Under the pieces are notes generated by a model. That model worked only from the letters and a program-made list of their open reading frames with translations, ran no database searches and was not told the DNA's origin. Positions 1 through 64,000 of a stretch of 64,000 nt of DNA are shown one piece after another (position 1 is the stretch's first letter; every line of letters starts with the position of its first letter). A program made the translations under genes and the position numbers. The DNA is from Neolewinella xylanilytica (GTDB taxonomy: Bacteria > Bacteroidota > Bacteroidia > Chitinophagales > Saprospiraceae): NCBI RefSeq assembly GCF_002934605.1, contig NZ_PTJC01000008.1, forward strand, positions 101,060 to 165,059, read 5' to 3'.

Positions 1-102
1 GCCGCCGGCTACCAACGCCAACAGGAATGTCCCGAGAAAAGTTATTCGATGGCGTGGGGTTGTAGATGGACCTTTGTACTTCGTACTTCCTACCTCAGAC
101 AT
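1..102 (-). CDS. Possible 5' end of a membrane or secreted protein gene leaving the window
   Basis: An open frame runs from an ATG at 102 to the window edge (34 codons). A polar start leads into a hydrophobic run, TFLGTFLLALVAG, so a signal peptide or anchor is plausible. Bases 5-27 of this frame recur at 212-234, where the same FLLALVAG reading ends in a stop codon. The fragment is too short to place in a family, and it may be non-coding. Confidence 0.3.
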   Translation of the reverse strand, partial: MSEVGSTKYKGPSTTPRHRITFLGTFLLALVAGG

Positions 103-315
103 TGTACATTTTGAAGTACAATATTTAAAGGGTAAGGGACAAAGTACAAAGGTCTGGTATGCTTTTAACCCCTGTAGCATGTACTGCCGTTTCCGGTCTT
201 TGAAATGCTAACCGGCTACCAACGCCAACAGGAACATCGGGGCAAAAGTTACCAAATCGCAGGGGCTGGTAAGCGAACCTTTGTACTTCGCACTTCAAAC
301 ATTAGACTTCGTACT
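5..315. repeat. Degenerate direct duplication (about 207-bp offset) with TACTT-word repeats
   Basis: A 23-bp stretch at 5-27 is repeated exactly at 212-234. The following ~55 bp remain alignable and both copies end in CCTTTGTACTTCG (about 69-82 and 276-289). Between them lies the reverse complement word AAGTACAAAGG (about 143-153), giving an inverted pair with 70-81. Words of the form NGTACTT or CGCACTT recur in both copies. The space separates the fused arsenosugar-type gene from the next minus-strand frame. Function is unknown. Confidence 0.6.
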
Positions 316-318
316 TTC

Positions 319-1572
319 CTACATCGTCACCTTCTCCACCTGCCGCTGCATCTGGCGGGCGTAAATAAGGGTCGTACCGGCTTTTACTGCCGCGGCTACG
401 TGCACGGCCTCCATCATTTGTTCCTCGTCGGCGCCGGCCTGCAGGCTGTTGGTCGTGTAGGCGTCGATGCAGTAGGAACACTGGATGGCGTGGCTCACGG
501 CCAGGGCGATGAGGGCTTTCTCCCGCTCGGTCAGGGCACTGTCGCCTTCGGTGACGCCGCTGTACCAGTTGAAGAATTTTTCACCCATCTCCTCCTGCCA
601 TTCGGTGATCTTTCCGAAGGTGCGCAGGTCTTTGGGGTCGCTGTAGGGATTCATGGTAGTGGGTTGAGGGATGTCGGTTGTCGGGTGCGGGATGCTTGGG
701 CGACGGGGCGCAGGTGTGGAAGATTCCCCCAAACGGTCGGGGTCCATGGCACGGCCTTCCTCTGCCGCTTCGGTCGGAGGCATTATTTCCGTGTTATCCC
801 AAATGCCCGTCACAAGGGTGGTCGCGTAACTGAGCGGGAGCCGCGTCCGGTGTTGCAGCATTTTCGCGCGGGCGGTGGCCACGTCATACGGAAGCGGGTG
901 GAAGGTGACGCGGATGGCTCCTTCGGTATCGTCGAGGATGGCGTACCAAGTGCGAGGCGTACCGTCGTTGGCGGGCATGCCGAGGGCCCCGCTGTTGATC
1001 CAGAGCTTGCCGTCGCGACCGTCGGTAAAGGGCAGGCCGCTGTGGGAAGCCAGTATGACGTCGGCTCCGGTGCGGTCGAAGCTGCGTTGCTTGACGGCCC
1101 AGTCGGTCGACTTCCAGACGAATTCGCTCTCGTGTTCGGCCGAGCCGTGCAGGACGTGCACCCGCCGTCCGGCGTAGAAAAAGCTCAGTCGTTCGGGCAG
1201 GGTGCGCATATAGGCCATGCCCCGCTCGCCCACCTCCGCGCGGGCGTAGGCGTACCAGAGGCGGGCGAACATGTCGCAGCGGCTGCCGTCACTGAAGTTG
1301 CAGCCGCAGTCCTCCACCCCCGAACGCAGGTTGATCTCGACGTTCCCCGCGATGCCGTAAATGCCCCAATTTTCCTGGAGGTTCAGGCAGGCTTCCGGAT
1401 CCGCGCAGTAGCCCGGCGTATCGCCGGTGCAAATCACGTTTCCCGGTGGGATGCCACGCCGCTCGGCCTCCGTCCGCAGGGCGGTCAGGGCCTCCAGATT
1501 GGAGTACACGCCTCCAAACACCAGTAGCGGACCGGAGCGGTTTCCAAGGTCAATGGGCTGGGGTGCGGTCAT
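319..1572 (-). CDS. Fusion: arsenosugar-type metallophosphoesterase + AhpD-like peroxidase-like domain
   Basis: A 417-residue protein with two domains. Residues ~15-270 resemble calcineurin-like phosphoesterases of the YfcE/diadenosine-tetraphosphatase type (NLEAL, CTGD, AGNVE, INSGALG), but the usual DxH reads GVY, GNHD reads GNVE and GHxH reads SHSG. From memory, the GN[CV]E...DCGC...GSxCD pattern is typical of the branch found beside arsenosugar genes, so these changes may be family traits. The last 111 residues, from an in-frame ATG at 654, match the carboxymuconolactone decarboxylase/AhpD fold with a CSYC redox pair, closest in memory to the arsenosugar-associated peroxidase-like family. 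A Pro/Thr-rich linker joins the domains. The start at 1572 is chosen because it opens the phosphoesterase homology; an ATG at 1644 would overlap csaA. csaA lies 37 bp upstream on the same strand. Arsenic chemistry is inferred only from family association. Confidence 0.8.
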   Translation of the reverse strand: MTAPQPIDLGNRSGPLLVFGGVYSNLEALTALRTEAERRGIPPGNVICTGDTPGYCADPEACLNLQENWGIYGIAGNVEINLRSGVEDCGCNFSDGSRCDMFARLWYAYARAEVGERGMAYMRTLPERLSFFYAGRRVHVLHGSAEHESEFVWKSTDWAVKQRSFDRTGADVILASHSGLPFTDGRDGKLWINSGALGMPANDGTPRTWYAILDDTEGAIRVTFHPLPYDVATARAKMLQHRTRLPLSYATTLVTGIWDNTEIMPPTEAAEEGRAMDPDRLGESSTPAPRRPSIPHPTTDIPQPTTMNPYSDPKDLRTFGKITEWQEEMGEKFFNWYSGVTEGDSALTEREKALIALAVSHAIQCSYCIDAYTTNSLQAGADEEQMMEAVHVAAAVKAGTTLIYARQMQRQVEKVTM

Positions 1573-1609
1573 GGTAGCTAGATACGTTGCACGGGGTACT
1601 TTGGTTGTT

Positions 1610-1951
1610 TCATCCGATGCGGGTACCATTGGGTACGTTGGCATCGGGGGCCAGGAGGGTGACTACTTGGCGCTCCCCTACCGCTCCCAAAACCAGGCAC
1701 TCGCTCATCAGGGTCGCTATCTGCTTGGGAGGAAAATTGGTAACCGCTACGACCTGCCGACCGATCAGCTCCTCTGGCCGGTAACGATCGGTGATCTGGG
1801 CCGAGCTCTTGCGGATCCCGTGGTCACCGAAGTCGAGGCGGAGCTTAAAGGCCGGACGGCGCGCCTCCGCGAAGAGCTCGGCGGCGACGATCGTACCGAC
1901 GCGCATTTCTACGCGTTCGAATTCCGCCCAGCTTAAGGGTTCAGGTTCCAT
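1610..1951 (-). CDS. csaA: CsaA-like tRNA-binding domain protein
   Basis: A 113-residue protein, the usual size of stand-alone CsaA/YgjH proteins. It is a single OB-fold tRNA-binding domain with the family signatures RVEMRVGTIV near the N-terminus, KLRLDFG, SSAQIT, NFPPKQI and the closing LLAPD. The family has been described as an export-linked chaperone in Bacillus and as a structure-specific tRNA binder; which role applies here cannot be told. It is the first gene of a two-gene minus-strand unit with the phosphoesterase fusion. Its upstream DNA (1,952-2,000) contains TACCTTAC, a partial match to the Bacteroidota -7 element. Confidence 0.9.
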   Translation of the reverse strand: MEPEPLSWAEFERVEMRVGTIVAAELFAEARRPAFKLRLDFGDHGIRKSSAQITDRYRPEELIGRQVVAVTNFPPKQIATLMSECLVLGAVGERQVVTLLAPDANVPNGTRIG

Positions 1952-2601
1952 GGGGGAGGTTAGTTTACGAACTAGTAAGGTAGCAGATAAGGGAGGAATT
2001 CGAGCGGCATAATTACCACCCGAAGCGACAGCACAACGGCGTGACTGGCCCGCTACGAGTCACTTTTCGGTGGGCCGCCCGCCCAGCACCTCAGGCGATT
2101 TACCGACCAGGCCGCCGACGATTTCCAATCAGGTGGATAATATCGGTTTGGCGCGCGGTCTTCCCCGACCGCGAATTCTGCCTATGCGCCGAACAGGCTA
2201 CGAATTAGCCCGGCGGCACAACCAAAATAAAACCAAAAGGGGTCCGGGCTGGGCCGATGGTTGGCGCAATAACCTGGCGTGGTCTCGGAGAATACTACAG
2301 TATAGGGGGAACCAACCACCCGTCCGGCCTCGCTGCGAAGGGGGGCCTTTTTCCCATTTCCTATTGATCTCAATGAAAGAGACCTTTGCGACCGGGTAGC
2401 GATGAAGGGATCCGTCATGCTGGCTTTCTGCGAATGGAACCCACCCTTCCGCCCGCCCGCGAGACGGCTATTTTTTTGTATGATATGTCATAAATATTAC
2501 ACGTTTATTTTTTATTATCTTGCATAGTAGAATAATTTAAGTATGCCGACCACCACTCGGCCCAAAATCGCCTTCTTATTCCAACACGTGACCCATTTAG
2601 A
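1952..2601. other. 650-bp divergent intergenic region
   Basis: No convincing gene. Short open frames here lack family signatures and have poor composition. CGCGGTC (2154-2160) and GACCGCG (2167-2173) form a 7-bp hairpin with a 6-nt loop and no T-run. The last ~100 bp (2468-2545) are much more AT-rich than the rest, with TTTTTTTG and TATGATATGTCATA, and probably hold the promoter of the activator starting at 2602. I could not fix a -33/-7 pair. Confidence 0.5.
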
Positions 2602-4371
2602 GTGCCCCAACAACAGGACCATTTTTTTTCTACCGTATTTACCAACTGGATAAAGGCCCTACCTTATCCTGTTTTGATCGTGCGGGACGAAAAGGTGGTG
2701 GTGCTTTCCAACCTTCCGCTACAAGCGCTTGTCGATCAGGTCCATTCCACCCTGGACGTTTGCTCCCCTTCTTTTCTGCTCGCTCATACGATAGTTGGGT
2801 GCGGCTCCGTCACGAAGTACGACGAAATGGTTCCGGGGGAGTACGTAGAGAATCTCATATCGTTCGACCAGGGAGAACGTCAATATTCCCTACGTGCGGT
2901 GAAGGTGGTGGTAAATGGGTCCTCCTGTTTCTGCTGTATTTTGATTCCGAAGATGCTCCGCAAAGACGATCCCGCGTACCTGCTGGATCACCTGGCCTGC
3001 TACGCAGCCGTGTTTGATCGCTCCGGACACCTACATCACGTTAACCGTCCGCTTTACAGAAGACTTGGCTATACGGCAAAGGACGCTCACCGGATCACCC
3101 GCTTGACCGATCTGTCCAACGACTTCCCCAAACCACTGGCGAATTCCCTCCGTGACATGGAAGAAAATCCTTGCCATCCGTTGCGGGAGCAACACTTTCG
3201 TGCTAAGGACGGGGAGCTGATCTCCGTGAGGGTATCCGTGATGCCATACCCCTCTGACGGCCCGGAGCGGTTTCTGCTGAGCGCGGAGGAAACCTCTCGC
3301 CACCTGGCGCGTGAAAGGGCGCTTGAGGCGATAATTACCGAGGGTGCCGACGAAAACTCCCTGCTGGAAAAGAAGAATTCATCGCTCATAAACAAGCTTG
3401 AATTAGGGAGTTGCGAGGGGGAAGGCCTCGTCTACTCCAGTAAGGCCTTTGCCAAAGTAATAACCAGCATCGATCTGGTCGCCAAGACGGACGCCAACGT
3501 GCTGATCACGGGAGAAACCGGAACGGGAAAAGAGTTGATCGCGCGAACGATCCACGACCGCAGCTTACGGCGGGACGGGCCGATGGTCACGGTGGATTGT
3601 AGTTCGATTCCCGAGTCGCTGATTGAAAGCGAGCTTTTTGGTTATCGCAAGGGCGCGTTCACCGGGGCGAATCGGGATCACCAGGGTCGCTTTAAAGCGG
3701 CGGATAGCGGAACCATTTTCCTCGACGAGATAGGAGAAATGCCCCTAATCCTCCAGACGCGGTTGCTCCGCGTGCTCCAGGAAGGGAAATTCACTCCCGT
3801 CGGCGACAATCAAGCCCACACCGCGGATTTTCGGGTGATCGCGGCCACCAATCGCGACCTCGAATCCTGGGTAGAAGAAGGGAAATTTCGACGGGACCTC
3901 TATTACCGACTCAACGTATTCTCCATTCCATGTCCCCCACTGCGGGACCGAAAGGGAGACGTGGAATGCCTGACGAACCACTTTATGATGCACTTCAATA
4001 AGAAGTACGGTAAGGATATCAATAAAGTGGGCGATGGACCGATGGAAAGGCTCATTCAGTATCCCTTCCCCGGCAACGTCAGGGAATTGGAAAACCTGAT
4101 CGAGCGGGCCTTCATCGTTGCCGAGGGAAAAACCCTGCAAAACGTGTTGCCCCCCGACCTCGACTTTGTGAAGGGTTCTCCCGTACTGGATGTATTTAAC
4201 GGGCAACTTACCGAGTTCCTGTCTTTCGAGGACTACCAGCGTCGGTACATCGAGCTGGTACTCGCCAGTACTGAGGGGAGAGTCAGTGGCCCCGACGGAG
4301 CCGCGGAGATCCTGAAGCTAAACCCCCAGACACTCTTCAGCAAAATGAAAAAACTCGGGATCAAGCGGTAG
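2602..4371 (+). CDS. Sigma-54-dependent transcriptional activator with N-terminal PAS-like sensor
   Basis: A 589-residue bacterial enhancer-binding protein starting at GTG. Residues ~1-235 form two PAS-like modules. The first contains the cysteine cluster C109-x-C111-C112 (SCFCC), repeated in the paralogue downstream. The AAA+ domain spans ~270-515: Walker A GETGTGKE near 304-311, the sigma-54 contact loop GAFTGA near 351-356, Walker B FLDE near 373, the arginine-finger region FRRDLYYRL and sensor II GNVREL near 491. All catalytic elements look intact. The C-terminus carries a Fis-type HTH with the ending QTLFSKMKKLGIKR. There is no response-regulator receiver domain, so a ligand, redox or metal signal is more likely than phosphorylation (inference). 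No -24/-12 promoter target was recognised in the window. Confidence 0.92.
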   Translation: MPQQQDHFFSTVFTNWIKALPYPVLIVRDEKVVVLSNLPLQALVDQVHSTLDVCSPSFLLAHTIVGCGSVTKYDEMVPGEYVENLISFDQGERQYSLRAVKVVVNGSSCFCCILIPKMLRKDDPAYLLDHLACYAAVFDRSGHLHHVNRPLYRRLGYTAKDAHRITRLTDLSNDFPKPLANSLRDMEENPCHPLREQHFRAKDGELISVRVSVMPYPSDGPERFLLSAEETSRHLARERALEAIITEGADENSLLEKKNSSLINKLELGSCEGEGLVYSSKAFAKVITSIDLVAKTDANVLITGETGTGKELIARTIHDRSLRRDGPMVTVDCSSIPESLIESELFGYRKGAFTGANRDHQGRFKAADSGTIFLDEIGEMPLILQTRLLRVLQEGKFTPVGDNQAHTADFRVIAATNRDLESWVEEGKFRRDLYYRLNVFSIPCPPLRDRKGDVECLTNHFMMHFNKKYGKDINKVGDGPMERLIQYPFPGNVRELENLIERAFIVAEGKTLQNVLPPDLDFVKGSPVLDVFNGQLTEFLSFEDYQRRYIELVLASTEGRVSGPDGAAEILKLNPQTLFSKMKKLGIKR

Positions 4372-4827
4372 GTGTACGGATCACTTCTACTGCCTCTGGT
4401 CTTTTTGGCTCGTAATCGCAAAGCCTAGCGATCCCAAATAGATGCGCCGAAGCGGAAGCTCCGTATGGCCGGTTGGCCACGGCGATCGCGCTGCCACCGA
4501 CATCAAAATTTACCCTACTGATGCCGCTCCAAGCAGACCTGCCGCGAAACGCGCGTGGAGGGCGTCCCTCACGTTGGTCACGAAGGGTTCCGTCTGGGCC
4601 GCGCCTTCCGTTCCACTTGCATATTTACGGCATATCATAATTTTTGGCCGTCTCAGAGGAGGCGGTTCCCCCGGAGTATAGGTGATTCCCATCTTGAGGG
4701 TGTTGATCTACGGCAGGCTGGTATACAGGACATCGCCGTGCATACAACCGCTTACATGGCTCTTTCGTCGAGCCGGCGGATGTCGGGACCTGAACCCCCG
4801 TCCTAGCCTGCCGAACCAAAACCTATA
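4372..4827. other. 456-bp spacer between the two activator paralogues
   Basis: No gene recognised. A possible promoter for the second activator is TTG (about 4618) followed 18 bp later by TAATTTTTG (about 4639-4647). The stretch at about 4770-4805 resembles, on the minus strand, the 3' end of a tRNA or tmRNA (GGAC, GGGTTCAGGTCCC), but the T-stem does not pair properly and no 5' half exists; see rejected items. Confidence 0.4.
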
Positions 4828-5625
4828 GTGACCGAAAAACCAAGACTTCCAGACATGGTCCGTGATTGGGTAAATTTAAACCCGCTCCCGACCTTGCTTT
4901 TATTCGATGACCAAAGCCTCTTTTACCAGAATAGCGGATTCAGGGAATTGATGGCGGAGCTCGACACCGATCATGTAAACTTCCTGTCCGCGACGAATAC
5001 TGCCGCTAAAGAGGGCGCGCAATCCAAGTTTACCTACCCTGCCGACTTAAAGACGGGGGAATGCGTGGTCAAACCCGTAATACTGGGAGACAATCGGCGC
5101 GCCATCCTGCACTTGACGAAGCTGGCCGTGGAACCCGTTTCCTGTACCTGTTGTATGATCCTTCCCGGGAGCGACCCCTCGGACGCCAATCTATCGGGAA
5201 TTCTGAATTCGGTGGAATCGCTGATCCTCCAGATCGACGGTCGGGGAAACGTCAGTTTTGTCAATACGAGGCTACGGGAGCTGTTGGGATACGAACGCAC
5301 CGAGCAGGAGCGCATCTCCCACCTGCGGCAAATCGAGGTAAATTTCGGGGAGGAGACGCTAACACGACGGATCGAAGAGGTCCGCTCCCGGGGCCTGGCC
5401 CGCTACCGTGGTCACTTTAGACACGTGGGCGGAAGCCACCTACCGGTAGAAATCAGCCTCGTGGCAAGCAGCCATCCCGGTGATAGTAGCTTCTACCTTC
5501 ACCGCACGCGACATCACCAATCAGTCCGCCCACGAGGTCGCCATGAACGAAGCCCTGGCGAAAGCCAACGTGGATCACGAGAGGGTGAAACTGGAACACG
5601 ACCGGATGCTGGCGGAGATCAATGA
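4828..5625 (+). CDS. 5' fragment of the frameshifted activator (PAS-like sensor half)
   Basis: The 265-codon frame from the GTG at 4828. Residues 1-~223 are homologous to the sensor region of the upstream activator and include the C106-x-C108-C109 cluster and a second PAS-like module. Beyond the shift near 5497 the remaining ~42 residues are a low-complexity Arg/Gly/His tail with no resemblance to the paralogue, so this is out-of-frame reading. If expressed alone it would be a sensor domain without output. Confidence 0.5.
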   Translation: MTEKPRLPDMVRDWVNLNPLPTLLLFDDQSLFYQNSGFRELMAELDTDHVNFLSATNTAAKEGAQSKFTYPADLKTGECVVKPVILGDNRRAILHLTKLAVEPVSCTCCMILPGSDPSDANLSGILNSVESLILQIDGRGNVSFVNTRLRELLGYERTEQERISHLRQIEVNFGEETLTRRIEEVRSRGLARYRGHFRHVGGSHLPVEISLVASSHPGDSSFYLHRTRHHQSVRPRGRHERSPGESQRGSREGETGTRPDAGGDQ

Positions 5626-6577
5626 TGCCACCTTACCCAGCCTGGGACTCACGAGTACCAAAATGAAGCGGGTGATGCAGAAAATCGAACAGGTAGCGCC
5701 GACCGACATCTCCGTATTGATTACGGGGGAAGCCGGAACGGGAAAAGAAATAATCGCGCGCACGGTCCACCTGCTAAGTCCCCGCTCGAAAAATCGCTTT
5801 ATCGTGGTCAAATGCAGCGATCTGCCGGCCGAACTGATTGAAAGCGAGCTTTTCGGTTACCCCAAAGGCGCCTTCACCGGCACCTACCGCGACCGCATCG
5901 GTCGCTTCGAGGCAGCGGAAGGGGGAACCATTTTCCTGGATGAGATCGGCGACTTGCCTTTACTATTACAAAGTCGGCTCCAAAGAGTCCTGAAGGAAGG
6001 AGTTTATACCCCGGTCGGCGAGTCCGGTCACCGCCCCGTGGATGTACGAGTCATCGCGGCAACCGACAAAAATTTACGGGCGCTGATTGAGGACGGCAAG
6101 TTTCGCTCCGACTTGTACTATCAACTCAGTTTATTTTCGATCGAATCTATTCCCCTCCGCGATCGCCCGGAAGACATCGGTAAATTGATCGACCACTTCA
6201 TCAGAAAATTCAACCGCAAATTCAAGAAGAATATCTCGGGTCTCGACGACACGACTCTGCTTAGGTTGCAGACCTATGCCTATCCGGGTAATCTGTGGGA
6301 ACTGGAATCCATGGTGGAGCGCGCCTTTATCGGTACCAGCAACGGAGTTCTACCGATACAGGTGCCGCCGGATGGCAACCCCGGGCCTACGCTCAATGTG
6401 TTCGACGGGCGACTCACCGAGTTCCTGCCTTTTGAAGAATACCAGCGAAAGTACATCCAACTGGTTCTCGACAGTACGGGTGGAAAAGTGAGCGGAGAGG
6501 GAGGAGCGGCCGAAATCCTGCAGATACACCCGCAAACCCTGTTCAGCAAAATGAAGCGCCTGGGTATAAAACGGTAG
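5480..6577 (+). CDS. 3' fragment of the frameshifted activator (AAA+ and Fis-type HTH half)
   Basis: A 365-codon frame from a GTG at 5480; an ATG at 5543 would also serve and begins after the PAS homology. It holds the whole AAA+ domain (Walker A at 5726-5749) and the C-terminal HTH (QTLFSKMKRLGIKR). If translated on its own it would be a sensorless ATPase/DNA-binding protein with GAFTGT in place of GAFTGA and a Trp where the sensor II Arg normally sits. It ends 13 bp before the convergent symporter gene. Confidence 0.55.
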   Translation: MIVASTFTARDITNQSAHEVAMNEALAKANVDHERVKLEHDRMLAEINDATLPSLGLTSTKMKRVMQKIEQVAPTDISVLITGEAGTGKEIIARTVHLLSPRSKNRFIVVKCSDLPAELIESELFGYPKGAFTGTYRDRIGRFEAAEGGTIFLDEIGDLPLLLQSRLQRVLKEGVYTPVGESGHRPVDVRVIAATDKNLRALIEDGKFRSDLYYQLSLFSIESIPLRDRPEDIGKLIDHFIRKFNRKFKKNISGLDDTTLLRLQTYAYPGNLWELESMVERAFIGTSNGVLPIQVPPDGNPGPTLNVFDGRLTEFLPFEEYQRKYIQLVLDSTGGKVSGEGGAAEILQIHPQTLFSKMKRLGIKR

Positions 6578-6590
6578 CGAACGGAAAACC

Positions 6591-7979
6591 TCAAGTGGCG
6601 CGCCGGGAATTGAACCATAACGGTGCCAAAAAGAGTGCGGTACACACCACCAGGCTACAAACCGTGACGCTAAGCAAATCGGCGTAGGATGCAGTGCCAA
6701 CGGTAAGGCTGGCGGGCCACGCTCCGGCCGCGTAAATGGTACCGAAGACGAGCCCCGTCAGGACGGACACCGCGAAGGAATACCGCGGTACCGGCACCCA
6801 CCAAAGACAAAAGACGGGTGCCAACCCCACCACCATGGCCCCCGACACCGTGGTGGCCGACAGGATGGCCGGATTCAGAAAGACCGGCACCGTGCCCAGC
6901 AGCGTAATCCCAACCATCGCCCAGCGGCCCCGGCTGATACTTGCGGTGTCCGTTTGCCGGTTACCCAGGTCAATGACGCTCAGCTTAGCGAAGCTGGAAA
7001 ACGTACTGTCCAGCGTACTCGCGGCCGAGGTGATCATGATGAAGTTCATGACCAGCAGGATCGGTCCGCCGAGCAAGCGGGCCACCTCGACCGGTGCCTG
7101 CCCTTCCACGCCGGCGATCCGTCCGAAAACCCCAACGAAGCTGAATAGTACAATACAGAGCATGCCCAGCGGTACCGCCCAGAGAAAGGCGCGCAGGCTG
7201 GTTTTGGGGTCCGAGAGGAAGCCGCGGTCCGTCAGCACCGGATCGTGAAAGGGGTAGCTGAGGCTCTGGAGGATGGCAACCAGGAGCAGATTGAATCCGC
7301 CGGAAGCCATTGCTCCTGCGCTTCCGTCGCCCACCTGATTTTCAAATAGTGGACCAAGTTGGTAGTCGAGTCGAGGAAGGATGGCTCCCAGCACCACGGC
7401 GAGCAGTACGGCGAACAGGGCCATCTGGATCACGTCGGTCAGTATGGACGAGGACATGCCCCCCTTCACGCTGTACGCCAGGGTAAGCGCCGTGAAGACC
7501 ACGATCGCCCAGTAGTAGGCTGCCGTACCCGCGTCGCCGAAGTAGCTGCCGATGACCATCGTATTGGACCACACCTCGTTGAAGAGCCGGAAGGCGATGA
7601 GCAGCGAAAAAAGCAACAGGGCACCGCGCCCGAAGCGCGTATGCAGGAAAGCGTGAATGCTGGTAAACCCGCCCCGGGTACGCATGAAGTAGATCACCAA
7701 TCCGGCCACCGCAAAGCTCAGGTAATAAGCCGCGTAGGCCACCCCGCCGATCCATCCGAAGGAAAGGCCCAGGTTGGCCGCGTTGGTGATCGACTTGGCG
7801 AACAGCCAGGAGATGACGAGGCTGCTCATCAGGGCCCACGTTCCCGGCTGTCGCTCCCGGCGCGCGCCCCGGTAGAATGCGGAGGCCGAGCCGGCCAGCG
7901 GCGACACTAGGAACAGCAGCAGACTGGAGCCGATGACCAGCGCCCACTGCAGGGTCGTATAGCTGATACTGCCGGGCAT
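6591..7979 (-). CDS. Sodium:solute symporter family (SSS) transporter
   Basis: A 462-residue inner-membrane protein with about 12-13 hydrophobic segments and SSS features (GWIGGVAYAAYY, YSVKGGMSSSILTDVIQM, TLDSTFSSFAKLSVID). It would couple sodium entry to uptake of a sugar, sugar acid or similar small solute; the sequence does not define which. The ATG at 7979 shares one base with the TGA of the upstream susD-like gene (TGATG), so translational coupling is likely. This is the last gene of the susC-susD-symporter unit, which suggests passage of the solute from outer membrane to periplasm to cytoplasm. A longer upstream frame exists but has Arg-rich, out-of-family composition and was excluded. 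Confidence 0.9.
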   Translation of the reverse strand: MPGSISYTTLQWALVIGSSLLLFLVSPLAGSASAFYRGARRERQPGTWALMSSLVISWLFAKSITNAANLGLSFGWIGGVAYAAYYLSFAVAGLVIYFMRTRGGFTSIHAFLHTRFGRGALLLFSLLIAFRLFNEVWSNTMVIGSYFGDAGTAAYYWAIVVFTALTLAYSVKGGMSSSILTDVIQMALFAVLLAVVLGAILPRLDYQLGPLFENQVGDGSAGAMASGGFNLLLVAILQSLSYPFHDPVLTDRGFLSDPKTSLRAFLWAVPLGMLCIVLFSFVGVFGRIAGVEGQAPVEVARLLGGPILLVMNFIMITSAASTLDSTFSSFAKLSVIDLGNRQTDTASISRGRWAMVGITLLGTVPVFLNPAILSATTVSGAMVVGLAPVFCLWWVPVPRYSFAVSVLTGLVFGTIYAAGAWPASLTVGTASYADLLSVTVCSLVVCTALFLAPLWFNSRRAT

Positions 7980-9403
7980 CAGTCGACGTCCCACCACACG
8001 GGGACGTTCACGGAGTTGCCGTCGGTGGCCTCGGCGGCGCCGCGGTAGTTCTGGAAATTCAGCGCCTGCTCGTCGGCGGGATAGGGAAAGCGGACGGGGT
8101 ACCGGCCGTCGTTCAGGCTGGCCGCCACGGGCAGCAGAGCCGGGTAGCCGGTGCGCCGCCACTCGATCCAGCCTTCGTAGGCGTCCCCGATCCCGGCGAT
8201 CCACTTCTGGGTGATGATCTGTTCCAGACCGCGCGAGGCGTCCCAGGCGGCGGGACCGCTGGTCAGGTAATCGTCGGGCAATTCGGTTTGCCAGTAGGCG
8301 AAGGCGAGGGCCACGCCGGCGTCGTACAGCTCCCGGGCATCGGCCTCGATCAGGCCCCGATAGGCGGCTTCGGCCAGGAGCAGCCGGGTCTCCCAGGCGG
8401 TCATATAGTTGAAGTCAAGGTCACCGGTACGTTCCCGCCAGATCGTACCGGGGCGGGCGTAGTCATCGGGCACGATGGCGGTGGCCGCGTCGATGCCGTT
8501 GATGATGCCCCTGTATTCCCCGGTGTTGGCGGCGGGTCGGTACAGGACGCTGACCCGGGGGTCGCCCAGCCCGGCAAAGATGCCTTCCGCGGTCAGCGAC
8601 ATCAGGAAGACATTAAAGATGCCGACCCGGGCGGTGGCGAAGGCGAAGCTGTTCGGCGGGCCGGCGGCGAAGTCGAAGGTGGCGTTCTGCTCCGGGCTTT
8701 GGATGTAATCGCCGGCGGCGTACAGCGACTGAAGTTCCGCGCCGACGTCCCGCCTGCCGGAAATGCGCAGCAGGGCTTTGATGCGCAGACTATTGGCGAA
8801 GCGGCGCCAGGCGGTCAGGTCACCATTGAAGACGATGTCTCCGCCCAGGGGTATCGCGCCGGCGTAGTTCTCTATCGCGGCCACCGCGCTTTCCAGGTTG
8901 TCGAGGATGCCGCCTTCGGCCAGGTAGATGTCTTCCTGCCGGTCGTATGCCGGCGTGACGATGCCGGTGGTGCGCCCGCTGACCGCTTCGAAGTACGGGA
9001 CGTCACCGAAGATGTCGGTCAGTCGCATGGCCTGGTACGCCTTCATAACCAGGGCCGGACCCTCGTAGACGGCCGCGGCGGGATTGTTCCGGCTCTGTTG
9101 GAGTACGGTTTCGTTGTCGCGCAGGGCCACATAAAGTACGTCCCAGGGATTGCCGCCCTCCTGCGGACTGCTCAGCGCGTGGCGGTCCAGCAGGTTAAAG
9201 TCGATCATGGCGAAGTGCTGGCTCAGCAGGTTGCCGGCCACAAAGCCCTCGTAGCTCATGGCGTCACCGTAGCCGTAGAGCACCTGGCGGAACAGCAGCT
9301 CGTTCTGGACGGTAGACGGCGCGTTGCCATTCGTGTTGATCTCCTCAAAATCTTGGGTGCACCCCAGCAAGATGAGCGGAAGCAGGTAGCGGAGCTTGTT
9401 CAT
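7979..9403 (-). CDS. SusD/RagB-like outer-membrane nutrient-binding lipoprotein
   Basis: A 474-residue lipoprotein. The signal peptide ends in the lipobox LLGC, so lipidation is expected at Cys15. The body shows the SusD helical pattern: early TQDFEEIN, DIFGDVPYFEA, WRRFANSLRIKALLRIS, and the closing QKWIAGIGDAYEGWIEWRRTG. The length and layout fit the SusD-like_2 branch. Family members cap the SusC channel and bind substrate at the cell surface. It lies 18 bp downstream of the susC-like gene and overlaps the symporter by one base. No glycoside hydrolase or anti-sigma factor is adjacent, so this is not a standard polysaccharide-utilisation locus; a small substrate is inferred. Confidence 0.93.
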   Translation of the reverse strand: MNKLRYLLPLILLGCTQDFEEINTNGNAPSTVQNELLFRQVLYGYGDAMSYEGFVAGNLLSQHFAMIDFNLLDRHALSSPQEGGNPWDVLYVALRDNETVLQQSRNNPAAAVYEGPALVMKAYQAMRLTDIFGDVPYFEAVSGRTTGIVTPAYDRQEDIYLAEGGILDNLESAVAAIENYAGAIPLGGDIVFNGDLTAWRRFANSLRIKALLRISGRRDVGAELQSLYAAGDYIQSPEQNATFDFAAGPPNSFAFATARVGIFNVFLMSLTAEGIFAGLGDPRVSVLYRPAANTGEYRGIINGIDAATAIVPDDYARPGTIWRERTGDLDFNYMTAWETRLLLAEAAYRGLIEADARELYDAGVALAFAYWQTELPDDYLTSGPAAWDASRGLEQIITQKWIAGIGDAYEGWIEWRRTGYPALLPVAASLNDGRYPVRFPYPADEQALNFQNYRGAAEATDGNSVNVPVWWDVD

Positions 9404-9421
9404 GGGTAGTGATTGGGGCGG

Positions 9422-12400
9422 TTAGAAATCGAGACCGAGGCTAAGGCCGAAACTGCGGGCGCTCGGGTAGGTCATGTCCTCGACCCCGAAGACGATGCCC
9501 TGTCCCTGGATGGCGAACTGCTCGGGATCGAAGTGCGGGATCTCCGACCAGGCGTAGAGATTCCGTCCGATGAGACTCACCGAGACACCCTGGAATCCAC
9601 CGAGGGGGCCGTCCGCGAGGGCGCTGCGGTCCAGGCGGTAGGTAAGCCGCAGCTCGCGCAGCTTCAGGTAGCTGGCGTCGTAGAGATTATTCTCCTCGTG
9701 GTTGCGGTCGTAGTAGCTGCGGTAGTAGCTCTCCGCCGAGATGGCGGTGGTGTTGTCGACGTAGACTGGTTCGCTGTCCGTCCCGGTATTCACCACGCCG
9801 GGAACGACGATGCCCGCCTCGGGGCGATAGGCCGTCTCTTCCAGCTGACCCGCTACGCCGGCCAGGCTCAGGCTGCGGCTGACGATCTGCCCGCCCTGCC
9901 GCCAGTCGAGCAGGAGGTTCAGTTCGAGGTTCCGGAAGCGGAAGCTGTTGGCGGCCCCGAGGATGAAGTCAGGATTGGCGTTGCCGATCTTCCGCAGGGT
10001 ATTATCGGCGATGAACTGGCCCTGGTTTGTAAGGATGAAGCGGCCGTCGTCCGTTTTGCGGTAGCCGGTGCCCCAGATGTCGCCGATCTCCCCGCCGGGC
10101 TCGACGATGAAGTAGACCGTCTGGTTCACCGAGTTGTACACCCGGCTGTAGGCTAAGGTGAAGCGGTCCGTGCCGGCGGGGAGCTCATCCACCACGGCGC
10201 GGCTGCTGCTGAAGTTGAAGCGGCTGGTCCAGCGGAAATCCTCCGTCACGACGAGCGTAAGCGACAGGATGGCCTCGACTCCACGCGAACTCACGGTACC
10301 GCCGTTCACGATCTGCTGGTTGTAGCCCGACGACTGGGCGATGGGCAGACTCAAAATCTGGTTCTCCGTGCGCTGGGTGAAGTAGGTGAAGTCCAGTCCG
10401 AGGCGGTATTCCAGCAGCCGGATGTCGGCGCCCAGTTCCGTAGTGGTGGTCTGCTCGGGCTTGAGGTTCGGTTGGGCGAGTACGGACTGCTCCGTGAAGG
10501 TCGGCTGACCGTTGTACGGTGAACGCGCCACGAAGGTGGAGCTGGTCCGGAAGGGATCGGTATCGTTACCGACCTGGGCCACGTTCGCCCGCAGCTGGAG
10601 GTAGCTCACGGCCTCCGGCAAGTCCAGCAAGCGGCTGGCCAGGAAGCTCACGCTCGCGGACGGGTAAAAGAAACTGGTGTTGTCCGCACTCGCCGGATTG
10701 GCCAGGGCGCTCGACCAGTCGTTGCGGCCGGTCAGGTCCAGAAAAAGGTAGTCGCGGAAGCCGAAGCGTGCCAGTCCGTACAGGCTGTTGATGCGCTTCT
10801 CGGCGGCCTGGTCGACGATCACCACCGGACTGGCCGCGTTGCTCAGGCGGAAGATGCCGGGCTGGGCTAGCGTCAGGGCGTTGCTTTGGTTGTTTTCGGC
10901 CAGCTGGGTGAGGCGGTTGCCGCCGGCGAGCAGGTTGAGAGTGAAGTCGCCAAAGGATTGCGTGTAGTCCAAAAGGAAATCCGTATTGATCTCGCGGAAC
11001 AGCACGTCGTTCTCCGCGTAGCCGCCCTGGGGAAAACGGTTGGAGCTGAAGTTGCGGAGAAAGCGGCGGCGCTCGTTGCTGTAGTCCATGCCCGACCGCA
11101 CCTGCAGACTGAGGTTATCCAGCAGTTCGTAGCGGGCGGAAAGGAAGCCGAACAGCCGATCGCGGTCCAGCCCGTTGCGGTTCTCCAGCAGGGTGAAGTA
11201 CGGGTTGTCGAAGAAGGTGTAGTTGTAGCTGTACTGCTGCGTGCCCTCCAGGCCGGGCTGCCAGTAGTCGCGCAGGATCTCAAGGTCCGTCTGCCGGCCC
11301 AGCCAAGCGGTGAGGTCGTAGTTGATGTTCTCGGAGCCGTAGCCACCGGCCGGGCGGTTGTCGGAGGTCGTATTAATGTAGTTCAGGCTGGCGTCCAGGT
11401 GCAGGCGCTCGGCGGGGCGGAAGCCGAAGCGACCGGCCAGCGTCTTGCGCTTCAGGTTTACCCCGGGGATGTAGCTGTCACTGCGTAAGTCGGTGACCGA
11501 CAGCCGGAAGTCACCGTCCGCCCCACCTCCGCTGATGGCGAGGTTATGGATGGCGGTGGTTCCCGAGTCGTAGAAATCGCGGACGTTATCCGGTTGGCTC
11601 ACGAAGGGTGTCGAGGGGATCGGCAGTCCACCGTGGACCGCCACGTCGCCGCCCCGCACCACCGTGCCGTCCGCCAGGGTGACCGGGCTGTCGAATTGGG
11701 GCACCTGGTTGCCGACGTCCAATCGGGGCCCGTAGCTGTAGGTGATGTTATCGCTGATGCCGCCGCCGAGTCCGTCGACGAAGGCGAATTCCCCACCCTG
11801 CCCCTGGCCAAATTCATTCTGGAAGCGGGGCAGCTGGAAGGGTCGGTCGAGGGTTAGGCTGCTGTTGAAGCTGATGCCCAGCCCCGGCTGCTTCCCGCCC
11901 CGCTTGGTGGTGATCACGATGACGCCGTTCGCCGCCCGGGTACCGTAGAGGGCCGCCGCGGAGGCCCCCTTGAGTACGCTGACGGATTGTACGTCCGCCG
12001 GGTTCACGTCCATCGCCCCGTTACCGAAGTCGACCTCCTGGAAGCCGGCGGCTTCCTCGTTGGTCCTATTGATGATGGTGTTGTTGTTGATGGGAATGCC
12101 GTCGACGACGAAGAGCGGATTGTTGTTCGTGAAGCTCGTCTCGCCCCGGATCACCACCTGGCTGGAGGATCCAACCCCGGTGGCCCCGGCCGTTACCCGT
12201 AATCCGGCGACCTGACCGCTCAGGTTGTCCACGAAGTTGACGGCCTGGACATCCGTCAATTCTTCCGATTGTACCTCCTGTACCGAATACCCCAGGGTAC
12301 TGTTGCTGCGGCGCACGCCCAGGGCGGTCACGACCACCTCGACGTCGTCCAGGGTAATGCCCGCTTCAAGGTGAACGTCTAGTGGCAGGGGAGTAGTCGC

Positions 12401-12655
12401 ATCAATCGGGAAACTGCGGCTAGTGTACCCTAAATAGTTGATTTTTAAAATCGACGGAAAATCTTGAATGAGTAATGTAAATGTTCCGATCGAGTCCGTT
12501 ACGGTCCCTTTTCCGGGATGATCGGCTTCATAGACCGTGGCCCCGGTGAGGGGTCCGTCAACCGACGTCACGGTTCCCGAGATCGGAACCTGGCTCAACA
12601 GGAATACAGGCAACAGCAGGTTACCAGCGGTAATCCACGCGCGGAAGCGAAGCAT
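9422..12655 (-). CDS. SusC/RagA-family TonB-linked outer-membrane transporter
   Basis: A 1077-residue protein with a signal peptide, a carboxypeptidase-D-like N-terminal domain (ISGTVTSVDGPLTGATVY, INYLGYTSRSF), a short linker with VEVVVTALG, the plug domain (VVIRGETSFTNNNPLFVVDG, DVQSVSVLKGASAAALYG, VIVITTKRG) and a C-terminal beta-barrel ending SFGLSLGLDF, an aromatic-terminated strand as expected for BAM insertion. It imports the substrate captured by its SusD partner using TonB energy. The start at 12655 follows a possible -7 box TATCTTTT at 12659-12666 by only 3 bp, so the message may be leaderless. It lies 40 bp after the DUF2064 gene, on the same strand. Confidence 0.95.
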   Translation of the reverse strand: MLRFRAWITAGNLLLPVFLLSQVPISGTVTSVDGPLTGATVYEADHPGKGTVTDSIGTFTLLIQDFPSILKINYLGYTSRSFPIDATTPLPLDVHLEAGITLDDVEVVVTALGVRRSNSTLGYSVQEVQSEELTDVQAVNFVDNLSGQVAGLRVTAGATGVGSSSQVVIRGETSFTNNNPLFVVDGIPINNNTIINRTNEEAAGFQEVDFGNGAMDVNPADVQSVSVLKGASAAALYGTRAANGVIVITTKRGGKQPGLGISFNSSLTLDRPFQLPRFQNEFGQGQGGEFAFVDGLGGGISDNITYSYGPRLDVGNQVPQFDSPVTLADGTVVRGGDVAVHGGLPIPSTPFVSQPDNVRDFYDSGTTAIHNLAISGGGADGDFRLSVTDLRSDSYIPGVNLKRKTLAGRFGFRPAERLHLDASLNYINTTSDNRPAGGYGSENINYDLTAWLGRQTDLEILRDYWQPGLEGTQQYSYNYTFFDNPYFTLLENRNGLDRDRLFGFLSARYELLDNLSLQVRSGMDYSNERRRFLRNFSSNRFPQGGYAENDVLFREINTDFLLDYTQSFGDFTLNLLAGGNRLTQLAENNQSNALTLAQPGIFRLSNAASPVVIVDQAAEKRINSLYGLARFGFRDYLFLDLTGRNDWSSALANPASADNTSFFYPSASVSFLASRLLDLPEAVSYLQLRANVAQVGNDTDPFRTSSTFVARSPYNGQPTFTEQSVLAQPNLKPEQTTTTELGADIRLLEYRLGLDFTYFTQRTENQILSLPIAQSSGYNQQIVNGGTVSSRGVEAILSLTLVVTEDFRWTSRFNFSSSRAVVDELPAGTDRFTLAYSRVYNSVNQTVYFIVEPGGEIGDIWGTGYRKTDDGRFILTNQGQFIADNTLRKIGNANPDFILGAANSFRFRNLELNLLLDWRQGGQIVSRSLSLAGVAGQLEETAYRPEAGIVVPGVVNTGTDSEPVYVDNTTAISAESYYRSYYDRNHEENNLYDASYLKLRELRLTYRLDRSALADGPLGGFQGVSVSLIGRNLYAWSEIPHFDPEQFAIQGQGIVFGVEDMTYPSARSFGLSLGLDF

Positions 12656-12695
12656 ACGAAAAGATATTAAAGGAAGGAAAGGTTGGGCGGCACGG

Positions 12696-13412
12696 TCAGG
12701 CTCTGGCCGGGGGAGCCCTCCCGAAGGTATCGCGGCAGCCGATGCACGGCCGGCTACGTTTTCCTTCCCATTCGCTTTCCGTCCGGCCGCACACGATGTC
12801 GTACAGCTCGGAAAGGCGGGCCTTCCACCGTTTCCAGTTTAGCAGGATATCCTCTACTCCATTACAATCTGCCAGTGGCCGAAGTAGCTCCGGCGTACCG
12901 AGCACCCGATGCAGTTCCCGATAAACCCCATTGGTCTGCCAGGGGATAGACCGCAGGGAGGCGCTTTCGAAGGTAGACTGCCTTATACCGATTAGAAAAA
13001 TCCCGCCTCGGCGGTCCGGGCCGAGCACGTCCCTCCCTGCGGTAAGCTGATGGGCGGCGGCGCGCAGGTGCTGCACGGTTAGTCCGGGGGAGTCATTGCC
13101 AACGACGATTACACTCCCGTATCCCTCGGAGAAAACGCTTTTTAGGCACCCGTCGAGCCGGTCCCCGAAGGTATCACCTACCTGGGCGGCTTCGTCGAAG
13201 TGGATCACCGGTAGACCGACGCGGTCCAAGGTCCGTTTCGTCCTTCCGATCAATGCATTCGCTACGCGCAGTCCTCCCCTTCGACATCCGCCGAATTTGG
13301 TCACCGCTTCCGTTGAGGCGGAGCGGCTAAAGAGGAGGATGGCAGTGGGCTGGTTCACGACATGGGGACCGCGAGGTGTTGCGAGCTCGTATGGGCGAAA
13401 CGAGCTACGCAT
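12696..13412 (-). CDS. DUF2064/TIGR04282-type glycosyltransferase (arsenosugar-associated family)
   Basis: A 238-residue GT-A-like protein. Recognisable elements are AILLFSRS near the N-terminus, LIGRTKRTLDRVGLPV, the GDTFGDRL stretch, SEGYGSVIVVGNDSPGL, DVLGPDRRGGIFLIG and IPWQTNGVY. This order is that of the DUF2064 (TIGR04282) family, which NCBI names for co-occurrence with arsenosugar genes. The usual dTDP/NDP-sugar chemistry is not demonstrated for this member. The ATG at 13412 sits 8 bp after the xylB stop; a GTG about 18 codons later is an alternative. A CIGC pair near the C-terminus is unusual. It is embedded between xylB and susC on one strand, so it may share their transcript. Confidence 0.75.
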   Translation of the reverse strand: MRSSFRPYELATPRGPHVVNQPTAILLFSRSASTEAVTKFGGCRRGGLRVANALIGRTKRTLDRVGLPVIHFDEAAQVGDTFGDRLDGCLKSVFSEGYGSVIVVGNDSPGLTVQHLRAAAHQLTAGRDVLGPDRRGGIFLIGIRQSTFESASLRSIPWQTNGVYRELHRVLGTPELLRPLADCNGVEDILLNWKRWKARLSELYDIVCGRTESEWEGKRSRPCIGCRDTFGRAPPARA

Positions 13413-13420
13413 TTTTCAGT

Positions 13421-14917
13421 TCATCGGTTTGCGGCGAGGGCGTTCCGGAGGGAAGTTTCCCAGCGGGCATATGCTGCCTCGAGGGCAGGTTTATCCGCCT
13501 CCCGTGGTTCAATTCTTCCCAACACTTCCTGCTGGCCCACCGCTGCGTCCAGGTCGGCACTCATGCTGGCGGCGACGCCCGCGGCCAGCGCTGCACCGAC
13601 TGCGCCGTTGGTGTTATGAATCTCGATGGTCGCTCCAGTGAGCGTAGAAATGGTAAAGGCGAATACTTCGCTCTGAAACATATTATCATTTCCTACGCGG
13701 ATCGTGCTCAGTTCGACGCCCAAATCCTTCATGATCTTCATACCGTACACAAAGGCAAAGGCGACCCCCTCGATGGCGGCGCGTACCAAGTGGGCCCGCT
13801 CGTGGCGGTTGAAGTCCAGGCCAAGCAGCCGGGCACCGACTTCCCGGTTCTGGAGCATGCGTTCCGGCCCGTTACCGAAGGGCAGAAAGTGGAGACCGTC
13901 GCTCCCGATGGGCACCTCGGCGGCTAGCAGCTCCATGTTTTCGTAGGTGGTGCCGGGTGAGCAGACTTGCTGGCGGATCCATCGATGGGCAATCCCCGTA
14001 CCGTTAATGCAGAGTAGGATACCGATGCGGTTACTGTCTTCGGTGTAGTTGACGTGGGCGAAGCTGTTCACCCGTTGGTCGGGGTCGAAGGCCATCCGGT
14101 CGGTGACCCCGTACACTACCCCGCTCGTGCCGCCGGTGGCCGCTACTTCGCCGGGACGAATGACGTTGAGGCTCATCGCGTTATTCGGCTGGTCACCGGC
14201 CCGGTAGCCGATAATCGTGCCGGCGGTTAGTCCGGTTTCCGCGGCTGCCTTTTCGGTTACGGTGCCTTGCATCCCTACGGCGGGTACGACCTTGCACAGC
14301 TTATCGCGGTCCAATTGCATTTGCTCGATTACCAGGTCGGCCCGTTGCTTTTCCTTAAAGTCCCAGAGCACGCCCTCGCTGAGACCCGTGATCGTCGTAG
14401 TAGGCTCTCCGCCTAAGCGGAGGGCAATGTAATCGCCGGGCAGCATGGCATGGGCGGTGCGCGCATAGTTGTCTGGCTCGTTGTCGGCGACCCACTTGAG
14501 CTTGGCGGCCGTGAAGTTGCCGGGGCTGTTAAGGCAGTGACTCAGGCATTCATCCGCCCCGATCGCTTTGAAAGCCCGGTGCCCGGTATCGACGGCCCGT
14601 CCGTCGCACCAGATGATCGAAGGCCGAACCACCTCATGGTTTTTGTCGACGAGAACGAGACCGTGCATCTGGTAACCGATTCCCACTGCTTTGATCTGGT
14701 CGCTTTGCACCTGCGTCCGCGCCAATAACTTTTGGGTGGTTTCGACCACGTAGCGGTACCAGAGTTCCGGGTCCTGTTCCGCCCAACCGGATTCGGGGGC
14801 ATCCATGTCCATTTCCTCTTCGGGCGCCTGGACGCGGGCGAGCACTTTTCCAGTGGCCGCTTCTACCAGGGCTGCTTTGACGGATGAGGAACCAATATCG
14901 TAACCGATCGAGTACAT
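13421..14917 (-). CDS. xylB: Xylulokinase (FGGY family)
   Basis: A 498-residue kinase, the normal length for the family. The N-terminal ATPase motif GYDIGSSSVKAALV, the substrate-site region GYQMHGLVLVD with IIWCDGRA, and the C-terminal GAVGAALAAG place it among xylulokinases rather than glycerol kinases. It phosphorylates D-xylulose for the pentose phosphate pathway. Xylose isomerase (xylA) is in the same window but 46 kb away on the other strand, so the usual xylAB unit is split. It follows the Fe-S gene by 43 bp and precedes the DUF2064 gene by 8 bp. Related FGGY specificities cannot be excluded. Confidence 0.9.
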   Translation of the reverse strand: MYSIGYDIGSSSVKAALVEAATGKVLARVQAPEEEMDMDAPESGWAEQDPELWYRYVVETTQKLLARTQVQSDQIKAVGIGYQMHGLVLVDKNHEVVRPSIIWCDGRAVDTGHRAFKAIGADECLSHCLNSPGNFTAAKLKWVADNEPDNYARTAHAMLPGDYIALRLGGEPTTTITGLSEGVLWDFKEKQRADLVIEQMQLDRDKLCKVVPAVGMQGTVTEKAAAETGLTAGTIIGYRAGDQPNNAMSLNVIRPGEVAATGGTSGVVYGVTDRMAFDPDQRVNSFAHVNYTEDSNRIGILLCINGTGIAHRWIRQQVCSPGTTYENMELLAAEVPIGSDGLHFLPFGNGPERMLQNREVGARLLGLDFNRHERAHLVRAAIEGVAFAFVYGMKIMKDLGVELSTIRVGNDNMFQSEVFAFTISTLTGATIEIHNTNGAVGAALAAGVAASMSADLDAAVGQQEVLGRIEPREADKPALEAAYARWETSLRNALAANR

Positions 14918-14960
14918 GGCGGGGCTTTTTTTGTTAGGGCCCCCAATGTAGAGCGCAATT

Positions 14961-15746
14961 TTAACTCCGGGCCATACTACGGACCACTAATTCGCTCAGA
15001 TCGTATACCATGACCTTATCCTGCGCCTGGCGACCGGTCACGCCGTCGTTCATCATGGTCATGCAGAAGGGGCAGTTGACGGCGATGATGTCCGGGTTGA
15101 GGGTGAGTGCTTCGTCGGTGCGCTCCATATTGACGCGCTTGTCGCCCGGTTCGTCTTCCTTCCACATTTGCGCGCCCCCGGCCCCGCAGCAGAGCCCGTT
15201 CTGTCGGCTGCGCTTCATTTCCACCAGCTGGCCGTCGAGCGATCGCAGGACGTCGCGCGGAGCTTCATAAATGCCGTTAGCCCGCCCCAGGTAGCAGCTG
15301 TCGTGGTAGGTGATCCGCTTCCCCTTGAAGTCTCCGCCTTCGGTCATTTTGATTCGGCCGTCGTTGATGAGCTCCTGCAGTAGCTGGGTGTGGTGTACGA
15401 TATCGTAGTGACCGCCCAGGGCCGGGTACTCGTTCTTGATCGTGTTGAAGCAGTGGGGGCAAGCCGTGACCATCTTCTTGACGCCGTACATGTTAAGGGT
15501 CTCGATGTTTTGCAGAGCGACCATCTGGAACAAGAATTCGTTGCCGGCGCGGCGGGCGGGATCGCCGGTGCAGGCCTCCTCGTCGCCGAGAATGGCGAAT
15601 TCGATGCCCGCGGCGGTCAGGATCTCGGCAAAGGCCCGGGTGATCTTCTGGGCGCGATCGTCGAAGGAACCGGCACAGCCCACCCAGAACAGGATCTCGG
15701 GTTGCTTGTCTTCGGCGGCGAATTCCGCCATGGTCTTTACTTGCAT
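14961..15746 (-). CDS. CCG-domain (Fe-S)-binding oxidoreductase subunit (HdrB/GlpC-like)
   Basis: A 261-residue soluble protein with two cysteine-rich CCG modules: GCAGSFDDRA and CPHCFNTIKNEYP in the first half, SCYLGRANG, LCCGAGGAQMW and CPFCMTMMND in the second. Such modules bind a noncubane 4Fe-4S cluster or similar and partner with dicluster ferredoxin subunits. It lies 17 bp downstream of the membrane Fe-S protein, so the two very probably form one complex passing electrons to or from the quinone pool. The ATG at 15746 was chosen because the upstream alternative at 15782 would overlap the previous gene and adds out-of-family residues. Confidence 0.88.
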   Translation of the reverse strand: MQVKTMAEFAAEDKQPEILFWVGCAGSFDDRAQKITRAFAEILTAAGIEFAILGDEEACTGDPARRAGNEFLFQMVALQNIETLNMYGVKKMVTACPHCFNTIKNEYPALGGHYDIVHHTQLLQELINDGRIKMTEGGDFKGKRITYHDSCYLGRANGIYEAPRDVLRSLDGQLVEMKRSRQNGLCCGAGGAQMWKEDEPGDKRVNMERTDEALTLNPDIIAVNCPFCMTMMNDGVTGRQAQDKVMVYDLSELVVRSMARS

Positions 15747-15763
15747 TGGGCTATAGGTTGGGG

Positions 15764-17113
15764 CTAGGATTCCTGGGTCCACGCGGTGCGGGAGGTGCCG
15801 ACGCTCCAGGCGCGCTGCTGATTTTCGATGCTGTTGAAGAGCGGACGCCAGTCGGCGGGTCCGGCGGCTTCGGTGAGGATTTCGTGGCGCCGCATCTTAT
15901 TGATCATTTCCAAAGGATTGATCAGGATCGGGCAGGCCTCCACGCAGGCGTTGCAGGTGGTGCAGGCGTGGATCTCTTCGCGGGTGATGTAGTCCCAGAG
16001 GTTACGGCCGTCGTCGAAATTGCTACCGCTGAGGGGGGCCTCCTTGTCGGGCGCGAACTCCATATTGCCGCTTCGGATCTTCCCGCCAACCTCTTCGGCG
16101 CGGTCGCGGACATTCATGACAATCTTCCGGGGACTCAGCTTCTTGCCCGTAATGTTGGCCGGGCAGACGGCGGTGCAACGGCCACATTCCGTACAGCTGT
16201 AAGCGCCGAGCACGTCGATCCAACTCATTTCATTTACGTCGTCAGCACCAAACTCGGGAAGCTCGGCACTCATATCCGGTTCCGGCGCGTTGGGATCGCC
16301 CAGTCCCATCATGGACTTCACCTCGTTCATCACCTCCGGCATATTGATCATTTCCCCGCGGGGCTTTAGCCGGGCGAAGTAGGTGTTCGGGAAGGCTAGT
16401 AGAATATGCAGGTGCTTTGACTTCGGCAGGTAGTTTAGAAATACAAAGACCATAAGCAGGTGGCCCCACCACCCCACCCGTTCGAGGGTGTAAAGCGTCG
16501 AGGCTTCCATTCCGCCGAAGACCATCGGTCCGAAGACGCCACTCACGGCGAAGTTGGTCGGTCGGTAATGGTCGGGGTCCATGTCCTGCAGAACAACGTC
16601 CGTACCGTTCATGGTGAAGATGCAGGCCAACAGGATCAGTTCGAAGACCAGGATCAGGTTAGCATCCAGTTTCGGCCACCCCTTCATTTCCGGCTTATGG
16701 AAGCGGGGGATGTAGAGGGCATTGCGTCGGATCAGGAAGATCGCCGTGGCCACGAAAGCAAGCACGCTAAGCAATTCGATGGTGCTGATAATGAAGTTGT
16801 ACATGCCACCGAGTGGCCCGAGAAACCAGCGGTGCACCCCGAAGATTCCATCGATAAAAATTTCGATCAGCTCGATCTGCGTGAATACGAAGGCGGCGTA
16901 AAGCATGAAATGCAGGATCGCCGGGATCGGCCGCTTGAACATTTTTTTCTGTCCAAAGGCCACCAGGAGCATATTCTTCCACCGTTCGCCCGCTGGCCCG
17001 GTGACGGCTTCGTCTTTTCCCAACCGGATATTGGCGGCGACTTTACTGAACTGAAAATAGGCAAAGCCCAGCGCCAGCAGCGCAACAACGGCAAAAACGA
17101 TCGACTGTACCAT
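15764..17113 (-). CDS. Membrane-anchored 4Fe-4S dicluster oxidoreductase
   Basis: A 449-residue protein. The N-terminal half has about five membrane segments of the NarI/DsrM-like type. The C-terminal half has two ferredoxin motifs, CTECGRCTAVCP and CTTCNACVEACP, separated by about 75 residues. It should move electrons between a soluble donor and membrane quinone together with the CCG-domain partner encoded next. Similar pairs are common in aerobic Bacteroidota; the donor (ETF, NADH or other) is not known. The start at 17113 lies 5 bp after a -7 box TACCTTTA (minus strand, 17119-17126), so a nearly leaderless message is expected. Confidence 0.9.
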   Translation of the reverse strand: MVQSIVFAVVALLALGFAYFQFSKVAANIRLGKDEAVTGPAGERWKNMLLVAFGQKKMFKRPIPAILHFMLYAAFVFTQIELIEIFIDGIFGVHRWFLGPLGGMYNFIISTIELLSVLAFVATAIFLIRRNALYIPRFHKPEMKGWPKLDANLILVFELILLACIFTMNGTDVVLQDMDPDHYRPTNFAVSGVFGPMVFGGMEASTLYTLERVGWWGHLLMVFVFLNYLPKSKHLHILLAFPNTYFARLKPRGEMINMPEVMNEVKSMMGLGDPNAPEPDMSAELPEFGADDVNEMSWIDVLGAYSCTECGRCTAVCPANITGKKLSPRKIVMNVRDRAEEVGGKIRSGNMEFAPDKEAPLSGSNFDDGRNLWDYITREEIHACTTCNACVEACPILINPLEMINKMRRHEILTEAAGPADWRPLFNSIENQQRAWSVGTSRTAWTQES

Positions 17114-17118
17114 GTGGG

Positions 17119-17126
17119 TAAAGGTA
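17119..17126 (-). promoter_or_regulatory. Putative -7 element (TACCTTTA) for the Fe-S oxidoreductase gene
   Basis: Matches TAnnTTTG at seven of eight positions counting the free bases. A CTTG lies 20 bp upstream as a partial -33 element. Only 5 bp separate it from the ATG at 17113. Confidence 0.45.
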
Positions 17127-17679
17127 TAATGCAGTGGCGGGGGACCCAAGGGAAGGCGGCGAAAATTCGCTGTACGTTGCCGACAACGGACGGTAAATCA
17201 TAATAGCCGTAAGAGAAAAATGTTTTTTCGACACAAATTGTTTTGTTTGCCAGTTTGCCCTATCTTACCGACGGCTTTACCGGCCTGGCCTTCCCCAAAC
17301 GTTGCACACATACACCGATTTGCTCCCTGCTTCCGGATCCGGGGAGTGGAGCAAATTGGTCATTTTCCACTCCGACCGTCGCCCGACACGGTTACGGACG
17401 GCCACCGGCGTGGGCGGTGGTGCGGGTCGGAGTGGGTGCTGTGCGGCGGCGGCCTGGGTGGGACTCCCACCCTCAAAGCCCCTCCTCAGCATTCACATTC
17501 ATTCCTTCTTTTCCGAAACCCTAATCCTGAATCAACCGGTCAGGTCGGTGCTCGGCCAGCTTGCTTTGGATAGCCGAACCGCGACCTGGTGATCGGTGGA
17601 ACCGCCGCCCAAATATCCACCCCCAAAGCAAAATCAGGAACAACCACCGGTTCAGGGTGCCGTCATCCCGACTCCTTTT
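17127..17679. other. Divergent intergenic region between the Fe-S oxidoreductase gene and lysC
   Basis: No gene recognised. It contains a perfect 8-bp inverted repeat, GGAGTGGA (17343-17350) with TCCACTCC (17366-17373), and a tight 7-bp hairpin GGGTGGG-ACT-CCCACCC (17456-17472). The 17210-17270 stretch is AT-rich. The symmetric repeat could be an operator; nothing in the sequence identifies a regulator. Confidence 0.4.
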
Positions 17680-17687
17680 TACCTTTG
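17680..17687 (+). promoter_or_regulatory. Putative -7 element (TACCTTTG) for lysC
   Basis: Exact TAnnTTTG match of the Bacteroidota sigma-factor -7 box. The lysC ATG follows after 7 bp, so transcription would start within a few bases of the start codon. No clear -33 TTTG is present. Confidence 0.55.
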
Positions 17688-17694
17688 CGGCACT

Positions 17695-19002
17695 ATGCTG
17701 CAACAAACCAAAGTTTTCAAGTTCGGGGGCGCGTCCCTCCGCGATGCTTCCGCCATTCGTAACGTCGGTAACATTTTACAAAAATTCAGCAGTGAGAAGC
17801 TGGTGATCATTGTATCCGCGATGGGTAAAACCACCAACGCGCTGGAAGAAGTGGCCAACAGTTACTGGCAGGGCAACCCGGCCGCCGCGAAAGAAAAACT
17901 GACCGCCATTCACGCTTCGGTCACCGAAATCATCCAGGAGCTGTTTGCCGAGGTGCCGGAATCGCTCACCGCTTCCCTTAACGACCTGTTTGTATCGGTG
18001 GAATGGGCGCTGGACGAGGCCCCCAACGAGGAGTACGACTTCGATTACGATCAGATCGTCAGCCTCGGAGAGTTGGTTAGCAGTCACATCGTAGCTACCT
18101 ATCTAGACCGGATCGGCCTGTCCACCAACTGGGTCGACGCTCGCGACATCATCCAAACCGACAACACCTACCGCGAAGGGTGGGTAAAATGGCCGGAAAC
18201 GGTGACCCGCGCCCAAAGCCAACTCCCGCCACTGCTGGAGCAGAAAAACTTTATTTTGACCCAGGGATTCATTGGTAATACCAGCGAAAACTACACCACC
18301 ACGCTGGGTCGCGAGGGATCCGACTATTCCGCGGCCATATTCAGCTACTGCCTGGATGCCGAGTCCATGAGTATCTGGAAGGACGTCCCCGGTGTACTCA
18401 CGGCCGATCCACGGCTGTTCGAGCACGTGACCAAGATCGACCGGCTGAGCTACAAGGAAGCCATCGAGATGACCTACTACGGTGCCAAGGTCATCCACCC
18501 GAAAACGATCAAACCCTTACAGAATAAGAGCATCCCACTGTATGTCCGCTCCTTCATCGAACCGGACGCGCCGGGCACCCTCGTTACCGATGACGCCGGA
18601 GACGCCTACCCCCCCATGGTAGCCGTAGAGAAGGATCAAGCGCTGATCAACATCAGCACCCGCGACTTCAGTTTCGTCGCTGAGCACCACATCAAGGAAC
18701 TGTTCGGTCACATCACCACGACGCGACTGCAAGTCAATATGATGCAGAATACGGCCATCAGCTTCAACGTGGTCGTCAATGACATCGACGATCGGGTCGA
18801 GCGCTTCTGTGCCCTGGTTAACGAGCACTTCAAAACCACCGTAGATCGTGACTTGGAACTCATCACCGTTCGACACTACACCTCGGAAGTAGTCGAGAGC
18901 CTCCGCCGGGGCAAGGTAAATATGCTGGAAGGCAGGCTCCCCCTTACGCTCCAGATGGTGGTTAAGGACGTACCCGTCATGCGGCGCAAAAAGCTGGAAT
19001 AG
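17695..19002 (+). CDS. lysC: Aspartate kinase
   Basis: A 435-residue monofunctional aspartokinase. The amino-acid-kinase domain opens with KVFKFGGASLRD and carries VIIVSAMGKTTNALEE, TLGREGSDYSAAIF and the aspartate-binding region. The C-terminal ~130 residues form ACT-type regulatory modules. It phosphorylates aspartate at the entry to lysine, threonine and methionine synthesis. No fused homoserine dehydrogenase is present. The ATG at 17695 was chosen over an upstream in-frame start because it begins the family homology and lies just after the promoter box. It ends in a convergent arrangement with folE, separated by a 15-nt periodic repeat. Confidence 0.94.
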   Translation: MLQQTKVFKFGGASLRDASAIRNVGNILQKFSSEKLVIIVSAMGKTTNALEEVANSYWQGNPAAAKEKLTAIHASVTEIIQELFAEVPESLTASLNDLFVSVEWALDEAPNEEYDFDYDQIVSLGELVSSHIVATYLDRIGLSTNWVDARDIIQTDNTYREGWVKWPETVTRAQSQLPPLLEQKNFILTQGFIGNTSENYTTTLGREGSDYSAAIFSYCLDAESMSIWKDVPGVLTADPRLFEHVTKIDRLSYKEAIEMTYYGAKVIHPKTIKPLQNKSIPLYVRSFIEPDAPGTLVTDDAGDAYPPMVAVEKDQALINISTRDFSFVAEHHIKELFGHITTTRLQVNMMQNTAISFNVVVNDIDDRVERFCALVNEHFKTTVDRDLELITVRHYTSEVVESLRRGKVNMLEGRLPLTLQMVVKDVPVMRRKKLE

Positions 19003-19084
19003 TGACGATCAGGGTGGCGCGCAGCGCCTGATCGGGCGGCGTAACCTCCCTTTAATAGGCTAAGCCAGGGTTGATGAATCGAAA

Positions 19085-19175
19085 GTCGTCCGTACGCTAA
19101 GTCGTCGGACGAGAACTCATCGGACGACATCTCGCGCGACGAATACTCGTCCGACGCGTATTCGCACGACCAGTA
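19085..19175. repeat. 15-nt periodic word array between convergent lysC and folE
   Basis: Six consecutive words: 19085-19099 (plus one base), 19101-19115, 19116-19130, 19131-19145, 19146-19160 and 19161-19175. They share a TCGnnCGACG-like core, as in CTCGTCCGACGCGTA and CTCATCGGACGACAT. Words in both orientations are present (CGTCGGACGAG and CTCGTCCGACG), so parts can pair with each other. It may act as a bidirectional terminator. Confidence 0.6.
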
Positions 19176-19200
19176 CCCCCAAATATATCCCGTAAACCGC

Positions 19201-19797
19201 CTAGTGCAAATTGCTGGTAATCAGCTTCAAAAACTCGTTCCGCGTCCGCTCCGATTTAAACGCGCCGGTAAAGGCGGACGTGGTCGTCACGCTGCTCTGC
19301 TTCTGTATCCCCCGCATCATCATGCACATGTGACGGGCCTCGATCACCACGGCTACACCCAGGGGATTAAGCGTGGTATGAATGGCCTGCAGTATCTGGT
19401 CGGTAAGCCGCTCCTGTACCTGAAGGCGACGGGCGAAGACCTCGATGACACGCGGAATTTTACTCAAGCCAACGATGTAACCATCGGGAATGTACGCGAC
19501 ATGGGCCCGACCGAAAAACGGCAGGACGTGGTGTTCGCAAAGAGAGTAAAATTCAATGTCTTTCACGATGACCATTTCGGAGTAATCCTCCGCGAACATG
19601 GCCGACCGCAGGATATTCTCCGCGTCCATTTCGTATCCCTGAGTGAGGAACTGCATGGCTTTAGCGGCGCGCACCGGCGTCTTCAGTAGTCCGTCGCGAC
19701 TAACGTCTTCGCCGAGCTCGGTGATGATGCTCGAATAGTGGTCGCTTAATTGGTCGGTGACCGCTTTGTCGGTGACCAGCGCTTTATCGTGGGGCAT
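19201..19797 (-). CDS. folE: GTP cyclohydrolase I
   Basis: A 198-residue FolE, the normal size for the family. Zinc and catalytic motifs are visible: [44 protein letters not shown], and [13 protein letters not shown] with the conserved zinc-ligand Cys. It converts GTP to 7,8-dihydroneopterin triphosphate, the first step to folate, tetrahydrobiopterin-type pterins and queuosine. The gene begins 3 bp after the stop of the PTPS/QueD homologue, giving a compact two-gene unit for consecutive pterin steps. Confidence 0.97.
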
Positions 19798-19800
19798 AAT

Positions 19801-20226
19801 TTATGGTCTTCCCGCCGGACCGTAGTAGTCGGCGTAGATGTTTTCAGTTTCGTACAGTCTTACTCGGTAGAGGGCGCTACCGGCCGCACTGACCTCGTCA
19901 ACCAAGCGTTCCCAGATCGCCGTAGTCAGGTTCTCCGTAGTGGGCAGGCGATCGCGGAACCAGTCTACGTCGAGGTTTAAATTCGAATGGTCCAACACGT
20001 CGACTACCGTCCGCTTGATGATCTGGGAAAGCACTTTCGCATCCATTACAAAGCCGGTGACCGGGTCGGGGCTGCCGGAGACGGTCACTCGAAGGTCGTA
20101 GTTGTGGCCGTGCCAGTTTGCATTGGCGCACTTTCCAAATACTTCCCGGTTGCGCTCGTCGGACCAAGTCGGCAGGGCCAGCTTGTGGGCGGCGTTGAAA
20201 GTTTCGCGGCGGGTAACGTAGTGCAT
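19801..20226 (-). CDS. 6-pyruvoyl-tetrahydropterin / 6-carboxytetrahydropterin synthase homologue
   Basis: A 141-residue member of the PTPS/QueD family. The zinc histidines are in FNAAHKL and the WHGHNY motif. The catalytic Cys is in GKCANANWHGHNY. A central Asp/His lies in VLDHSNLN, and the substrate-binding Glu is near the end (YETENIYADY). It acts on the product of FolE, encoded 3 bp downstream. The length and the GKC motif fit both pterin-type PTPS and QueD; the absence of queC or queE nearby leaves queuosine versus biopterin open. The promoter box TACCTTTG lies at 20246-20253 on the minus strand. Confidence 0.9.
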   Translation of the reverse strand: MHYVTRRETFNAAHKLALPTWSDERNREVFGKCANANWHGHNYDLRVTVSGSPDPVTGFVMDAKVLSQIIKRTVVDVLDHSNLNLDVDWFRDRLPTTENLTTAIWERLVDEVSAAGSALYRVRLYETENIYADYYGPAGRP

Positions 20227-20245
20227 AAGGCTAATTTTCGGGGCG

Positions 20246-20253
20246 CAAAGGTA
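20246..20253 (-). promoter_or_regulatory. Putative -7 element (TACCTTTG) for the PTPS-folE unit
   Basis: Exact TAnnTTTG match on the minus strand, followed by GCG and then 17 more bases before the ATG at 20226. No convincing -33 box is visible. Confidence 0.5.
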
Positions 20254-20254
20254 A

Positions 20255-21934
20255 CTATTTCGGTGGGTCCAGCCGGTGTAGCTTATCGAGCAGCAAAGCT
20301 ACTTGGGCGTTCAGACGCTTGCCGGCATCAAAGTACTGTCCGTCAATGAGCAGGTGATCGTCCCGTACCATCACCTGCCGCAGCGTGGTATAGGTAGCCG
20401 CTCCGGGAGGTTGCAAAACGTTCTTCCAGTAAATACCGGCATCAGTCATGGCAAATCCCTGTTTTCCAGCGCCGAAGATGCTCTGATCGCAAATGAAGAA
20501 CAAGCGTTCGTCGCGGCTCGTTTGCAGGTAAGTCGTAGTGGCCCGCTTCAGGACTTTCGGGGGGATGATCACGAAATCGGTGTACACCTGCTCGGAAACC
20601 GCCTGGAAATCCAGGTAGTCCATCACCATTCGGAAAAGGTCCACTCGCTCCCAGTCCGTCCCCTGATACCGAAGCACTTTCTGGGGGAAAAGACCATCGT
20701 GCAGTCCGGCGGCGGGTTCCACGACGAAGTATTCGATCAGCTCCCCCATCACCCGGTCTTTTCGTTGCCCTACCTTCCCGCCCGGCGGCCGTCCGTTGAT
20801 CCACTGGCTCAGGCTGGCGAGCTGTGCGTCGCGGATCCGGTGGAAGTTTTCGGCGTTCCGGTACACGGTCAGGTAGCGGGGTAGCTCATCCGGACCGAAG
20901 TAGGCGGTCAGCCGTTCCCCCAGCCGATCCTCGAAGGTTTCCCGTAGTTCGGCAGGGGTCATCTCCTCCTCGGGCTCGGGGAGATCTTCCAGGTCTAAAT
21001 GATCGACTGTCTCCTCTTCCGTTTTTTCGGCATCGTTCTGGGCGCCGCGCGCGGGTTCCTCGCTTTCCCCGTCGAACGCAAACTCGAAACCCAACGAAGG
21101 GCCCTTTTCCCGTTCCGTCTTCTTCCCTTCTACCGTTTCGGCGGGCTCCTCGCGGTTTCCGTAGTCGATCTCAAAGGCTACTTCAGGATGCCGACCGCTG
21201 CCGGAAGTGGCATGTTGCCGACGCTCTTGCTCTGCCTTCAGGCGGCGCGCTTTGGCGATGAAGTCTTCTACTTCCTCGATCTGTCCCCGGTCCAGACTGG
21301 TAGTTTCCGGATCGAAGCCAGCCTCACCGAACGCTTCCTCGGTGGCGAGCTGATAGTCGGGGAGTTCCGCGTACACCGGTGCGAGGTGGACCTCGTCCGC
21401 TTCGGTGGGGAAATCATCGTAACCCGGATCTTCCTCCTCCGAGCTAACTGTTCCTTCCTTCCGGAGTAGGATGCGCGGGATGTCAAAATCTCCGGCCGAC
21501 TCGCCGGTGTTCTCCAGCCCCCGGCCGCCGAAGAAGGCCAGCGCCCGTTCGTTGTAGTAGCGCACGGCGGCCAGCAACTCCTTTCCGGGTGCGTCCGTCT
21601 CCACGGCATGCTCCCAGAGGGTCTTGGCCACGCCGGTTCCCCGATCACCCTTACGCACAATGAGCTGGTCCACAACGGCCAACGCTCCGCTACGGTGGTG
21701 CAAGACCAGATAGCCCGCCAGGCTGCGCTTCTTCTCATCCCAGGCAACCCAGACGGTATGCCGCTTACTCCGTAGCGCCGCTTCCACCGTTCCTTTAGCT
21801 TCTTCCACGAGTCGATCGTTCTCGGACCGCTGGGAATCCGTGAGTCCGGGTACGTCGAAGGTGGGAAAAATGGCTTGCCAGACGAAAGTTTCCAGGTGAC
21901 CGAAGTCGCTTTCCCGGCCGGGGCGGTACTGCAT
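20255..21934 (-). CDS. GNAT acetyltransferase fused to an acidic linker and a C-terminal PH-like domain
   Basis: A 559-residue protein. Residues 1-~155 are a GNAT domain: VVDQLIVRKGDRGTGVAKTLWEHAV is the acetyl-CoA loop, followed by YYNERALAFFGGRG. Residues ~160-345 are strongly acidic and low complexity. Residues ~345-450 form an uncharacterised alpha-rich segment. The last ~110 residues contain IFGAGKQGFAMTDAGIYWKN and a terminal helix, reminiscent of short bacterial PH-like domains found in stress or tellurite-associated proteins (from memory). No substrate can be assigned. It is divergent from pyrR, sharing a 111-bp intergenic region. Confidence 0.6.
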   Translation of the reverse strand: MQYRPGRESDFGHLETFVWQAIFPTFDVPGLTDSQRSENDRLVEEAKGTVEAALRSKRHTVWVAWDEKKRSLAGYLVLHHRSGALAVVDQLIVRKGDRGTGVAKTLWEHAVETDAPGKELLAAVRYYNERALAFFGGRGLENTGESAGDFDIPRILLRKEGTVSSEEEDPGYDDFPTEADEVHLAPVYAELPDYQLATEEAFGEAGFDPETTSLDRGQIEEVEDFIAKARRLKAEQERRQHATSGSGRHPEVAFEIDYGNREEPAETVEGKKTEREKGPSLGFEFAFDGESEEPARGAQNDAEKTEEETVDHLDLEDLPEPEEEMTPAELRETFEDRLGERLTAYFGPDELPRYLTVYRNAENFHRIRDAQLASLSQWINGRPPGGKVGQRKDRVMGELIEYFVVEPAAGLHDGLFPQKVLRYQGTDWERVDLFRMVMDYLDFQAVSEQVYTDFVIIPPKVLKRATTTYLQTSRDERLFFICDQSIFGAGKQGFAMTDAGIYWKNVLQPPGAATYTTLRQVMVRDDHLLIDGQYFDAGKRLNAQVALLLDKLHRLDPPK

Positions 21935-22033
21935 GGTTAGTAGGTAGGGATATATGGGATACTAGTAACCGGCGAGGCATGGCGTAGTTCGGATACGCAG
22001 CCGGCGTGGCACCCATCGTAATGGGTAAATTCC

Positions 22034-22041
22034 TACCTTCG
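22034..22041 (+). promoter_or_regulatory. Putative -7 element (TACCTTCG) for pyrR
   Basis: One mismatch to TAnnTTTG. The GTG start of pyrR begins only 4 bp later, which would make the transcript leaderless. Confidence 0.45.
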
Positions 22042-22045
22042 CCCC

Positions 22046-22585
22046 GTGCCCGATATCCGGATTATACACGACAGCCAGCGCTTCGCCCTCACGATCGAGC
22101 GACTTTGCCGCCACCTCATCGAGGAACACGGCGACTTTACCAATAGCTGCCTGATCGGTATCCAGCTCGGCGGCGTACAGCTTGCCGACCGACTCTACCG
22201 CAGGCTACAGGAACTGGGCGTCTCCGATCTCCCCTTCGGCAAGCTGGACATTACCTTCTACCGAGACGATTTTCGCACCAAACAAGGTCCACTTAAAGCT
22301 TATCCCACCGAAATTGAATTTTTAGTGGAAGACCGGCGGGTCATTCTAGTCGATGACGTATTGTTCAGCGGTCGTACGGTGCTTAGTGCCATGACGGCCC
22401 TCAACCACTACGGCCGGCCTTCTACGGTAGAGCTACTGGTGATGGTCGACCGGCGCTTTCGCCGCACCCTGCCCATTCAGGCCAATTATAGCGGTCTGCT
22501 CGTGGACACCCTGACCGACGAGTACGTCGACGTACAGTGGCAGGAAACGCACGGTGCGGACCAAATTTTACTTCTCGGATCCTAA
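22046..22585 (+). CDS. pyrR: PyrR: bifunctional pyrimidine operon regulator/uracil phosphoribosyltransferase
   Basis: A 179-residue PyrR with the PRPP loop VILVDDVLFSGRTV, the early IGIQLGGVQLADRL and the DITFYRDDF motif typical of PyrR rather than Upp. It forms UMP from uracil and PRPP and in some bacteria binds pyr mRNA. The start is a GTG just after a promoter-like TACCTTCG. No PyrR-binding stem-loop or terminator was recognised within the operon, so RNA-based control is not shown here. pyrB begins 8 bp downstream. Confidence 0.93.
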   Translation: MPDIRIIHDSQRFALTIERLCRHLIEEHGDFTNSCLIGIQLGGVQLADRLYRRLQELGVSDLPFGKLDITFYRDDFRTKQGPLKAYPTEIEFLVEDRRVILVDDVLFSGRTVLSAMTALNHYGRPSTVELLVMVDRRFRRTLPIQANYSGLLVDTLTDEYVDVQWQETHGADQILLLGS

Positions 22586-22593
22586 ACTCCCGT

Positions 22594-23538
22594 ATGGCCT
22601 CCGTTCAGCAACTTTCCACGAAGCACGTTCTCGGCATCAAGTACCTCACCTCCGCCGACGTCGAGCTCATCCTGGATACCGCCCGGGAGTTCAAAGAGGT
22701 TATCAACCGGCCGATCAAAAAAGTCCCGAGCCTGCGGGATATCACCATCGCCAATCTCTTCTTCGAGAATTCCACCCGGACGCGCATTAGCTTCGAACTG
22801 GCGGAAAAGCGGCTCAGTGCCGACACGGTCAACTTCAGCGCTTCCAGTTCTTCCGTGAAAAAGGGCGAAAGCCTGCTGGATACCGTCAATAACATTCTGG
22901 CCATGAAGGTGGATATGGTGGTCATGCGCCATCCGGCTCCGGGCGCCCACCACTTCCTCTCCCAAAAGATCGACGCCAGTATTGTCAACGCCGGCGATGG
23001 CACCCACGAGCACCCTACCCAGGCCCTCTTAGACGCCTTCTCCATGCGGGACGCGCTGGGGGGTGAGCTGCGCGGTAAACGCATCTGCATCTTCGGCGAT
23101 ATCACCCACTCCCGGGTCGCGTTGTCGAATATATTCTGCCTGCAACGATTAGGTGCCCACGTACGGGTGTGTGGCCCCCCTACCCTCATCCCCAAGCACA
23201 TCGCGGCCCTGGGCGTCGAGGTCAGTCACGACGTACAGGACAGCCTCGCCTGGTGCGACGTCGCGAACGTATTGCGCATCCAACTGGAGCGGCAGGAAAC
23301 GAAATTTATCCCCAGCCTGCGGGAGTACAATCGGTACTTTGGCATCACCAAGGCCCGTATCGATCGCCTCGACAAACCGATCATTATTATGCATCCCGGC
23401 CCCATCAATCGCGGCGTGGAGATCGACACCGAAGTGGCCGATTCGGAGCATAGCATCATTTTACAACAGGTCGAAAATGGCGTAGCCATCCGGATGTCGG
23501 TCCTCTACTTACTCGCCGCCCGCCGCAACGACCTTTAA
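22594..23538 (+). CDS. pyrB: Aspartate carbamoyltransferase catalytic subunit
   Basis: A 314-residue catalytic chain. The carbamoyl-phosphate motif FFENSTRTRISFELA is intact, followed by SSVKKGESLLDT, MRHPAPGAHHFL, DGTHEHPTQALLDAFSM and the aspartate-binding HPGPINRGVEI. It commits carbamoyl phosphate to pyrimidine synthesis. The ATG at 22594 follows the pyrR stop by 8 bp; a longer upstream frame overlapping pyrR was rejected as out of family. No pyrI regulatory gene is adjacent, as usual outside enterobacteria. The next gene begins directly after its stop codon. Confidence 0.97.
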   Translation: MASVQQLSTKHVLGIKYLTSADVELILDTAREFKEVINRPIKKVPSLRDITIANLFFENSTRTRISFELAEKRLSADTVNFSASSSSVKKGESLLDTVNNILAMKVDMVVMRHPAPGAHHFLSQKIDASIVNAGDGTHEHPTQALLDAFSMRDALGGELRGKRICIFGDITHSRVALSNIFCLQRLGAHVRVCGPPTLIPKHIAALGVEVSHDVQDSLAWCDVANVLRIQLERQETKFIPSLREYNRYFGITKARIDRLDKPIIIMHPGPINRGVEIDTEVADSEHSIILQQVENGVAIRMSVLYLLAARRNDL

Positions 23539-24750
23539 ATGGTATACCACCTGGTCCGTCCGGTAGCCCGCTACGTGCTGAGCTACTATTTCCGAAATAT
23601 TGATATCACGGGGCTCGCCAACATTCCCCCGAATGCAGCCGTCATCCTGGCCGCCAACCACCCGACCGCCTTCATCGAACCCTGCTTGCTGGCCTGCTTC
23701 CAGTCGCGTACGCTACACTTCCTGGCCCGGGGCGACCTCTATAAGAACCGACTCGCTACGGCAGCCCTGCGCGCGCTCAATATCCTGCCCGTCTACCGTA
23801 TTCAGGACGGCGGCTACGCCAAGCTATCCCGCAACTACGAAACCTTCGCCCAGTGCTACCGGGCGCTAAGCCAGTGCAAAGCGATCATGATCCTGGCCGA
23901 AGGTCGCTGCATTCACGAAAAAAACCTTCGCCCGCTCCGGAAAGGAACGGCCCGCATCGCGCTCGGAGCGCTGGATCGCGATGCTACCCTCGGAGAGGTA
24001 TACATCGTTCCGGTAGGGGTCAACTTTACCGCAGCCGAACGGTATCGGTCCACCGTAATGATTCGCTGCGGCGCACCACTGCGGACCAGCGATTACCTGG
24101 CCGCCTTTCGAATGAACGAAGCCGAAGGCATTCGTCAGCTTACGGAATCGGTGCGCGCTGCGCTATCGGAGCACGTCATCCAGCTTCCGGATAGGCCCAC
24201 GGACAACGCGGCCGGTGAGGTACGCCTGGCCATGGCAAGAAACAACCTTGGGGATCCACCTGCGGGAATCACCCATTCCGGAAAGCAGGTTCAGGTTGAA
24301 TTGGAGGAATCCGCCAAACGGCCCGTTGATCCGGCTCCGTTCCTGCGCTACGCCGCCCAACTGCAAACCCATGGCCTTCGCGACGAGGATGTGGTAAGCG
24401 CCAGACCGACTCGCTTTCCAGCGGCCAGCCCGCTTGGCGTAGTCCTGTTATTGCCGTTGCTTCCGCTCTGGCTGGTAGCGGAGATCGTTGCGCTGCGCGG
24501 ACCGGCCACAATCGAGTTTTACAGCCCCGTGCGCTTTGCCGCAGTGGCCGCCGGGACCTTGCTGTACTTGCCCCTGCTGTTCGTCGTCTCCTGGCCCTGG
24601 AAGCTCTACCTCCTTGCCTGCCTTCTGACGGTACGGTGGTCGCTACGAACCGTTGAGGACGTGATTACCTGGCGGCGAGCGAGAAGATTTACCCAACTTA
24701 GTCCGGAGCTCCGGCGGGAATTGCGGGAGCTCCGGGCCGGTTTACTATAG
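23539..24750 (+). CDS. PlsC-like glycerolipid acyltransferase with C-terminal membrane segments
   Basis: A 403-residue protein. Residues ~30-220 match the 1-acyl-sn-glycerol-3-phosphate acyltransferase domain: the block-1 motif reads NHPTAFIE, so the usual NHx4D aspartate is a Glu, and the block-3 motif appears as LAEGRCIHE. The C-terminal part (~290-370) adds two or three hydrophobic segments and a basic tail. It is expected at the inner membrane acylating a lysophospholipid or related acceptor. The ATG starts immediately after the pyrB stop codon. The 3' end overlaps the convergent Dabb lipoprotein gene by 6 bp. The Asp-to-Glu change makes full activity uncertain. Confidence 0.8.
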   Translation: MVYHLVRPVARYVLSYYFRNIDITGLANIPPNAAVILAANHPTAFIEPCLLACFQSRTLHFLARGDLYKNRLATAALRALNILPVYRIQDGGYAKLSRNYETFAQCYRALSQCKAIMILAEGRCIHEKNLRPLRKGTARIALGALDRDATLGEVYIVPVGVNFTAAERYRSTVMIRCGAPLRTSDYLAAFRMNEAEGIRQLTESVRAALSEHVIQLPDRPTDNAAGEVRLAMARNNLGDPPAGITHSGKQVQVELEESAKRPVDPAPFLRYAAQLQTHGLRDEDVVSARPTRFPAASPLGVVLLLPLLPLWLVAEIVALRGPATIEFYSPVRFAAVAAGTLLYLPLLFVVSWPWKLYLLACLLTVRWSLRTVEDVITWRRARRFTQLSPELRRELRELRAGLL

Positions 24751-25167
24751 GCTGTTGTGGTCGTAGACCCTTACCTCTTTAAACTTGGCTTCGTGGTCCT
24801 CGACGAATTTTAGGTGCACCGGGGAAACTTGGTATGCGTCGTGGCCGGCCACGTCATCGAACCAGAGAATCAGCGTGTAATCGAAACTGTTGTCAACTAC
24901 GCCCCGGGAGGGCGTAGCGGCGGGTTTACCCAGGAACAAGCGGCGTACGCTGGGGGAGCTTTCCAGGCTGCGCACCCCTTCCTCGAAGCTAGCGCGATCG
25001 GCCTGGGTGAGGCTGTCCTGCAGCCAGAAATAAACGGTGTGAGCTAAGCCGGGATCGGTCATTTCGTCCATATTGGTAGATTGATTTTCGGGTTGATCTC
25101 CGCCACAAGCCGTCAGGAAGAAGGCGATAATAAGTGCGGAAGGCAACAATAGCGTACGGTAGATCAT
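24745..25167 (-). CDS. Lipoprotein with stress-responsive alpha/beta barrel (Dabb) domain
   Basis: A 140-residue protein. A signal peptide with lipobox LTAC predicts lipidation near residue 21, followed by a short polar linker. Residues ~40-135 match the Dabb ferredoxin-like fold: LAHTVYFWL, a middle helix beginning RASFEEGVRSLES, DYTLILWFDD and the ending HLKFVEDHEAKFKEVRVYD. Exported Dabb lipoproteins are frequent in Bacteroidota; a catalytic role is unproven. It is divergent from the rhomboid gene, with a possible -7 box TATCTTTC about 16 bp upstream of its ATG. Confidence 0.82.
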   Translation of the reverse strand: MIYRTLLLPSALIIAFFLTACGGDQPENQSTNMDEMTDPGLAHTVYFWLQDSLTQADRASFEEGVRSLESSPSVRRLFLGKPAATPSRGVVDNSFDYTLILWFDDVAGHDAYQVSPVHLKFVEDHEAKFKEVRVYDHNSL

Positions 25168-25216
25168 TGATGATGGTTATGCGGGAAAGATAGCCCCATC
25201 GACCGAAATTCGACTT

Positions 25217-25846
25217 ATGACGATCATAATCATCCTCATTACCGTCCTGATCTCCTGGCAGGCGTTCAATAATCCGGAACTGAAGAGCAAGCTGATGTTT
25301 CTGCCTTCCGCGATCAAGGACCGCGGGGAATACTACCGCTTCCTGACCCACGGTTTCGTGCACGGCGATTTTCAGCACTTGCTATTCAACATGTACGCGC
25401 TGTACATATTCGGACAAACCGCCGAATCGATCTTTTCCTCCTACCTCTTCGGCCCCACCTTCGGCAAGTTGGCGTATCTGGTATTTTACTGCGTAGCTAT
25501 CGTGGCCGCCAGCGTACCGGATTACCTGCGGCACCAAGACAACCGGATGTACGCCAGTCTGGGCGCCTCCGGCGGCGTAGCGGCCATGCTTTGGCCTTAC
25601 ATCATGCTCGGCCCCTGGAACTGGTTTATTTTTCCGCCACTGCCCGCTATTCTTCTCGGTATCGGATACATTCTATATTCCCACTACGCCGATAAACAGG
25701 GGCGCGGCAACATCGGTCATAACGCTCACCTTTGGGGAGCAATTTTCGGCCTGGTGACGTATTCGGTTCTGCTGTTGAGTCTGCAACCCGAACTGATGCA
25801 GTATTTCCTGGAGCAACTGATGCAACCCAAGGGGCCGAACTTCTAG
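25217..25846 (+). CDS. Rhomboid-family intramembrane serine protease
   Basis: A 209-residue, six-segment membrane protein. The nucleophile motif GASGG (Ser near residue 118) and the histidine in HNAHLWGA form the Ser-His dyad. HLLFNMYAL matches the HxxxN oxyanion region. It cleaves transmembrane substrates within the inner membrane; the partner is unknown. It stands between a divergent lipoprotein gene and ychF on the same strand, with 62 bp before ychF that contain the ychF promoter box, so it is probably transcribed on its own. Confidence 0.93.
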   Translation: MTIIIILITVLISWQAFNNPELKSKLMFLPSAIKDRGEYYRFLTHGFVHGDFQHLLFNMYALYIFGQTAESIFSSYLFGPTFGKLAYLVFYCVAIVAASVPDYLRHQDNRMYASLGASGGVAAMLWPYIMLGPWNWFIFPPLPAILLGIGYILYSHYADKQGRGNIGHNAHLWGAIFGLVTYSVLLLSLQPELMQYFLEQLMQPKGPNF

Positions 25847-25874
25847 GAAGCTGGTAAAGCAGCCGGCTAGGTTG

Positions 25875-25882
25875 TACCTTTG
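25875..25882 (+). promoter_or_regulatory. Putative -7 element (TACCTTTG) for ychF
   Basis: Exact TAnnTTTG match 26 bp upstream of the ATG at 25909. CTGG lies 20 bp upstream as a poor -33 element. Confidence 0.5.
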
Positions 25883-25908
25883 CCGCCCTTTAGCAAATAA
25901 AACGTTTC

Positions 25909-27006
25909 ATGGGACTCAAATGCGGCATCGTCGGCCTACCGAACGTGGGGAAGTCAACCCTCTTTAACGCCCTCACCTCGGCCAAGGCGCTGGCTGCCAA
26001 CTACCCCTTCGCCACCAAGGATCCGAACCTGGGCGTGATTACCGTCCCGGACCCCCGCCTGGACAAACTCGAAGAACTCGTCAACCCCCAAAAGGTCATC
26101 CCGACTACGGTGGATATCGTCGACATTGCCGGCCTGATCAAGGGTGCCAGCAAGGGCGAAGGCCTGGGAAATCAGTTCCTGGGTAATATCCGCGAAACGG
26201 ATGCCATTCTGCACGTCGTCCGCTGCTTTGAAGACGATAACGTCGTGCACGTCGACGGAAACGTGGATCCGGTGCGCGATAAGATGATTATCGACACCGA
26301 ACTCATCCTCAAGGACATCGAGACGGTAGAAAAACGCGTGGAAAAGTTCCGGCGCACCGCGAAAAGCGGCGATAAGGAATCCAAACGTATCGTGGAAGTA
26401 GGTGAGGCCCTGCTTTCCCACCTGGAAAGTGAAAAGCCCGCCCGGAGCTTTGAAACGGACGAGGAAGGCCAGCAAGTAGTAGAAGAATTGTTGCTTCTCA
26501 CGAGTAAACCAATTCTCTACGTCTGCAACGTCGATATAGACAGCATCGAAGACGGTAACGTCCACACCAAAGCCTTCCGGGAATCGGTAGCCGACGAAAA
26601 CGCCGAGATCATCCTGATCTCCGCTGGTATTGAAGCCGATATCGCCGAATTGGAAACGAAACAGGAACGCGCCGAATTCATCGAGGAAATGGGGCTCACC
26701 GAGCCCGGTGTCAACAAGGTCATCCGCGCCAGCTACGAACTGCTGGATCTGGTCACCTACTTTACCGCCGGTGAAAAAGAAGTCCGCGCTTGGACCATCA
26801 CCCGCGGCACCAAGGCACCCGGAGCCGCTGGCGTGATCCATTCCGATTTCGAAAAAGGCTTTATTCGTGCGGAAGTGATTCACTACGCCGATTTCGTTAC
26901 CTACGGCAGCGAATCCGGTGCCCGCGATAATGGCAAGCTCAACGTCGAAGGCAAAGAATACGTAGTGCAGGACGGTGACGTGATGCACTTCCGCTTTAAC
27001 GTATAA
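25909..27006 (+). CDS. ychF: Redox/ribosome-associated GTPase-ATPase YchF (OLA1 family)
   Basis: A 365-residue protein, the standard YchF length. G1 reads GLPNVGKST, G3 reads DIAGL, and the nucleotide-specificity motif is N-(V/I)-D instead of NKxD (YVCNVDIDS), in keeping with ATP preference. The C-terminal TGS-like domain begins near GEKEVRAWTITRG. It binds ribosomes and affects translation and stress responses in other bacteria. A convergent-looking spacer with a tandem repeat array follows its stop codon. Confidence 0.98.
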   Translation: MGLKCGIVGLPNVGKSTLFNALTSAKALAANYPFATKDPNLGVITVPDPRLDKLEELVNPQKVIPTTVDIVDIAGLIKGASKGEGLGNQFLGNIRETDAILHVVRCFEDDNVVHVDGNVDPVRDKMIIDTELILKDIETVEKRVEKFRRTAKSGDKESKRIVEVGEALLSHLESEKPARSFETDEEGQQVVEELLLLTSKPILYVCNVDIDSIEDGNVHTKAFRESVADENAEIILISAGIEADIAELETKQERAEFIEEMGLTEPGVNKVIRASYELLDLVTYFTAGEKEVRAWTITRGTKAPGAAGVIHSDFEKGFIRAEVIHYADFVTYGSESGARDNGKLNVEGKEYVVQDGDVMHFRFNV

Positions 27007-27020
27007 ACGACCGGGTATTC

Positions 27021-27468
27021 CAGACCCTCGGAGGTCCTTGGGACACTCCGAGGTCTTGATATCCCTCACGAGGCTTACAGGACCTCGAAGTGTCGGCGTA
27101 AGCCACCTTCGAGTGTCCGGTTCGTATGTTCCAACCCAGAGCCTCGCCGGTCATTCGAATACTTCGAGGTCTTCAACTCCCTAGGGAAAGGCATAGGACC
27201 TCGGAGCGTCGGCGCTAGCCACCTCCGAGTGTCCGGTTCGTTCGTACCCATCCAGAGCCTCGCAGGTCCTTCGGACATTCCGAGGTCTTCGACTCCCTCG
27301 GGAAACGAATAGGACCTCGGAGCGTCGGCGTTTGCCACCTCCGTATGTCCGGTTGATAATCTCTTGTCCAGACCCTCGCAGGTCCTTCAAACACTCCGAG
27401 GTCTTAACATCCGTCGGGAGGCGTGTAGGACCTCGAAGTGTCGGCGCAATCCACCTTCGAGTGTCCGG
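27021..27468. repeat. Tandem array of four exactly 116-bp units, each with two hairpins
   Basis: Units begin at CAGA(C/G)CCTCG: 27021, 27137, 27253 and 27369, so the period is 116 bp three times running; the fourth unit stops at its GTCCGG (27468). Hairpin 2 pairs GGACCTCG(A/G)AG with CT(T/C)CGAGTGTCC: 27080-27090/27107-27118, 27196-27206/27223-27234, 27312-27322/27339-27350 (partly broken) and 27428-27438/27455-27466. Units 1 and 4 have A-T where unit 2 has G-C at the same pair. Hairpin 1 (for example 27026-27037/27041-27053) is strong in unit 1 and weaker elsewhere. No spacers or coding potential are evident. Confidence 0.88.
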
Positions 27469-27544
27469 TATCGAAACAGCCCTCCCTCGTAGCCACCGTG
27501 AACCCCCTTCCCCATCCACAGTTAGGTGAGCAAACTCAACGACC

Positions 27545-27844
27545 ATGTCCAAGCAACTATATCTCACCGCTCAGTTCGAGCTTGACAACCCCGATGCATT
27601 TGCCTCCACTTTCGGCGAGCACTCTAAAGCGAGTCGCGCCAAGGAAGGCTGCCTCTTTTTCTACCTGATCCGCGATCGTGACAACCCGGCGCGTTTCGCT
27701 ACGATGGAATGCTGGGATACCTACGCCCACTTCGAACAGCACGTAGCTGATGACGAGCATACCGAGTTCCAGTCCAAACTGAAGCCACACCTTAGGGGGA
27801 AGCCACAGGTGATGGAAGCTGATCTGGTGATGGGAATGGAGTGA
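27545..27844 (+). CDS. Antibiotic-biosynthesis-monooxygenase (ABM) domain protein
   Basis: A 99-residue single-domain protein of the dimeric alpha/beta barrel type. The pattern LTAQFEL at the start, EGCLFFYLIRDRDNP, FATMECWDTYAHFEQHVADDEH in the middle and a terminal strand fit ABM/YgiN-like quinol or small-molecule monooxygenases, which use no cofactor. The substrate is unknown. It is flanked on both sides by intergenic repeats: the 116-bp array upstream and the octamer-word array downstream. No promoter box was recognised. Confidence 0.85.
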   Translation: MSKQLYLTAQFELDNPDAFASTFGEHSKASRAKEGCLFFYLIRDRDNPARFATMECWDTYAHFEQHVADDEHTEFQSKLKPHLRGKPQVMEADLVMGME

Positions 27845-27846
27845 GT

Positions 27847-28145
27847 AGTAGTCTTTTAGTTCTTTAGTCTTTTAGTCGGCTCGTTCTTTAGTCTTTTAGT
27901 TCTTTAGTCTTTTAGTCGGGTCGCTTTTCGGACTTTTAGCCGGTAGTCTTTTAGTCTTCCAGGTAGAGACTGTAAATAGAACGGAGTATCTGTCGTGTTT
28001 TCCTCCAGGTAGCTGTCACCACGGACATATCACCGATTATACGTAGAGAAACTACCCGACTAAAAGACTACCCGACTAAAGAACTACCCCACTAAAAGAC
28101 TACCCGACTAAAGAACTAAAAGACTACCCGACTAAAAGACTAAAA
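27847..28145. repeat. Octamer-word arrays in inverted orientation around a 92-bp centre
   Basis: Right arm, 28050-28145: consecutive 8-nt words ACTA+NNNN, where NNNN is CCCG, AAAG, AAGA or CCCC. Left arm, 27847-27957: mostly the reverse-complement words, such as CTTTTAGT, TCTTTAGT and CGGGT-type, with some decay. The arms could form a long imperfect hairpin. The centre (27958-28049) has TCCAGGTAG twice. It lies between convergent genes (ABM protein and DAHPS-CM), so a two-way terminator role is plausible. Confidence 0.85.
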
Positions 28146-28148
28146 ACC

Positions 28149-29228
28149 CTACCTAGCCTTATTCACGATAGCATCCTGGTGATCGATGCTCTCCTGGTGG
28201 ATAGCCCGGAGGTAACCTTCCATGAATTCCTCGCTCAGTCCGTGGTCCTTTCCCTGTTTGGTGGCTTCTTGGAGAACCTCCTCCCATCGACTTTCCTGAA
28301 GGACGGCGATGTTGCGCTCGGCCTTAAATTCGCCGATCTGGTCGGCAAGCTTCATCCGGCGACCGATCATGCCGATCAGGTCATTGTCGATCTCATCGAT
28401 CTGGCGGCGAAGCTCGGTGAGGCGTTCCATTTCTACCTCGTCGGCGGTGGGCTTGCGGAGGCGGAGGTTCTTGATCAGTTCACCGAAGACGGCCGGGGTG
28501 ATTTGCTGGGCGGCGTCCGACCAGGCCTCATCGGGCCGGGGGTGCACCTCGGTCATGAGTCCGTCGTAGTTGAGGTTCAGCGCCTCCTGGGCTACTTCGG
28601 CGAGCAGGTCGCGGCGTCCGCAGATGTGGCTGTTGTCGACGATCATCTGCAGATCGGGGAAGCGGCGCTTCATCTCGATGGCCATCTGCCAGCGCGGTAC
28701 GTTGCGGTAGATGGTTTCGCCGTGGTAGCTGAAACCGCGGTGGATCAGTCCGATACGGGTGATGCCGGCTTTGTAGATCCGTTCTACGGCCCCGATCCAG
28801 AGTCCGAGATCCGGGTTGATGGGGTTCTTGATGAGCACGGGCACGTCGGCGCCGTTCAGGGCATCGGCGACTTCCTGTACGCTGAAGGGATTGACGGTAG
28901 TACGGGCACCGAGCCACAGCACGTCGATACCGGCCTTTAGGCAGTCGTAGACGTGGCTGGCATTCGCTACCTCAGTGGTTGTTTTCAGTCCGGTTTCTTC
29001 CTTGACCCTTTTGAGCCAGGAAAGGCCTTCCTTCCCTACCCCCTCGAAGCTGCCGGGGCGGGTGCGGGGCTTCCAGATGCCGGAGCGATAGAGGTCGACC
29101 TGACCGAGTTTGGCGAGATCGCGGGCGCACTGCATCACCTGGCCCTCGGTTTCGGCACTGCAGGGTCCGGCGATAACGACACCGCGACCGGGAGTGGGCT
29201 GGATTACTTTTCCGATATTCATTTCCAT
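28149..29228 (-). CDS. Bifunctional DAHP synthase / chorismate mutase
   Basis: A 359-residue fusion. Residues ~1-260 are a type I-beta (KDO8P-like) DAHP synthase: VVIAGPCSAE, KPRTRPGSFEGVG, LWLGARTTVNPFSVQEVAD, LIKNPINPDL, VDNSHICGRRD and TEVHPRPDEAWSD. Residues ~270-359 are an AroQ-type chorismate mutase helix bundle (LRRQIDEIDNDLIGMIGRRMKL, then the catalytic lysine region). The pair links the first shikimate step with the branch to phenylalanine and tyrosine, and the mutase domain usually confers prephenate feedback. It is the last gene of the pheA-aminotransferase-tyrA operon, starting 6 bp after tyrA. Confidence 0.95.
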   Translation of the reverse strand: MEMNIGKVIQPTPGRGVVIAGPCSAETEGQVMQCARDLAKLGQVDLYRSGIWKPRTRPGSFEGVGKEGLSWLKRVKEETGLKTTTEVANASHVYDCLKAGIDVLWLGARTTVNPFSVQEVADALNGADVPVLIKNPINPDLGLWIGAVERIYKAGITRIGLIHRGFSYHGETIYRNVPRWQMAIEMKRRFPDLQMIVDNSHICGRRDLLAEVAQEALNLNYDGLMTEVHPRPDEAWSDAAQQITPAVFGELIKNLRLRKPTADEVEMERLTELRRQIDEIDNDLIGMIGRRMKLADQIGEFKAERNIAVLQESRWEEVLQEATKQGKDHGLSEEFMEGYLRAIHQESIDHQDAIVNKAR

Positions 29229-29234
29229 GGTCTT

Positions 29235-30077
29235 CTACTTTAGAATTTTTTCAATTTGATTGGCGCGACGGATGCGTTCGTAAAAGCCATCAAAGTCGCG
29301 TTTAATTAGTTGGGTGCGAAAACGGGAGAGCTGCTCGATGTGCTCGTCCAGTACGTCCAGTACGTGGTCGCGGTTCTGGCGGAAGATCGGCACCCACATA
29401 TCCGGAGAGCTCTTCGCCAGACGAACCGTTGAGCTAAAGCCGGAGCTCGCGAGCTCGAAAATTCGCTGCTCGTCCTTTTCCTTTTCCAGTACCGTGAGGG
29501 CCAGGGCGAAGGAGGCAATGTGGGAAATGTGACTTACGTAGGCACAGTGCAGATCGTGGGCGTTCCGCTCGAGGTGGGTGAAGCGCATGCCGACGGTACC
29601 GAACACCTGCTTGGCGGTATCAACGGCATCCTGGTCGCTGTCTTCGGCATCGACGATGACGCAGGTTTTCCCTTCGAAAAGGTGGGGGATGGCTGCCTCC
29701 GGACCGCTGAATTCCGTACCGGCCATCGGGTGGCAGGCTACGAAGCGCCCCCGGTTGGGGTGGTCTACCACCGTGTCCAGTAGCGTTTGCTTCGTGGAGC
29801 CTACGTCCAGCACCGTCTGGTCCTTGCGTACCATGTCGAGCAAATCGGGCAGGAGGTCGAGCATGGCGTCCATGGGGGTAGCCAGGATAATCACATCGGC
29901 CAGCCGAATGCCGGCCTCCAGGGGGAGGTCGTCGTCGATCAGCCGGCGGCGAACGGCCTTATCGAGGTTGGCCTGACTGGCATCCATGCCGATGATCTGC
30001 TCGGCCAGCCCGCTTTCCTTCAGGCTGATGGCCAGGGAACCACCGATGAGTCCGATGCCGATAATTCCGATGATCAT
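29235..30077 (-). CDS. tyrA: Prephenate dehydrogenase
   Basis: A 280-residue NAD(P)-dependent dehydrogenase. The Rossmann motif GIGLIGGSLA lies at the N-terminus. Catalytic-site signatures are GSTKQTLL, CHPMAGTEFSGP and HISHIASFALA. It oxidises prephenate to 4-hydroxyphenylpyruvate for tyrosine synthesis. There is no chorismate mutase domain here, which fits the mutase being fused to the DAHP synthase just downstream. The start overlaps the stop of the aminotransferase gene (ATGA), pointing to translational coupling. Confidence 0.95.
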   Translation of the reverse strand: MIIGIIGIGLIGGSLAISLKESGLAEQIIGMDASQANLDKAVRRRLIDDDLPLEAGIRLADVIILATPMDAMLDLLPDLLDMVRKDQTVLDVGSTKQTLLDTVVDHPNRGRFVACHPMAGTEFSGPEAAIPHLFEGKTCVIVDAEDSDQDAVDTAKQVFGTVGMRFTHLERNAHDLHCAYVSHISHIASFALALTVLEKEKDEQRIFELASSGFSSTVRLAKSSPDMWVPIFRQNRDHVLDVLDEHIEQLSRFRTQLIKRDFDGFYERIRRANQIEKILK

Positions 30078-31282
30078 AATGAACGGGACTTTTGTTGCTC
30101 CTGCGCGCCGGCGCCCAAACGGTACAGGGCTTCCTGCAGTTGTTCCTCGGTGCTACAGAGACTGATCCGCACGTACGGCTTGCCGGCCCCGCCGAAGATT
30201 CCGCCCGGCGTAAGAAAGACGTCCTTGTCGTAAAGCGCCCGGTCACAGATACCGTAACCGTCCGTATCCGGAGGACACCTGGCCCATACAAACAGGCCCA
30301 CCTGCTCGCGGCTGTAGGTGCAACCCAGTTGGTCCATAATGCGAAAAGCGACCTCCCTGCGGCTACGGTAGACGGCGTTGAGCTGGCGGTACCATTCGTC
30401 ACCAAGCCCGAGCGCCACCACGGCGGCCTCCTGGACGGGCAGGAACATCCCGCTGTCCATATTCGACTTGAAGCGCAACACCGTCTGCAAGTAGGCCGCC
30501 GCCCCAGCCAGGGCTCCGACTCGCCAGCCCGCCATGTTCTGCGCTTTGCTCAGGCTGGACAACTCCAGAGCTACCTCCCGGGCGCCGGGTACGGACAGCA
30601 AGCTCTGCACCGTGTCGGTCAGGATGAAGGCGTACGGATTGTCGTTCACGAGCAAGATGCGGTTCCGGCGGGCGAATTGAACCAGCTCCCGGAAGAAATC
30701 CGGAGTGGCCATGGCACCGGTTGGCATGTGCGGGTAATTCACCCACATGATTTTAACCCGATCCAATCCTTCACTCTCCAGGCGATTCAGGTCTGGCAAC
30801 CAACCGCTTGCCTCGTTTAAAGAGTAGCTCCGCACGGTACCCCCGGCCAGCTCGGTAGCGGAACGGTAGGTGGGGTAACCCGGATCGGGAACGAGCACTT
30901 CGTCGCCGGGATTGATAAAGGCCATGCTCACGTGCATGATACCTTCCTTACTGCCCATGAGCGGAAGCAACTCCTGTTCGGGATCGAGGGAAACGCCGAA
31001 GTAGCGATCGTACCAGCCGGCGAAGGCCCGGCGCAGCTCGGGGCGACCGGTATAGGGCTGATAGCCGTGGGAATCGGGGCGTTCGGCAGACCGGGTCAGC
31101 GCGCGCAGCACTTCGGGAGCGGGGGGCAGGTCGGGACTTCCGATTCCCAGGTTCAGGATATCCTTTCCCTGTCCGCGAAGCCTGGCGATCTCCCGCAGTT
31201 TGGTGCTGAAATAGTATTCCTCGGTGTCTCCCAGGCGATCGCTGACCGGAATGATGGGGGCAAAGGTGGTCGGGGTGGTCAT
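30074..31282 (-). CDS. Class I/II aminotransferase (aromatic/aspartate type)
   Basis: A 402-residue PLP enzyme. Motifs are LNLGIGSPDLPP near residue 40, NYPHMPTGA, VNDNPYAF and the PLP-lysine site SSLSKAQNMAGWRVG. Its place between pheA and tyrA suggests it transaminates phenylpyruvate and 4-hydroxyphenylpyruvate or arogenate; the sequence also resembles LL-diaminopimelate/aspartate aminotransferases. The start at 31282 lies 2 bp after the pheA stop and opens the family homology; an upstream frame inside pheA was rejected. The four genes pheA to DAHPS-CM are gapped by no more than 6 bp or overlap, so they form one transcript. Confidence 0.9.
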   Translation of the reverse strand: MTTPTTFAPIIPVSDRLGDTEEYYFSTKLREIARLRGQGKDILNLGIGSPDLPPAPEVLRALTRSAERPDSHGYQPYTGRPELRRAFAGWYDRYFGVSLDPEQELLPLMGSKEGIMHVSMAFINPGDEVLVPDPGYPTYRSATELAGGTVRSYSLNEASGWLPDLNRLESEGLDRVKIMWVNYPHMPTGAMATPDFFRELVQFARRNRILLVNDNPYAFILTDTVQSLLSVPGAREVALELSSLSKAQNMAGWRVGALAGAAAYLQTVLRFKSNMDSGMFLPVQEAAVVALGLGDEWYRQLNAVYRSRREVAFRIMDQLGCTYSREQVGLFVWARCPPDTDGYGICDRALYDKDVFLTPGGIFGGAGKPYVRISLCSTEEQLQEALYRLGAGAQEQQKSRSL

Positions 31283-31284
31283 AG

Positions 31285-32136
31285 TCAGGGTTTTTCTCCG
31301 GAGGGGTACACGCCCAGGATGCGCAGTTCTTTGGTGATCGGACGGATGCCGGCCAGGGCTTCGGCCAGGGTGATGTTGCCGTTGAGCATAAAATCGACGT
31401 AGAAGCGATACTGCCACGGGCGACCGACGATCGGCGTGCTCTGAATTTTGGTCAGGTTAATTTTGTAGGCGTCCAGTACCATCAACACCCGGGAGAGGCT
31501 TCCGGCCTCGTGGCTGGTGCTGAAGCTCATACTCACTTTGTCACCGCGGTCGCCGTCGGTATTCCGGCCGCGCTCCAGCACGAGAAAGCGGGTATGGTTC
31601 AGTTTATTGGTCTCGATACCGTGGGCCAGAATTTCCAGATCGTACAGGCTGGCGGCTATGCTGGCCGCTACCGCGCCGCGGGTACGAACCCCTTTCTCCT
31701 TTACGTGCAGGGCGCTCAGGGCGGTATCGGCCGACTCTACCAACTGAATTTTTGGCCACGCCTGGAAAAACTCCCGAACCTGCATGAGGGCGATCGGGTG
31801 GGAGTACACTTCCCGCAGCTCCTCGATCTTCACGCCCGGTAGGGCCATCAGATTCTGGCGGATACGGAGGTAAACCTCTCCGGTGATGCGCAGTGACGAC
31901 CGTTGCAGGAGATCGTAATTGGACATAAGGCTGCCGGCGAGGGTATTCTCGATGGCCATGAGCGCTACGTCGCTTTCCCCCGCTTCCACCTGGCTGATGA
32001 CTTCCGCGAAAGTGTGGCCGGGCACGGTCACAACCTCACGGTCCTGAAAGTGCATCCGGGCGGCAGCTTCGTGAAAAGCGCCGGCGTATCCCTGGATACT
32101 GACGCGGAGTTGTCGAAGGGCGGCAATTGGTGGCAT
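31285..32136 (-). CDS. pheA: Prephenate dehydratase
   Basis: A 283-residue monofunctional dehydratase. The catalytic part has SIQGYAGAFHEAA, ALMAIENTLAGS, VYSHPIALMQ and the Thr-containing LNHTRFLVL. The C-terminal ACT domain, with HEAGSLSRVLMVLDAYKINLTKIQSTP, is the usual phenylalanine-binding site. It makes phenylpyruvate. It is the first structural gene of the operon and lies 11 bp downstream of an intrinsic terminator that forms part of a leader-peptide attenuator. Confidence 0.96.
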   Translation of the reverse strand: MPPIAALRQLRVSIQGYAGAFHEAAARMHFQDREVVTVPGHTFAEVISQVEAGESDVALMAIENTLAGSLMSNYDLLQRSSLRITGEVYLRIRQNLMALPGVKIEELREVYSHPIALMQVREFFQAWPKIQLVESADTALSALHVKEKGVRTRGAVAASIAASLYDLEILAHGIETNKLNHTRFLVLERGRNTDGDRGDKVSMSFSTSHEAGSLSRVLMVLDAYKINLTKIQSTPIVGRPWQYRFYVDFMLNGNITLAEALAGIRPITKELRILGVYPSGEKP

Positions 32137-32147
32137 AGGATGTTAGC

Positions 32148-32184
32148 AATAAAAAAAGCGGCTCCCTGGATGGGGGGGACCGCT
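32148..32184 (-). terminator. Intrinsic terminator of the phe/tyr attenuator
   Basis: On the minus strand, AGCGGTCCCC (32184-32175) pairs with the arm at 32166-32157 around an 8-nt loop: 5 bp, one C/A mismatch, then 4 bp including one G-U pair. A run of seven Ts (32157-32151) follows directly. It ends 11 bp before the pheA ATG, so unless prevented it would stop transcription before the operon. Confidence 0.85.
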
Positions 32185-32234
32185 TCTGCTGTGACTTTCG
32201 ATTTCAAACGTTCAGCGTCCCCTACTCGCGTAGG
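32175..32234 (-). promoter_or_regulatory. Antiterminator and pause hairpin of the phe/tyr attenuator
   Basis: Two further helices compete with the terminator. CCTAC-GCGA-GTAGG (32234-32221) is a perfect 5-bp hairpin over the last codons of the leader peptide. GGGGACGCT (32222-32214) is complementary to AGCGGTCCCC (32184-32175) with one bulged G, a 9-bp helix that would sequester the 5' arm of the terminator. The layout is that of classical 1:2 / 2:3 / 3:4 attenuation. Confidence 0.75.
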
Positions 32235-32275
32235 CGGTAAAAGCTAAACCAGAAATAGGAAGTCGTTTTCGTCAT
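32222..32275 (-). CDS. Aromatic-rich leader peptide (pheL-like)
   Basis: A 17-codon frame, MTKTTSYFWFSFYRLRE, ending in TAG at 32224-32222. Six of 17 residues are aromatic (Y7, F8, W9, F10, F12, Y13), clustered just before the pause hairpin. The ATG lies 7 bp after a TAGGTTTG promoter element, so the mRNA should be leaderless or nearly so. Stalling at the F/W/Y codons would leave 32214-32222 free for the antiterminator; completion to the stop codon would cover it and allow termination. The family is not conserved in sequence, so the call rests on codon content and position. Confidence 0.8.
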   Translation of the reverse strand: MTKTTSYFWFSFYRLRE

Positions 32276-32282
32276 TATGCCA

Positions 32283-32313
32283 CAAACCTACGGCCTTGTT
32301 TTCGTACCACAAA
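32283..32313 (-). promoter_or_regulatory. Promoter of the phe/tyr operon (TTTG-N19-TAGGTTTG)
   Basis: On the minus strand a -33 TTTG (32313-32310) is followed after 19 bp by TAGGTTTG (32290-32283), a full match to the Bacteroidota TTTG-N19/20-TAnnTTTG promoter. The leader-peptide ATG starts 7 bp further on. Confidence 0.75.
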
Positions 32314-32423
32314 ATGTTGTTGTGGCAACGTCCTACAGAAAGATCTTCCTCAACCATCGGGTCGAAGACTGGTTACTTTATGACCCGGGCCGCGTTTTGA
32401 CCCCCGGTGGCTAATTTTACTGC

Positions 32424-33767
32424 ATGGATACTTTGATTACCGTCGGACAGCTGGTCCTGAGCCTTTCCATTTTGATCGTCTTGCACGAATTCGGCCACTT
32501 CCTGCCCGCCCGACTTTTCGGCACCCGCGTCGAAAAATTTTACCTCTTTTTCGATCCCGGCTTCAGTTTGTTCAAGAAACAGATCGGGGAAACCGAGTAC
32601 GGTATTGGATGGCTACCCCTGGGCGGATACGTCAAGATCAGCGGGATGATCGACGAAAGCTTCGATACCGACCAAATGGACCAGGAGCCTCAGCCCTACG
32701 AGTTTCGCTCGAAGCCGGCCTGGCAACGGCTCATCATCATGCTCGGTGGCGTGACGGTCAATTTCATTCTCGGCTTTTTCATCTACGCCATGGTACTCTT
32801 TGCCTACGGGGAGGAGTACTTTCCCGCGGAGAACGTCACGGCCGGTATTGCCGTAGACAGCCTGGGGCAAGCAATCGGCCTGGAGAGCGGCGACCGGATT
32901 CTCTCCGTCGGCGACGCCCCCTTCGAGCGGTTCAATGACCGGATCGTGCTGCGGGAGATCGCCATTAATAACGCCCGCGATATCGAGGTGCTCCGAGACG
33001 ACCGGCAGCTGACCGTCGACGTCGACCCCAAGTGGACCGACCTCCTTACCCGCTACGAGAACAAGAATAGCCGGCTGTTCACCATGCGTATCCCCCTGGT
33101 GGTTGGGGACGTAGTCGCGGGCGGCCCGGCGGACGAGGCCGGCCTGCGGAAGGAGGACCGCATCGTCAGTGTGAACGGCACCCCTACCCCGTACTTCGAC
33201 CAGGTCACCGAAGTACTGATGGATAATAAAGGACAGACCGTTACCCTTGGCGTCGAAACAAAGGAAACCCAGCAAGTTCGGGAAGTACCCCTTACGCTAA
33301 CCGAGGAGGGACGCATCGGCATCGGCGTGGCTCCACCGGAATATTTTTACGACACGGAACGGCAGGAATACGGATTCCTGGAGGCCATCCCCGCCGGCAT
33401 TGACCAGGGCGTCAACTTCCTCGGCGACCAGTTCAAGGCCTTCGGGCAGATGTTTGCCGGAAACATAAAGGTGACCGAAAGCCTGGGAGGATTCGCGAGC
33501 ATCGGAGGCATGTTCGGCAATGTCTGGGTGTGGGAGCGCTTCTGGTACATGACGGCATCGCTTTCGCTGATCCTCGCCTTCATGAACTTGCTGCCGATCC
33601 CTGCCCTCGACGGAGGTCACGTGATGTTCCTGCTCTACGAAGTCGTGACGGGGCGCAAGCCGAGCGATAAGTTTATGGAGCGCGCCACCATGGTCGGCTT
33701 CGTCATCGTGCTGGGACTGGTCGTGCTTGCCAACGGACTGGACATCTGGCGCTGGATCAACAGTTAA
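32424..33767 (+). CDS. rseP: RseP-like site-2 protease (M50)
   Basis: A 447-residue membrane metalloprotease. The zinc motif HEFGH is in the first membrane segment, and the third ligand region LLPIPALDGGH is in the C-terminal part. Between them lie two PDZ-like segments (around residues 130-190 and 205-285, the latter with GGPADEAGLRKEDRIVSVNG). It carries out regulated intramembrane proteolysis of anti-sigma factors or signal-peptide remnants. The ATG at 32424 opens the family homology. The 68-bp gap to hscB has no clear terminator, so co-transcription is possible. Confidence 0.94.
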   Translation: MDTLITVGQLVLSLSILIVLHEFGHFLPARLFGTRVEKFYLFFDPGFSLFKKQIGETEYGIGWLPLGGYVKISGMIDESFDTDQMDQEPQPYEFRSKPAWQRLIIMLGGVTVNFILGFFIYAMVLFAYGEEYFPAENVTAGIAVDSLGQAIGLESGDRILSVGDAPFERFNDRIVLREIAINNARDIEVLRDDRQLTVDVDPKWTDLLTRYENKNSRLFTMRIPLVVGDVVAGGPADEAGLRKEDRIVSVNGTPTPYFDQVTEVLMDNKGQTVTLGVETKETQQVREVPLTLTEEGRIGIGVAPPEYFYDTERQEYGFLEAIPAGIDQGVNFLGDQFKAFGQMFAGNIKVTESLGGFASIGGMFGNVWVWERFWYMTASLSLILAFMNLLPIPALDGGHVMFLLYEVVTGRKPSDKFMERATMVGFVIVLGLVVLANGLDIWRWINS

Positions 33768-33834
33768 ACCCTCTAATTCATTCGCTGCCGCGGAGCGATC
33801 GCTCTCGGTACAAGCCGCCCGCTAACCCCACTTC

Positions 33835-34344
33835 ATGCCTAATTACTTCGAATTTTTCGGTCTGCGCCCTTCCCCCCGGGTTGACCTCGCCGAACTGAAA
33901 AAATCATTTTATGCTAACAGTAAACGGTTCCATCCCGATTTTCATACCCTCGAGGACGAAGCTATCCAACGGGAAGTGCTGGAAAAGAGTACGCTAAACA
34001 ACGAGGCCTATAAGATTCTCGCCGATGACGACCAGCGCCTGCGCCACCTGTTGGAACTGCACGGTGCGCTGGGCGAGGAAGGAAAGAACGAAGTGCCCCA
34101 GGAGTTCCTCATGGAAATCATGGACGTCAACGAAGCGCTGATGGAGTTGGAATTCGAAGACGACCCCGCCGTCCGGCTCAAGGTCGAAGGGCTCATCGAC
34201 CAGTTAGAAGGCGATCTGGATCGGAAAGTGGGCCCCCTTATGGCGGGGTATGATAATGACAGGGTTTCCGAAGCCGATCTGCGGTTGCTCGCGGATTACT
34301 ACCTCAAACGGCGGTACCTGATGCGACTGCGCGAAAAAATATAA
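33835..34344 (+). CDS. hscB: HscB-like iron-sulfur co-chaperone (J-domain)
   Basis: A 169-residue protein matching HscB in size and layout. An N-terminal J domain (NYFEFFGLRPSPRVD, HPD in RFHPDFH, LNNEAYKILADD) precedes a C-terminal helical bundle (QEFLMEIMDVNEALMELE). HscB recruits IscU to the Hsp70 HscA for Fe-S transfer. No iscU or hscA is adjacent, so it is separated from the usual isc context. yaaA follows after 2 bp. Confidence 0.9.
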   Translation: MPNYFEFFGLRPSPRVDLAELKKSFYANSKRFHPDFHTLEDEAIQREVLEKSTLNNEAYKILADDDQRLRHLLELHGALGEEGKNEVPQEFLMEIMDVNEALMELEFEDDPAVRLKVEGLIDQLEGDLDRKVGPLMAGYDNDRVSEADLRLLADYYLKRRYLMRLREKI

Positions 34345-34346
34345 TC

Positions 34347-35099
34347 ATGCTTATCCTGCTATCGCCGGCCAAAACGCTGGACTTATCCGAAGTGGAGGCC
34401 CCGACTACGGCGCCCCGATTTCTGGAAGATACGAACGCGTTAGTTGACATTCTGAAGAAGAAATCCGAAGCGGAACTGATGGACCTGATGTCGATCAGCG
34501 AAAAGCTCGCCTCCCTCAACCACGATCGGTTCCAGCGTCACCAGCGGGAAGCAATCGGCAAACCGGCGCTGCTGGCCTTTAAGGGAGATGTGTACCAAGA
34601 TCTGCAGGCCGCTGACTTTACCCAACGGGAACTTGATTTCGCCAACCGGCAGATCAGGATGTTATCGGGACTGTACGGACTTCTTCGCCCCCGGGATGTG
34701 ATGCAGCCCTATCGTCTGGAAATGGGAACCAGTCTGGAAACCGACCGGGGGGCTAACCTCTACGACTTCTGGGGCGATAAAATCACCGACCTGCTCAATC
34801 AGGATCTGGACGAAGACGGCACCGGGCTCGTGTTGAACCTCGCCAGCAAAGAGTACACCAAAAGCCTGAACTTCGGCAAGCTCCGGGGACGGGTATTAAA
34901 CGTGCAGTTCAAGGAAAGAAGGAACGGTAAACTCCGCTTCATCACTTTCAACGGAAAACGCGCCCGGGGCATGATGGCGCGGTTAATCACCCTGGAAGGG
35001 ATTCGAGAAGCGGAACCGCTCAAGGACCTGGTAGTCAATGATTACATCTACTCCCCGGAACACAGCACGGAGGACGATTGGATGTACGTAAAAGATTAA
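34347..35099 (+). CDS. yaaA: Peroxide stress protein YaaA (UPF0246)
   Basis: A 250-residue member of the DUF328/YaaA family, the normal length. Signatures are MLILLSPAKTLD at the start, ALLAFKGDVYQDL, LSGLYGLLRPRDVMQPYRLEMG, NLASKEYTKSL and FITFNGKRARGMMAR near the end. YaaA limits intracellular iron and oxidative damage in E. coli and binds DNA. It starts 2 bp after hscB; an iron-linked pairing is consistent with both families. Its 3' end overlaps the convergent glycosyltransferase gene by 4 bp. Confidence 0.95.
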   Translation: MLILLSPAKTLDLSEVEAPTTAPRFLEDTNALVDILKKKSEAELMDLMSISEKLASLNHDRFQRHQREAIGKPALLAFKGDVYQDLQAADFTQRELDFANRQIRMLSGLYGLLRPRDVMQPYRLEMGTSLETDRGANLYDFWGDKITDLLNQDLDEDGTGLVLNLASKEYTKSLNFGKLRGRVLNVQFKERRNGKLRFITFNGKRARGMMARLITLEGIREAEPLKDLVVNDYIYSPEHSTEDDWMYVKD

Positions 35100-36190
35100 T
35101 CCGCGATCTCCTCCCAGTACCCCAGCAGCTGTTGGGCACGTTGGGCGGTCGTATGGCTTGACAATACCCGTTCGCGGGCCGCGGTCCCTACTTTCCGCCG
35201 GGTAGCTTCGTCGGTACCGTAAAGAATATCCAGTACATCCTGCTCGTCATTGACGCAAAAAAGCTCGCGGTCCACCTCGAAGAATTCATCCACCCCGTCC
35301 CAGTTTTCGGTAAGTACCGGCACGCCGCAGGCAGCCGCGGCCAGCATCTGTCGGGGCGGGGTATAGCCGTATTCGCGTCGATCGCTTTTCCCGAGGATGA
35401 GGGTACAGGCTTGTCGGTTGTAAAAATCTACCCGATTGGTTTCGGGGAGGTGTTCCAAATAGGTCAGGTTTTGCGGCCAGATGGAGGCGAAGGGGTAGCC
35501 GTCTCCCGCCAGGGCAAACTGCCGGTTCGGCGTGATACGCGCCGGCTCGAGCAAAAGCGTTTCCAGGAGGTACTGCCGCTCGGGCTTGAAGGTGCCGATA
35601 AAACCGAGATCGTAGTTGACCTCAATGTCCATCCGGTAAAAGGAGAACGGATCGATGCTCTCGTAGAGGGGGCGTACGCAGGATACGCCGTAGTCGGCCG
35701 ACAATCGCTGAAGGGCCGGGCCACCGGTGGTCGACAAATAGAGGTTAAACGACTGAATGGTATGGTGGCTGAGCCGGGAAGTATCCCGGATGTGGTTTCC
35801 CGAATCCAGGTGTCGCAAGGTCTGGCACAGGTCGGTATCGTAGTAAATCTTGATTCCCCGGGCCTCCTCCGCGATCCAGGCGGCAATGCGGTCGCACTCT
35901 TGCAATCCGCTTCCGAGAAGGACGAGGTCGGCCGAAGCGATCACCGGCAGGTATTCGCTGAGCAAAGTATCCACGTCGTCGTAGGTCCATACCTCGCAGT
36001 AGGGCGACCGGAGCATGTCGCGGGGGGCTTTACGGCCGCGCTCCCGGGGCTCCAGGTAGGTGGTGCGGTGGCCATGGTGCGCCAATTCATTGATCAGCCC
36101 CCGGTAGAGTTCCGCGCCGGGGTTAGCAACGCTGCTGAGGATGGAGCGACCGATAATGACCAGGTCCAATGTCTGATTGGCGAAATTCAC
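35096..36190 (-). CDS. CgeB-like glycosyltransferase
   Basis: A 364-residue protein with a two-domain GT-B pattern. The N-terminal half carries DLVIIGRSILSS and LVLLGSGLQECD. The C-terminal half shows DLGFIGTFKPERQ, YTPPRQMLAAAACGVPVLTENWDGVDEFF and a terminal helix after DVLDILYG. This arrangement matches CgeB/spore-coat-type glycosyltransferases, which are also common in surface-polysaccharide loci. No donor or acceptor can be inferred, and no polysaccharide cluster adjoins it. Confidence 0.78.
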   Translation of the reverse strand: MNFANQTLDLVIIGRSILSSVANPGAELYRGLINELAHHGHRTTYLEPRERGRKAPRDMLRSPYCEVWTYDDVDTLLSEYLPVIASADLVLLGSGLQECDRIAAWIAEEARGIKIYYDTDLCQTLRHLDSGNHIRDTSRLSHHTIQSFNLYLSTTGGPALQRLSADYGVSCVRPLYESIDPFSFYRMDIEVNYDLGFIGTFKPERQYLLETLLLEPARITPNRQFALAGDGYPFASIWPQNLTYLEHLPETNRVDFYNRQACTLILGKSDRREYGYTPPRQMLAAAACGVPVLTENWDGVDEFFEVDRELFCVNDEQDVLDILYGTDEATRRKVGTAARERVLSSHTTAQRAQQLLGYWEEIAD

Positions 36191-36413
36191 GGGAACAAGG
36201 TACGCAGTGGCGGCCGTTGGTCAACCAGCAGACCGTTACGAAAAGCTTAAATCCCGTCGTTTGCGCGACGCGGCCCGGTATTATCCAGCAATCCCGCGGA
36301 AAGCCCACGTAACGGCATCGGAAATGTTTTTCCCGTAGTACCGGTTCCTCTACCGGACGTGGTAATCGGCCGCGGATCAGGCGTACGCTAACCCGCAACC
36401 GCTAGTGCTTCCC
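36191..36413. other. Intergenic, no gene seen
   Basis: Non-coding on present evidence. Together with 36516-36709 it forms the region upstream of the CgeB-like gene. No strong hairpin or promoter match was found in this part. Confidence 0.4.
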
Positions 36414-36515
36414 CTACGGAAGGTAGCCGGCCAGCCAGCCGAGGGAAAAGCAAAACCAGAAAAGAGATCCGAGTAACAAAAGGTGGCGCTTGCGCAGGGT
36501 GATCGGGGTGTTCAT
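36414..36515 (-). CDS. Candidate 33-residue single-span membrane protein
   Basis: ATG at 36515, stop at 36416-36414. A short basic N-terminus (TLRKRH) precedes a hydrophobic segment rich in L, F, W and G (residues ~11-32) and the protein ends GYLP. This is the shape of small bacterial membrane proteins with the basic end inside. No known family was recognised and no promoter box is clear, so it could be a chance frame, although the basic-then-hydrophobic order is not expected from random DNA of this composition. Confidence 0.4.
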   Translation of the reverse strand: MNTPITLRKRHLLLLGSLFWFCFSLGWLAGYLP

Positions 36516-36709
36516 TTTAGGTGGTTTATTACCCTAAATTTCCTATTCAATCCGGTTACATACCAGGACGATACAGCGGGTTACGTTCCGATCCCGGAGG
36601 CCTAATTTCGCACTCCCAAGGTTGGTAAATCACTGATTTATAGGTCTTTGAATGATTATATGCCGCCTAACCACGTTCGTCGGGTTTTTAGGGATTTGCG
36701 TCGACCATT

Positions 36710-36741
36710 TTTGGGCTGGGGTGGGCCCGGGCCTAGTTTAG
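36710..36741 (+). promoter_or_regulatory. Promoter of the RDD-like gene (TTTG-N20-TAGTTTAG)
   Basis: TTTG at 36710-36713 and TAGTTTAG at 36734-36741 are separated by 20 bp. The ATG lies at 36761, giving a leader of about 15 nt. The last base of the -7 box is consistent; the seventh is A instead of T. Confidence 0.55.
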
Positions 36742-36760
36742 ACGAATAAACCATTACCCC

Positions 36761-37177
36761 ATGAATGTCTGTGCACGCTACCTGATCTACCTCGTCGACT
36801 GCCTCGTTATGCTCTTCGTCATCGGATTGCAGTTTCTGGTGTTCCGGGGCGAATTACCCTTTGACTACGATTCCGAAAGCTGGCTGAGGATCCTCCTCGA
36901 CGGAGGCAACGTCGGCCTGGTCACCCTGCTCGGCGGAACGCTGTATTGGTCCATCGTCGATTATCACGATGAACTGAAGGAGCTCCGCCGGTCCACGATT
37001 ATCTCTAGCGAAACGGGTGAGGAGCCGGAAATGGCTACCCGGGTCGTACGCTCCGGCCTCAAGGCTTTTACGCTCTTCACCTTTCCGGTACTGCTGGTTT
37101 TTGCCCTGTTTAGCGAAAATCATCGCTTTCTACACGATTACGTGGCCAAGACGGAACGGGTCAAGCTCAACGGTTAA
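36761..37177 (+). CDS. RDD-family-like small membrane protein
   Basis: A 138-residue protein with three predicted membrane segments (about 8-30, 48-66 and 98-118). The ending, HRFLHDYVAKTERVKL, matches the RDD-domain closing pattern (LHDxxAxTxVV), and the R-x-x-Y-L-V-D start fits the RDD opening. The central loop is shorter and less conserved than usual, so the assignment is tentative. RDD proteins are often linked to sodium/proton tolerance or compatible-solute transport, but this cannot be claimed here. It converges with the S66 peptidase gene. Confidence 0.6.
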   Translation: MNVCARYLIYLVDCLVMLFVIGLQFLVFRGELPFDYDSESWLRILLDGGNVGLVTLLGGTLYWSIVDYHDELKELRRSTIISSETGEEPEMATRVVRSGLKAFTLFTFPVLLVFALFSENHRFLHDYVAKTERVKLNG

Positions 37178-37208
37178 CTGATTTAGCGAAGCACCCGCGC
37201 GCCGGCGC

Positions 37209-38201
37209 CTAAACGGAAGGCTCGATGTAAAAATCCAGGGCGCTAAAACGGACGGTTCCTCCTACCGGCAACGTACACATATCCTTGATGTGGCCGATCG
37301 GTAGTCCGTAGGCAACCGGAATACCCAAGTCTCCGAGTCGGTCGGTCAGCGTCTCCCGCAGCGTCAGGGATCGGTCGCCGGCGTCGGCCTCGCAATCGTG
37401 GAAAAGGCCGAGCATAATTCCGGCGCAGCGTTGCAGTTGCCAGGCCTGCCGTAGTTGGGTGAGCATCCGGTCGACGCGATACGGCTTCTCCCCTACTTCC
37501 TCAATGAATAATACCTTCCCCTCCAGGTCGGGCACGGCTTTCGTTCCCACCATGGCGGCCAGTAAACTCAGATTGCCGCCCCACAGGCTTCCGGTGGCGA
37601 TGCCGGGGTGAATAATGTACTGTTCCGTGGCGCCATCCGGCAGTTCGATGCGCTGCCACGCCTCCCCTTCGAGCAGGGCATTGCGCATGTGACGCTCGGT
37701 GTAAGGCGTGAATTCCGAGCTTCCTACCGGACCGTGGTAGGTGACCAATCCGGTTTGGTTGGTAATGGCATTGAGCAGCGCGGTGATGTCGCTATAGCCG
37801 ATCAGGATCTTGGGATTACGGCGGATCAGGTCGTAGTTAAGTGCGGGCAGCAGGCGGGCGCTGCCGTACCCTCCCCGGGCGCACCAGACGGCCTTGACAT
37901 CCCGGTCGGCGAACATCGCGTGCAGGTCGTCCAGCCGTTCGCGGTCGCTGCCGGCAAGGAATCCGTGCTCCGACCGCAGGTAGCGGCCGGGTTTCACGGT
38001 GAGCCCAAGTCCTTCGATTTGCTGGTAAGCCCGTTGCAGGGAGTCATCGTCAATAAAGCTGGCGGGGGTGATCAGGCCGACGGTGTCTCCCCGCTTCAGG
38101 CGGGCAGGCAGGAGGGGGCGCCGGGGCGCGGGTGCGGCGGAAGTCGTAAACGGTAAGGCCAATCCGGTGGCCAGGGCGGCGGTGAATCTTCTACGGTCCA
38201 T
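37209..38201 (-). CDS. S66 LD-carboxypeptidase (LdcA/MccF-like), exported
   Basis: A 330-residue peptidase. The N-terminus DRRRF followed by a hydrophobic stretch and APA resembles a Tat signal. The catalytic Ser lies in IGYSDITALL, the Glu in FIEEVGEKPYRVDRML, and the His in LPIGHIKD near the C-terminus, the standard S66 triad order. Such enzymes release the terminal D-Ala from murein tetrapeptides. The ATG at 38201 was chosen because the upstream frame is low complexity and without homology. A strong terminator for the preceding TonB-receptor gene lies 24 bp upstream. Confidence 0.9.
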   Translation of the reverse strand: MDRRRFTAALATGLALPFTTSAAPAPRRPLLPARLKRGDTVGLITPASFIDDDSLQRAYQQIEGLGLTVKPGRYLRSEHGFLAGSDRERLDDLHAMFADRDVKAVWCARGGYGSARLLPALNYDLIRRNPKILIGYSDITALLNAITNQTGLVTYHGPVGSSEFTPYTERHMRNALLEGEAWQRIELPDGATEQYIIHPGIATGSLWGGNLSLLAAMVGTKAVPDLEGKVLFIEEVGEKPYRVDRMLTQLRQAWQLQRCAGIMLGLFHDCEADAGDRSLTLRETLTDRLGDLGIPVAYGLPIGHIKDMCTLPVGGTVRFSALDFYIEPSV

Positions 38202-38224
38202 GTCCGTGAAGATACCCAAACAAA

Positions 38225-38253
38225 GACGCCCCCCGTGGGATACGGGGGGCGTT
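38225..38253 (-). terminator. Strong hairpin terminator after the TonB-receptor gene
   Basis: 12-bp stem (38225-38236 with 38242-38253, one G-T pair) around a GGGAT loop, with six consecutive G-C pairs. On the minus strand it is followed by TTTGTTTGGG. It separates the receptor gene (ending 38299) from the S66 peptidase gene. Confidence 0.8.
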
Positions 38254-38298
38254 GTAAATGGGACTACAAAATGTAATCTAGTGCGTCTTGGTGTGGAC

Positions 38299-41175
38299 TT
38301 AGAGGCCGTAGCTGATACCGAGGGAGAATTCACGGCCGCGCTCGTAGCTACTGAAGAGATACTCCTTTCCCTTAAAGTCGCTGAAGGTTTCGTACTTGGG
38401 ATTAAGTACGTTACGGGCGCGAGCACTGAACGTGATGTTATTGATCTTCTTGGTGAGATTAATGTCCAGGCTGCTGCGGCCCCTTTCGAATATATCGCTG
38501 GCGCCTACCGCACCGATACTCGTGAGCCGGTCGGCGAAATAATTGAAGCTTACAAAGGCATCCCAACCGCTTTCCTGGGTGGCGTACCCGAGGTTCGCAT
38601 TAACGATCCATGGCGATTGCCCGTTGAACGGGCGCGTTTGTGGAAAATCAGGATCGATGTCCAAGGCATCCCGGTATTCCTTGTCGTCGATGTCTTGCAC
38701 GGACTCAATGTAACTCAGGTTGGAACTGAAGGTGAAATTCGTGAACGAACTGCCGATGAAAGCCAGGCTCTTACGGAACTCCAATTCCAAACCGTACAGA
38801 CTGGCCGATTCGGAATTGGTCCAGGTAAATTGCTGTTCGCCGGCGTTGCGGAAGGTAGTGACGATCGGGTCCCGGAATCGCTTGTAAAAGGCACTGATGG
38901 CGATAACTTCTCCCGCATTCGGAAAGATCTCGTACCGAAGATCGTAATTATCGATGCTGGTCACGGACAAGTCCGGATTGCCGAAAACCGGCGGCTCACC
39001 GATAAAGCCGAAGCTACCGAAAGGCGCTACCTCCCGCATATTGGGTCGGGCGATGGTCTGACTGAAACTGGCACGGATATTCTGGCCGTCACGCAGTTTG
39101 TACACGAGATTCAGAGCCGGAAGCAGGGCCAGTGTATCAATGTGGGCTTCGTAGTCCTCGGGGTTTAGAGAGAGAGCTGCCAGATCGCTAACGATATCGA
39201 TCTTGGTACCCTCGAGGCGAAGTCCGCCAATTACCTTAAACTTGGGGGATACTTCGTAGGTAACCATTCCGTATCCGGCATAGATATCGTAGGAACCTAC
39301 GTAGCTATTGGATAATTGTGTGTTGTCGGTAATGTACAGTCCGACAGTATTCCGGCCGGGCTCTCCACCGATGACCCCGATGTTGTCATCACCGAAATAA
39401 ATACCGGGATCTCCGTTGGCCTCGCCAAAGCTGAGTCCGCTACGGTTCTCGTAAACGTAGGACGTCTCATTGAAATCACGGTCCTTCGTATTGTAGAGGC
39501 CGCCAAATTTAATGGCGTTTCCACGGCTTTTTGCCTGGAGGAACGGTATCGTGATATCCACTTTACCCTGGTAGCTATCGTCCGACAAGTCCCGGTAAAA
39601 GTGACTGGGCAGAATCAGCTGGGCGGGGTTAATCTGGGGAAAGCCGCCATTCACGGTGTACGCAAGGAAGCGAAGATCGGGCTCGTTCTGCTCGGAATCA
39701 ACGTAATTACCCGCCCATTCGATCTTGGTATTTCCTAGGCCTTTGATGACGTGCTGTCCTTCGACAACGTAATTACGTAGGTCCCGGCTCAGGAAGGAGT
39801 TGGTTTGGGAAGCGAAGTAGTTGTCTTCCGTACCTCCGAGTCCGAAGTCGTTGTTGGCTCCGACCAGCGAACGCCCTTCGATAAAAGCCTGGTGGCTATA
39901 GATGCCGTAAAGATTGATCGTACTGGCTGATGAGGGGCGGAAGCTCAGACCAAGCATCCCGCCGATTTTTGGAGCTTCGACACTTTGGTTGTCGCGTAGG
40001 TTGAATTCTTCCTGCAGGTCGGCCCCGGTCATGGGGTTGATGTAGTTCGCCCGAACACCGTTGGTATACTGGCTGTAATCCCGACTGTAACTCAGGCTGG
40101 CAAAGGCCCCGACCGGCATGTTACCCAGATTGAACTGGTTACCGATATTGGCACTGATGCTGTAATCCAACGGCGTATTCATTTGCTGCAAACCGAAGCC
40201 GTTGGTGAACGAACGGGCGGTTTGGTCGAGGAGAGCGGCGGTTGCATCATCTCCTCCAGCGCGTCGAGCGCTACTACTGGCCAGGATATCCAGCTCAGCA
40301 ATGCGTGGGTCGTCTAGAATAGCCGGCCGATCCAGGGTACCGTCATTGTACCCTAATCCCGCGCGGTCACCGGCGTTGAAAGTCAGAAAGTCATCGCGGA
40401 GGTTTGACTGCGCATTATAGGCCGTGGATACACTAACGCCGAACGTAAAGCGCTCCGGCAGGGCCTTCAATTTTATATTTACGCTTCCACCGGTAAAGTC
40501 ACCGGGTAGATCGGGAGTGAAAGTTTTGTTGGCAACGATGTTGTCCAGCAGGTTCGTCGGGATCAGGTCAAGTTGCGCGCTGTTCCGGTACGGATCGATA
40601 CTGGGTAAGCGGAGACCGTTCAGCGTCGTCGCCGAATACCGATCCCCCAAGCCGCGCACGTAAACGTATTTCCCGTCGACTACCGTGGTGCCCGTAACTT
40701 TTGTGAGGGCGGCTGCGGCGGTACCGGCTCCAAGACGCTGAATTTCCTGGCTCGAAATGATGTCCTGAACCTTATCGCTGTTTTCACGAAGCTTCAGTAC
40801 GGCGACTTCGCCTCGCTCCAGCGCTTGGGCGGTTACGGTGACATCGAGCGCAAGTTCTACGCCAGTATCCTCACCGAAGGTGATATCAAGGATGGTGGTT
40901 TCGTTGGGAAGGACGGTGACATCCTCCAGAATTTGTTCGCCGAAGCCTACGTAAGAGGCAACGAGCGTGTAGGTACCGGCGTCCACTTGGAATTGGTACT
41001 TACCTTCAATAAAATCCGTCTGTGCACCCTGTGAGGTACCTTGAATAACGACGTTGGCGCCCAACATGGGAAAGCCGTCGGGATCATAAACCGTTCCCGC
41101 GATAGCCCCCTTTTGTGCTACCATTTGGAGGCTGCTCAAGAGAAGGACCGTGCCGAATAGCATTCGGTAAAGCAT
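38299..41175 (-). CDS. TonB-dependent outer-membrane receptor with carboxypeptidase-like N-domain
   Basis: A 958-residue receptor. Signal peptide to about residue 21, then a carboxypeptidase-D-like domain (GTVYDPDGFPMLGANVVI, YTLVASYVGF). The plug carries VYVRGLGDRYSATTLNGLRLP and NIVANKTFTPDLPGDFTGGSVNI, a pattern typical of the FecA/CirA-like class rather than SusC. The barrel ends GREFSLGISYGL. It lacks a SusD partner. The gene directly upstream encodes a T9SS-sorted protein, with a hairpin between them. Similar receptor/sorted-protein pairs occur in Bacteroidota (from memory); the ligand is unknown. Confidence 0.92.
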   Translation of the reverse strand: MLYRMLFGTVLLLSSLQMVAQKGAIAGTVYDPDGFPMLGANVVIQGTSQGAQTDFIEGKYQFQVDAGTYTLVASYVGFGEQILEDVTVLPNETTILDITFGEDTGVELALDVTVTAQALERGEVAVLKLRENSDKVQDIISSQEIQRLGAGTAAAALTKVTGTTVVDGKYVYVRGLGDRYSATTLNGLRLPSIDPYRNSAQLDLIPTNLLDNIVANKTFTPDLPGDFTGGSVNIKLKALPERFTFGVSVSTAYNAQSNLRDDFLTFNAGDRAGLGYNDGTLDRPAILDDPRIAELDILASSSARRAGGDDATAALLDQTARSFTNGFGLQQMNTPLDYSISANIGNQFNLGNMPVGAFASLSYSRDYSQYTNGVRANYINPMTGADLQEEFNLRDNQSVEAPKIGGMLGLSFRPSSASTINLYGIYSHQAFIEGRSLVGANNDFGLGGTEDNYFASQTNSFLSRDLRNYVVEGQHVIKGLGNTKIEWAGNYVDSEQNEPDLRFLAYTVNGGFPQINPAQLILPSHFYRDLSDDSYQGKVDITIPFLQAKSRGNAIKFGGLYNTKDRDFNETSYVYENRSGLSFGEANGDPGIYFGDDNIGVIGGEPGRNTVGLYITDNTQLSNSYVGSYDIYAGYGMVTYEVSPKFKVIGGLRLEGTKIDIVSDLAALSLNPEDYEAHIDTLALLPALNLVYKLRDGQNIRASFSQTIARPNMREVAPFGSFGFIGEPPVFGNPDLSVTSIDNYDLRYEIFPNAGEVIAISAFYKRFRDPIVTTFRNAGEQQFTWTNSESASLYGLELEFRKSLAFIGSSFTNFTFSSNLSYIESVQDIDDKEYRDALDIDPDFPQTRPFNGQSPWIVNANLGYATQESGWDAFVSFNYFADRLTSIGAVGASDIFERGRSSLDINLTKKINNITFSARARNVLNPKYETFSDFKGKEYLFSSYERGREFSLGISYGL

Positions 41176-41207
41176 ACTGATTAAATTGAAATTTGCACTA
41201 GAAAATC

Positions 41208-41242
41208 GGGATGGCGATTCCAGCTAAGGGAACCGCCATCCC
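41208..41242 (-). terminator. Hairpin between the T9SS-sorted gene and the TonB-receptor gene
   Basis: A perfect 9-bp stem (41208-41216 with 41234-41242), then one mismatch and 4 more pairs. The minus-strand sequence after it, GATTTTCTAG, has only a short T-run. It probably terminates part of the transcripts, lowering expression of the downstream receptor, or stabilises the 3' end of the upstream message. Confidence 0.6.
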
Positions 41243-41265
41243 ATATAAGTAGTCTTTCGCGGAGA

Positions 41266-43002
41266 TTACCGCTTCACGCTCAGCTTCTGTACCAGACGGC
41301 TACCGGCTACGTCCATAATGACGAAGTAAGTTCCGTTGGCTAAATGGCTGACGTTAAAGGTCTCCGACTGTTCGCCTGCCGTGTAGAAGGCAGTGCGCCG
41401 GAAGATCGGCCGACCCAGCAGGTCGATGATCGTCATGGTAGCGTCCTGAGCTCTGTTCATTTCGAATTCCATGCGCACGGAGGCATTCGCGGGGTTTGGC
41501 ACCGGAGCGCTAAGGCTGAAGGTGGCCGCGGAAACGGACCCTACGCCAGTCACTTCCCCATAAGCATTTGCCTGGTCGAGAGCCGTCCATCCGGCTAGCC
41601 ATGCCATATTATCCGAACCGTTTCCGGGAGCGAAAGCACCGTAGTAGCCGACCGAGTCAAGCACCGTGGTGTCGGGTGCCGGAGCACCGGTCGCGGCGGC
41701 GCCGAACAAGTTCGGACGGAGGTCAAACATCTCACCGTCTTCGCTACGATCGTCGCTGTTGAATTCGGGATCCGCAATGACATTGCCATTCTCAGCAAAG
41801 TTGGTGACCACCTGGGCGGAGGATGTCGTGTTGATCATCTCATCACTACCCACAGCGAGGAAGATCGCTTCGGCAGTTCCCTGGGCATCACCCTCCCCGC
41901 GGCCGAAGCCATAGAAATAATTGTTCTTGAGTACCAAGTCACCGGCCAGGAGGCGGCCATAGCTGTCCACATCGGTATCGGGAAGATCTTCAATACCGAT
42001 CGCGGCACCGTTGAAGTCGTAGAATATGGAGTTCTGGTAAGTTCCACCGGCGTTATCGCGAAAGATCACGGCGAAAGGAATGTTGGCTATTGCATCACCG
42101 GTGCCCGTTGAAGTGCCTTCTTCACCAATACCTACGTAGGTAGCGTTGGCAATATTCGGCTTACTAAAAGGAGCAAACCCGTCGGGGGAGGCGCCATCGT
42201 GTTCGCCGGCCCGGCCCGTATCGTCTCCGTTGGCTTGCAGGCTAAACCAGTACTGTCCGGTTCCACGCCATCCAAAATCGTAGTCGAAGCTATCATCACC
42301 ACAGAAGGCTACCGCAGCGTGTTTTATGGAAACAGTGCCGCCGAAGAATTCAATGCCGTCATCCTGATTGGCAAAGACTTCTATATAGTCGATCGTTGTT
42401 CCCGAGCCTACCCCACCAAGGGTGAGCCCGTTAATTTCATTGTTGTTGGAAAGGATACTTCCGCCATGCCGAATGGAGACGTAAGTCAGGGTTCCCGAGC
42501 TTTCATCATTGACCGGGTTATCACCTCCTCCGTACTGTGCACGGGGCTCGTCGGCATCGATGCCTTCTATTCCGACTTGGCCCCCGGTGGTGGCGATTTC
42601 GGCATTGCCCAGAATGATCAAGCCTCCCCAAAGCCCCTTATCGTCCAGATAGCTGAGGTCATCGGCTACCTCGAGATCATCATCTTCAGCGGTAAAGATG
42701 ATTGGAGCTTCCTGGGTACCGGCAGCTTTAATGGAAGCGCCTCGGGTGATAATCAGCGCGCTGGTCCGGTCGCCCGTGGTCGGGGTTTCCATGCCGCGGA
42801 TGACCGTACCGGGCTCGATGTTCAGTACACCCTCCTCCTCAAGGTACACCAGACCATCGAGCATGTATACGTTGTCGCTTGTCCAGTTGTAGGTAGTCGC
42901 TCCCACCAACGATAGATCGTTAATGGTGACTACATTATCCTGAGCCTGGGCGGAACCGAAGCCCAAGACAAGGAGAAAAATGAAGGTAAATCTTGCGTTC
43001 AT
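41266..43002 (-). CDS. Secreted protein with T9SS type A sorting domain
   Basis: A 578-residue protein. A signal peptide ends at AQA near residue 21. The body is a parallel-beta-like repeat protein with LWGGLIILGNA, SGTLTYVSIRHGG, DGIEFFGGTVSIKHA and FDYDFGWRGTGQYW, a form seen in surface proteins encoded beside TonB receptors. The last ~85 residues are a type A C-terminal domain (NPANASVRMEF..., LLGRPIF, LANGTYFVIM, QKLSVKR), which directs export by the type IX system and removal on release or attachment. It is first in a two-gene unit with the TonB receptor. The ligand or enzymatic role is unknown. Confidence 0.9.
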   Translation of the reverse strand: MNARFTFIFLLVLGFGSAQAQDNVVTINDLSLVGATTYNWTSDNVYMLDGLVYLEEEGVLNIEPGTVIRGMETPTTGDRTSALIITRGASIKAAGTQEAPIIFTAEDDDLEVADDLSYLDDKGLWGGLIILGNAEIATTGGQVGIEGIDADEPRAQYGGGDNPVNDESSGTLTYVSIRHGGSILSNNNEINGLTLGGVGSGTTIDYIEVFANQDDGIEFFGGTVSIKHAAVAFCGDDSFDYDFGWRGTGQYWFSLQANGDDTGRAGEHDGASPDGFAPFSKPNIANATYVGIGEEGTSTGTGDAIANIPFAVIFRDNAGGTYQNSIFYDFNGAAIGIEDLPDTDVDSYGRLLAGDLVLKNNYFYGFGRGEGDAQGTAEAIFLAVGSDEMINTTSSAQVVTNFAENGNVIADPEFNSDDRSEDGEMFDLRPNLFGAAATGAPAPDTTVLDSVGYYGAFAPGNGSDNMAWLAGWTALDQANAYGEVTGVGSVSAATFSLSAPVPNPANASVRMEFEMNRAQDATMTIIDLLGRPIFRRTAFYTAGEQSETFNVSHLANGTYFVIMDVAGSRLVQKLSVKR

Positions 43003-43043
43003 AAAGAGGTGGTTGATTTTCTTGCTTGCGTTTTAAGACGCTG

Positions 43044-43051
43044 CAAAGGTC
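43044..43051 (-). promoter_or_regulatory. Putative -7 element (GACCTTTG) for the T9SS-sorted gene
   Basis: Minus-strand GACCTTTG differs from TAnnTTTG only at the first base. The ATG at 43002 follows after 41 bp. Confidence 0.4.
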
Positions 43052-43089
43052 CTACCTGGCTATGAACTGAGGATATGTATCAGGTTAAG

Positions 43090-43110
43090 TTATTGTAAAG
43101 GGAACAATAA
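43090..43110. promoter_or_regulatory. 21-bp inverted repeat TTATTGT-N7-ACAATAA
   Basis: Perfect 7-bp arms (43090-43096 and 43104-43110). It lies between the HAD-phosphatase stop (43117) and about 40 bp upstream of the T9SS-gene -7 box. It could be an operator for the receptor locus or a weak AT-rich terminator of the HAD gene; the lack of G-C pairs argues against the latter. Confidence 0.35.
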
Positions 43111-43116
43111 GCTTCC

Positions 43117-43755
43117 TTACCCCGCTTCGAGTAGTTCCAGGGCCCGTTTCAGGGCTTTGGCGTTATCGGTCACCATTTCGTCGGCGTTCGTCACCTTGTC
43201 CGTTAAGCCAATTAAATAACAGCCCGCCGCTTTGGCCGCTACCCCACCGGGGCCGCTGTCTTCTATGGCAATACACTCAGAGGCCGGAAGGCCTAATTTC
43301 TCCGCCGCCAGTAAGTAGATGTCCGGCTCCGGTTTCATGTGCTCGACGTCGGTGGCCGTGACGCTAATGGATGTGAAGCGGTCCAGCCGGGTGGAAGCTA
43401 TCATGAGGTCGGCATCCGAACGGCCGCTGTTGGTCGCGATAGCCAGTGGGAAGCGGGCGGCGATCTTCTCGAGCAACTCGGGTACTCCCGCGAAAACGGA
43501 TCCTTCCCTGCGCACTGCCGCCTGAAAGCGGGCCTGCTTTTCATCAATCAGTTCCGCCACGGTCATTTCCCAGTCGTGTTCCTCAATCACGGAAGCGGCC
43601 ACTACGGTATCGCTAGTCCCGATCCACTGTTCGAACCAGTGGGTGTCATATTGGACACCATAATCTTCCGAAAGCAGGGTGAGCCAGGCGGTACAGTGCA
43701 GGGGTTCCGAATCCGCCAGCGTACCGTCGAGGTCACACAAAAGTCCTTTTAACAT
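43117..43755 (-). CDS. HAD-superfamily phosphatase (beta-phosphoglucomutase-like)
   Basis: A 212-residue subfamily IA HAD enzyme. Motif I is CDLDGTLADSEP, with the nucleophile and acid/base Asp. Motif II is the Thr/Ser in AIATNSGRS, motif III the Lys in HMKPEPDIY, motif IV EDSGPGGVAAKAAG. It resembles beta-PGM and GPH-like phosphatases acting on small sugar phosphates. No substrate partner adjoins it. Confidence 0.88.
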   Translation of the reverse strand: MLKGLLCDLDGTLADSEPLHCTAWLTLLSEDYGVQYDTHWFEQWIGTSDTVVAASVIEEHDWEMTVAELIDEKQARFQAAVRREGSVFAGVPELLEKIAARFPLAIATNSGRSDADLMIASTRLDRFTSISVTATDVEHMKPEPDIYLLAAEKLGLPASECIAIEDSGPGGVAAKAAGCYLIGLTDKVTNADEMVTDNAKALKRALELLEAG

Positions 43756-43876
43756 AAGTCAGTATTAATGCCTGCGGGAATCGCCGGTCCACCCCTAACG
43801 GTTCAATCCGCGGGAAGTCGATGACCCCGGTGGAATAGTCACGGAAAAATGACGGGAGAAGCGATGAAAAGCCGGA

Positions 43877-44086
43877 TTAGCGGAGAATGACCCGTTTAAC
43901 GACGGTAACGGCCCGGTCGATAGCGGTGTGGGCGTCGATGATTTGCTCACTCACTTGCCGCATCTCCTGTAGTTTTCCTTCTTCGTGTAGTTTGATGGTC
44001 CGTCCCGCCAAAAAGCCGGAACAGGCCGCGCTCACAATGAAGAGCAGTAAAACAACAGTTAGTAAGGTGAACTTGGGACGAGTCAT
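43877..44086 (-). CDS. Small membrane-anchored hypothetical protein
   Basis: A 69-residue protein with one hydrophobic segment (residues ~7-28, containing AACSG) and a helical, charged tail (HEEGKLQEMRQVSEQIIDAH) ending VKRVILR. The AAC at the segment end could be a lipobox, or this is a plain signal anchor. No family was recognised. The start at 44086 is chosen because residues upstream in the same frame are polar and out of character. Confidence 0.5.
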   Translation of the reverse strand: MTRPKFTLLTVVLLLFIVSAACSGFLAGRTIKLHEEGKLQEMRQVSEQIIDAHTAIDRAVTVVKRVILR

Positions 44087-44276
44087 TAGACCACTAATAT
44101 AGGCATTTCGACGCACCCGTGCTACGGTCTGACCGGTAATCACCCTTTTTTTCGACGAAACGATCCGCTCCGTCGACGACGAAAGACGTTTAGGGTCCCT
44201 TATCAACCATTGCTGCGGATTTACCCGCTGCTGCCACCGGATAGAAGCAGCTTACCCCACTGGCTGGTTTTGATTA

Positions 44277-45335
44277 TTAGAAGTCTTTCATCACGTTCAC
44301 CAGCGTCTCCACGCCTTCGTAGGGCATGGAGTTATAGATGCTGGCCCGGAAGCCACCGACGCTGCGGTGTCCCTTAACGCCGTCGCATCCGGCTTCGGTA
44401 GCCTCCTTCTGAAAGCGCTCGGTATCCGCTTCGTCGGTACATACGAAGGTGACGTTCATCAGGCTGCGGCTTTCTTTGTCCGATACGGTGCCTTTGAATT
44501 TCGGATTCCGGTCGATCTCGTCGTAAAGCAACTTCGCTTTTTTCTCGTTGTGCTTCTCCATGGCCTCGAGTCCACCCTGTTCCTTGATCCAACGCAGCGT
44601 CAGCATCATCACGTAGATGGGGTAAACGGGCGGGGTATTGTAGGTGCTGGCCCCCTTGATGTGGACGCGGTAGTCCAGCATCGAAGGCAGAGCCCGTTCG
44701 ACGGTACCGAGCAGGTCCTTTTTCACGATCACCAGGGTTACGCCGGCGGGGCCGAGGTTTTTCTGAGCGCCGGCGTAGATAATGCCAAATTTTTCCAGCG
44801 GGATCCGGCGCGAAAAAATGTCCGATGACATGTCCGCTACCAGGGGCGTGGAGGTCTCCGGCCACTCGTGAATCTGAGTACCGAAGATGGTGTTGTTACT
44901 GGTAACGTGCAGGTACTTCAGTCCCTCGGGGATCGTATACGACCGGGGAATGTGGTCGTAGTTGCTCTCCTTGCTGCTGGCGAGTACGTTGACTTTACCA
45001 AAGAGTTTGGTTTCCTTGATCGCCTTGGCCGACCAGGCCCCGGTGTCGAGAAACCCGGCGGTCTCTTCTGGGTTCAGCAGGTTCATGGCCGTGTAGAAAA
45101 ATTGGGTGCTGGCTCCACCGCTGAGAAAAAGGACGGCGTACTCCTCCCCTACCCCCATGAGCTCCCGGACCAGACTCTCCGTTTCGAGGAGTACCTGAGA
45201 GAAAGCCTTCGACCGGTGGCTGATTTCCAGGATGGAAAGGCCGCTGTTGTTCAGATCCCGTACGGCATCGGCGGCCTCTTCGAGAACGCTGGCGGGAAGA
45301 ATGGCCGGTCCGGCACTAAAATTAATCTTTTTCAT
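44277..45335 (-). CDS. serC: Phosphoserine aminotransferase
   Basis: A 352-residue class V PLP enzyme. It begins KKINFSAGPAILP. Key stretches are ISHRSKAF, FLSGGASTQF, ADMSSDIFSRRI and the PLP-lysine region YAGAQKNLGPAG, ending with KGHRSVGGFRASIYN. It makes phosphoserine from 3-phosphohydroxypyruvate. serA and serB are not adjacent. The start at 45335 begins the family homology; a -7-like TATTTTCG lies about 22 bp upstream. A partial GC hairpin (GCTGCT/AGCAGC) follows the stop at 44225-44250. Confidence 0.97.
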   Translation of the reverse strand: MKKINFSAGPAILPASVLEEAADAVRDLNNSGLSILEISHRSKAFSQVLLETESLVRELMGVGEEYAVLFLSGGASTQFFYTAMNLLNPEETAGFLDTGAWSAKAIKETKLFGKVNVLASSKESNYDHIPRSYTIPEGLKYLHVTSNNTIFGTQIHEWPETSTPLVADMSSDIFSRRIPLEKFGIIYAGAQKNLGPAGVTLVIVKKDLLGTVERALPSMLDYRVHIKGASTYNTPPVYPIYVMMLTLRWIKEQGGLEAMEKHNEKKAKLLYDEIDRNPKFKGTVSDKESRSLMNVTFVCTDEADTERFQKEATEAGCDGVKGHRSVGGFRASIYNSMPYEGVETLVNVMKDF

Positions 45336-45549
45336 GGATGCGGTTTTGCGGGGGCGAAAATATGTTCCTTTAGCACGGAATTCATAGAATTGTTCGGGTG
45401 TTTTACGGTTTAACCGGCCGCTCCATTTCCCGGTGAAGGGGTGGGCGCCGCGCGCGGGAGCAACGAAACTTCCATTACTCGCCCGATCGGTACCCGTCAA
45501 CATCCGGCGCCTTTGCATCCTTATAGAGACTATAAACCTTGCCTTCCAC

Positions 45550-47019
45550 ATGGACCGAATTTTTACGCCATTGATCGCCTGCTTCGCCCTAGCCTTCTTT
45601 CTAGTCGGCTGCTCTCCGAAGACCGCAGGCCCCGCCGTTAGCGAAACCCCGCAAACCACCACCAAGCAGCCTTCCACCGCCGATCGGTCCGCCACTGCCG
45701 ACGAAACGCTTAGCGACTGCCCGAAATTCAGCGACGCCCCCAACCCGGATGCCGCGGAAACGAATTACGTCATCTACCGCAACGCGCTTAAAGCGAGGGA
45801 AATGGAGCGGGCCATGGAAACCTGGCGCAAGGTATACGCCGTCAGCCCCGCTGCGGATGGTCGCCGCCCCACGGTGTACACCGACGGCGTGGAATTCTAT
45901 AACTACCTCATCCAGGAGAACCCCGATCAGCGGGAAGTATACGGTGATTCCATCCTCATGCTGTACGAGCAGGCCCGGCAATGCTACCCATCGGACGGCT
46001 ATATGGCTGCCATTCAGGGTTTCGATAGCTACTACACCTACGCCGGCAGTGCTACCGATGAGGAGATTTACTCCCTCTTCCGGGAAAGCATCGAAATGGA
46101 CGGCCCCGAGAAACTCCAGTACTTTGTCATCAACCCCATGTCTCGCTTGGTTGTCGATCAGCACGAGAGCGACAACATCGACGACGCCGAAGCCAAAGAG
46201 GTGGTAACCGCCCTGAAAGCACGACTGGCGAAAGGTCTGGAGGAGTGCCAGGGCGCCGATTGTGATGCCTGGAACGCCATCGAGGCGTATGCCCCCAGCA
46301 GCCTCCAGTACTTCGAAACCGTAAAGGGGTTTTACGATTGCCAGTACTATATCGATGAATACTATCCCGACTTCGAGGCCAATCCCGAGGAGTGTGACGC
46401 CATCACGACCGCCTACGGCCGGATGCGGTGGGCCGACTGTGCCGAGGACCTGCCGGAATACCAGAAAGTAAAGGCCGCCTACGAAGCTAACTGCCAGGTA
46501 GTCGCCACCACCTCCGGAGGGGGAAGCACGATCCGTCAAGCCTATGAGGCCCTGCGGAATAACAATTCCTCGGAGGCCGTGCGCCTCTTCGAGCAGGCTG
46601 CTCAGGAAACCGAAGACAACGAACGGAAGAGCCTCGCCCTACTTACCGCCGCCAAGATCTACTACCGGGACTTGCGCAATTTTAGCCAGTCCCGCGCCTA
46701 CGCCCGCCGGGCCGCCGATGCCGACCCCAGCAATGGCGAACCCTATATGCTGATCGGAACCCTGTACGCGAGTAGTGGCCCCCTCTGCGGTCCGGGTACC
46801 GGATTCGACAGCCAGGTGGTCGTCTGGCCGGCAATCGATATGTGGCAGCGCGCCAAATCGGTCGACCCTTCGGTAGCCGCAAAGGCCAATCAATTGATCG
46901 GGCGCTACACCCAGTATATGCCCTCCCGCGCCGACGTTTTTCAACGCGGAATTGAAATCGGCTCCACGTATCAGGTGGGTTGCTGGATCCAGGAATCCAC
47001 GCGGGTTCGGACGCCCTGA
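45550..47019 (+). CDS. Tetratricopeptide-type lipoprotein
   Basis: A 489-residue lipoprotein. The signal peptide ends in FLVGC, with lipidation at that Cys, then a Thr/Pro-rich linker. The rest is helical with repeats resembling TPRs (for example ALLTAAKIYYRDLRNFSQSRAYARRAADADP). Several Cys residues (QCYPSD, CQGADCDAW, CAEDLP) may form disulfides in the periplasm. Such lipoproteins act as scaffolds; no partner can be named. A possible promoter is TTTG (about 45504) followed 19 bp later by AACCTTGC. The M23 peptidase gene follows after 105 bp. Confidence 0.8.
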   Translation: MDRIFTPLIACFALAFFLVGCSPKTAGPAVSETPQTTTKQPSTADRSATADETLSDCPKFSDAPNPDAAETNYVIYRNALKAREMERAMETWRKVYAVSPAADGRRPTVYTDGVEFYNYLIQENPDQREVYGDSILMLYEQARQCYPSDGYMAAIQGFDSYYTYAGSATDEEIYSLFRESIEMDGPEKLQYFVINPMSRLVVDQHESDNIDDAEAKEVVTALKARLAKGLEECQGADCDAWNAIEAYAPSSLQYFETVKGFYDCQYYIDEYYPDFEANPEECDAITTAYGRMRWADCAEDLPEYQKVKAAYEANCQVVATTSGGGSTIRQAYEALRNNNSSEAVRLFEQAAQETEDNERKSLALLTAAKIYYRDLRNFSQSRAYARRAADADPSNGEPYMLIGTLYASSGPLCGPGTGFDSQVVVWPAIDMWQRAKSVDPSVAAKANQLIGRYTQYMPSRADVFQRGIEIGSTYQVGCWIQESTRVRTP

Positions 47020-47075
47020 TTTATTTCGTCAAGCAATCGGGAAAAGCTACAATATTCCGGTCTGCAGAATCTTTC

Positions 47076-47083
47076 TATATTTG
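47076..47083 (+). promoter_or_regulatory. Putative -7 element (TATATTTG) for the M23 peptidase gene
   Basis: Exact TAnnTTTG match 41 bp upstream of the GTG start. No clear -33 partner. Confidence 0.5.
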
Positions 47084-47124
47084 TCGCAAGTCGATTGACG
47101 ACTCGGAAAGAAACATATACGTAA

Positions 47125-48438
47125 GTGAAGAAAGGGCTACAAGTTCCAAAAGGACAGCTACTCTCGGTAGTGATTGCATTGGTAGTAAGTATCGCGTTGG
47201 GAAGCACCATTATCGGTGGTCTCGTCGCCGCCAGTCCCCCGCCTCCGAAAACCAGTAAGCAACCGCTGCTCAAACCCTTCCCCATCATCGAGCCTACGGT
47301 GCGCTACGGCGTTGCCCTGGATACCTTCTCGGTGGATATGGATACCATCCAGTACGGACAGACCCTTAGCGATATCCTACTCGCTACGGGGATGCAGCCC
47401 GTGAGCGCACTCGCCGCATCCAACAAGTTCAACGAGATGCTCGACGTGCGGAATCTTCGCGCCGGGCTCACTTACCAGTTGCTCGACGACCCGGATACCG
47501 AGGGCCCCGACTACCTGATTTACTCCCCTAGCGTATACCGTTACCTTAAACTGGACTTACAGGGGGCGGGACAGGACGAATACGTCGACCTACCCATCCG
47601 TATCGAAGAAGGACTGGCCGCGGGAAAGATCGAAAGCTCCCTCTGGAACGCGATGGTCGACTCCGGCCACAGCTTCGCCCTGACCGATAAGATGGAGGAC
47701 GCCCTGCAATGGTCGGTCGACTTTTACCACGTGCAAAAGGGAGATGCCTTCCAACTGGTCTACGAGCAGGAATACGTGGCGGGCACCGAGGCCGGATTCG
47801 GTCGCGTCAAGGCCGCCCGCTACAGCACTGGCGGTAAGGATATTTACGCTTTCTACTTCGTAAGCCAGGACAGCAGCCAGCAGGGCTACTTCGGACTGGA
47901 CGGACAGCCCATGAAATCCCTGTTCCTCAAGGCCCCCGTCCGCTACAGCCGCATCAGCAGCCGTTACAATCTCACACGGTTTCACCCCGTCCAGCGCCGG
48001 GTGAAGCCCCACCTCGGCACCGATTACGCCGCGCCCTACGGAACCCCGATCGTGGCAGTGGCCGATGGAACTATCAGCAAGTCGGGCCGTACCGGCGGCA
48101 ACGGTATCTACGTCAAAATTCGCCACGACAAACGGTACGCCACCCAATACCTCCACATGCAGAAACGGGCTCCCGGCATGGTCGTTGGTAAGCGCGTCAG
48201 CCAGGGTGATGTAATTGGGTACGTCGGTTCCACCGGGTTGGCTACCGGACCACATGTCTGTTTCCGCTTCTGGGACAATGGCCGTCAGGTGGATCACACC
48301 CGCATGGACTTCCAGGATGCCGAGCCGATGCCGGATGAATACCTGCCGGAATTTTTCGAGCTGCGGGATACCTACCTCGCTCAGCTCAACAGCGTCGGCG
48401 AACCAGTAGAGGCGCCGGTACCGCCCGTCTCAAAGTAG
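47125..48438 (+). CDS. M23-family murein endopeptidase (LytM-like)
   Basis: A 437-residue protein starting at GTG, with an N-terminal membrane anchor (residues ~12-35) and a C-terminal M23 domain. The first zinc motif is HLGTDYAAPYGTPIVA (HxxxD). The second normally reads HLHFEV but here is GPHVCFRFW, with Cys in place of the second His. The domain also shows GNGIYVKIRHDKRYATQYLHM. It would cleave peptide cross-links in murein. The substitution may be a lineage variant, since Cys can bind zinc, or mark a regulatory, inactive relative. Its 3' end overlaps the convergent ATPase gene by 9 bp. Confidence 0.85.
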   Translation: MKKGLQVPKGQLLSVVIALVVSIALGSTIIGGLVAASPPPPKTSKQPLLKPFPIIEPTVRYGVALDTFSVDMDTIQYGQTLSDILLATGMQPVSALAASNKFNEMLDVRNLRAGLTYQLLDDPDTEGPDYLIYSPSVYRYLKLDLQGAGQDEYVDLPIRIEEGLAAGKIESSLWNAMVDSGHSFALTDKMEDALQWSVDFYHVQKGDAFQLVYEQEYVAGTEAGFGRVKAARYSTGGKDIYAFYFVSQDSSQQGYFGLDGQPMKSLFLKAPVRYSRISSRYNLTRFHPVQRRVKPHLGTDYAAPYGTPIVAVADGTISKSGRTGGNGIYVKIRHDKRYATQYLHMQKRAPGMVVGKRVSQGDVIGYVGSTGLATGPHVCFRFWDNGRQVDHTRMDFQDAEPMPDEYLPEFFELRDTYLAQLNSVGEPVEAPVPPVSK

Positions 48439-49521
48439 CAGATCCAGGTCGATGTGTTCCTCGATCAACTCCACCGCCCGCCGGATTTTCCAGGGTGTTT
48501 TCAAGTTGATCTTCACCTCCATTTGACTGATCCGTACCGCGGCCCCGTAGGTGTCCAGTGAGCAGGCCACTACCGGAATATTATGCGCGGTCAGAAACTC
48601 GCTGTGTGGAAGGTCGGCTTCTTCGTCCGATAATCCGGTCACTACCACTCCGGAGATCGTCGTGCCCGGGAGCGAACGGTCTTGTAGGATGCTTTGTAGG
48701 GCAGACAGGGCTTCGTTGAGTCGGCGATGACTTACGATAACCAGCAGGTTTTTCAGATTTTCCACTTCTTCCTGGGCGAGTAAGCTTCCGCTGGCGATGT
48801 TTTCCACCTGGTTGTCGAGTCCTTCCCGGTTAAGCAGGGTGCGCCCCTTTATACTGTGCCGAACGGATGCCATGATCGGGTTGGCGAGCACCTTTTCGAA
48901 AGGCAAAACGCCGAGCAGTGGGATCCCCTTTTTTTCCAGGTACATGCCGACGTACTTCCGCACCTTTTCCAGCTTGGCCGGCCGCGTCTTGTTGACAATG
49001 ACGCCCCGCACGGGTACGCGGCGCTCTCTGAACATCGCGAGGTTCATATTCAGCCGGTCGATGGTGCTGCCGATCCCCCCTTCCACGATCATCACTACCG
49101 GCGCGTTCAGTAACTGAGCGACCTGGGCATTGCTGACGTCACACACACTTCCCACCCCCGGGTGGCCGGTGCCTTCGTAAATCACGAATTCGTTCCGCGC
49201 CTGCAGCTTTCGACTGGCCTTGGTGATGGCGGTCCGGAAATCGAAATCGGCAGGATGATCCAGGTACCTGGCGGTTACCCCTCTACCGATTATGACGGGA
49301 CTGTGCAATTCCGCCTTAAGATCAAATTCCATTCCGCGGGCGAATAGCAAGGCATCCTTGTCTACCTGGAGTCCTCCCATCTCTACCCACTCCTGCCCTA
49401 CCGGCTTACAGTAGCTTACCCGCTTTCCGCGCTGCTGGATGGCCGCCATAAGCCCGAGGGTGCAGGTGGTCTTGCCGACGTGTTGGGAAGTGGCGGCTAT
49501 ATAAAGGCGATCGATACTCAC
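48430..49521 (-). CDS. P-loop protein with BioD-like domain and DRTGG domain (Pta N-terminal-like)
   Basis: A 363-residue protein. The N-terminal ~210 residues carry a dethiobiotin-synthetase/CobB-type P-loop, ATSQHVGKTTCTLGL, with YEGTGHPGVGSVCD and the NKTRP base motif. The C-terminal part matches the DRTGG fold seen in phosphotransacetylase N-domains (NLLVIVSHRRLNEA through GVVVTGLSD). This is the regulatory N-terminal half of long Pta proteins without the catalytic half, a known stand-alone architecture. Its function is unproven. It overlaps the convergent M23 gene. Confidence 0.8.
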   Translation of the reverse strand: MSIDRLYIAATSQHVGKTTCTLGLMAAIQQRGKRVSYCKPVGQEWVEMGGLQVDKDALLFARGMEFDLKAELHSPVIIGRGVTARYLDHPADFDFRTAITKASRKLQARNEFVIYEGTGHPGVGSVCDVSNAQVAQLLNAPVVMIVEGGIGSTIDRLNMNLAMFRERRVPVRGVIVNKTRPAKLEKVRKYVGMYLEKKGIPLLGVLPFEKVLANPIMASVRHSIKGRTLLNREGLDNQVENIASGSLLAQEEVENLKNLLVIVSHRRLNEALSALQSILQDRSLPGTTISGVVVTGLSDEEADLPHSEFLTAHNIPVVACSLDTYGAAVRISQMEVKINLKTPWKIRRAVELIEEHIDLDLLL

Positions 49522-49576
49522 GGCGCTGGTTTAGGGTTAAGTCGCGAAGTTACGCTGCCCCACGCCGGGTTACCTG

Positions 49577-51469
49577 CTATTCCAGGTAAACCGAACCACT
49601 ACCCGAATACCTTACCCGATAGCCGAATTCCGTTTGCCACTCCGAACCCGAAGACAAAACGGTTCTCCACTCAACCTGACCGGTTTGGGGATCGTAGTTT
49701 GCTCCCGCCGGTAGTTCCGTCTCCACGTCAATAGTTCCCTCGGCGGAGACGGGCACCTGATCGATAATCGTGAGATCGACGGGCATCCTCTTAGTGTTGC
49801 GGACGGCGACCTCCCAACCGCGCCAAACAACCCGCTTTCCACCGAGTAAGCCTACCTCGCGACTGTAGCGCTCGGCCGCCGTACGATGAATCACGACTGC
49901 GGGGTCGGGTCCCAGGGAAAACACCAGGCTGTCGGCGGTTTGGGTCGCGTCCAGTTGGGAGGTGCCCAGGTAGGTACCCGCTACGAAGAGCTGCACTTCA
50001 CCGGACAACAAGTCATATTGCTCCCAGTCTCGCACGATGGCAGACAGGAAAACCCGCTCGTCTACCTTGGGGACCGCGAAATGGCGGTAAGTAGCGGGTA
50101 CGTCGAAGTCCTGTATACTGACCAAACGGGCGGCTTCACCGGACACGATCGTATACGGAAGGTCGATTTGAAACTGAAGATTCGTGGCTTGCCGCTCGAC
50201 GGTGATGGGCAGTTGGGGGGGTACGGGCTTATCAGGAAGGTTACTAGTGCCCGATGCAGGTTCGGATAGACCGTTACGGCGGCCGCCGTAACCGGCTACG
50301 ACTACCTCCTCCAGCGAATTTTGCGCCTCGTCCAAGGTGATGGTGAGATACGAATCGGTGACGGGTACCATACGATCCGTATATCCGAGATAGGTGACCC
50401 GAAGCAAATCCGCGCCGGAAGGCAACTGCAAGGTGAAACGGCCATCGATATCGGTAACCGTTCCCAAGTCAGTTCCCGCAACGATCACGGTAGCTCCAAC
50501 TAACGCGCTTCCGTAGCGATCGCTTACAACACCGTGAATCCGTCGGGCCTGGGTGACCGTAAAGCCGGGATCCGGAGCGTGGTAAACCGGTGGATGTAGA
50601 TTTGTCGCCAACCGCCAGGTCTTCAGTTCGGGGATTTGCGCTGTTCGCCCCGGGTCGCTGGTCGATAGCCTCAGGCGGACTTCCCGCCAGTCTTCTCCCG
50701 TTCGCTGATGCACCCGGGCGCGGTAGCCTAGTTGGAGGGTTCGATCGAGCTCGGTGAGGCGTAAATCGTAGGCCGGTTCCCACCCCGCCTCGGCTACGAG
50801 GTAGGTGAAGCGGATGCTATCCGTTATTCCCGACCGCGCATCGACCTCCACGACGATCTCGCTGGTTGCCGACGGGACAGAATCAAGGGTTAGTTCGGAC
50901 AAGCGTTGGGCGAGTAATTTCTGGCGGTCAGCCACCAGCCGCAGACTATCCATCAGTTCCAGCCGCTCCATCCGAATGGTGGTAATTCGTTCCCGGTGGT
51001 AGCGAACGCCGGCCTCCAGTTCCGCCGCCCCCACGCCCGTGTTATCACCGCTCAGCTTGCGGTTAGCCTGCAGAATGGCCTCTTCCTCTTCTCCGATACC
51101 AATTCGGGTACGCAGCGCTCGCTCGCGGGAAGCCAACGTCTCCCGCTCCGCGGTCAAGGGTAGGGCTTCGTGTGCGAGAGCGGGTGCATCGGCGAAGTGC
51201 AAGCGATGGCGTACGCCGAGGATTAACAACGATTCGTTCGCCACGGCCACCTGGATGCTTTTTTCCACCAGGGATTCCGTAATGCCGGTGAGTACGATGG
51301 TCTGACGGCCGGGTGCCAGGTTCAGGGGGGCGGACCGACTGACCTGGGCTCCCTCGCGGTAGACGGTAACCTCGTCAATGGTGGATGCCAGTCGCACGTC
51401 CGCCTGGCCGAGGACTGAAAAAGAAAGGGCGAAAAAGGAGCAAAGTAAAAGTGAAAGTGTAGGGTGCAT
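49577..51469 (-). CDS. DUF4139 (mucoidy-inhibitor MuiA-like) protein with inserted SusC-type carboxypeptidase domain
   Basis: A 630-residue secreted protein with a signal peptide ending LGQA. Residues ~25-130 match DUF4140, and the remainder matches DUF4139 with AGWEPAYDLRL and WEVAVRNTKRMPVDLTIIDQVP. Inserted around residues 305-395 is a carboxypeptidase-D-like domain (GVVSDRYGSALVGATVIVAG, VTYLGYTDR) ending SLEEVVVAGYGG, the same closing phrase found at the plug junction of SusC proteins. The protein lacks plug and barrel. It is probably periplasmic or surface-exposed; the role is unknown. Confidence 0.85.
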   Translation of the reverse strand: MHPTLSLLLCSFFALSFSVLGQADVRLASTIDEVTVYREGAQVSRSAPLNLAPGRQTIVLTGITESLVEKSIQVAVANESLLILGVRHRLHFADAPALAHEALPLTAERETLASRERALRTRIGIGEEEEAILQANRKLSGDNTGVGAAELEAGVRYHRERITTIRMERLELMDSLRLVADRQKLLAQRLSELTLDSVPSATSEIVVEVDARSGITDSIRFTYLVAEAGWEPAYDLRLTELDRTLQLGYRARVHQRTGEDWREVRLRLSTSDPGRTAQIPELKTWRLATNLHPPVYHAPDPGFTVTQARRIHGVVSDRYGSALVGATVIVAGTDLGTVTDIDGRFTLQLPSGADLLRVTYLGYTDRMVPVTDSYLTITLDEAQNSLEEVVVAGYGGRRNGLSEPASGTSNLPDKPVPPQLPITVERQATNLQFQIDLPYTIVSGEAARLVSIQDFDVPATYRHFAVPKVDERVFLSAIVRDWEQYDLLSGEVQLFVAGTYLGTSQLDATQTADSLVFSLGPDPAVVIHRTAAERYSREVGLLGGKRVVWRGWEVAVRNTKRMPVDLTIIDQVPVSAEGTIDVETELPAGANYDPQTGQVEWRTVLSSGSEWQTEFGYRVRYSGSGSVYLE

Positions 51470-51532
51470 GCCGGGGTCGTTTCTTCCTGGATGCAGCTCC
51501 GGTTTTGATTACACAACTACTTCCAAAGTATC

Positions 51533-53329
51533 TTAATGATCGATGGCCGCTCCGGCTCCCTTCGGGATGCGAATGGTTTCGACGATTTCCTGTACGTCTT
51601 CCGGCGGCGGCGGGGTGACCCGACTGACCACCAGGGCTACGGCAAGATTGACGACCATGGCGACGCTGCCGAACCCTTCCGGACTGATGCCGAACCACCA
51701 GTCCGACTCCGGCGGGACTTGATCAACAAACCACCCCAATCGGTAAACGGCCATGTAGCCGAACATCAGGATGATGCCGGTGAGCATTCCCGACACCGCG
51801 CCGGCCCGGTTCATGCGCTTATCGAAAATACCGAGCACGATGGCGGGAAAGAAACTGGCGGCAGCGAGTCCGAAGGCCAGGGCCACGGTAGCGGCTACGA
51901 AACCCGGGGGATTGACCCCGAAGTAAGCTGCCACGAGCACCGCCGCGGCCGCACCGCCGCGGGCCCACCAGAGCTCCTCTTTTTCACTCATGTTCGGCTT
52001 GATCTGCATGCGCATCAAGTCGCGGCTTACGGCGGTACTGATGACGAGCAGAAGGCCTGCGGCGGTAGAGAGGGCGGCGGCCAATCCGCCGGCGGCAACC
52101 AGTGCGACGATCCACGCCGGTAATTGGGCGATCTCCGGATTGGCTAGCACCATGATGTCCCGGTCGATGTAAACTTCGTTGCGATTGTCGGTGGGTAGGT
52201 TGTTGAGGAGGGTTTCTCCGTATGGGCCTTGCTCCCGCGCTCCGGCGCCATCCCTTACCTGATCGACCGCCCCGACGAAGGCCTCCCCGGGCCCGTACTG
52301 CAGGAGGCCGTCACCATTCTTATCCTGCCAGGCTACCAGGGCGGTCTCCTCCCATTTAGCGAACCAGGGGGGAAGTTCGGCGTACGGTTGCTCGTTGATG
52401 GTGGCGATCAGGTTGGTGCGGGCGAAGGCAGCGATGGCCGGTGCCGTAGTGTACAGTATGGCGATGAAGAGTAGCGCCCAACCTGCGCTGATGCGGGCGT
52501 CCTTCACCCGGGGAACGGTAAAAAAGCGGACGATCACGTGGGGTAAGCCCGCCGTCCCGGCCATCAGGGCGAGGGTGATGGCAAAAACGTCGGTGGTCGA
52601 TTTGGTGCCACTGGTGTATTCCGCGAAGCCCAGCTCGGTGTGCAGTTGATCGAGCTTGTCCAGCAGGGCCATGCCCGAGCCGTCGTTGATGTCGCCAATG
52701 AAACCCAGTTGCGGAATCACGTTGCCCGTCATCTGGAGGGAGATGAAGATTGCCGGCACCATGTAGGCGAAGATCAGCACGCAGTACTGGGCGACCTGGG
52801 TGTAGGTGATGCCCTTCATTCCGCCCATGATGGCGTAGAAGAATACCACGACGGTGCCGATGTACACGCCGGTATTTATTTCTACCTCGAGGAACCGACT
52901 GAAGACCAGCCCTACCCCGCGCATCTGACCCGCTACGTAGGTAAAGCTCACGATGATGGCGCAGATGACGGCTACGGTACGGGCGACATTGGAATAGTAG
53001 CGGTCGCCGATAAAATCCGGCACGGTAAACTTGCCGAATTTCCGCAGGTAGGGTGCTAACAGCAGGGCCAGCAACACGTAGCCGCCGGTCCATCCCATCA
53101 GGTAAACCGCGCCGTCGTAACCGGCGAAGCTGATGATGCCGGCCATGGAAATGAAACTGGCGGCGCTCATCCAGTCGGCCGCCGTAGCCATACCGTTAGC
53201 CACCGGGTGGACGCCGCCGCCGGCCACGTAAAACTCCTGGGTGGATCCCGCCCGCGCCCACACGGCAATGCCGATGTAAAGGATGAAGGTGGCACCGACG
53301 ATCAGGTAAGTCCAGACTTGTACGCTCAT
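51533..53329 (-). CDS. Sodium:solute symporter, VC_2705/acetate-permease-like
   Basis: A 598-residue transporter with about 13-14 membrane segments. The VC_2705-type signature is seen in YVAGGGVHPVANGMATAADWMSAASFI, GLPHVIVRFFTVP and GLAAALSTAAGLLLVISTAVSRDL. A hydrophilic insert of ~90 residues (about 325-410), with the calcium-loop-like DKNGDGLLQY, sits between helices. It follows the DUF4212 gene by 15 bp on the same strand; the two are known to be encoded together and likely form one uptake system for acetate, lactate or a related acid (inference from family). Confidence 0.92.
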   Translation of the reverse strand: MSVQVWTYLIVGATFILYIGIAVWARAGSTQEFYVAGGGVHPVANGMATAADWMSAASFISMAGIISFAGYDGAVYLMGWTGGYVLLALLLAPYLRKFGKFTVPDFIGDRYYSNVARTVAVICAIIVSFTYVAGQMRGVGLVFSRFLEVEINTGVYIGTVVVFFYAIMGGMKGITYTQVAQYCVLIFAYMVPAIFISLQMTGNVIPQLGFIGDINDGSGMALLDKLDQLHTELGFAEYTSGTKSTTDVFAITLALMAGTAGLPHVIVRFFTVPRVKDARISAGWALLFIAILYTTAPAIAAFARTNLIATINEQPYAELPPWFAKWEETALVAWQDKNGDGLLQYGPGEAFVGAVDQVRDGAGAREQGPYGETLLNNLPTDNRNEVYIDRDIMVLANPEIAQLPAWIVALVAAGGLAAALSTAAGLLLVISTAVSRDLMRMQIKPNMSEKEELWWARGGAAAAVLVAAYFGVNPPGFVAATVALAFGLAAASFFPAIVLGIFDKRMNRAGAVSGMLTGIILMFGYMAVYRLGWFVDQVPPESDWWFGISPEGFGSVAMVVNLAVALVVSRVTPPPPEDVQEIVETIRIPKGAGAAIDH

Positions 53330-53344
53330 GCTCGGGAAATGCGA

Positions 53345-53602
53345 CTATTCATTGACGCCATAACGGCGATCAAGACGGTTCATCAAGTACACGTACACGA
53401 AGATCAGCACGACGAAAACGTAGATGCTTCCCTGCTGCGCGAACCAGAACCCCAGCTTTGCCCCACCGATACGCAATCGATTGAGTTCATCGACCAAAAG
53501 GATGCCGCAGCCGAAGCTGACGGCAAACCAGATGGTTAATAAAATCGCTAAATACCTCAGATTAGTCCGCCAGTAACGGTCGTATGCTCTGGGTAAGGCC
53601 AT
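53345..53602 (-). CDS. DUF4212 small symporter subunit
   Basis: An 85-residue protein with two membrane segments. Typical features are YWRTNLRYLAILLTIWFAVSF, GAKLGFWFAQQGSIYVFVVLIF and the ending VYLMNRLDRRYGVNE. It is the small partner of the SSS transporter encoded directly downstream. The start at 53602 was chosen because the family begins with this Y-W-R-x-N block; the upstream extension has no homology. Confidence 0.9.
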   Translation of the reverse strand: MALPRAYDRYWRTNLRYLAILLTIWFAVSFGCGILLVDELNRLRIGGAKLGFWFAQQGSIYVFVVLIFVYVYLMNRLDRRYGVNE

Positions 53603-53828
53603 CACGCAAGAATTATAGTACGGGTAGTGAAAGAGGTAATGGCCAGTCGAAAAATTTGCACGATCGACTCGATTCTTAACGGCGGTACGCGCCGAATACC
53701 CGACCAAGATAATTCGAAGGATACCAAAGCAAAAACTTTTGCCCCCAACTTTTTCATTTATTGTGGATCGGCTTCAACCATTTAGGCGTTTTTCCCTTAC
53801 CCCTGCAATAACAATAGAATTACGGCTA

Positions 53829-54494
53829 ATGGCGATGTGGTATGAAGGTTGGACGGACGTTACCTACCCGATCTTTGAAGGTATGACCGGCTGGCCGGGG
53901 CAGCCGCAAACGGACCTGGAAACCCTCAGCTGTATTCACTGCGGAGATTCCGCCATGGTCTCCGTACTGCACATGAGCCTGCACAGCGGTACGCATATGG
54001 ACGCACCGAGCCATTTTCTGGCCCAGGGAATTGATATTTCACAGGCTCCTTTCGAGGTTGGCATGGGCCCGGTCCGAATTGCCGACGTAAATCCCGAAGC
54101 CGAAGTGCGCCCGGAAGACCTGGACGCCTACGAAGCCCGTACCCGGCCGGTCAAACAGGGCGAGCGGCTTATTCTACGCACCCAGAATAGTAATAAAGCC
54201 AATTGGCTGCAGGAGGATTTCGACCGCCACTACCATGCCATCGGCCCGGATGCCGCCGCCTGGATCGGTAAACGAAAGCTCCGACTGATCGGTGTAGACT
54301 ACCTGTCGGTCGGTCCGTTTCACCACGGTAACCCCCAAACCCACCGGACGCTGATGGGCGCGCAAGTCTGGATCATCGAGGGGATTGACCTGCGAAACGT
54401 AAGCGAGGGGGACTATGAAATGATCTGCCTCCCGCTGAAGATTGCGGGTGGTGACGCCTCCCCTATCCGGATTCTTATCCGCAAACATCAATAA
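53829..54494 (+). CDS. Cyclase-family protein (kynurenine-formamidase-like metal hydrolase)
   Basis: A 221-residue protein of the Cyclase family. The metal-binding motif HSGTHMDAPSHF is intact, followed by KQGERLILRTQNS and IGVDYLSVGP near the C-terminal half. Enzymes of this family hydrolyse formamides, lactones or related amides; kynurenine formamidase is the best known. No tryptophan-catabolic genes adjoin it. The ATG at 53829 begins the homology; ATG 53835 is an alternative. Confidence 0.88.
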   Translation: MAMWYEGWTDVTYPIFEGMTGWPGQPQTDLETLSCIHCGDSAMVSVLHMSLHSGTHMDAPSHFLAQGIDISQAPFEVGMGPVRIADVNPEAEVRPEDLDAYEARTRPVKQGERLILRTQNSNKANWLQEDFDRHYHAIGPDAAAWIGKRKLRLIGVDYLSVGPFHHGNPQTHRTLMGAQVWIIEGIDLRNVSEGDYEMICLPLKIAGGDASPIRILIRKHQ

Positions 54495-54513
54495 AACTTT
54501 TTGTTGGTTATAT

Positions 54514-54545
54514 TTTGCCAATTAAAACAATACGTGTTATATTTG
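54514..54545 (+). promoter_or_regulatory. Promoter of the glucosaminidase gene (TTTG-N20-TATATTTG)
   Basis: TTTG at 54514-54517 and TATATTTG at 54538-54545 have a 20-bp spacer, a full match to the Bacteroidota consensus. The ATG at 54595 follows after 49 bp. Confidence 0.75.
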
Positions 54546-54594
54546 TATCATGTCCCACTGATCCGGGATACGGTTGCAAAAAATTCACACGGTT

Positions 54595-55350
54595 ATGGCA
54601 TTCGATACTACTCCCACTCACGCGGAGACGCAGGGTAAAATCCTTAACATCAACTGGGCGCTGCTGGCTAAACGCCTGCGTACCCGTGGCAGACAGTTGT
54701 TTACTTCAGCGCGCCACCGCGCGGCGCAGACGGAATACATTCCCCCTAGCTGGATGACCCGGCTGCGACTTACGTGGTTCCGGCTGGGCTTGATCGCTAT
54801 CGCCGCTTTCGTCATCACCCAGAAACAGATCGACTTCACCGTCTCCGTCGGTGCACCCGCTACCGAAACCGATGGTGTTGCGTCCGACACGGAGACGAAC
54901 TCCACCTTCAGTCTTATTCCCGGAGTAAGCGCACCCGCGTCGGCTCCGAAAAAACTATGGAGTGTAGCCGATTACGACCGTACGGCCGTATTGGCCTACA
55001 TCGAGCGGTTCGAGCGGGTAGCCCGCACGGAAGCGGAAAAGTTTGCCATTCCCGCCCCGGCCAAAATGGCCATGGCGATCGTGGAGAGTCAGGCGGGGGG
55101 ATCGATGGAGGCCCGGGAAAACAACAACCACTTCCCCATGAGTACGTCGGCCACCCGATACGACAATGCCTGGACCAGTTGGCGGGCCCATAGCCAACTG
55201 ATGGAGCGCCGCTTCCCCGAATTGGCCCACGAATCCGTCAATTACCAACAGTACATCGAAGCGCTCGTCCGTACCGGCTACAGCCGTGACCCGCAGTACG
55301 GACAAAAATTGAACGCCGTGATCGAGGCATATGACCTGGCCGACCTGTAA
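54595..55350 (+). CDS. Glucosaminidase-domain murein hydrolase with N-terminal membrane anchor
   Basis: A 251-residue protein. A basic N-terminus is followed by one membrane segment (residues ~65-85), a Ser/Thr/Ala-rich linker and, from ~125, a glucosaminidase (Bax/FlgJ-like) domain: IPAPAKMAMAIVESQAGGS, NNHFPMS, WTSWRAHSQLM and the terminal TGYSRDPQYGQKLNAVIEAY. The Glu in AIVES is the expected catalytic residue. It would hydrolyse murein glycan strands on the periplasmic side. The start at 54595 is an ATG; a TTG 21 bp upstream is possible. It ends before a strong terminator. Confidence 0.85.
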   Translation: MAFDTTPTHAETQGKILNINWALLAKRLRTRGRQLFTSARHRAAQTEYIPPSWMTRLRLTWFRLGLIAIAAFVITQKQIDFTVSVGAPATETDGVASDTETNSTFSLIPGVSAPASAPKKLWSVADYDRTAVLAYIERFERVARTEAEKFAIPAPAKMAMAIVESQAGGSMEARENNNHFPMSTSATRYDNAWTSWRAHSQLMERRFPELAHESVNYQQYIEALVRTGYSRDPQYGQKLNAVIEAYDLADL

Positions 55351-55396
55351 GTGGTCCCTAACGCAACGATTATTTTTTTCTCTAAGTGGTTTTATC

Positions 55397-55435
55397 GGCC
55401 GCCTTCCGTTTACCGGTCGGCGGCCCTTTCTTTTC
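55397..55435 (+). terminator. Intrinsic terminator after the glucosaminidase gene
   Basis: GGCCGCC (55397-55403) pairs perfectly with GGCGGCC (55419-55425), with an inner CCG/CGG, followed by CTTTCTTTTCC. It lies 46 bp after the stop codon. Confidence 0.8.
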
Positions 55436-55469
55436 CTGAACTACCCCTGAATTTGGGAGTTACCTAGAC

Positions 55470-57089
55470 ATGCCCACGGTAGACGATGTACTCGAATCGG
55501 AATTTCAGCGCTTTATTGAATTCGGAAACCTGCTGGATCGCCGTACCCGCCGTTACCTGGTGGAGTACATGCGTTCGAAGATCACCAACACGCCCCCACC
55601 CGAAGGAAACCTGAATGACCAGTATGGTCTTTACTTCCAACAGTCCATCGAGGAGGTTTTTTCCATCGACCAGCTTCTTTTTGTCTGCGCCAACAATGCC
55701 AGCATCACCCGACAGATCGTACTCGATACCCTCTACTGGATCAAGAAGACCTTCCAAAAGTTGGAGGCGAAACACCCCTATGGCAAGGAACTCGATTTTT
55801 TGCAAGGGTGGTCGGTAACCCCTGCCAAGGCGTTCCGCTACCGCTACCCCCATTTGATCCAATTCCTGCGTAGTGAGTATACCCGCGAAGAATTGGACAC
55901 CTTCTTTTACGAAGACCGACTGCAAACCTTTTACCAGAAGGCCGCCGAAGACTGGACCGGTTCGGATCACCAAAACTTCGACCGCATCCTGACCGATCTG
56001 TTGGCGCAGTGGGACGCCCTCCTGCAGGCCCGGATTCTAGCCTACCAGCTCCGTAAACTGGGAGAGGCGAAAGCGCACTACCTGGAACGCTTGGAGCAAA
56101 AGGTGGAAGAATACCGGCAGCTCACTTCCATTCTCGATCCTTTCACCGATTACCTCGGCTGGGATATGAGCCGGGATTTATGGCAAGCCACCAGTTTTGA
56201 CGTACTCAAGGAATACAACGAGCTGCTCGCAGACGAGGACAGTTTGCGGCAGCTGGCGGATCTACTCGGAAAGATGCGGGAAGCGGAAATCGTGATCGAA
56301 GAGGAAAGCTTCGAAAAAACGATCGTCCGCCAGGAGTGGACCGTCGATCCGCTGGGTAAGTCGGAAATCGTCGGTGTCCACGAAAGCAGCGACCTCAGTC
56401 ACATTCTCAGTTCGGAAGCCGCCCTCCTCAGCCGCCCCGATACGGAAACGGCCTTTCTAAAGAAATTCGCGGACCAAAGCCTGCTGACCCTGCGGTATGA
56501 GGAGCGGAAACTTACCCGCAGTGATACCCAGGAAATGGAGGTCCACCACCGAATCAAGCAACGGGAACGGGGGCCCTTCATCGTTTGCGTGGATACCAGC
56601 CAGTCGATGATGGGCCGGGCCGAGCAAATCGCCAAAGTGCTGACCTTCGGCATCCTGAAAATGGCCATCAATACGAATCGCCGGGCGTACCTAATCAGTT
56701 TTAGCACGGGGATCAAGACGCTGGACCTGCACGACGTTGCTAATTCCCTGGACGAGCTAGCTAAGTTCCTGCGCATGTCGTTCTACGGCGGTACCGACGC
56801 CACCCTCGCCCTTTACGAAGCGCTGCGCCAACTGAAGAGCCACGACTACGAAGACGCGGATGTACTCATGATCAGTGATTTCGTGATGTACAAGATCGAC
56901 CGGGAAATACTGGATGAAGTCGCGTTCTTTCAACACAACAAGGCCACTGAGTTCCACAGCCTCGCCCTCGCGCGGGAAGCAAACGCCGAATTACTCGGCC
57001 GTTTCGACACCAACTGGATATACGACCCGGACCAGCGGGGGGTGATCCGCGAGCTGACCCGTGGACTGGCCACTATCGCCGCGCGCTGA
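55470..57089 (+). CDS. ViaA-like VWA-domain protein
   Basis: A 539-residue protein. The N-terminal ~365 residues are helical and fit the ViaA/CoxE-like region. The C-terminal VWA domain has the MIDAS motif DTSQSMMGR near residue 374, the Thr in FYGGTDATLA and the Asp in MISDFVMYK. In E. coli, ViaA partners with the AAA+ MoxR protein RavA in handling respiratory complexes and lipids. No MoxR-type ATPase gene is adjacent; its neighbours are a glucosaminidase and a small surface protein, so either RavA is elsewhere or this member acts alone. Confidence 0.82.
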   Translation: MPTVDDVLESEFQRFIEFGNLLDRRTRRYLVEYMRSKITNTPPPEGNLNDQYGLYFQQSIEEVFSIDQLLFVCANNASITRQIVLDTLYWIKKTFQKLEAKHPYGKELDFLQGWSVTPAKAFRYRYPHLIQFLRSEYTREELDTFFYEDRLQTFYQKAAEDWTGSDHQNFDRILTDLLAQWDALLQARILAYQLRKLGEAKAHYLERLEQKVEEYRQLTSILDPFTDYLGWDMSRDLWQATSFDVLKEYNELLADEDSLRQLADLLGKMREAEIVIEEESFEKTIVRQEWTVDPLGKSEIVGVHESSDLSHILSSEAALLSRPDTETAFLKKFADQSLLTLRYEERKLTRSDTQEMEVHHRIKQRERGPFIVCVDTSQSMMGRAEQIAKVLTFGILKMAINTNRRAYLISFSTGIKTLDLHDVANSLDELAKFLRMSFYGGTDATLALYEALRQLKSHDYEDADVLMISDFVMYKIDREILDEVAFFQHNKATEFHSLALAREANAELLGRFDTNWIYDPDQRGVIRELTRGLATIAAR

Positions 57090-57290
57090 TCAATCCCTAC
57101 CGACCCGTTTCGTGCGGCTGCGGAGAAAAAACAAACCGCCGAGCAGGACGAGGGCCAGCAATATCCACAAAGTAGGTGATTCACCGACTCCGGGATCCGG
57201 ATCGGTGGGAGGATTGACGTCGACGCCCGCCTGCGCAAGCAATCCAAAGGCGAGCATACTGAACAGAGCGGTAGATAAATAGCGGTACAT
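57090..57290 (-). CDS. Small secreted protein with C-terminal membrane segment and basic tail
   Basis: A 66-residue protein. An N-terminal signal ends at AQA; a Pro/Asp-rich segment of ~18 residues follows (VNPPTDPDPGVGESP), then a hydrophobic span of ~18 residues and the tail RSRTKRVGRD. The signal-spacer-span-Arg order is that of sortase- or exosortase-type anchoring tags, but no LPxTG or PEP motif is present. It abuts the ViaA-like gene end to end on opposite strands. Confidence 0.6.
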   Translation of the reverse strand: MYRYLSTALFSMLAFGLLAQAGVDVNPPTDPDPGVGESPTLWILLALVLLGGLFFLRSRTKRVGRD

Positions 57291-57375
57291 AGGGAGACTT
57301 TACCCTATAAATGCTAACCGCCCTCCGGGGTTCGGTTCGCTTTTGGACGGCCTACGTCGGCGTCTCGCGGGCTGA

Positions 57376-58461
57376 CTACACTTTGAAGAAGATCTTTTTC
57401 CGGTAGAGCCATACGCCCAGGGCGAGGTAAAAGAGCACCAGGACGACTGCGTAGAGCAAGCTCGAAAGTTTGTCCGGCAGAAAGTCGTGGACGAAAATCT
57501 GCTGGTAAAGGTAGCCGTGCAGAGAGGTATCCCCCACCGGAATACTTCCAAAAACCTTGGCAAAAAAGCTGGAAAGAAAGTAAAGAATCAGGGCATTCGC
57601 ACCGGCGTAGATAAACACCCTACCCCATACCCATCCTCTCACGTCGGTCGTGTAGTAGATGGCACCCAGAACCAGCAACGCCCACCCGCCGGTCACGAGC
57701 ACGAAGGAACTGGTCCATAGTGCTTTGTTGATCGGGAATACCAGTCCCCATAGATGCCCCAACAACACCAATCCGGCACCTCCCAGCAGCATGACTTTGA
57801 CCTTATCCGTCCGCTCCGTCAAGAGGAATCGTCCCGTTACGACACCGATCAAGCTGCTGACGACGGCGGGAAACGTACTGAGTATCCCTTCCGGATCGTA
57901 GTCCGGTTTATAGGTATGGCTACCCAGCACGGTGGTGTCGACGTACAGTGCCCAGTTAAAAGCGTCGCGCTCGTAGGTGGGCAATACGCCTTCCACGGGG
58001 ATGTATCCAAGCAGCACCCAGTAGCCCAGGAGAATAACAACGGACACGACCAGGAGGGCGCCGGTGCGCAGGTGCAACGCCAGCGGCGCCGCGAACAGGA
58101 ATACCAGACCGATACGCTGCAGCACCCCGGGCAGCCGTATTTCCGACCAGGCCTTGAGAAAGGGCGGGTAGAGCAGGAACGCACCGAGGAAAAGCCCCAG
58201 GGCGATGAGCTTGATGCTCCTTACGGCAATTTTTTGGTACGTTGCCGCGGAGGGAAGCCGGTGATGGTAAGCGAAGGCGATCGAGCATCCTACCAGGAAT
58301 AGGAAAAACGGGAACACCAAATCGGTGGGCGTATAGCCATGCCAGGGAGCGTGGAGGAATGGAGCGTATACGTCGGTCCAGCTTCCCGGGTTGTTGACGA
58401 GGATCATCGCGGCAATCGTCAGGCCACGCATCAAATCCACCGAGATGATCCTGTCTTTCAT
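57376..58461 (-). CDS. DUF5009/DUF1624 (HGSNAT-like) membrane acyltransferase
   Basis: A 361-residue protein with about ten membrane segments. It begins with ISVDLMRGLTIAAMILVNNPG, followed by HAPWHGYTPTDLVFPFFLFLVG, the two best known signatures of the heparan-alpha-glucosaminide N-acetyltransferase relatives. These enzymes transfer acetyl groups across the membrane to amino sugars. Murein or LPS is a possible acceptor (inference). It ends near a convergent gap; fbp starts upstream with 6 bp between the genes. Confidence 0.88.
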   Translation of the reverse strand: MKDRIISVDLMRGLTIAAMILVNNPGSWTDVYAPFLHAPWHGYTPTDLVFPFFLFLVGCSIAFAYHHRLPSAATYQKIAVRSIKLIALGLFLGAFLLYPPFLKAWSEIRLPGVLQRIGLVFLFAAPLALHLRTGALLVVSVVILLGYWVLLGYIPVEGVLPTYERDAFNWALYVDTTVLGSHTYKPDYDPEGILSTFPAVVSSLIGVVTGRFLLTERTDKVKVMLLGGAGLVLLGHLWGLVFPINKALWTSSFVLVTGGWALLVLGAIYYTTDVRGWVWGRVFIYAGANALILYFLSSFFAKVFGSIPVGDTSLHGYLYQQIFVHDFLPDKLSSLLYAVVLVLFYLALGVWLYRKKIFFKV

Positions 58462-58467
58462 AGGTAA

Positions 58468-59466
58468 CTATTTAAGGAAGGACATGGCCTTTTCCACCAT
58501 TTTTTTGCTGCCGGCGAAAAGGGGAACGCGTTGGTGAAGGTCCTGCGGTTTAATATCCAGTATCCGGCCATGCCCATCGGTAGCGTGTCCGCCCGCTTGC
58601 TCCACGATGAATGCAATGGGATTGCATTCGTAAACCAGGCGCAGCTTGCCGTCTTCCCGTTCGGAACTCTTCGGGTAGATGTAGATCCCTCCCTGCACGA
58701 GGTTCCGATGGATATCACTAACCATACTTCCGATGTACCGGCTCGTGTAGGGGCGGTCATCCTCTTCCTTCTGGCAGTATTTAATGTAGTCCTTAACCCC
58801 CTGGGGAAAGTGGACGTAATACCCCTCATTGACCGAGTACACCCGCCCCTGCTCAGGCATGCGGATATTCGGGTGGGAAAGGTAGTAGGTGCCTATTGCG
58901 GGATTCAGCGTAAATCCGTTCACCCCGTTGCCGGTGGTGTACACCAGGATGGTCGACGTACCATAGATCACGTAACCGGCCGCTACCTGCATGTTGCCGG
59001 GCTGCAGAAAGTCTTCCCGCGTGACCGGCGTACCTTCGGGTGAAATTCTGCGGTAAATACCGAAAATGGTCCCGACGGAAACGCCGGCATCGATATTGGA
59101 ACTGCCGTCCAGCGGATCCATTACCACCACGTACTTATTCCGGTGGGCATTGTTGGCGCCGCTGATGGTAATGAAGTCCTCGTTTTCCTCGGAGACGATG
59201 CCGCAGACGATATTGCGATTCGTCAGGGCATTGATAAAGACGTCGTTGGCAAATACGTCCAGCTTTTTCTGTTCTTCTCCCTGAACATTGACGTTGCCAA
59301 TGGTACCGGTGATGTCGACAAGGCCCGCCTGGCGGATCTCGTGGTTAACCACTTTGGCCGCTAGCCGAATACAGTTCAACAAGCGGGTTAGCTCACCGGA
59401 CGAATACTCGAAGTCCTTCTGGTTGGAGATGATGAATTCGCCTAATGTCTGCGGATGGTGTTCCAT
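58468..59466 (-). CDS. fbp: Class I fructose-1,6-bisphosphatase
   Basis: A 332-residue enzyme. The metal site is seen in VSEENED and [11 protein letters not shown], and the fructose-phosphate site in [13 protein letters not shown] and [21 protein letters not shown]. The length and order are those of the eukaryote-like class I enzyme. It catalyses the irreversible gluconeogenic step. It is followed by the acyltransferase gene after 6 bp, and hldD precedes it by 22 bp, so the three genes may be co-transcribed. Confidence 0.97.
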
Positions 59467-59488
59467 TCCTTACTTGCTTATGGTTGGG

Positions 59489-60457
59489 TCAGTAGTATTG
59501 CTGTGGGGTAAGGTAGTTGCGAACGTACTCATTTACGCCCTCTTCCAGGGAGGTAAAGGCTTGGTCGTAACCCGCATCGCGTAATTTTTCCATACGGGCT
59601 TCGGTGAAGTACTGGTAGTTTTTACGCAAATCTTCTGGGGTATCCACGTAGTGGATATCGACTTCCCTCCCCATTGCCCGGAAGGTAGCTTCCGCCAGGT
59701 CGCGAAAGCTGCGTGCTTTTCCCGTGCCGAGATTGTATAGCCCGTACGGTTGCGGTCGATGCTGCATGAGGAAATAGCAGACCCGGCAGATGTCCTTCAC
59801 GTAGATAAAATCACGCGACTGCTCCCCGTCACCGACATCGTCCCGGTGGCTGCGGAAAAGGTTCATCTTACCGGTGGCGCGCACTTGGCGGTAGGTATGC
59901 CATACCACGCTGGCCATACGGTCCTTGTGGTATTCGTTCGGGCCGTACACGTTGAAAAATTTGAGGCCGTACCATGCCGGCGGTGCCGTGGGCTGGGCCG
60001 CGGCCCAGGCGTCGAAGTCATTTTTACTACGGCCGTACTCGTTCAGCGGCTCCAGGGTATCGGGATCGGTCCGATCGGAAAAACCCCGTGTACCGTCACC
60101 GTAGGTAGCGGCGCTGCTGGCGTATACCAGGGGAATACCGGCGTTGGCGCAACGGTTCCAGACTTCCATGCTGAACTCCCGGTTCAACCTGTCGAAAATG
60201 CGAACGTCGGTTTCGGTCGTATCGGTACGGGCACCCAGGTGGTACACCCCCTCTAGTGGCCACTGCTCCTGGTCCCAAATGGTGAACAGCGTATCCCTTT
60301 CTACTTTGACCAAGAAATCCTTTCCCTCCAGATTCGGCGTCTTGTTTTCGTAATGTTGGAAGTCATCCACTAAAATGAGATCCCTGATACCCAGCGCATT
60401 AAGCTGAGCCACCAAAACGCTTCCGATAAAACCGTTGGCACCGGTGAGAAGAAACAT
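59489..60457 (-). CDS. hldD: ADP-L-glycero-D-manno-heptose 6-epimerase
   Basis: A 322-residue extended SDR. The NAD motif is TGANGFIGS, the active-site Ser lies in YASSAATYG and the Tyr-x3-Lys in YGRSKNDFD. The FFNVYGPNEYHKDRMASV block is diagnostic for HldD/RfaD. It provides the heptose for LPS inner core. The kdsA gene, for KDO, is 2.2 kb away on the same strand, which fits an LPS-core theme. It is divergent from gldC with about 119 bp between starts. Confidence 0.95.
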   Translation of the reverse strand: MFLLTGANGFIGSVLVAQLNALGIRDLILVDDFQHYENKTPNLEGKDFLVKVERDTLFTIWDQEQWPLEGVYHLGARTDTTETDVRIFDRLNREFSMEVWNRCANAGIPLVYASSAATYGDGTRGFSDRTDPDTLEPLNEYGRSKNDFDAWAAAQPTAPPAWYGLKFFNVYGPNEYHKDRMASVVWHTYRQVRATGKMNLFRSHRDDVGDGEQSRDFIYVKDICRVCYFLMQHRPQPYGLYNLGTGKARSFRDLAEATFRAMGREVDIHYVDTPEDLRKNYQYFTEARMEKLRDAGYDQAFTSLEEGVNEYVRNYLTPQQYY

Positions 60458-60553
60458 AGGTCCGATTTGTCGGTAAAGTACGGTATTCGTCGGTTCCCAG
60501 TGGAGCAGCGGCGCTCCGCGAATGGGTGATAGTCCCTATTGACTGCACTACCC

Positions 60554-60560
60554 TACCTTG
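60554..60560 (+). promoter_or_regulatory. Putative -7 element (TACCTTG) for gldC
   Basis: TACCTTG(C) is one T short of TAnnTTTG. The gldC ATG at 60577 follows after 16 bp. Confidence 0.35.
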
Positions 60561-60576
60561 CGCCAAAACGACTACC

Positions 60577-60936
60577 ATGGCAAACCCCAACGTAAAAAAG
60601 AAGAGCCGCATCATCGTTGACGTCGGACTTGATGAAACCAACATGCCCGTCACCATGACCTGGTCGGCAAGCGATAATCCGGCAGGTCCCCAATCGCAGG
60701 CCTGTAAAGCCATGCTGCTGAGTCTGTTCGACGAGCAAACCAAAGAAACGCTGAAGATCGATCTCTGGACCAAGGAGATGCAGGTACTCGAAATGGACCG
60801 GATGTTCTACCAAACCCTCCGGGGTTTAGCCGACACCTATTTCCGGGCTACCCAGAACAAGGAATTGGCCAACCAAATGCAACAATTCGTCTTCTATTTC
60901 GGACAAGCCACCGGTGCCATCCCGAAGGAAGAATGA
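60577..60936 (+). CDS. gldC: Gliding-motility protein GldC
   Basis: A 119-residue protein matching GldC: KSRIIVDVGLDETNMPVTMTWSASD, the central LSLFDEQTKETLKIDLWTKEMQVLEMDRMFYQTL and the ending ADTYFRATQNKELANQM with a short Phe-rich tail. GldC is a cytoplasmic accessory protein of gliding in Flavobacteria and occurs in gliding and non-gliding Bacteroidota. The start at 60577 begins the homology. With the T9SS-sorted protein at 41-43 kb it supports presence of the T9SS/gliding machinery elsewhere in the genome. Confidence 0.9.
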   Translation: MANPNVKKKSRIIVDVGLDETNMPVTMTWSASDNPAGPQSQACKAMLLSLFDEQTKETLKIDLWTKEMQVLEMDRMFYQTLRGLADTYFRATQNKELANQMQQFVFYFGQATGAIPKEE

Positions 60937-60989
60937 GCACGGGTAACGGAATCGATTGTGTAAAGGCCGCTCGTTTAGCGCGCTTAACT

Positions 60990-60997
60990 TACCTTCG
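60990..60997 (+). promoter_or_regulatory. Putative -7 element (TACCTTCG) for xylA
   Basis: One mismatch to TAnnTTTG, 25 bp upstream of the ATG at 61023. No clear -33 box. No XylR-type operator was recognised. Confidence 0.45.
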
Positions 60998-61022
60998 GCG
61001 GCACAAAGCATAAGATCCTACT

Positions 61023-62336
61023 ATGGCAGAATACTTTAAATCCATCCCAACGATCCAGTACGAAGGTCCGGAAAGCGATAACCCGCTGGCTTTCAAATAC
61101 TACCAGAAGGACCAGCGCGTCGCCGGCAAAACCATGGCCGAGCATTTCAAATTCGCGATGGCCTGGTGGCACACCCTCCGGAACACCGGCGGTGACCCCT
61201 TCGGCCCCGGAACGGCCAACTACCCGTGGTTGGGTGACGCAGACCCCGTCCAAGAAGCAAAAAACGCCGCAGATGCCGGATTCGAAATTCTCGACAAACT
61301 CGGTCTCGACTACTTTTGCTTCCACGACGTAGACCTCCTGGAGGAAGCCGGCGCCGACCTCACTACCTACCGCAAACGCCTCGACCAGGTCTCCGACTAC
61401 ATCGCGGAGAAAATGCAGGCGACCGGGAAGAAGGTACTCTGGGGAACCGCTAACCTCTTTAGCCACCCACGCTACATGAACGGCGCCAGCACGAACCCCG
61501 ATTTCCAGGTCGTAGCTTACGCCGGCGCCCAGCTAAAGTCGGCCATCGACACAACCATCAAGCTGAAGGGAGAGAACTACGTTTTCTGGGGCGGCCGCGA
61601 AGGATACATGAGCCTACTGAACACCGACCTTAAGCGGGAGGTAGACCACCTGGGCCGTTTCCTCACCATGGCACGCGATTACGCGCGGGCCCAGGGCTTC
61701 AAAGGCTACTTCTTCATTGAACCCAAGCCCTTCGAACCCAGCAAGCACCAGTACGATTTCGACAGCGCCACCGTTGCCGGATTCCTGCGCCAGTACGACC
61801 TTCTGGACGATTTCAAGCTGAACATCGAGGTCAACCACGCTACGCTCGCTCAGCACACCTTCGAGCACGAACTGGCGGTAGCCGCCAGCCAGGGCCTCCT
61901 GGGTAGCATCGATGCCAACCGGGGTGACTACCAGAACGGCTGGGATACCGACCAATTCCCAACCAGCGTCCAGGAGCTTACCGAAGCGATGATCATTATC
62001 CTGGAAGCCGGTGGGTTACAGGGCGGCGGCGTCAACTTCGATGCTAAAACCCGGCGGACCTCGACCGACCTGGAGGATATCTTCCACGCCCACATCGGCG
62101 GAATGGATACTTTCGCCCGTGCCCTGCTCGCCGCAGATCGCGTCCTGAATAAGTCCAAATTCCGGGAAATGCGCCGGGAACGCTACGCCAGCTTTGACGG
62201 TGGCGACGGTAAGAAGTACGAATCGGGAGAACTTAGCCTCGAAGACCTGGCTAAGATCGGACTTGCCGGTGGTGAACCGAAGCAGACCAGCGGCCGGCAG
62301 GAACGCTACGAAAACCTGATCGCACAGTATATGTAA
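61023..62336 (+). CDS. xylA: Xylose isomerase
   Basis: A 437-residue class II xylose isomerase. Metal and substrate residues are visible in [71 protein letters not shown] and [19 protein letters not shown]. It interconverts D-xylose and D-xylulose. It is monocistronic, with its own promoter box and a terminator about 140 bp after the stop. The kinase xylB is 46 kb away, so the genes are not in one operon. Confidence 0.98.
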
Positions 62337-62704
62337 GAACGGTCGGATCCGTTGATGGCCCCGTGACTAACCGTGGGACCGGGCACTGGCACCAATCCAG
62401 TTCCTGGCACCCATCGTTTGCTCACCCATTAAAGTAAATTTCACAACGGTCAACCGTAACACCTACGGTTAGGATGCCGCCACCATTAGGGGCGGCATTC
62501 TTCATTTTGGGAAAGGAGAAGACGCCGGGAAGGAATGCATGACCCAGCGACGCTACCGGCCAAATCCGGCGAGCAAGTTAATCAGTCGGAGCCCGGCAGC
62601 GCGATCGGGCTTTCCAGTATCCCCGAATGCTCACAGAAGGTAGCCCTTTGGGACTGGATCAATCTGCACCTACCGGCCCCCACGAGAAAACTTCAACCCG
62701 CTCG
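62337..62704. other. Gap between convergent xylA and kdsA
   Basis: Apart from the xylA terminator and a small CCGTA-ACACC-TACGG hairpin (62454-62468), no feature is evident. Short open frames lack family resemblance. Confidence 0.45.
62474..62508 (+). terminator. Intrinsic terminator after xylA
   Basis: ATGCCGCC (62474-62481) pairs perfectly with GGCGGCAT (62491-62498) around a 9-nt loop, followed by TCTTCATTTT. Confidence 0.8.
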
Positions 62705-63508
62705 CTAGAATCCATTCACCGCCTGGCGCACCGCGACCAATTTCCTAAGCAAACTTTCCAGTTGGTCGAGCGGCAACATATTCGCCGCGTCGCTCTTAGC
62801 TTCCGCCGGGGCATAGTGCGTTTCTAAAAACAACCCGTCTACGCCTACCGCCACCCCCGCCCGCGCGATGGTTTCGATCATGGCGGGCCGTCCGCCCGTC
62901 ACACCACTACTTTGGTTGGGCTGCTGCAGACTATGGGTGCAGTCAAGAATAACCGGGCTGCCATAGTCTTGCATGGTCGGTATTCCCCGGTAGTCCACCA
63001 CCAGGTCGGTATAGCCGAAGGTGACTCCTCTTTCCGTTAGCCAGACCTGGTCGTTTCCGCTGTCCACCACCTTTTGGCGGGCGTGCTGCATGGCGGACGG
63101 ACTCAAGAACTGCCCCTTCTTGATATTGACCACTTTGCCGGTTTTCGCAGCGGCTTCCAACAGGGAGGTTTGCCGGCATAGGAAAGCGGGAATCTGAAGT
63201 ACGTCCACGTATGCGGCGGCCATGGCTGCTTCTTCGTCGGCGTGGATGTCGGTCGTGGTAGGTACGCCTAATGTTTCGCCGACCTTACGCAGAATCGTAA
63301 GTGCTTTTTCGTCGCCGATGCCCGAGAAGCTGTCGATCCGACTGCGGTTTGCTTTGCGGTAGCTGCCTTTGAAAATAAAGGGAATCTGAAGGGTGTCCGT
63401 AATTTCCAGGATACGCTCCCCGATCCGTAAGGCCATCTCCTCCCCTTCTATCGCGCAGGGACCCGCGATCAGGAAAAAATTGCCGGAGTCTTGGTGGTTA
63501 AGCTGCAT
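62705..63508 (-). CDS. kdsA: 3-deoxy-8-phosphooctulonate (KDO8P) synthase
   Basis: A 267-residue synthase. Conserved blocks are FFLIAGPCAIEGEEMALRIG, FKGSYRKANRSRIDSFSGIG, TDIHADEEAA, LQIPAFLCRQTSLLEAA, NIKKGQFLSP and LDCTHSLQQP. It condenses arabinose 5-phosphate with PEP for LPS inner-core KDO. It is a relative of the DAHP synthase domain at 28.1 kb, but the KANRSR segment and the short form identify KdsA. It is 18 bp downstream of glmM on the same strand. Confidence 0.97.
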   Translation of the reverse strand: MQLNHQDSGNFFLIAGPCAIEGEEMALRIGERILEITDTLQIPFIFKGSYRKANRSRIDSFSGIGDEKALTILRKVGETLGVPTTTDIHADEEAAMAAAYVDVLQIPAFLCRQTSLLEAAAKTGKVVNIKKGQFLSPSAMQHARQKVVDSGNDQVWLTERGVTFGYTDLVVDYRGIPTMQDYGSPVILDCTHSLQQPNQSSGVTGGRPAMIETIARAGVAVGVDGLFLETHYAPAEAKSDAANMLPLDQLESLLRKLVAVRQAVNGF

Positions 63509-63526
63509 GCTATTTTTAGTATGGGG

Positions 63527-64000
63527 TCAACGGGTCATTTCGATAAATCGAGCCTTTACTTCCCCGGCCAGTTCCTGGGCACGGGCCTGGGTGTTGGCCT
63601 CGGCGTATACCCGGACGATCGGTTCGGTGTTCGATCCACGTAAATGAACCCAACCGTCCGGAAAGTCAAGCTTGAGCCCGTCGATATTAGATTTTGGGGT
63701 ATCCGGGTAGAGGGCCTCCATGGCATTCAGTGCGTCGGGCAGATCCAGTTCCGGGTCGAGATTGATCTTGTCCTTCACCATCTCGTAGTGGACGTACGAA
63801 TCCCGGAACTCGTTGATCGTTTTGCCGCTGGTCGCCAGGTGGCTCAGCACCAGCGCCAGTCCGATCAAACTATCTCGGCCGTAGTGCAACCGAGGATCGA
63901 TAATACCGCCGTTGCCTTCGCCGCCGATGGTGGCCCCTACTTCCTTCATTTTAGCCACGACATTCACTTCTCCCACCGCGGAGGCATGGTACGTTTGCCC
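63527..64000 (-). CDS. glmM: Phosphoglucosamine mutase, C-terminal part (runs off the right edge)
   Basis: 158 codons including the stop; the 5' part lies outside the window. Visible are VGEVNVVAKM, the sugar-specificity loop GGEGNGGIIDPRLHYGRD, and the C-terminal phosphate-binding RGSNTEPIVRVYAEA. The N-terminal phosphoserine loop is not in the window. The family includes GlmM and phosphomannomutase/phosphoglucomutase; the GEGNGG loop as written favours GlmM-type, but PMM/PGM cannot be excluded. GlmM makes glucosamine 1-phosphate for murein and LPS. Confidence 0.85.
   Translation of the reverse strand, partial: GQTYHASAVGEVNVVAKMKEVGATIGGEGNGGIIDPRLHYGRDSLIGLALVLSHLATSGKTINEFRDSYVHYEMVKDKINLDPELDLPDALNAMEALYPDTPKSNIDGLKLDFPDGWVHLRGSNTEPIVRVYAEANTQARAQELAGEVKARFIEMTR

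Follow-up and report, generated by a model that had tools for sequence, protein, structure and literature searches.

What controls transcription of the phenylalanine and tyrosine operon of Neolewinella xylanilytica? In the 64,000-nucleotide stretch of contig NZ_PTJC01000008.1 analysed here (the window), positions 32313 to 28149 of the minus strand carry, in this order, a promoter, a leader, a terminator, pheA, an aminotransferase gene, tyrA, and a gene encoding a DAHP synthase/chorismate mutase. The first part of this region (32313–32136, minus strand) is made up of a Bacteroidota-type promoter, a 17-codon open reading frame, a set of alternative hairpins, and a terminator with a run of seven Ts, after which pheA begins. 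We conclude, with a probability of about 0.92, that the element in front of pheA is a ribosome-mediated transcription attenuator, and the window contains a single unit of this kind.

The genes of the operon are all encoded on the minus strand. The first, pheA (31285–32136), has prephenate dehydratase models as its best matches, all of them below the curated cut-offs, and is followed by a PLP-dependent aminotransferase gene (30074–31417), whose model matches are likewise below cut-offs. The listed start of the aminotransferase gene at 31417 overlaps pheA, and the true start is probably near the pheA end. The tyrA gene (29235–30077) matches prephenate dehydrogenase above a curated cut-off, and in the fusion gene at 28149–29228 both the DAHP synthase and the chorismate mutase domains are matched, below cut-offs. 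The same gene order is present in 18 of 19 named loci (L031–L049); the nineteenth, L043, is on a 6-kb contig and has no match to the DAHP synthase/chorismate mutase gene. The nearest named relatives found are Lewinella and Neolewinella, and the PheA protein has 94% identity to that of Lewinella sp. IMCC34191. Elsewhere in the window there is an imperfect tandem DNA repeat (27019–27469) with a period of 116 bp and copies that are 76–79% alike, located just after a gene ending at 27006.

The promoter (32313–32283, minus strand) has a −33 TTTG at 32313–32310, a 19-nt spacer, and a −7 box, TAGGTTTG, at 32290–32283, which corresponds to the TTTG-N19-box arrangement of the original prediction for this DNA. 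With the box at positions −12 to −5, where it is placed in Flavobacterium psychrophilum in the available text of PMC9723704, transcription is predicted to start at about 32278, leaving a 5′ UTR of only ~3 nt. The leader ORF, MTKTTSYFWFSFYRLRE (32275–32222, minus strand), starts with the ATG at 32275, ends with the stop codon at 32224–32222, and has 17 codons, six of which (codons 7–10, 12, and 13, within YFWFSFY) specify aromatic residues, as had also been claimed. Such clustering, in a short ORF, of codons for the amino acids that the operon makes is characteristic of attenuators. There are 506 ATG-initiated ORFs of 8–45 aa in the window and two of these contain at least six F, Y, or W residues per nine, namely the leader and an ORF at 2402–2527 on the plus strand. 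The latter sits 75 nt before an ORF at 2602 that resembles a sigma-54-type regulator by eye, and probably owes its aromatic cluster to chance.

Several alternative RNA structures can be formed by the leader (all on the minus strand). A 1:2 structure (32249–32210) pairs GUUUAGC with GCUGAAC and encloses the hairpin CCUAC-GCGA-GUAGG, which is the pause hairpin (32234–32221; 5 bp with a GCGA loop, −5.6 kcal/mol, with none of 200 shuffles as good). Strand 2, GGGGACGCT (32222–32214), begins 14 nt past the last aromatic codon and is the 5′ arm of an antiterminator, in which it pairs with 32184–32182 and 32180–32175 through 9 bp with G32181 bulged. Strand 3 (32184–32175) is common to the antiterminator and to the 5′ arm of the terminator (32187–32151), the latter consisting of a hairpin at 32187–32154 and a T run at 32157–32151. 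There is therefore both a terminator between the leader ORF and the first gene and an antiterminator sharing one of its strands. The seven-T terminator is present as first described, but its T run ends 14 nt short of the pheA ATG at 32136, rather than 11. The whole leader folds better than shuffled sequences (z −3.7), as does the 46-nt stretch around the terminator (z −3.5, 0 of 200 shuffles), and the antiterminator of the window is just at the 5% line, with 10 of 200 shuffles binding as well (7 of 200 in a narrower test). Its strongest competitor is the larger leader fold in which GUUUAGC and GCUGAAC close around the pause hairpin.

Folding was staged using a transcript that ends just past strand 3 and an assumed position of the ribosome edge. 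With Y13, F12, F10, or Y7 occupying the A site, the probability of 2:3 pairing was 1.00, 1.00, 0.99, and 0.90, respectively; it was 0.00 when the ribosome was at the stop codon or the RNA was naked. In this model a ribosome at the control codons would leave strand 2 free and one at the stop codon would cover it, and the constrained folding thus reproduces the attenuation logic that had been proposed from inspection of the leader. For the full leader at equilibrium, the terminator is favoured in every ribosome state tried, and the switch must therefore be kinetic and set by which hairpin forms first.

We infer the transcription start, the translation of the leader, the stalling, and the response to aromatic amino acids along the following lines. 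RNA polymerase would start near 32278 and a ribosome would load almost at the 5′ end of the transcript, on the leader ORF. When charged Phe-, Tyr-, and Trp-tRNA are plentiful, this ribosome would reach the stop codon and cover strand 2 (32222–32214), such that strand 3 would pair with strand 4 and the seven-T terminator would end transcription. A shortage of charged aromatic tRNA would make the ribosome stall within YFWFSFY before its front edge reached strand 2, which would be free to capture strand 3; the terminator would then come too late, and pheA, the aminotransferase gene, tyrA, and the DAHP synthase gene would be transcribed. Should no ribosome load, the leader would fold upon itself, the 1:2 structure would block the antiterminator, and transcription would terminate.

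Conservation of the leader was assessed by scanning 1400 nt upstream of pheA at 136 loci for ORFs with at least six F, Y, or W in nine residues. Thirty-six loci are from a first set of genomes and 100 are from the 258 matching genomes of the phylum; these 100 comprise the 27 best-ranked and 73 chosen across genera from the better-scoring matches listed, and are biased to better-scoring PheA proteins (L010, at a contig edge, was left out). An aromatic-cluster ORF is present at all 20 loci of the same genus (Neolewinella), 11 of 12 in the other-family group, 9 of 15 in the other-order group (among the six loci lacking an aromatic leader, L204 offers only 218 nt of upstream sequence), 31 of 34 in the other-class group, and 10 of 55 in the other-phylum group; the opposite-strand control gave 10 of 136 loci. 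Five of the ten phylum-level matches are within 300 nt of pheA and the other five farther out, and beyond the class the combination of a leader within 300 nt of pheA and a terminator is present at only 5 of 55 loci. No aromatic run is present in the listed ORFs of ten loci outside the phylum and of one Muribaculaceae locus. ORFs of this type with ATG or GTG starts at −520 to −30 are also absent from the control operons of relatives, with none at 23 hisG, 29 trpE, and 15 ilvB loci (2 of 25 hisG and 1 of 30 trpE loci on short contigs were left out, as were 7 of 22 ilvB loci that are distant or paralogous).

Within the genus, 134 of the 140 codons in the seven aromatic columns of the 20 Neolewinella leaders specify F, Y, or W; of 45 single-base changes to such codons, 8 preserve an aromatic residue. 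Loss of the aromatic codons in close relatives had been set as a check on the original prediction, and all 20 loci retain them. Among 78 distinct leaders of the first sample, F and Y are present in all and W in 36, which fits an operon for phenylalanine and tyrosine. A pattern search for further aromatic runs in 21 Neolewinella genomes was abandoned as unspecific, with 19 matches in the window's own genome and 23 for a reversed-pattern control.

Terminators were sought after leaders lying at −420 to −30, with TTG starts excluded. A hairpin and T run follow 82 of the 83 leaders passing this position filter at a lax threshold of −6 kcal/mol, which 75 of 243 shuffled stretches also reach, and at a threshold of −10 kcal/mol a hairpin with its T run is present after 80 of 81 leaders compared with 25 of 243 dinucleotide-shuffled stretches. 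Antiterminator pairing was evaluated between the last aromatic codon and the terminator by finding the best partner for the terminator 5′ arm, a unit passing if no more than 10 of 200 shuffles did as well; this anchor replaced an earlier one at the stop codon, which missed strand 2 when located inside the ORF. The 2:3 pairing passes in 64 of 81 first-sample units, a set from which L063 (too little sequence) and L196 (no terminator) are omitted, and in 78 of 112 units of a second sample, from which L310 (two ORFs), unit 1 of L364, and L378 (no terminator) are omitted. The second sample has 89 loci, 62 from the window's family and 27 from a family designated f28, and was analysed after the anchor had been chosen; both families were already represented in the first sample, and it thus adds new loci and not new clades. 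Matches G394 and G418, together with listed matches without a locus, were left out of the loci read.

Strand 2 begins 7–14 nt past the last aromatic codon in 69 of the 81 first-sample units (median 10; 20% in shuffled sequences) and in 91 of the 112 second-sample units (median 11; null 20%), whereas first-sample starts measured from the stop codon end are spread from −36 to +5. In most Neolewinella, strand 2 starts where the stop codon ends, and in many members of the class it is inside the ORF; with either placement strand 2 is covered by a ribosome that fails to stall. A spacing of 7–14 nt is expected as the one that a stalled ribosome would require, and is about that of the leading edge of a ribosome with the last control codon in its A site, the edge being 12–15 nt from the P site in the portion of PMC3641672 available. 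In comparisons between families, strand 2 favours the strand 3 of its own leader: a median of 5% of foreign strands 3 bind a given strand 2 equally well, and a median of 7% of foreign strands 2 bind a given strand 3 as well as its own partner does.

Across the 20 Neolewinella loci, 94.6% of terminator cells are paired. Two-sided cells number 21, a count that 0 of 500 shuffles reach, and they span four pairs (7 of 500 shuffles). The two-sided changes are mostly in two columns (10 and 9 of the 21 cells) and may thus reflect a small number of events, and relatedness is not taken into account by the shuffle control. For the antiterminator, 84.6% of cells are paired compared to at most 64.6% for any slid version; it has no excess of compensatory changes among these 20 loci, and passes the 5% shuffle test in eight of them (L001, L002, and L004–L009, the window's subgroup) and fails in L003 and L011–L021. 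The 1:2 structure is paired in 74.6% of cells and its inner hairpin in 50%. The helices of the original prediction therefore fare unequally: the terminator is kept with paired changes, the 9-bp antiterminator is where it was said to be but its 2:3 pairing beats shuffles in only the eight loci, and the 5-bp pause hairpin is in the window but in only about half of the 20 Neolewinella, where it does not covary. The parts of the element, their conservation, their spacing, and the folding logic are established by computation.

The conservation pattern and the spacing also bear on other explanations for the leader. It could encode an arrest peptide, the nascent chain binding free aromatic amino acid in the ribosome tunnel as in TnaC, instead of the ribosome stalling for want of charged tRNA; the leader is aromatic-rich, and a ribosome stall would be the signal either way. 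To our knowledge arrest peptides need fixed residues, whereas here the leader sequence is poorly conserved beyond its aromatic content, with F, Y, and W interchanging and the rest varying between families, and the spacing tracks the last aromatic codon; we thus consider an arrest peptide very unlikely. Equally slight is the probability that the main role of the ORF is in translational coupling to pheA or in reinitiation there, or that it encodes a small protein acting in trans. For Bacteroidetes, reinitiation at leader ORFs has been proposed, peaking where the gap from stop to start is 11–14 bp (PMC4833913), and a trans-acting leader peptide is described in the available part of PMC7298713; here, however, the stop codon is 85 nt before the pheA start with a strong terminator in between, and both strand 2 and the terminator are found again at corresponding positions in different families. 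A constitutive terminator or insulator 3′ of a chance ORF would account for the hairpin, and rseP is divergent from the pheA operon with its start at 32424, but the aromatic leader is conserved in close relatives and ORFs of this type, two among the 506 of the window, are found upstream of none of the 67 loci of other operons, such that this explanation is hardly credible. A tRNA- or metabolite-sensing RNA (a T-box or riboswitch) with an incidental ORF would be in keeping with the better-than-shuffled leader fold, but in the window no Rfam family scores as high as its gathering threshold and such RNAs do not require runs of in-frame aromatic codons, and we give it next to no weight.

The sequence TANNTTTG is present no more than 75 nt from the first leader start in 48 of 77 first-sample loci, compared with 4.3% of mononucleotide-shuffled stretches, and in 41 of 84 second-sample loci. 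Box-to-start distances of 4–10, corresponding to predicted 5′ UTRs of 0–6 nt, are found for 18 of the 48 and 9 of the 41 leaders, respectively. Short 5′ UTRs are reported in the available texts for about 3.7% of 5′ UTRs in Bacteroides thetaiotaomicron (<10 nt; PMC7366714) and for 5.5% of mRNAs in F. psychrophilum (leaderless; PMC9723704), a comparison of measured starts in those species with predicted starts here in other genera.

Some relatives have candidate tandem attenuators, with two leader–terminator units in series, as in six first-sample loci (L022, L023, L026, L061, L066, and L146) and 31 of the 89 loci of the second sample (the window's family contributing 23 of 62 and f28 8 of 27); L296, L297, and L336, at contig edges, and L334, which is the same place as L146, were left out of this count. 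Both units are rich in F and Y, each followed by a terminator-like hairpin. In the second sample the pairing test is passed by 22 of the 30 first units and by equally many of the 30 second units, and by both units in 14 of the 29 loci with both tested, a comparison in which L356 and L382 have short upstream sequence. The promoter box TANNTTTG is located before unit 1 in 20 of these 31 tandems and between the units in one; in the six first-sample tandems a box is before unit 1 in four and between the units in none. Presumably a single transcript crosses both units. Three tandems need qualification, with L357 having a poor second terminator, L364 a poor first unit, and the pairing test of L310 being that of the first unit only.

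A combined reading of these data is one that we hold to be moderately probable, at somewhat better than even odds. In its first part, Bacteroidota would carry a very widespread Phe/Tyr attenuator before pheA, unmatched by Rfam, in which selection holds the antiterminator strand ~10–11 nt (one ribosome edge) past the last control codon whatever the position of the stop codon. In its second, several lineages, including the window's family and a second family of the class, would have two attenuators in series responding to the same signal, with read-through needing two successive stalls and a response that is steeper and wider. In its third, the two types, with strand 2 after the stop codon or within the ORF, may each correspond to one half of an ancestral tandem; other lineages, Neolewinella among them, would have retained a single half.

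Candidate leader ORFs are present before other amino acid operons. An HHH-bearing ORF is located before hisG at 19 of 23 loci, HHH being absent from the trpE and ilvB sets, and a WW-bearing ORF is located before trpE at 23 of 29 loci, with WW at none of the 23 hisG and 3 of the 15 ilvB loci. The window's own genome has an HHHH leader ORF upstream of hisG (L104) and a WWW leader ORF upstream of trpE (L127), no terminator being found for the latter. Terminator-like hairpins follow the picked ORFs in 22 of 23 His and 23 of 24 Trp cases, and the 2:3 test is passed in only 2 of 22 and 2 of 23, respectively, many of the hisG picks being a tRNA ORF. A tRNA-Phe gene is directly upstream of hisG in all four loci scanned for it (L104, where it is at 2211–2284, L105, L109, and L111), and a conserved peptide, MCRRFDSAPHH, considered as a second leader upstream of hisG, was rejected as the 3′ end of the tRNA-Phe gene read as an ORF. 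A conserved branched-chain leader before ilvB was also rejected, as an ATG ORF with at least five I, L, or V in nine is present at only 3 of 15 loci (L239, L248, which is from the window's genome, and L252), and the three ORFs are mutually unlike.

The trp, phe, and his leaders of Escherichia coli are the classical ribosome-mediated attenuators with 1:2, 2:3, and 3:4 pairings, and the mechanism here is the classical one. The window element has in common with these a short ORF in which codons for the product amino acid occur in runs, the three alternative pairings, and an intrinsic terminator before the first gene, and differs in its control codons, which mix F, Y, and W and precede an operon serving Phe as well as Tyr, its Bacteroidota promoter, its predicted 3-nt 5′ UTR, and the location of strand 2 inside the ORF in many relatives. 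The Rfam family Phe_leader (RF01859) is the same kind of element; it has no match in the window at its gathering score of 55 bits and none in L001 up to an E-value of 1, and among eight loci searched the relative L027 has a sub-threshold match of 27.8 bits (gathering 55) with an E-value of 0.86. Vitreschak and co-workers reportedly predicted some attenuators in Bacteroidetes/Chlorobi in 2004.

It had been supposed that this control is not established in Bacteroidota, and we found no direct experimental proof of such attenuation in the open-access literature for this phylum, but it has already been suggested in Flavobacterium. In F. psychrophilum there are strong clues for leader-peptide attenuation before amino acid operons, with 5′ elements before pheA (conserved) and hisG (PMC9723704), the genes and the phylum being the same as here. 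The evidence there is from transcript mapping, structure, and family-level conservation, and the available text of that study mentions neither a spacing rule nor tandems. Short ORFs resembling leader peptides are also noted in B. thetaiotaomicron in the accessible part of PMC7366714. The tandem attenuators of Salmonella mgtCBR likewise have two leader ORFs in one leader RNA, but according to the portion of PMC3641672 available these sense different signals (ATP and proline) and have stem-loops unlike intrinsic terminators, whereas both units of the Bacteroidota tandems are F/Y-rich and have terminator-like hairpins. What the present sequence comparison appears to add is the spacing rule, the breadth of distribution, the predicted near-leaderless starts, and the candidate same-signal tandems.

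Transcription–translation coupling varies between phyla, with runaway transcription in Bacillus, and ribosome-mediated attenuation needs a first ribosome that keeps pace with RNA polymerase. Conservation of the attenuator over much of a class without Shine-Dalgarno sequences (F. psychrophilum is described as lacking them in the available text of PMC9723704) therefore implies that transcription and translation are coupled there, and these attenuators are ready-made reporters for testing such coupling. The predicted 3-nt 5′ UTR would be a simple way to load a ribosome early, and the tandem arrangement in the relatives would constitute a natural two-stage amplifier that could be compared with its single-stage relatives.
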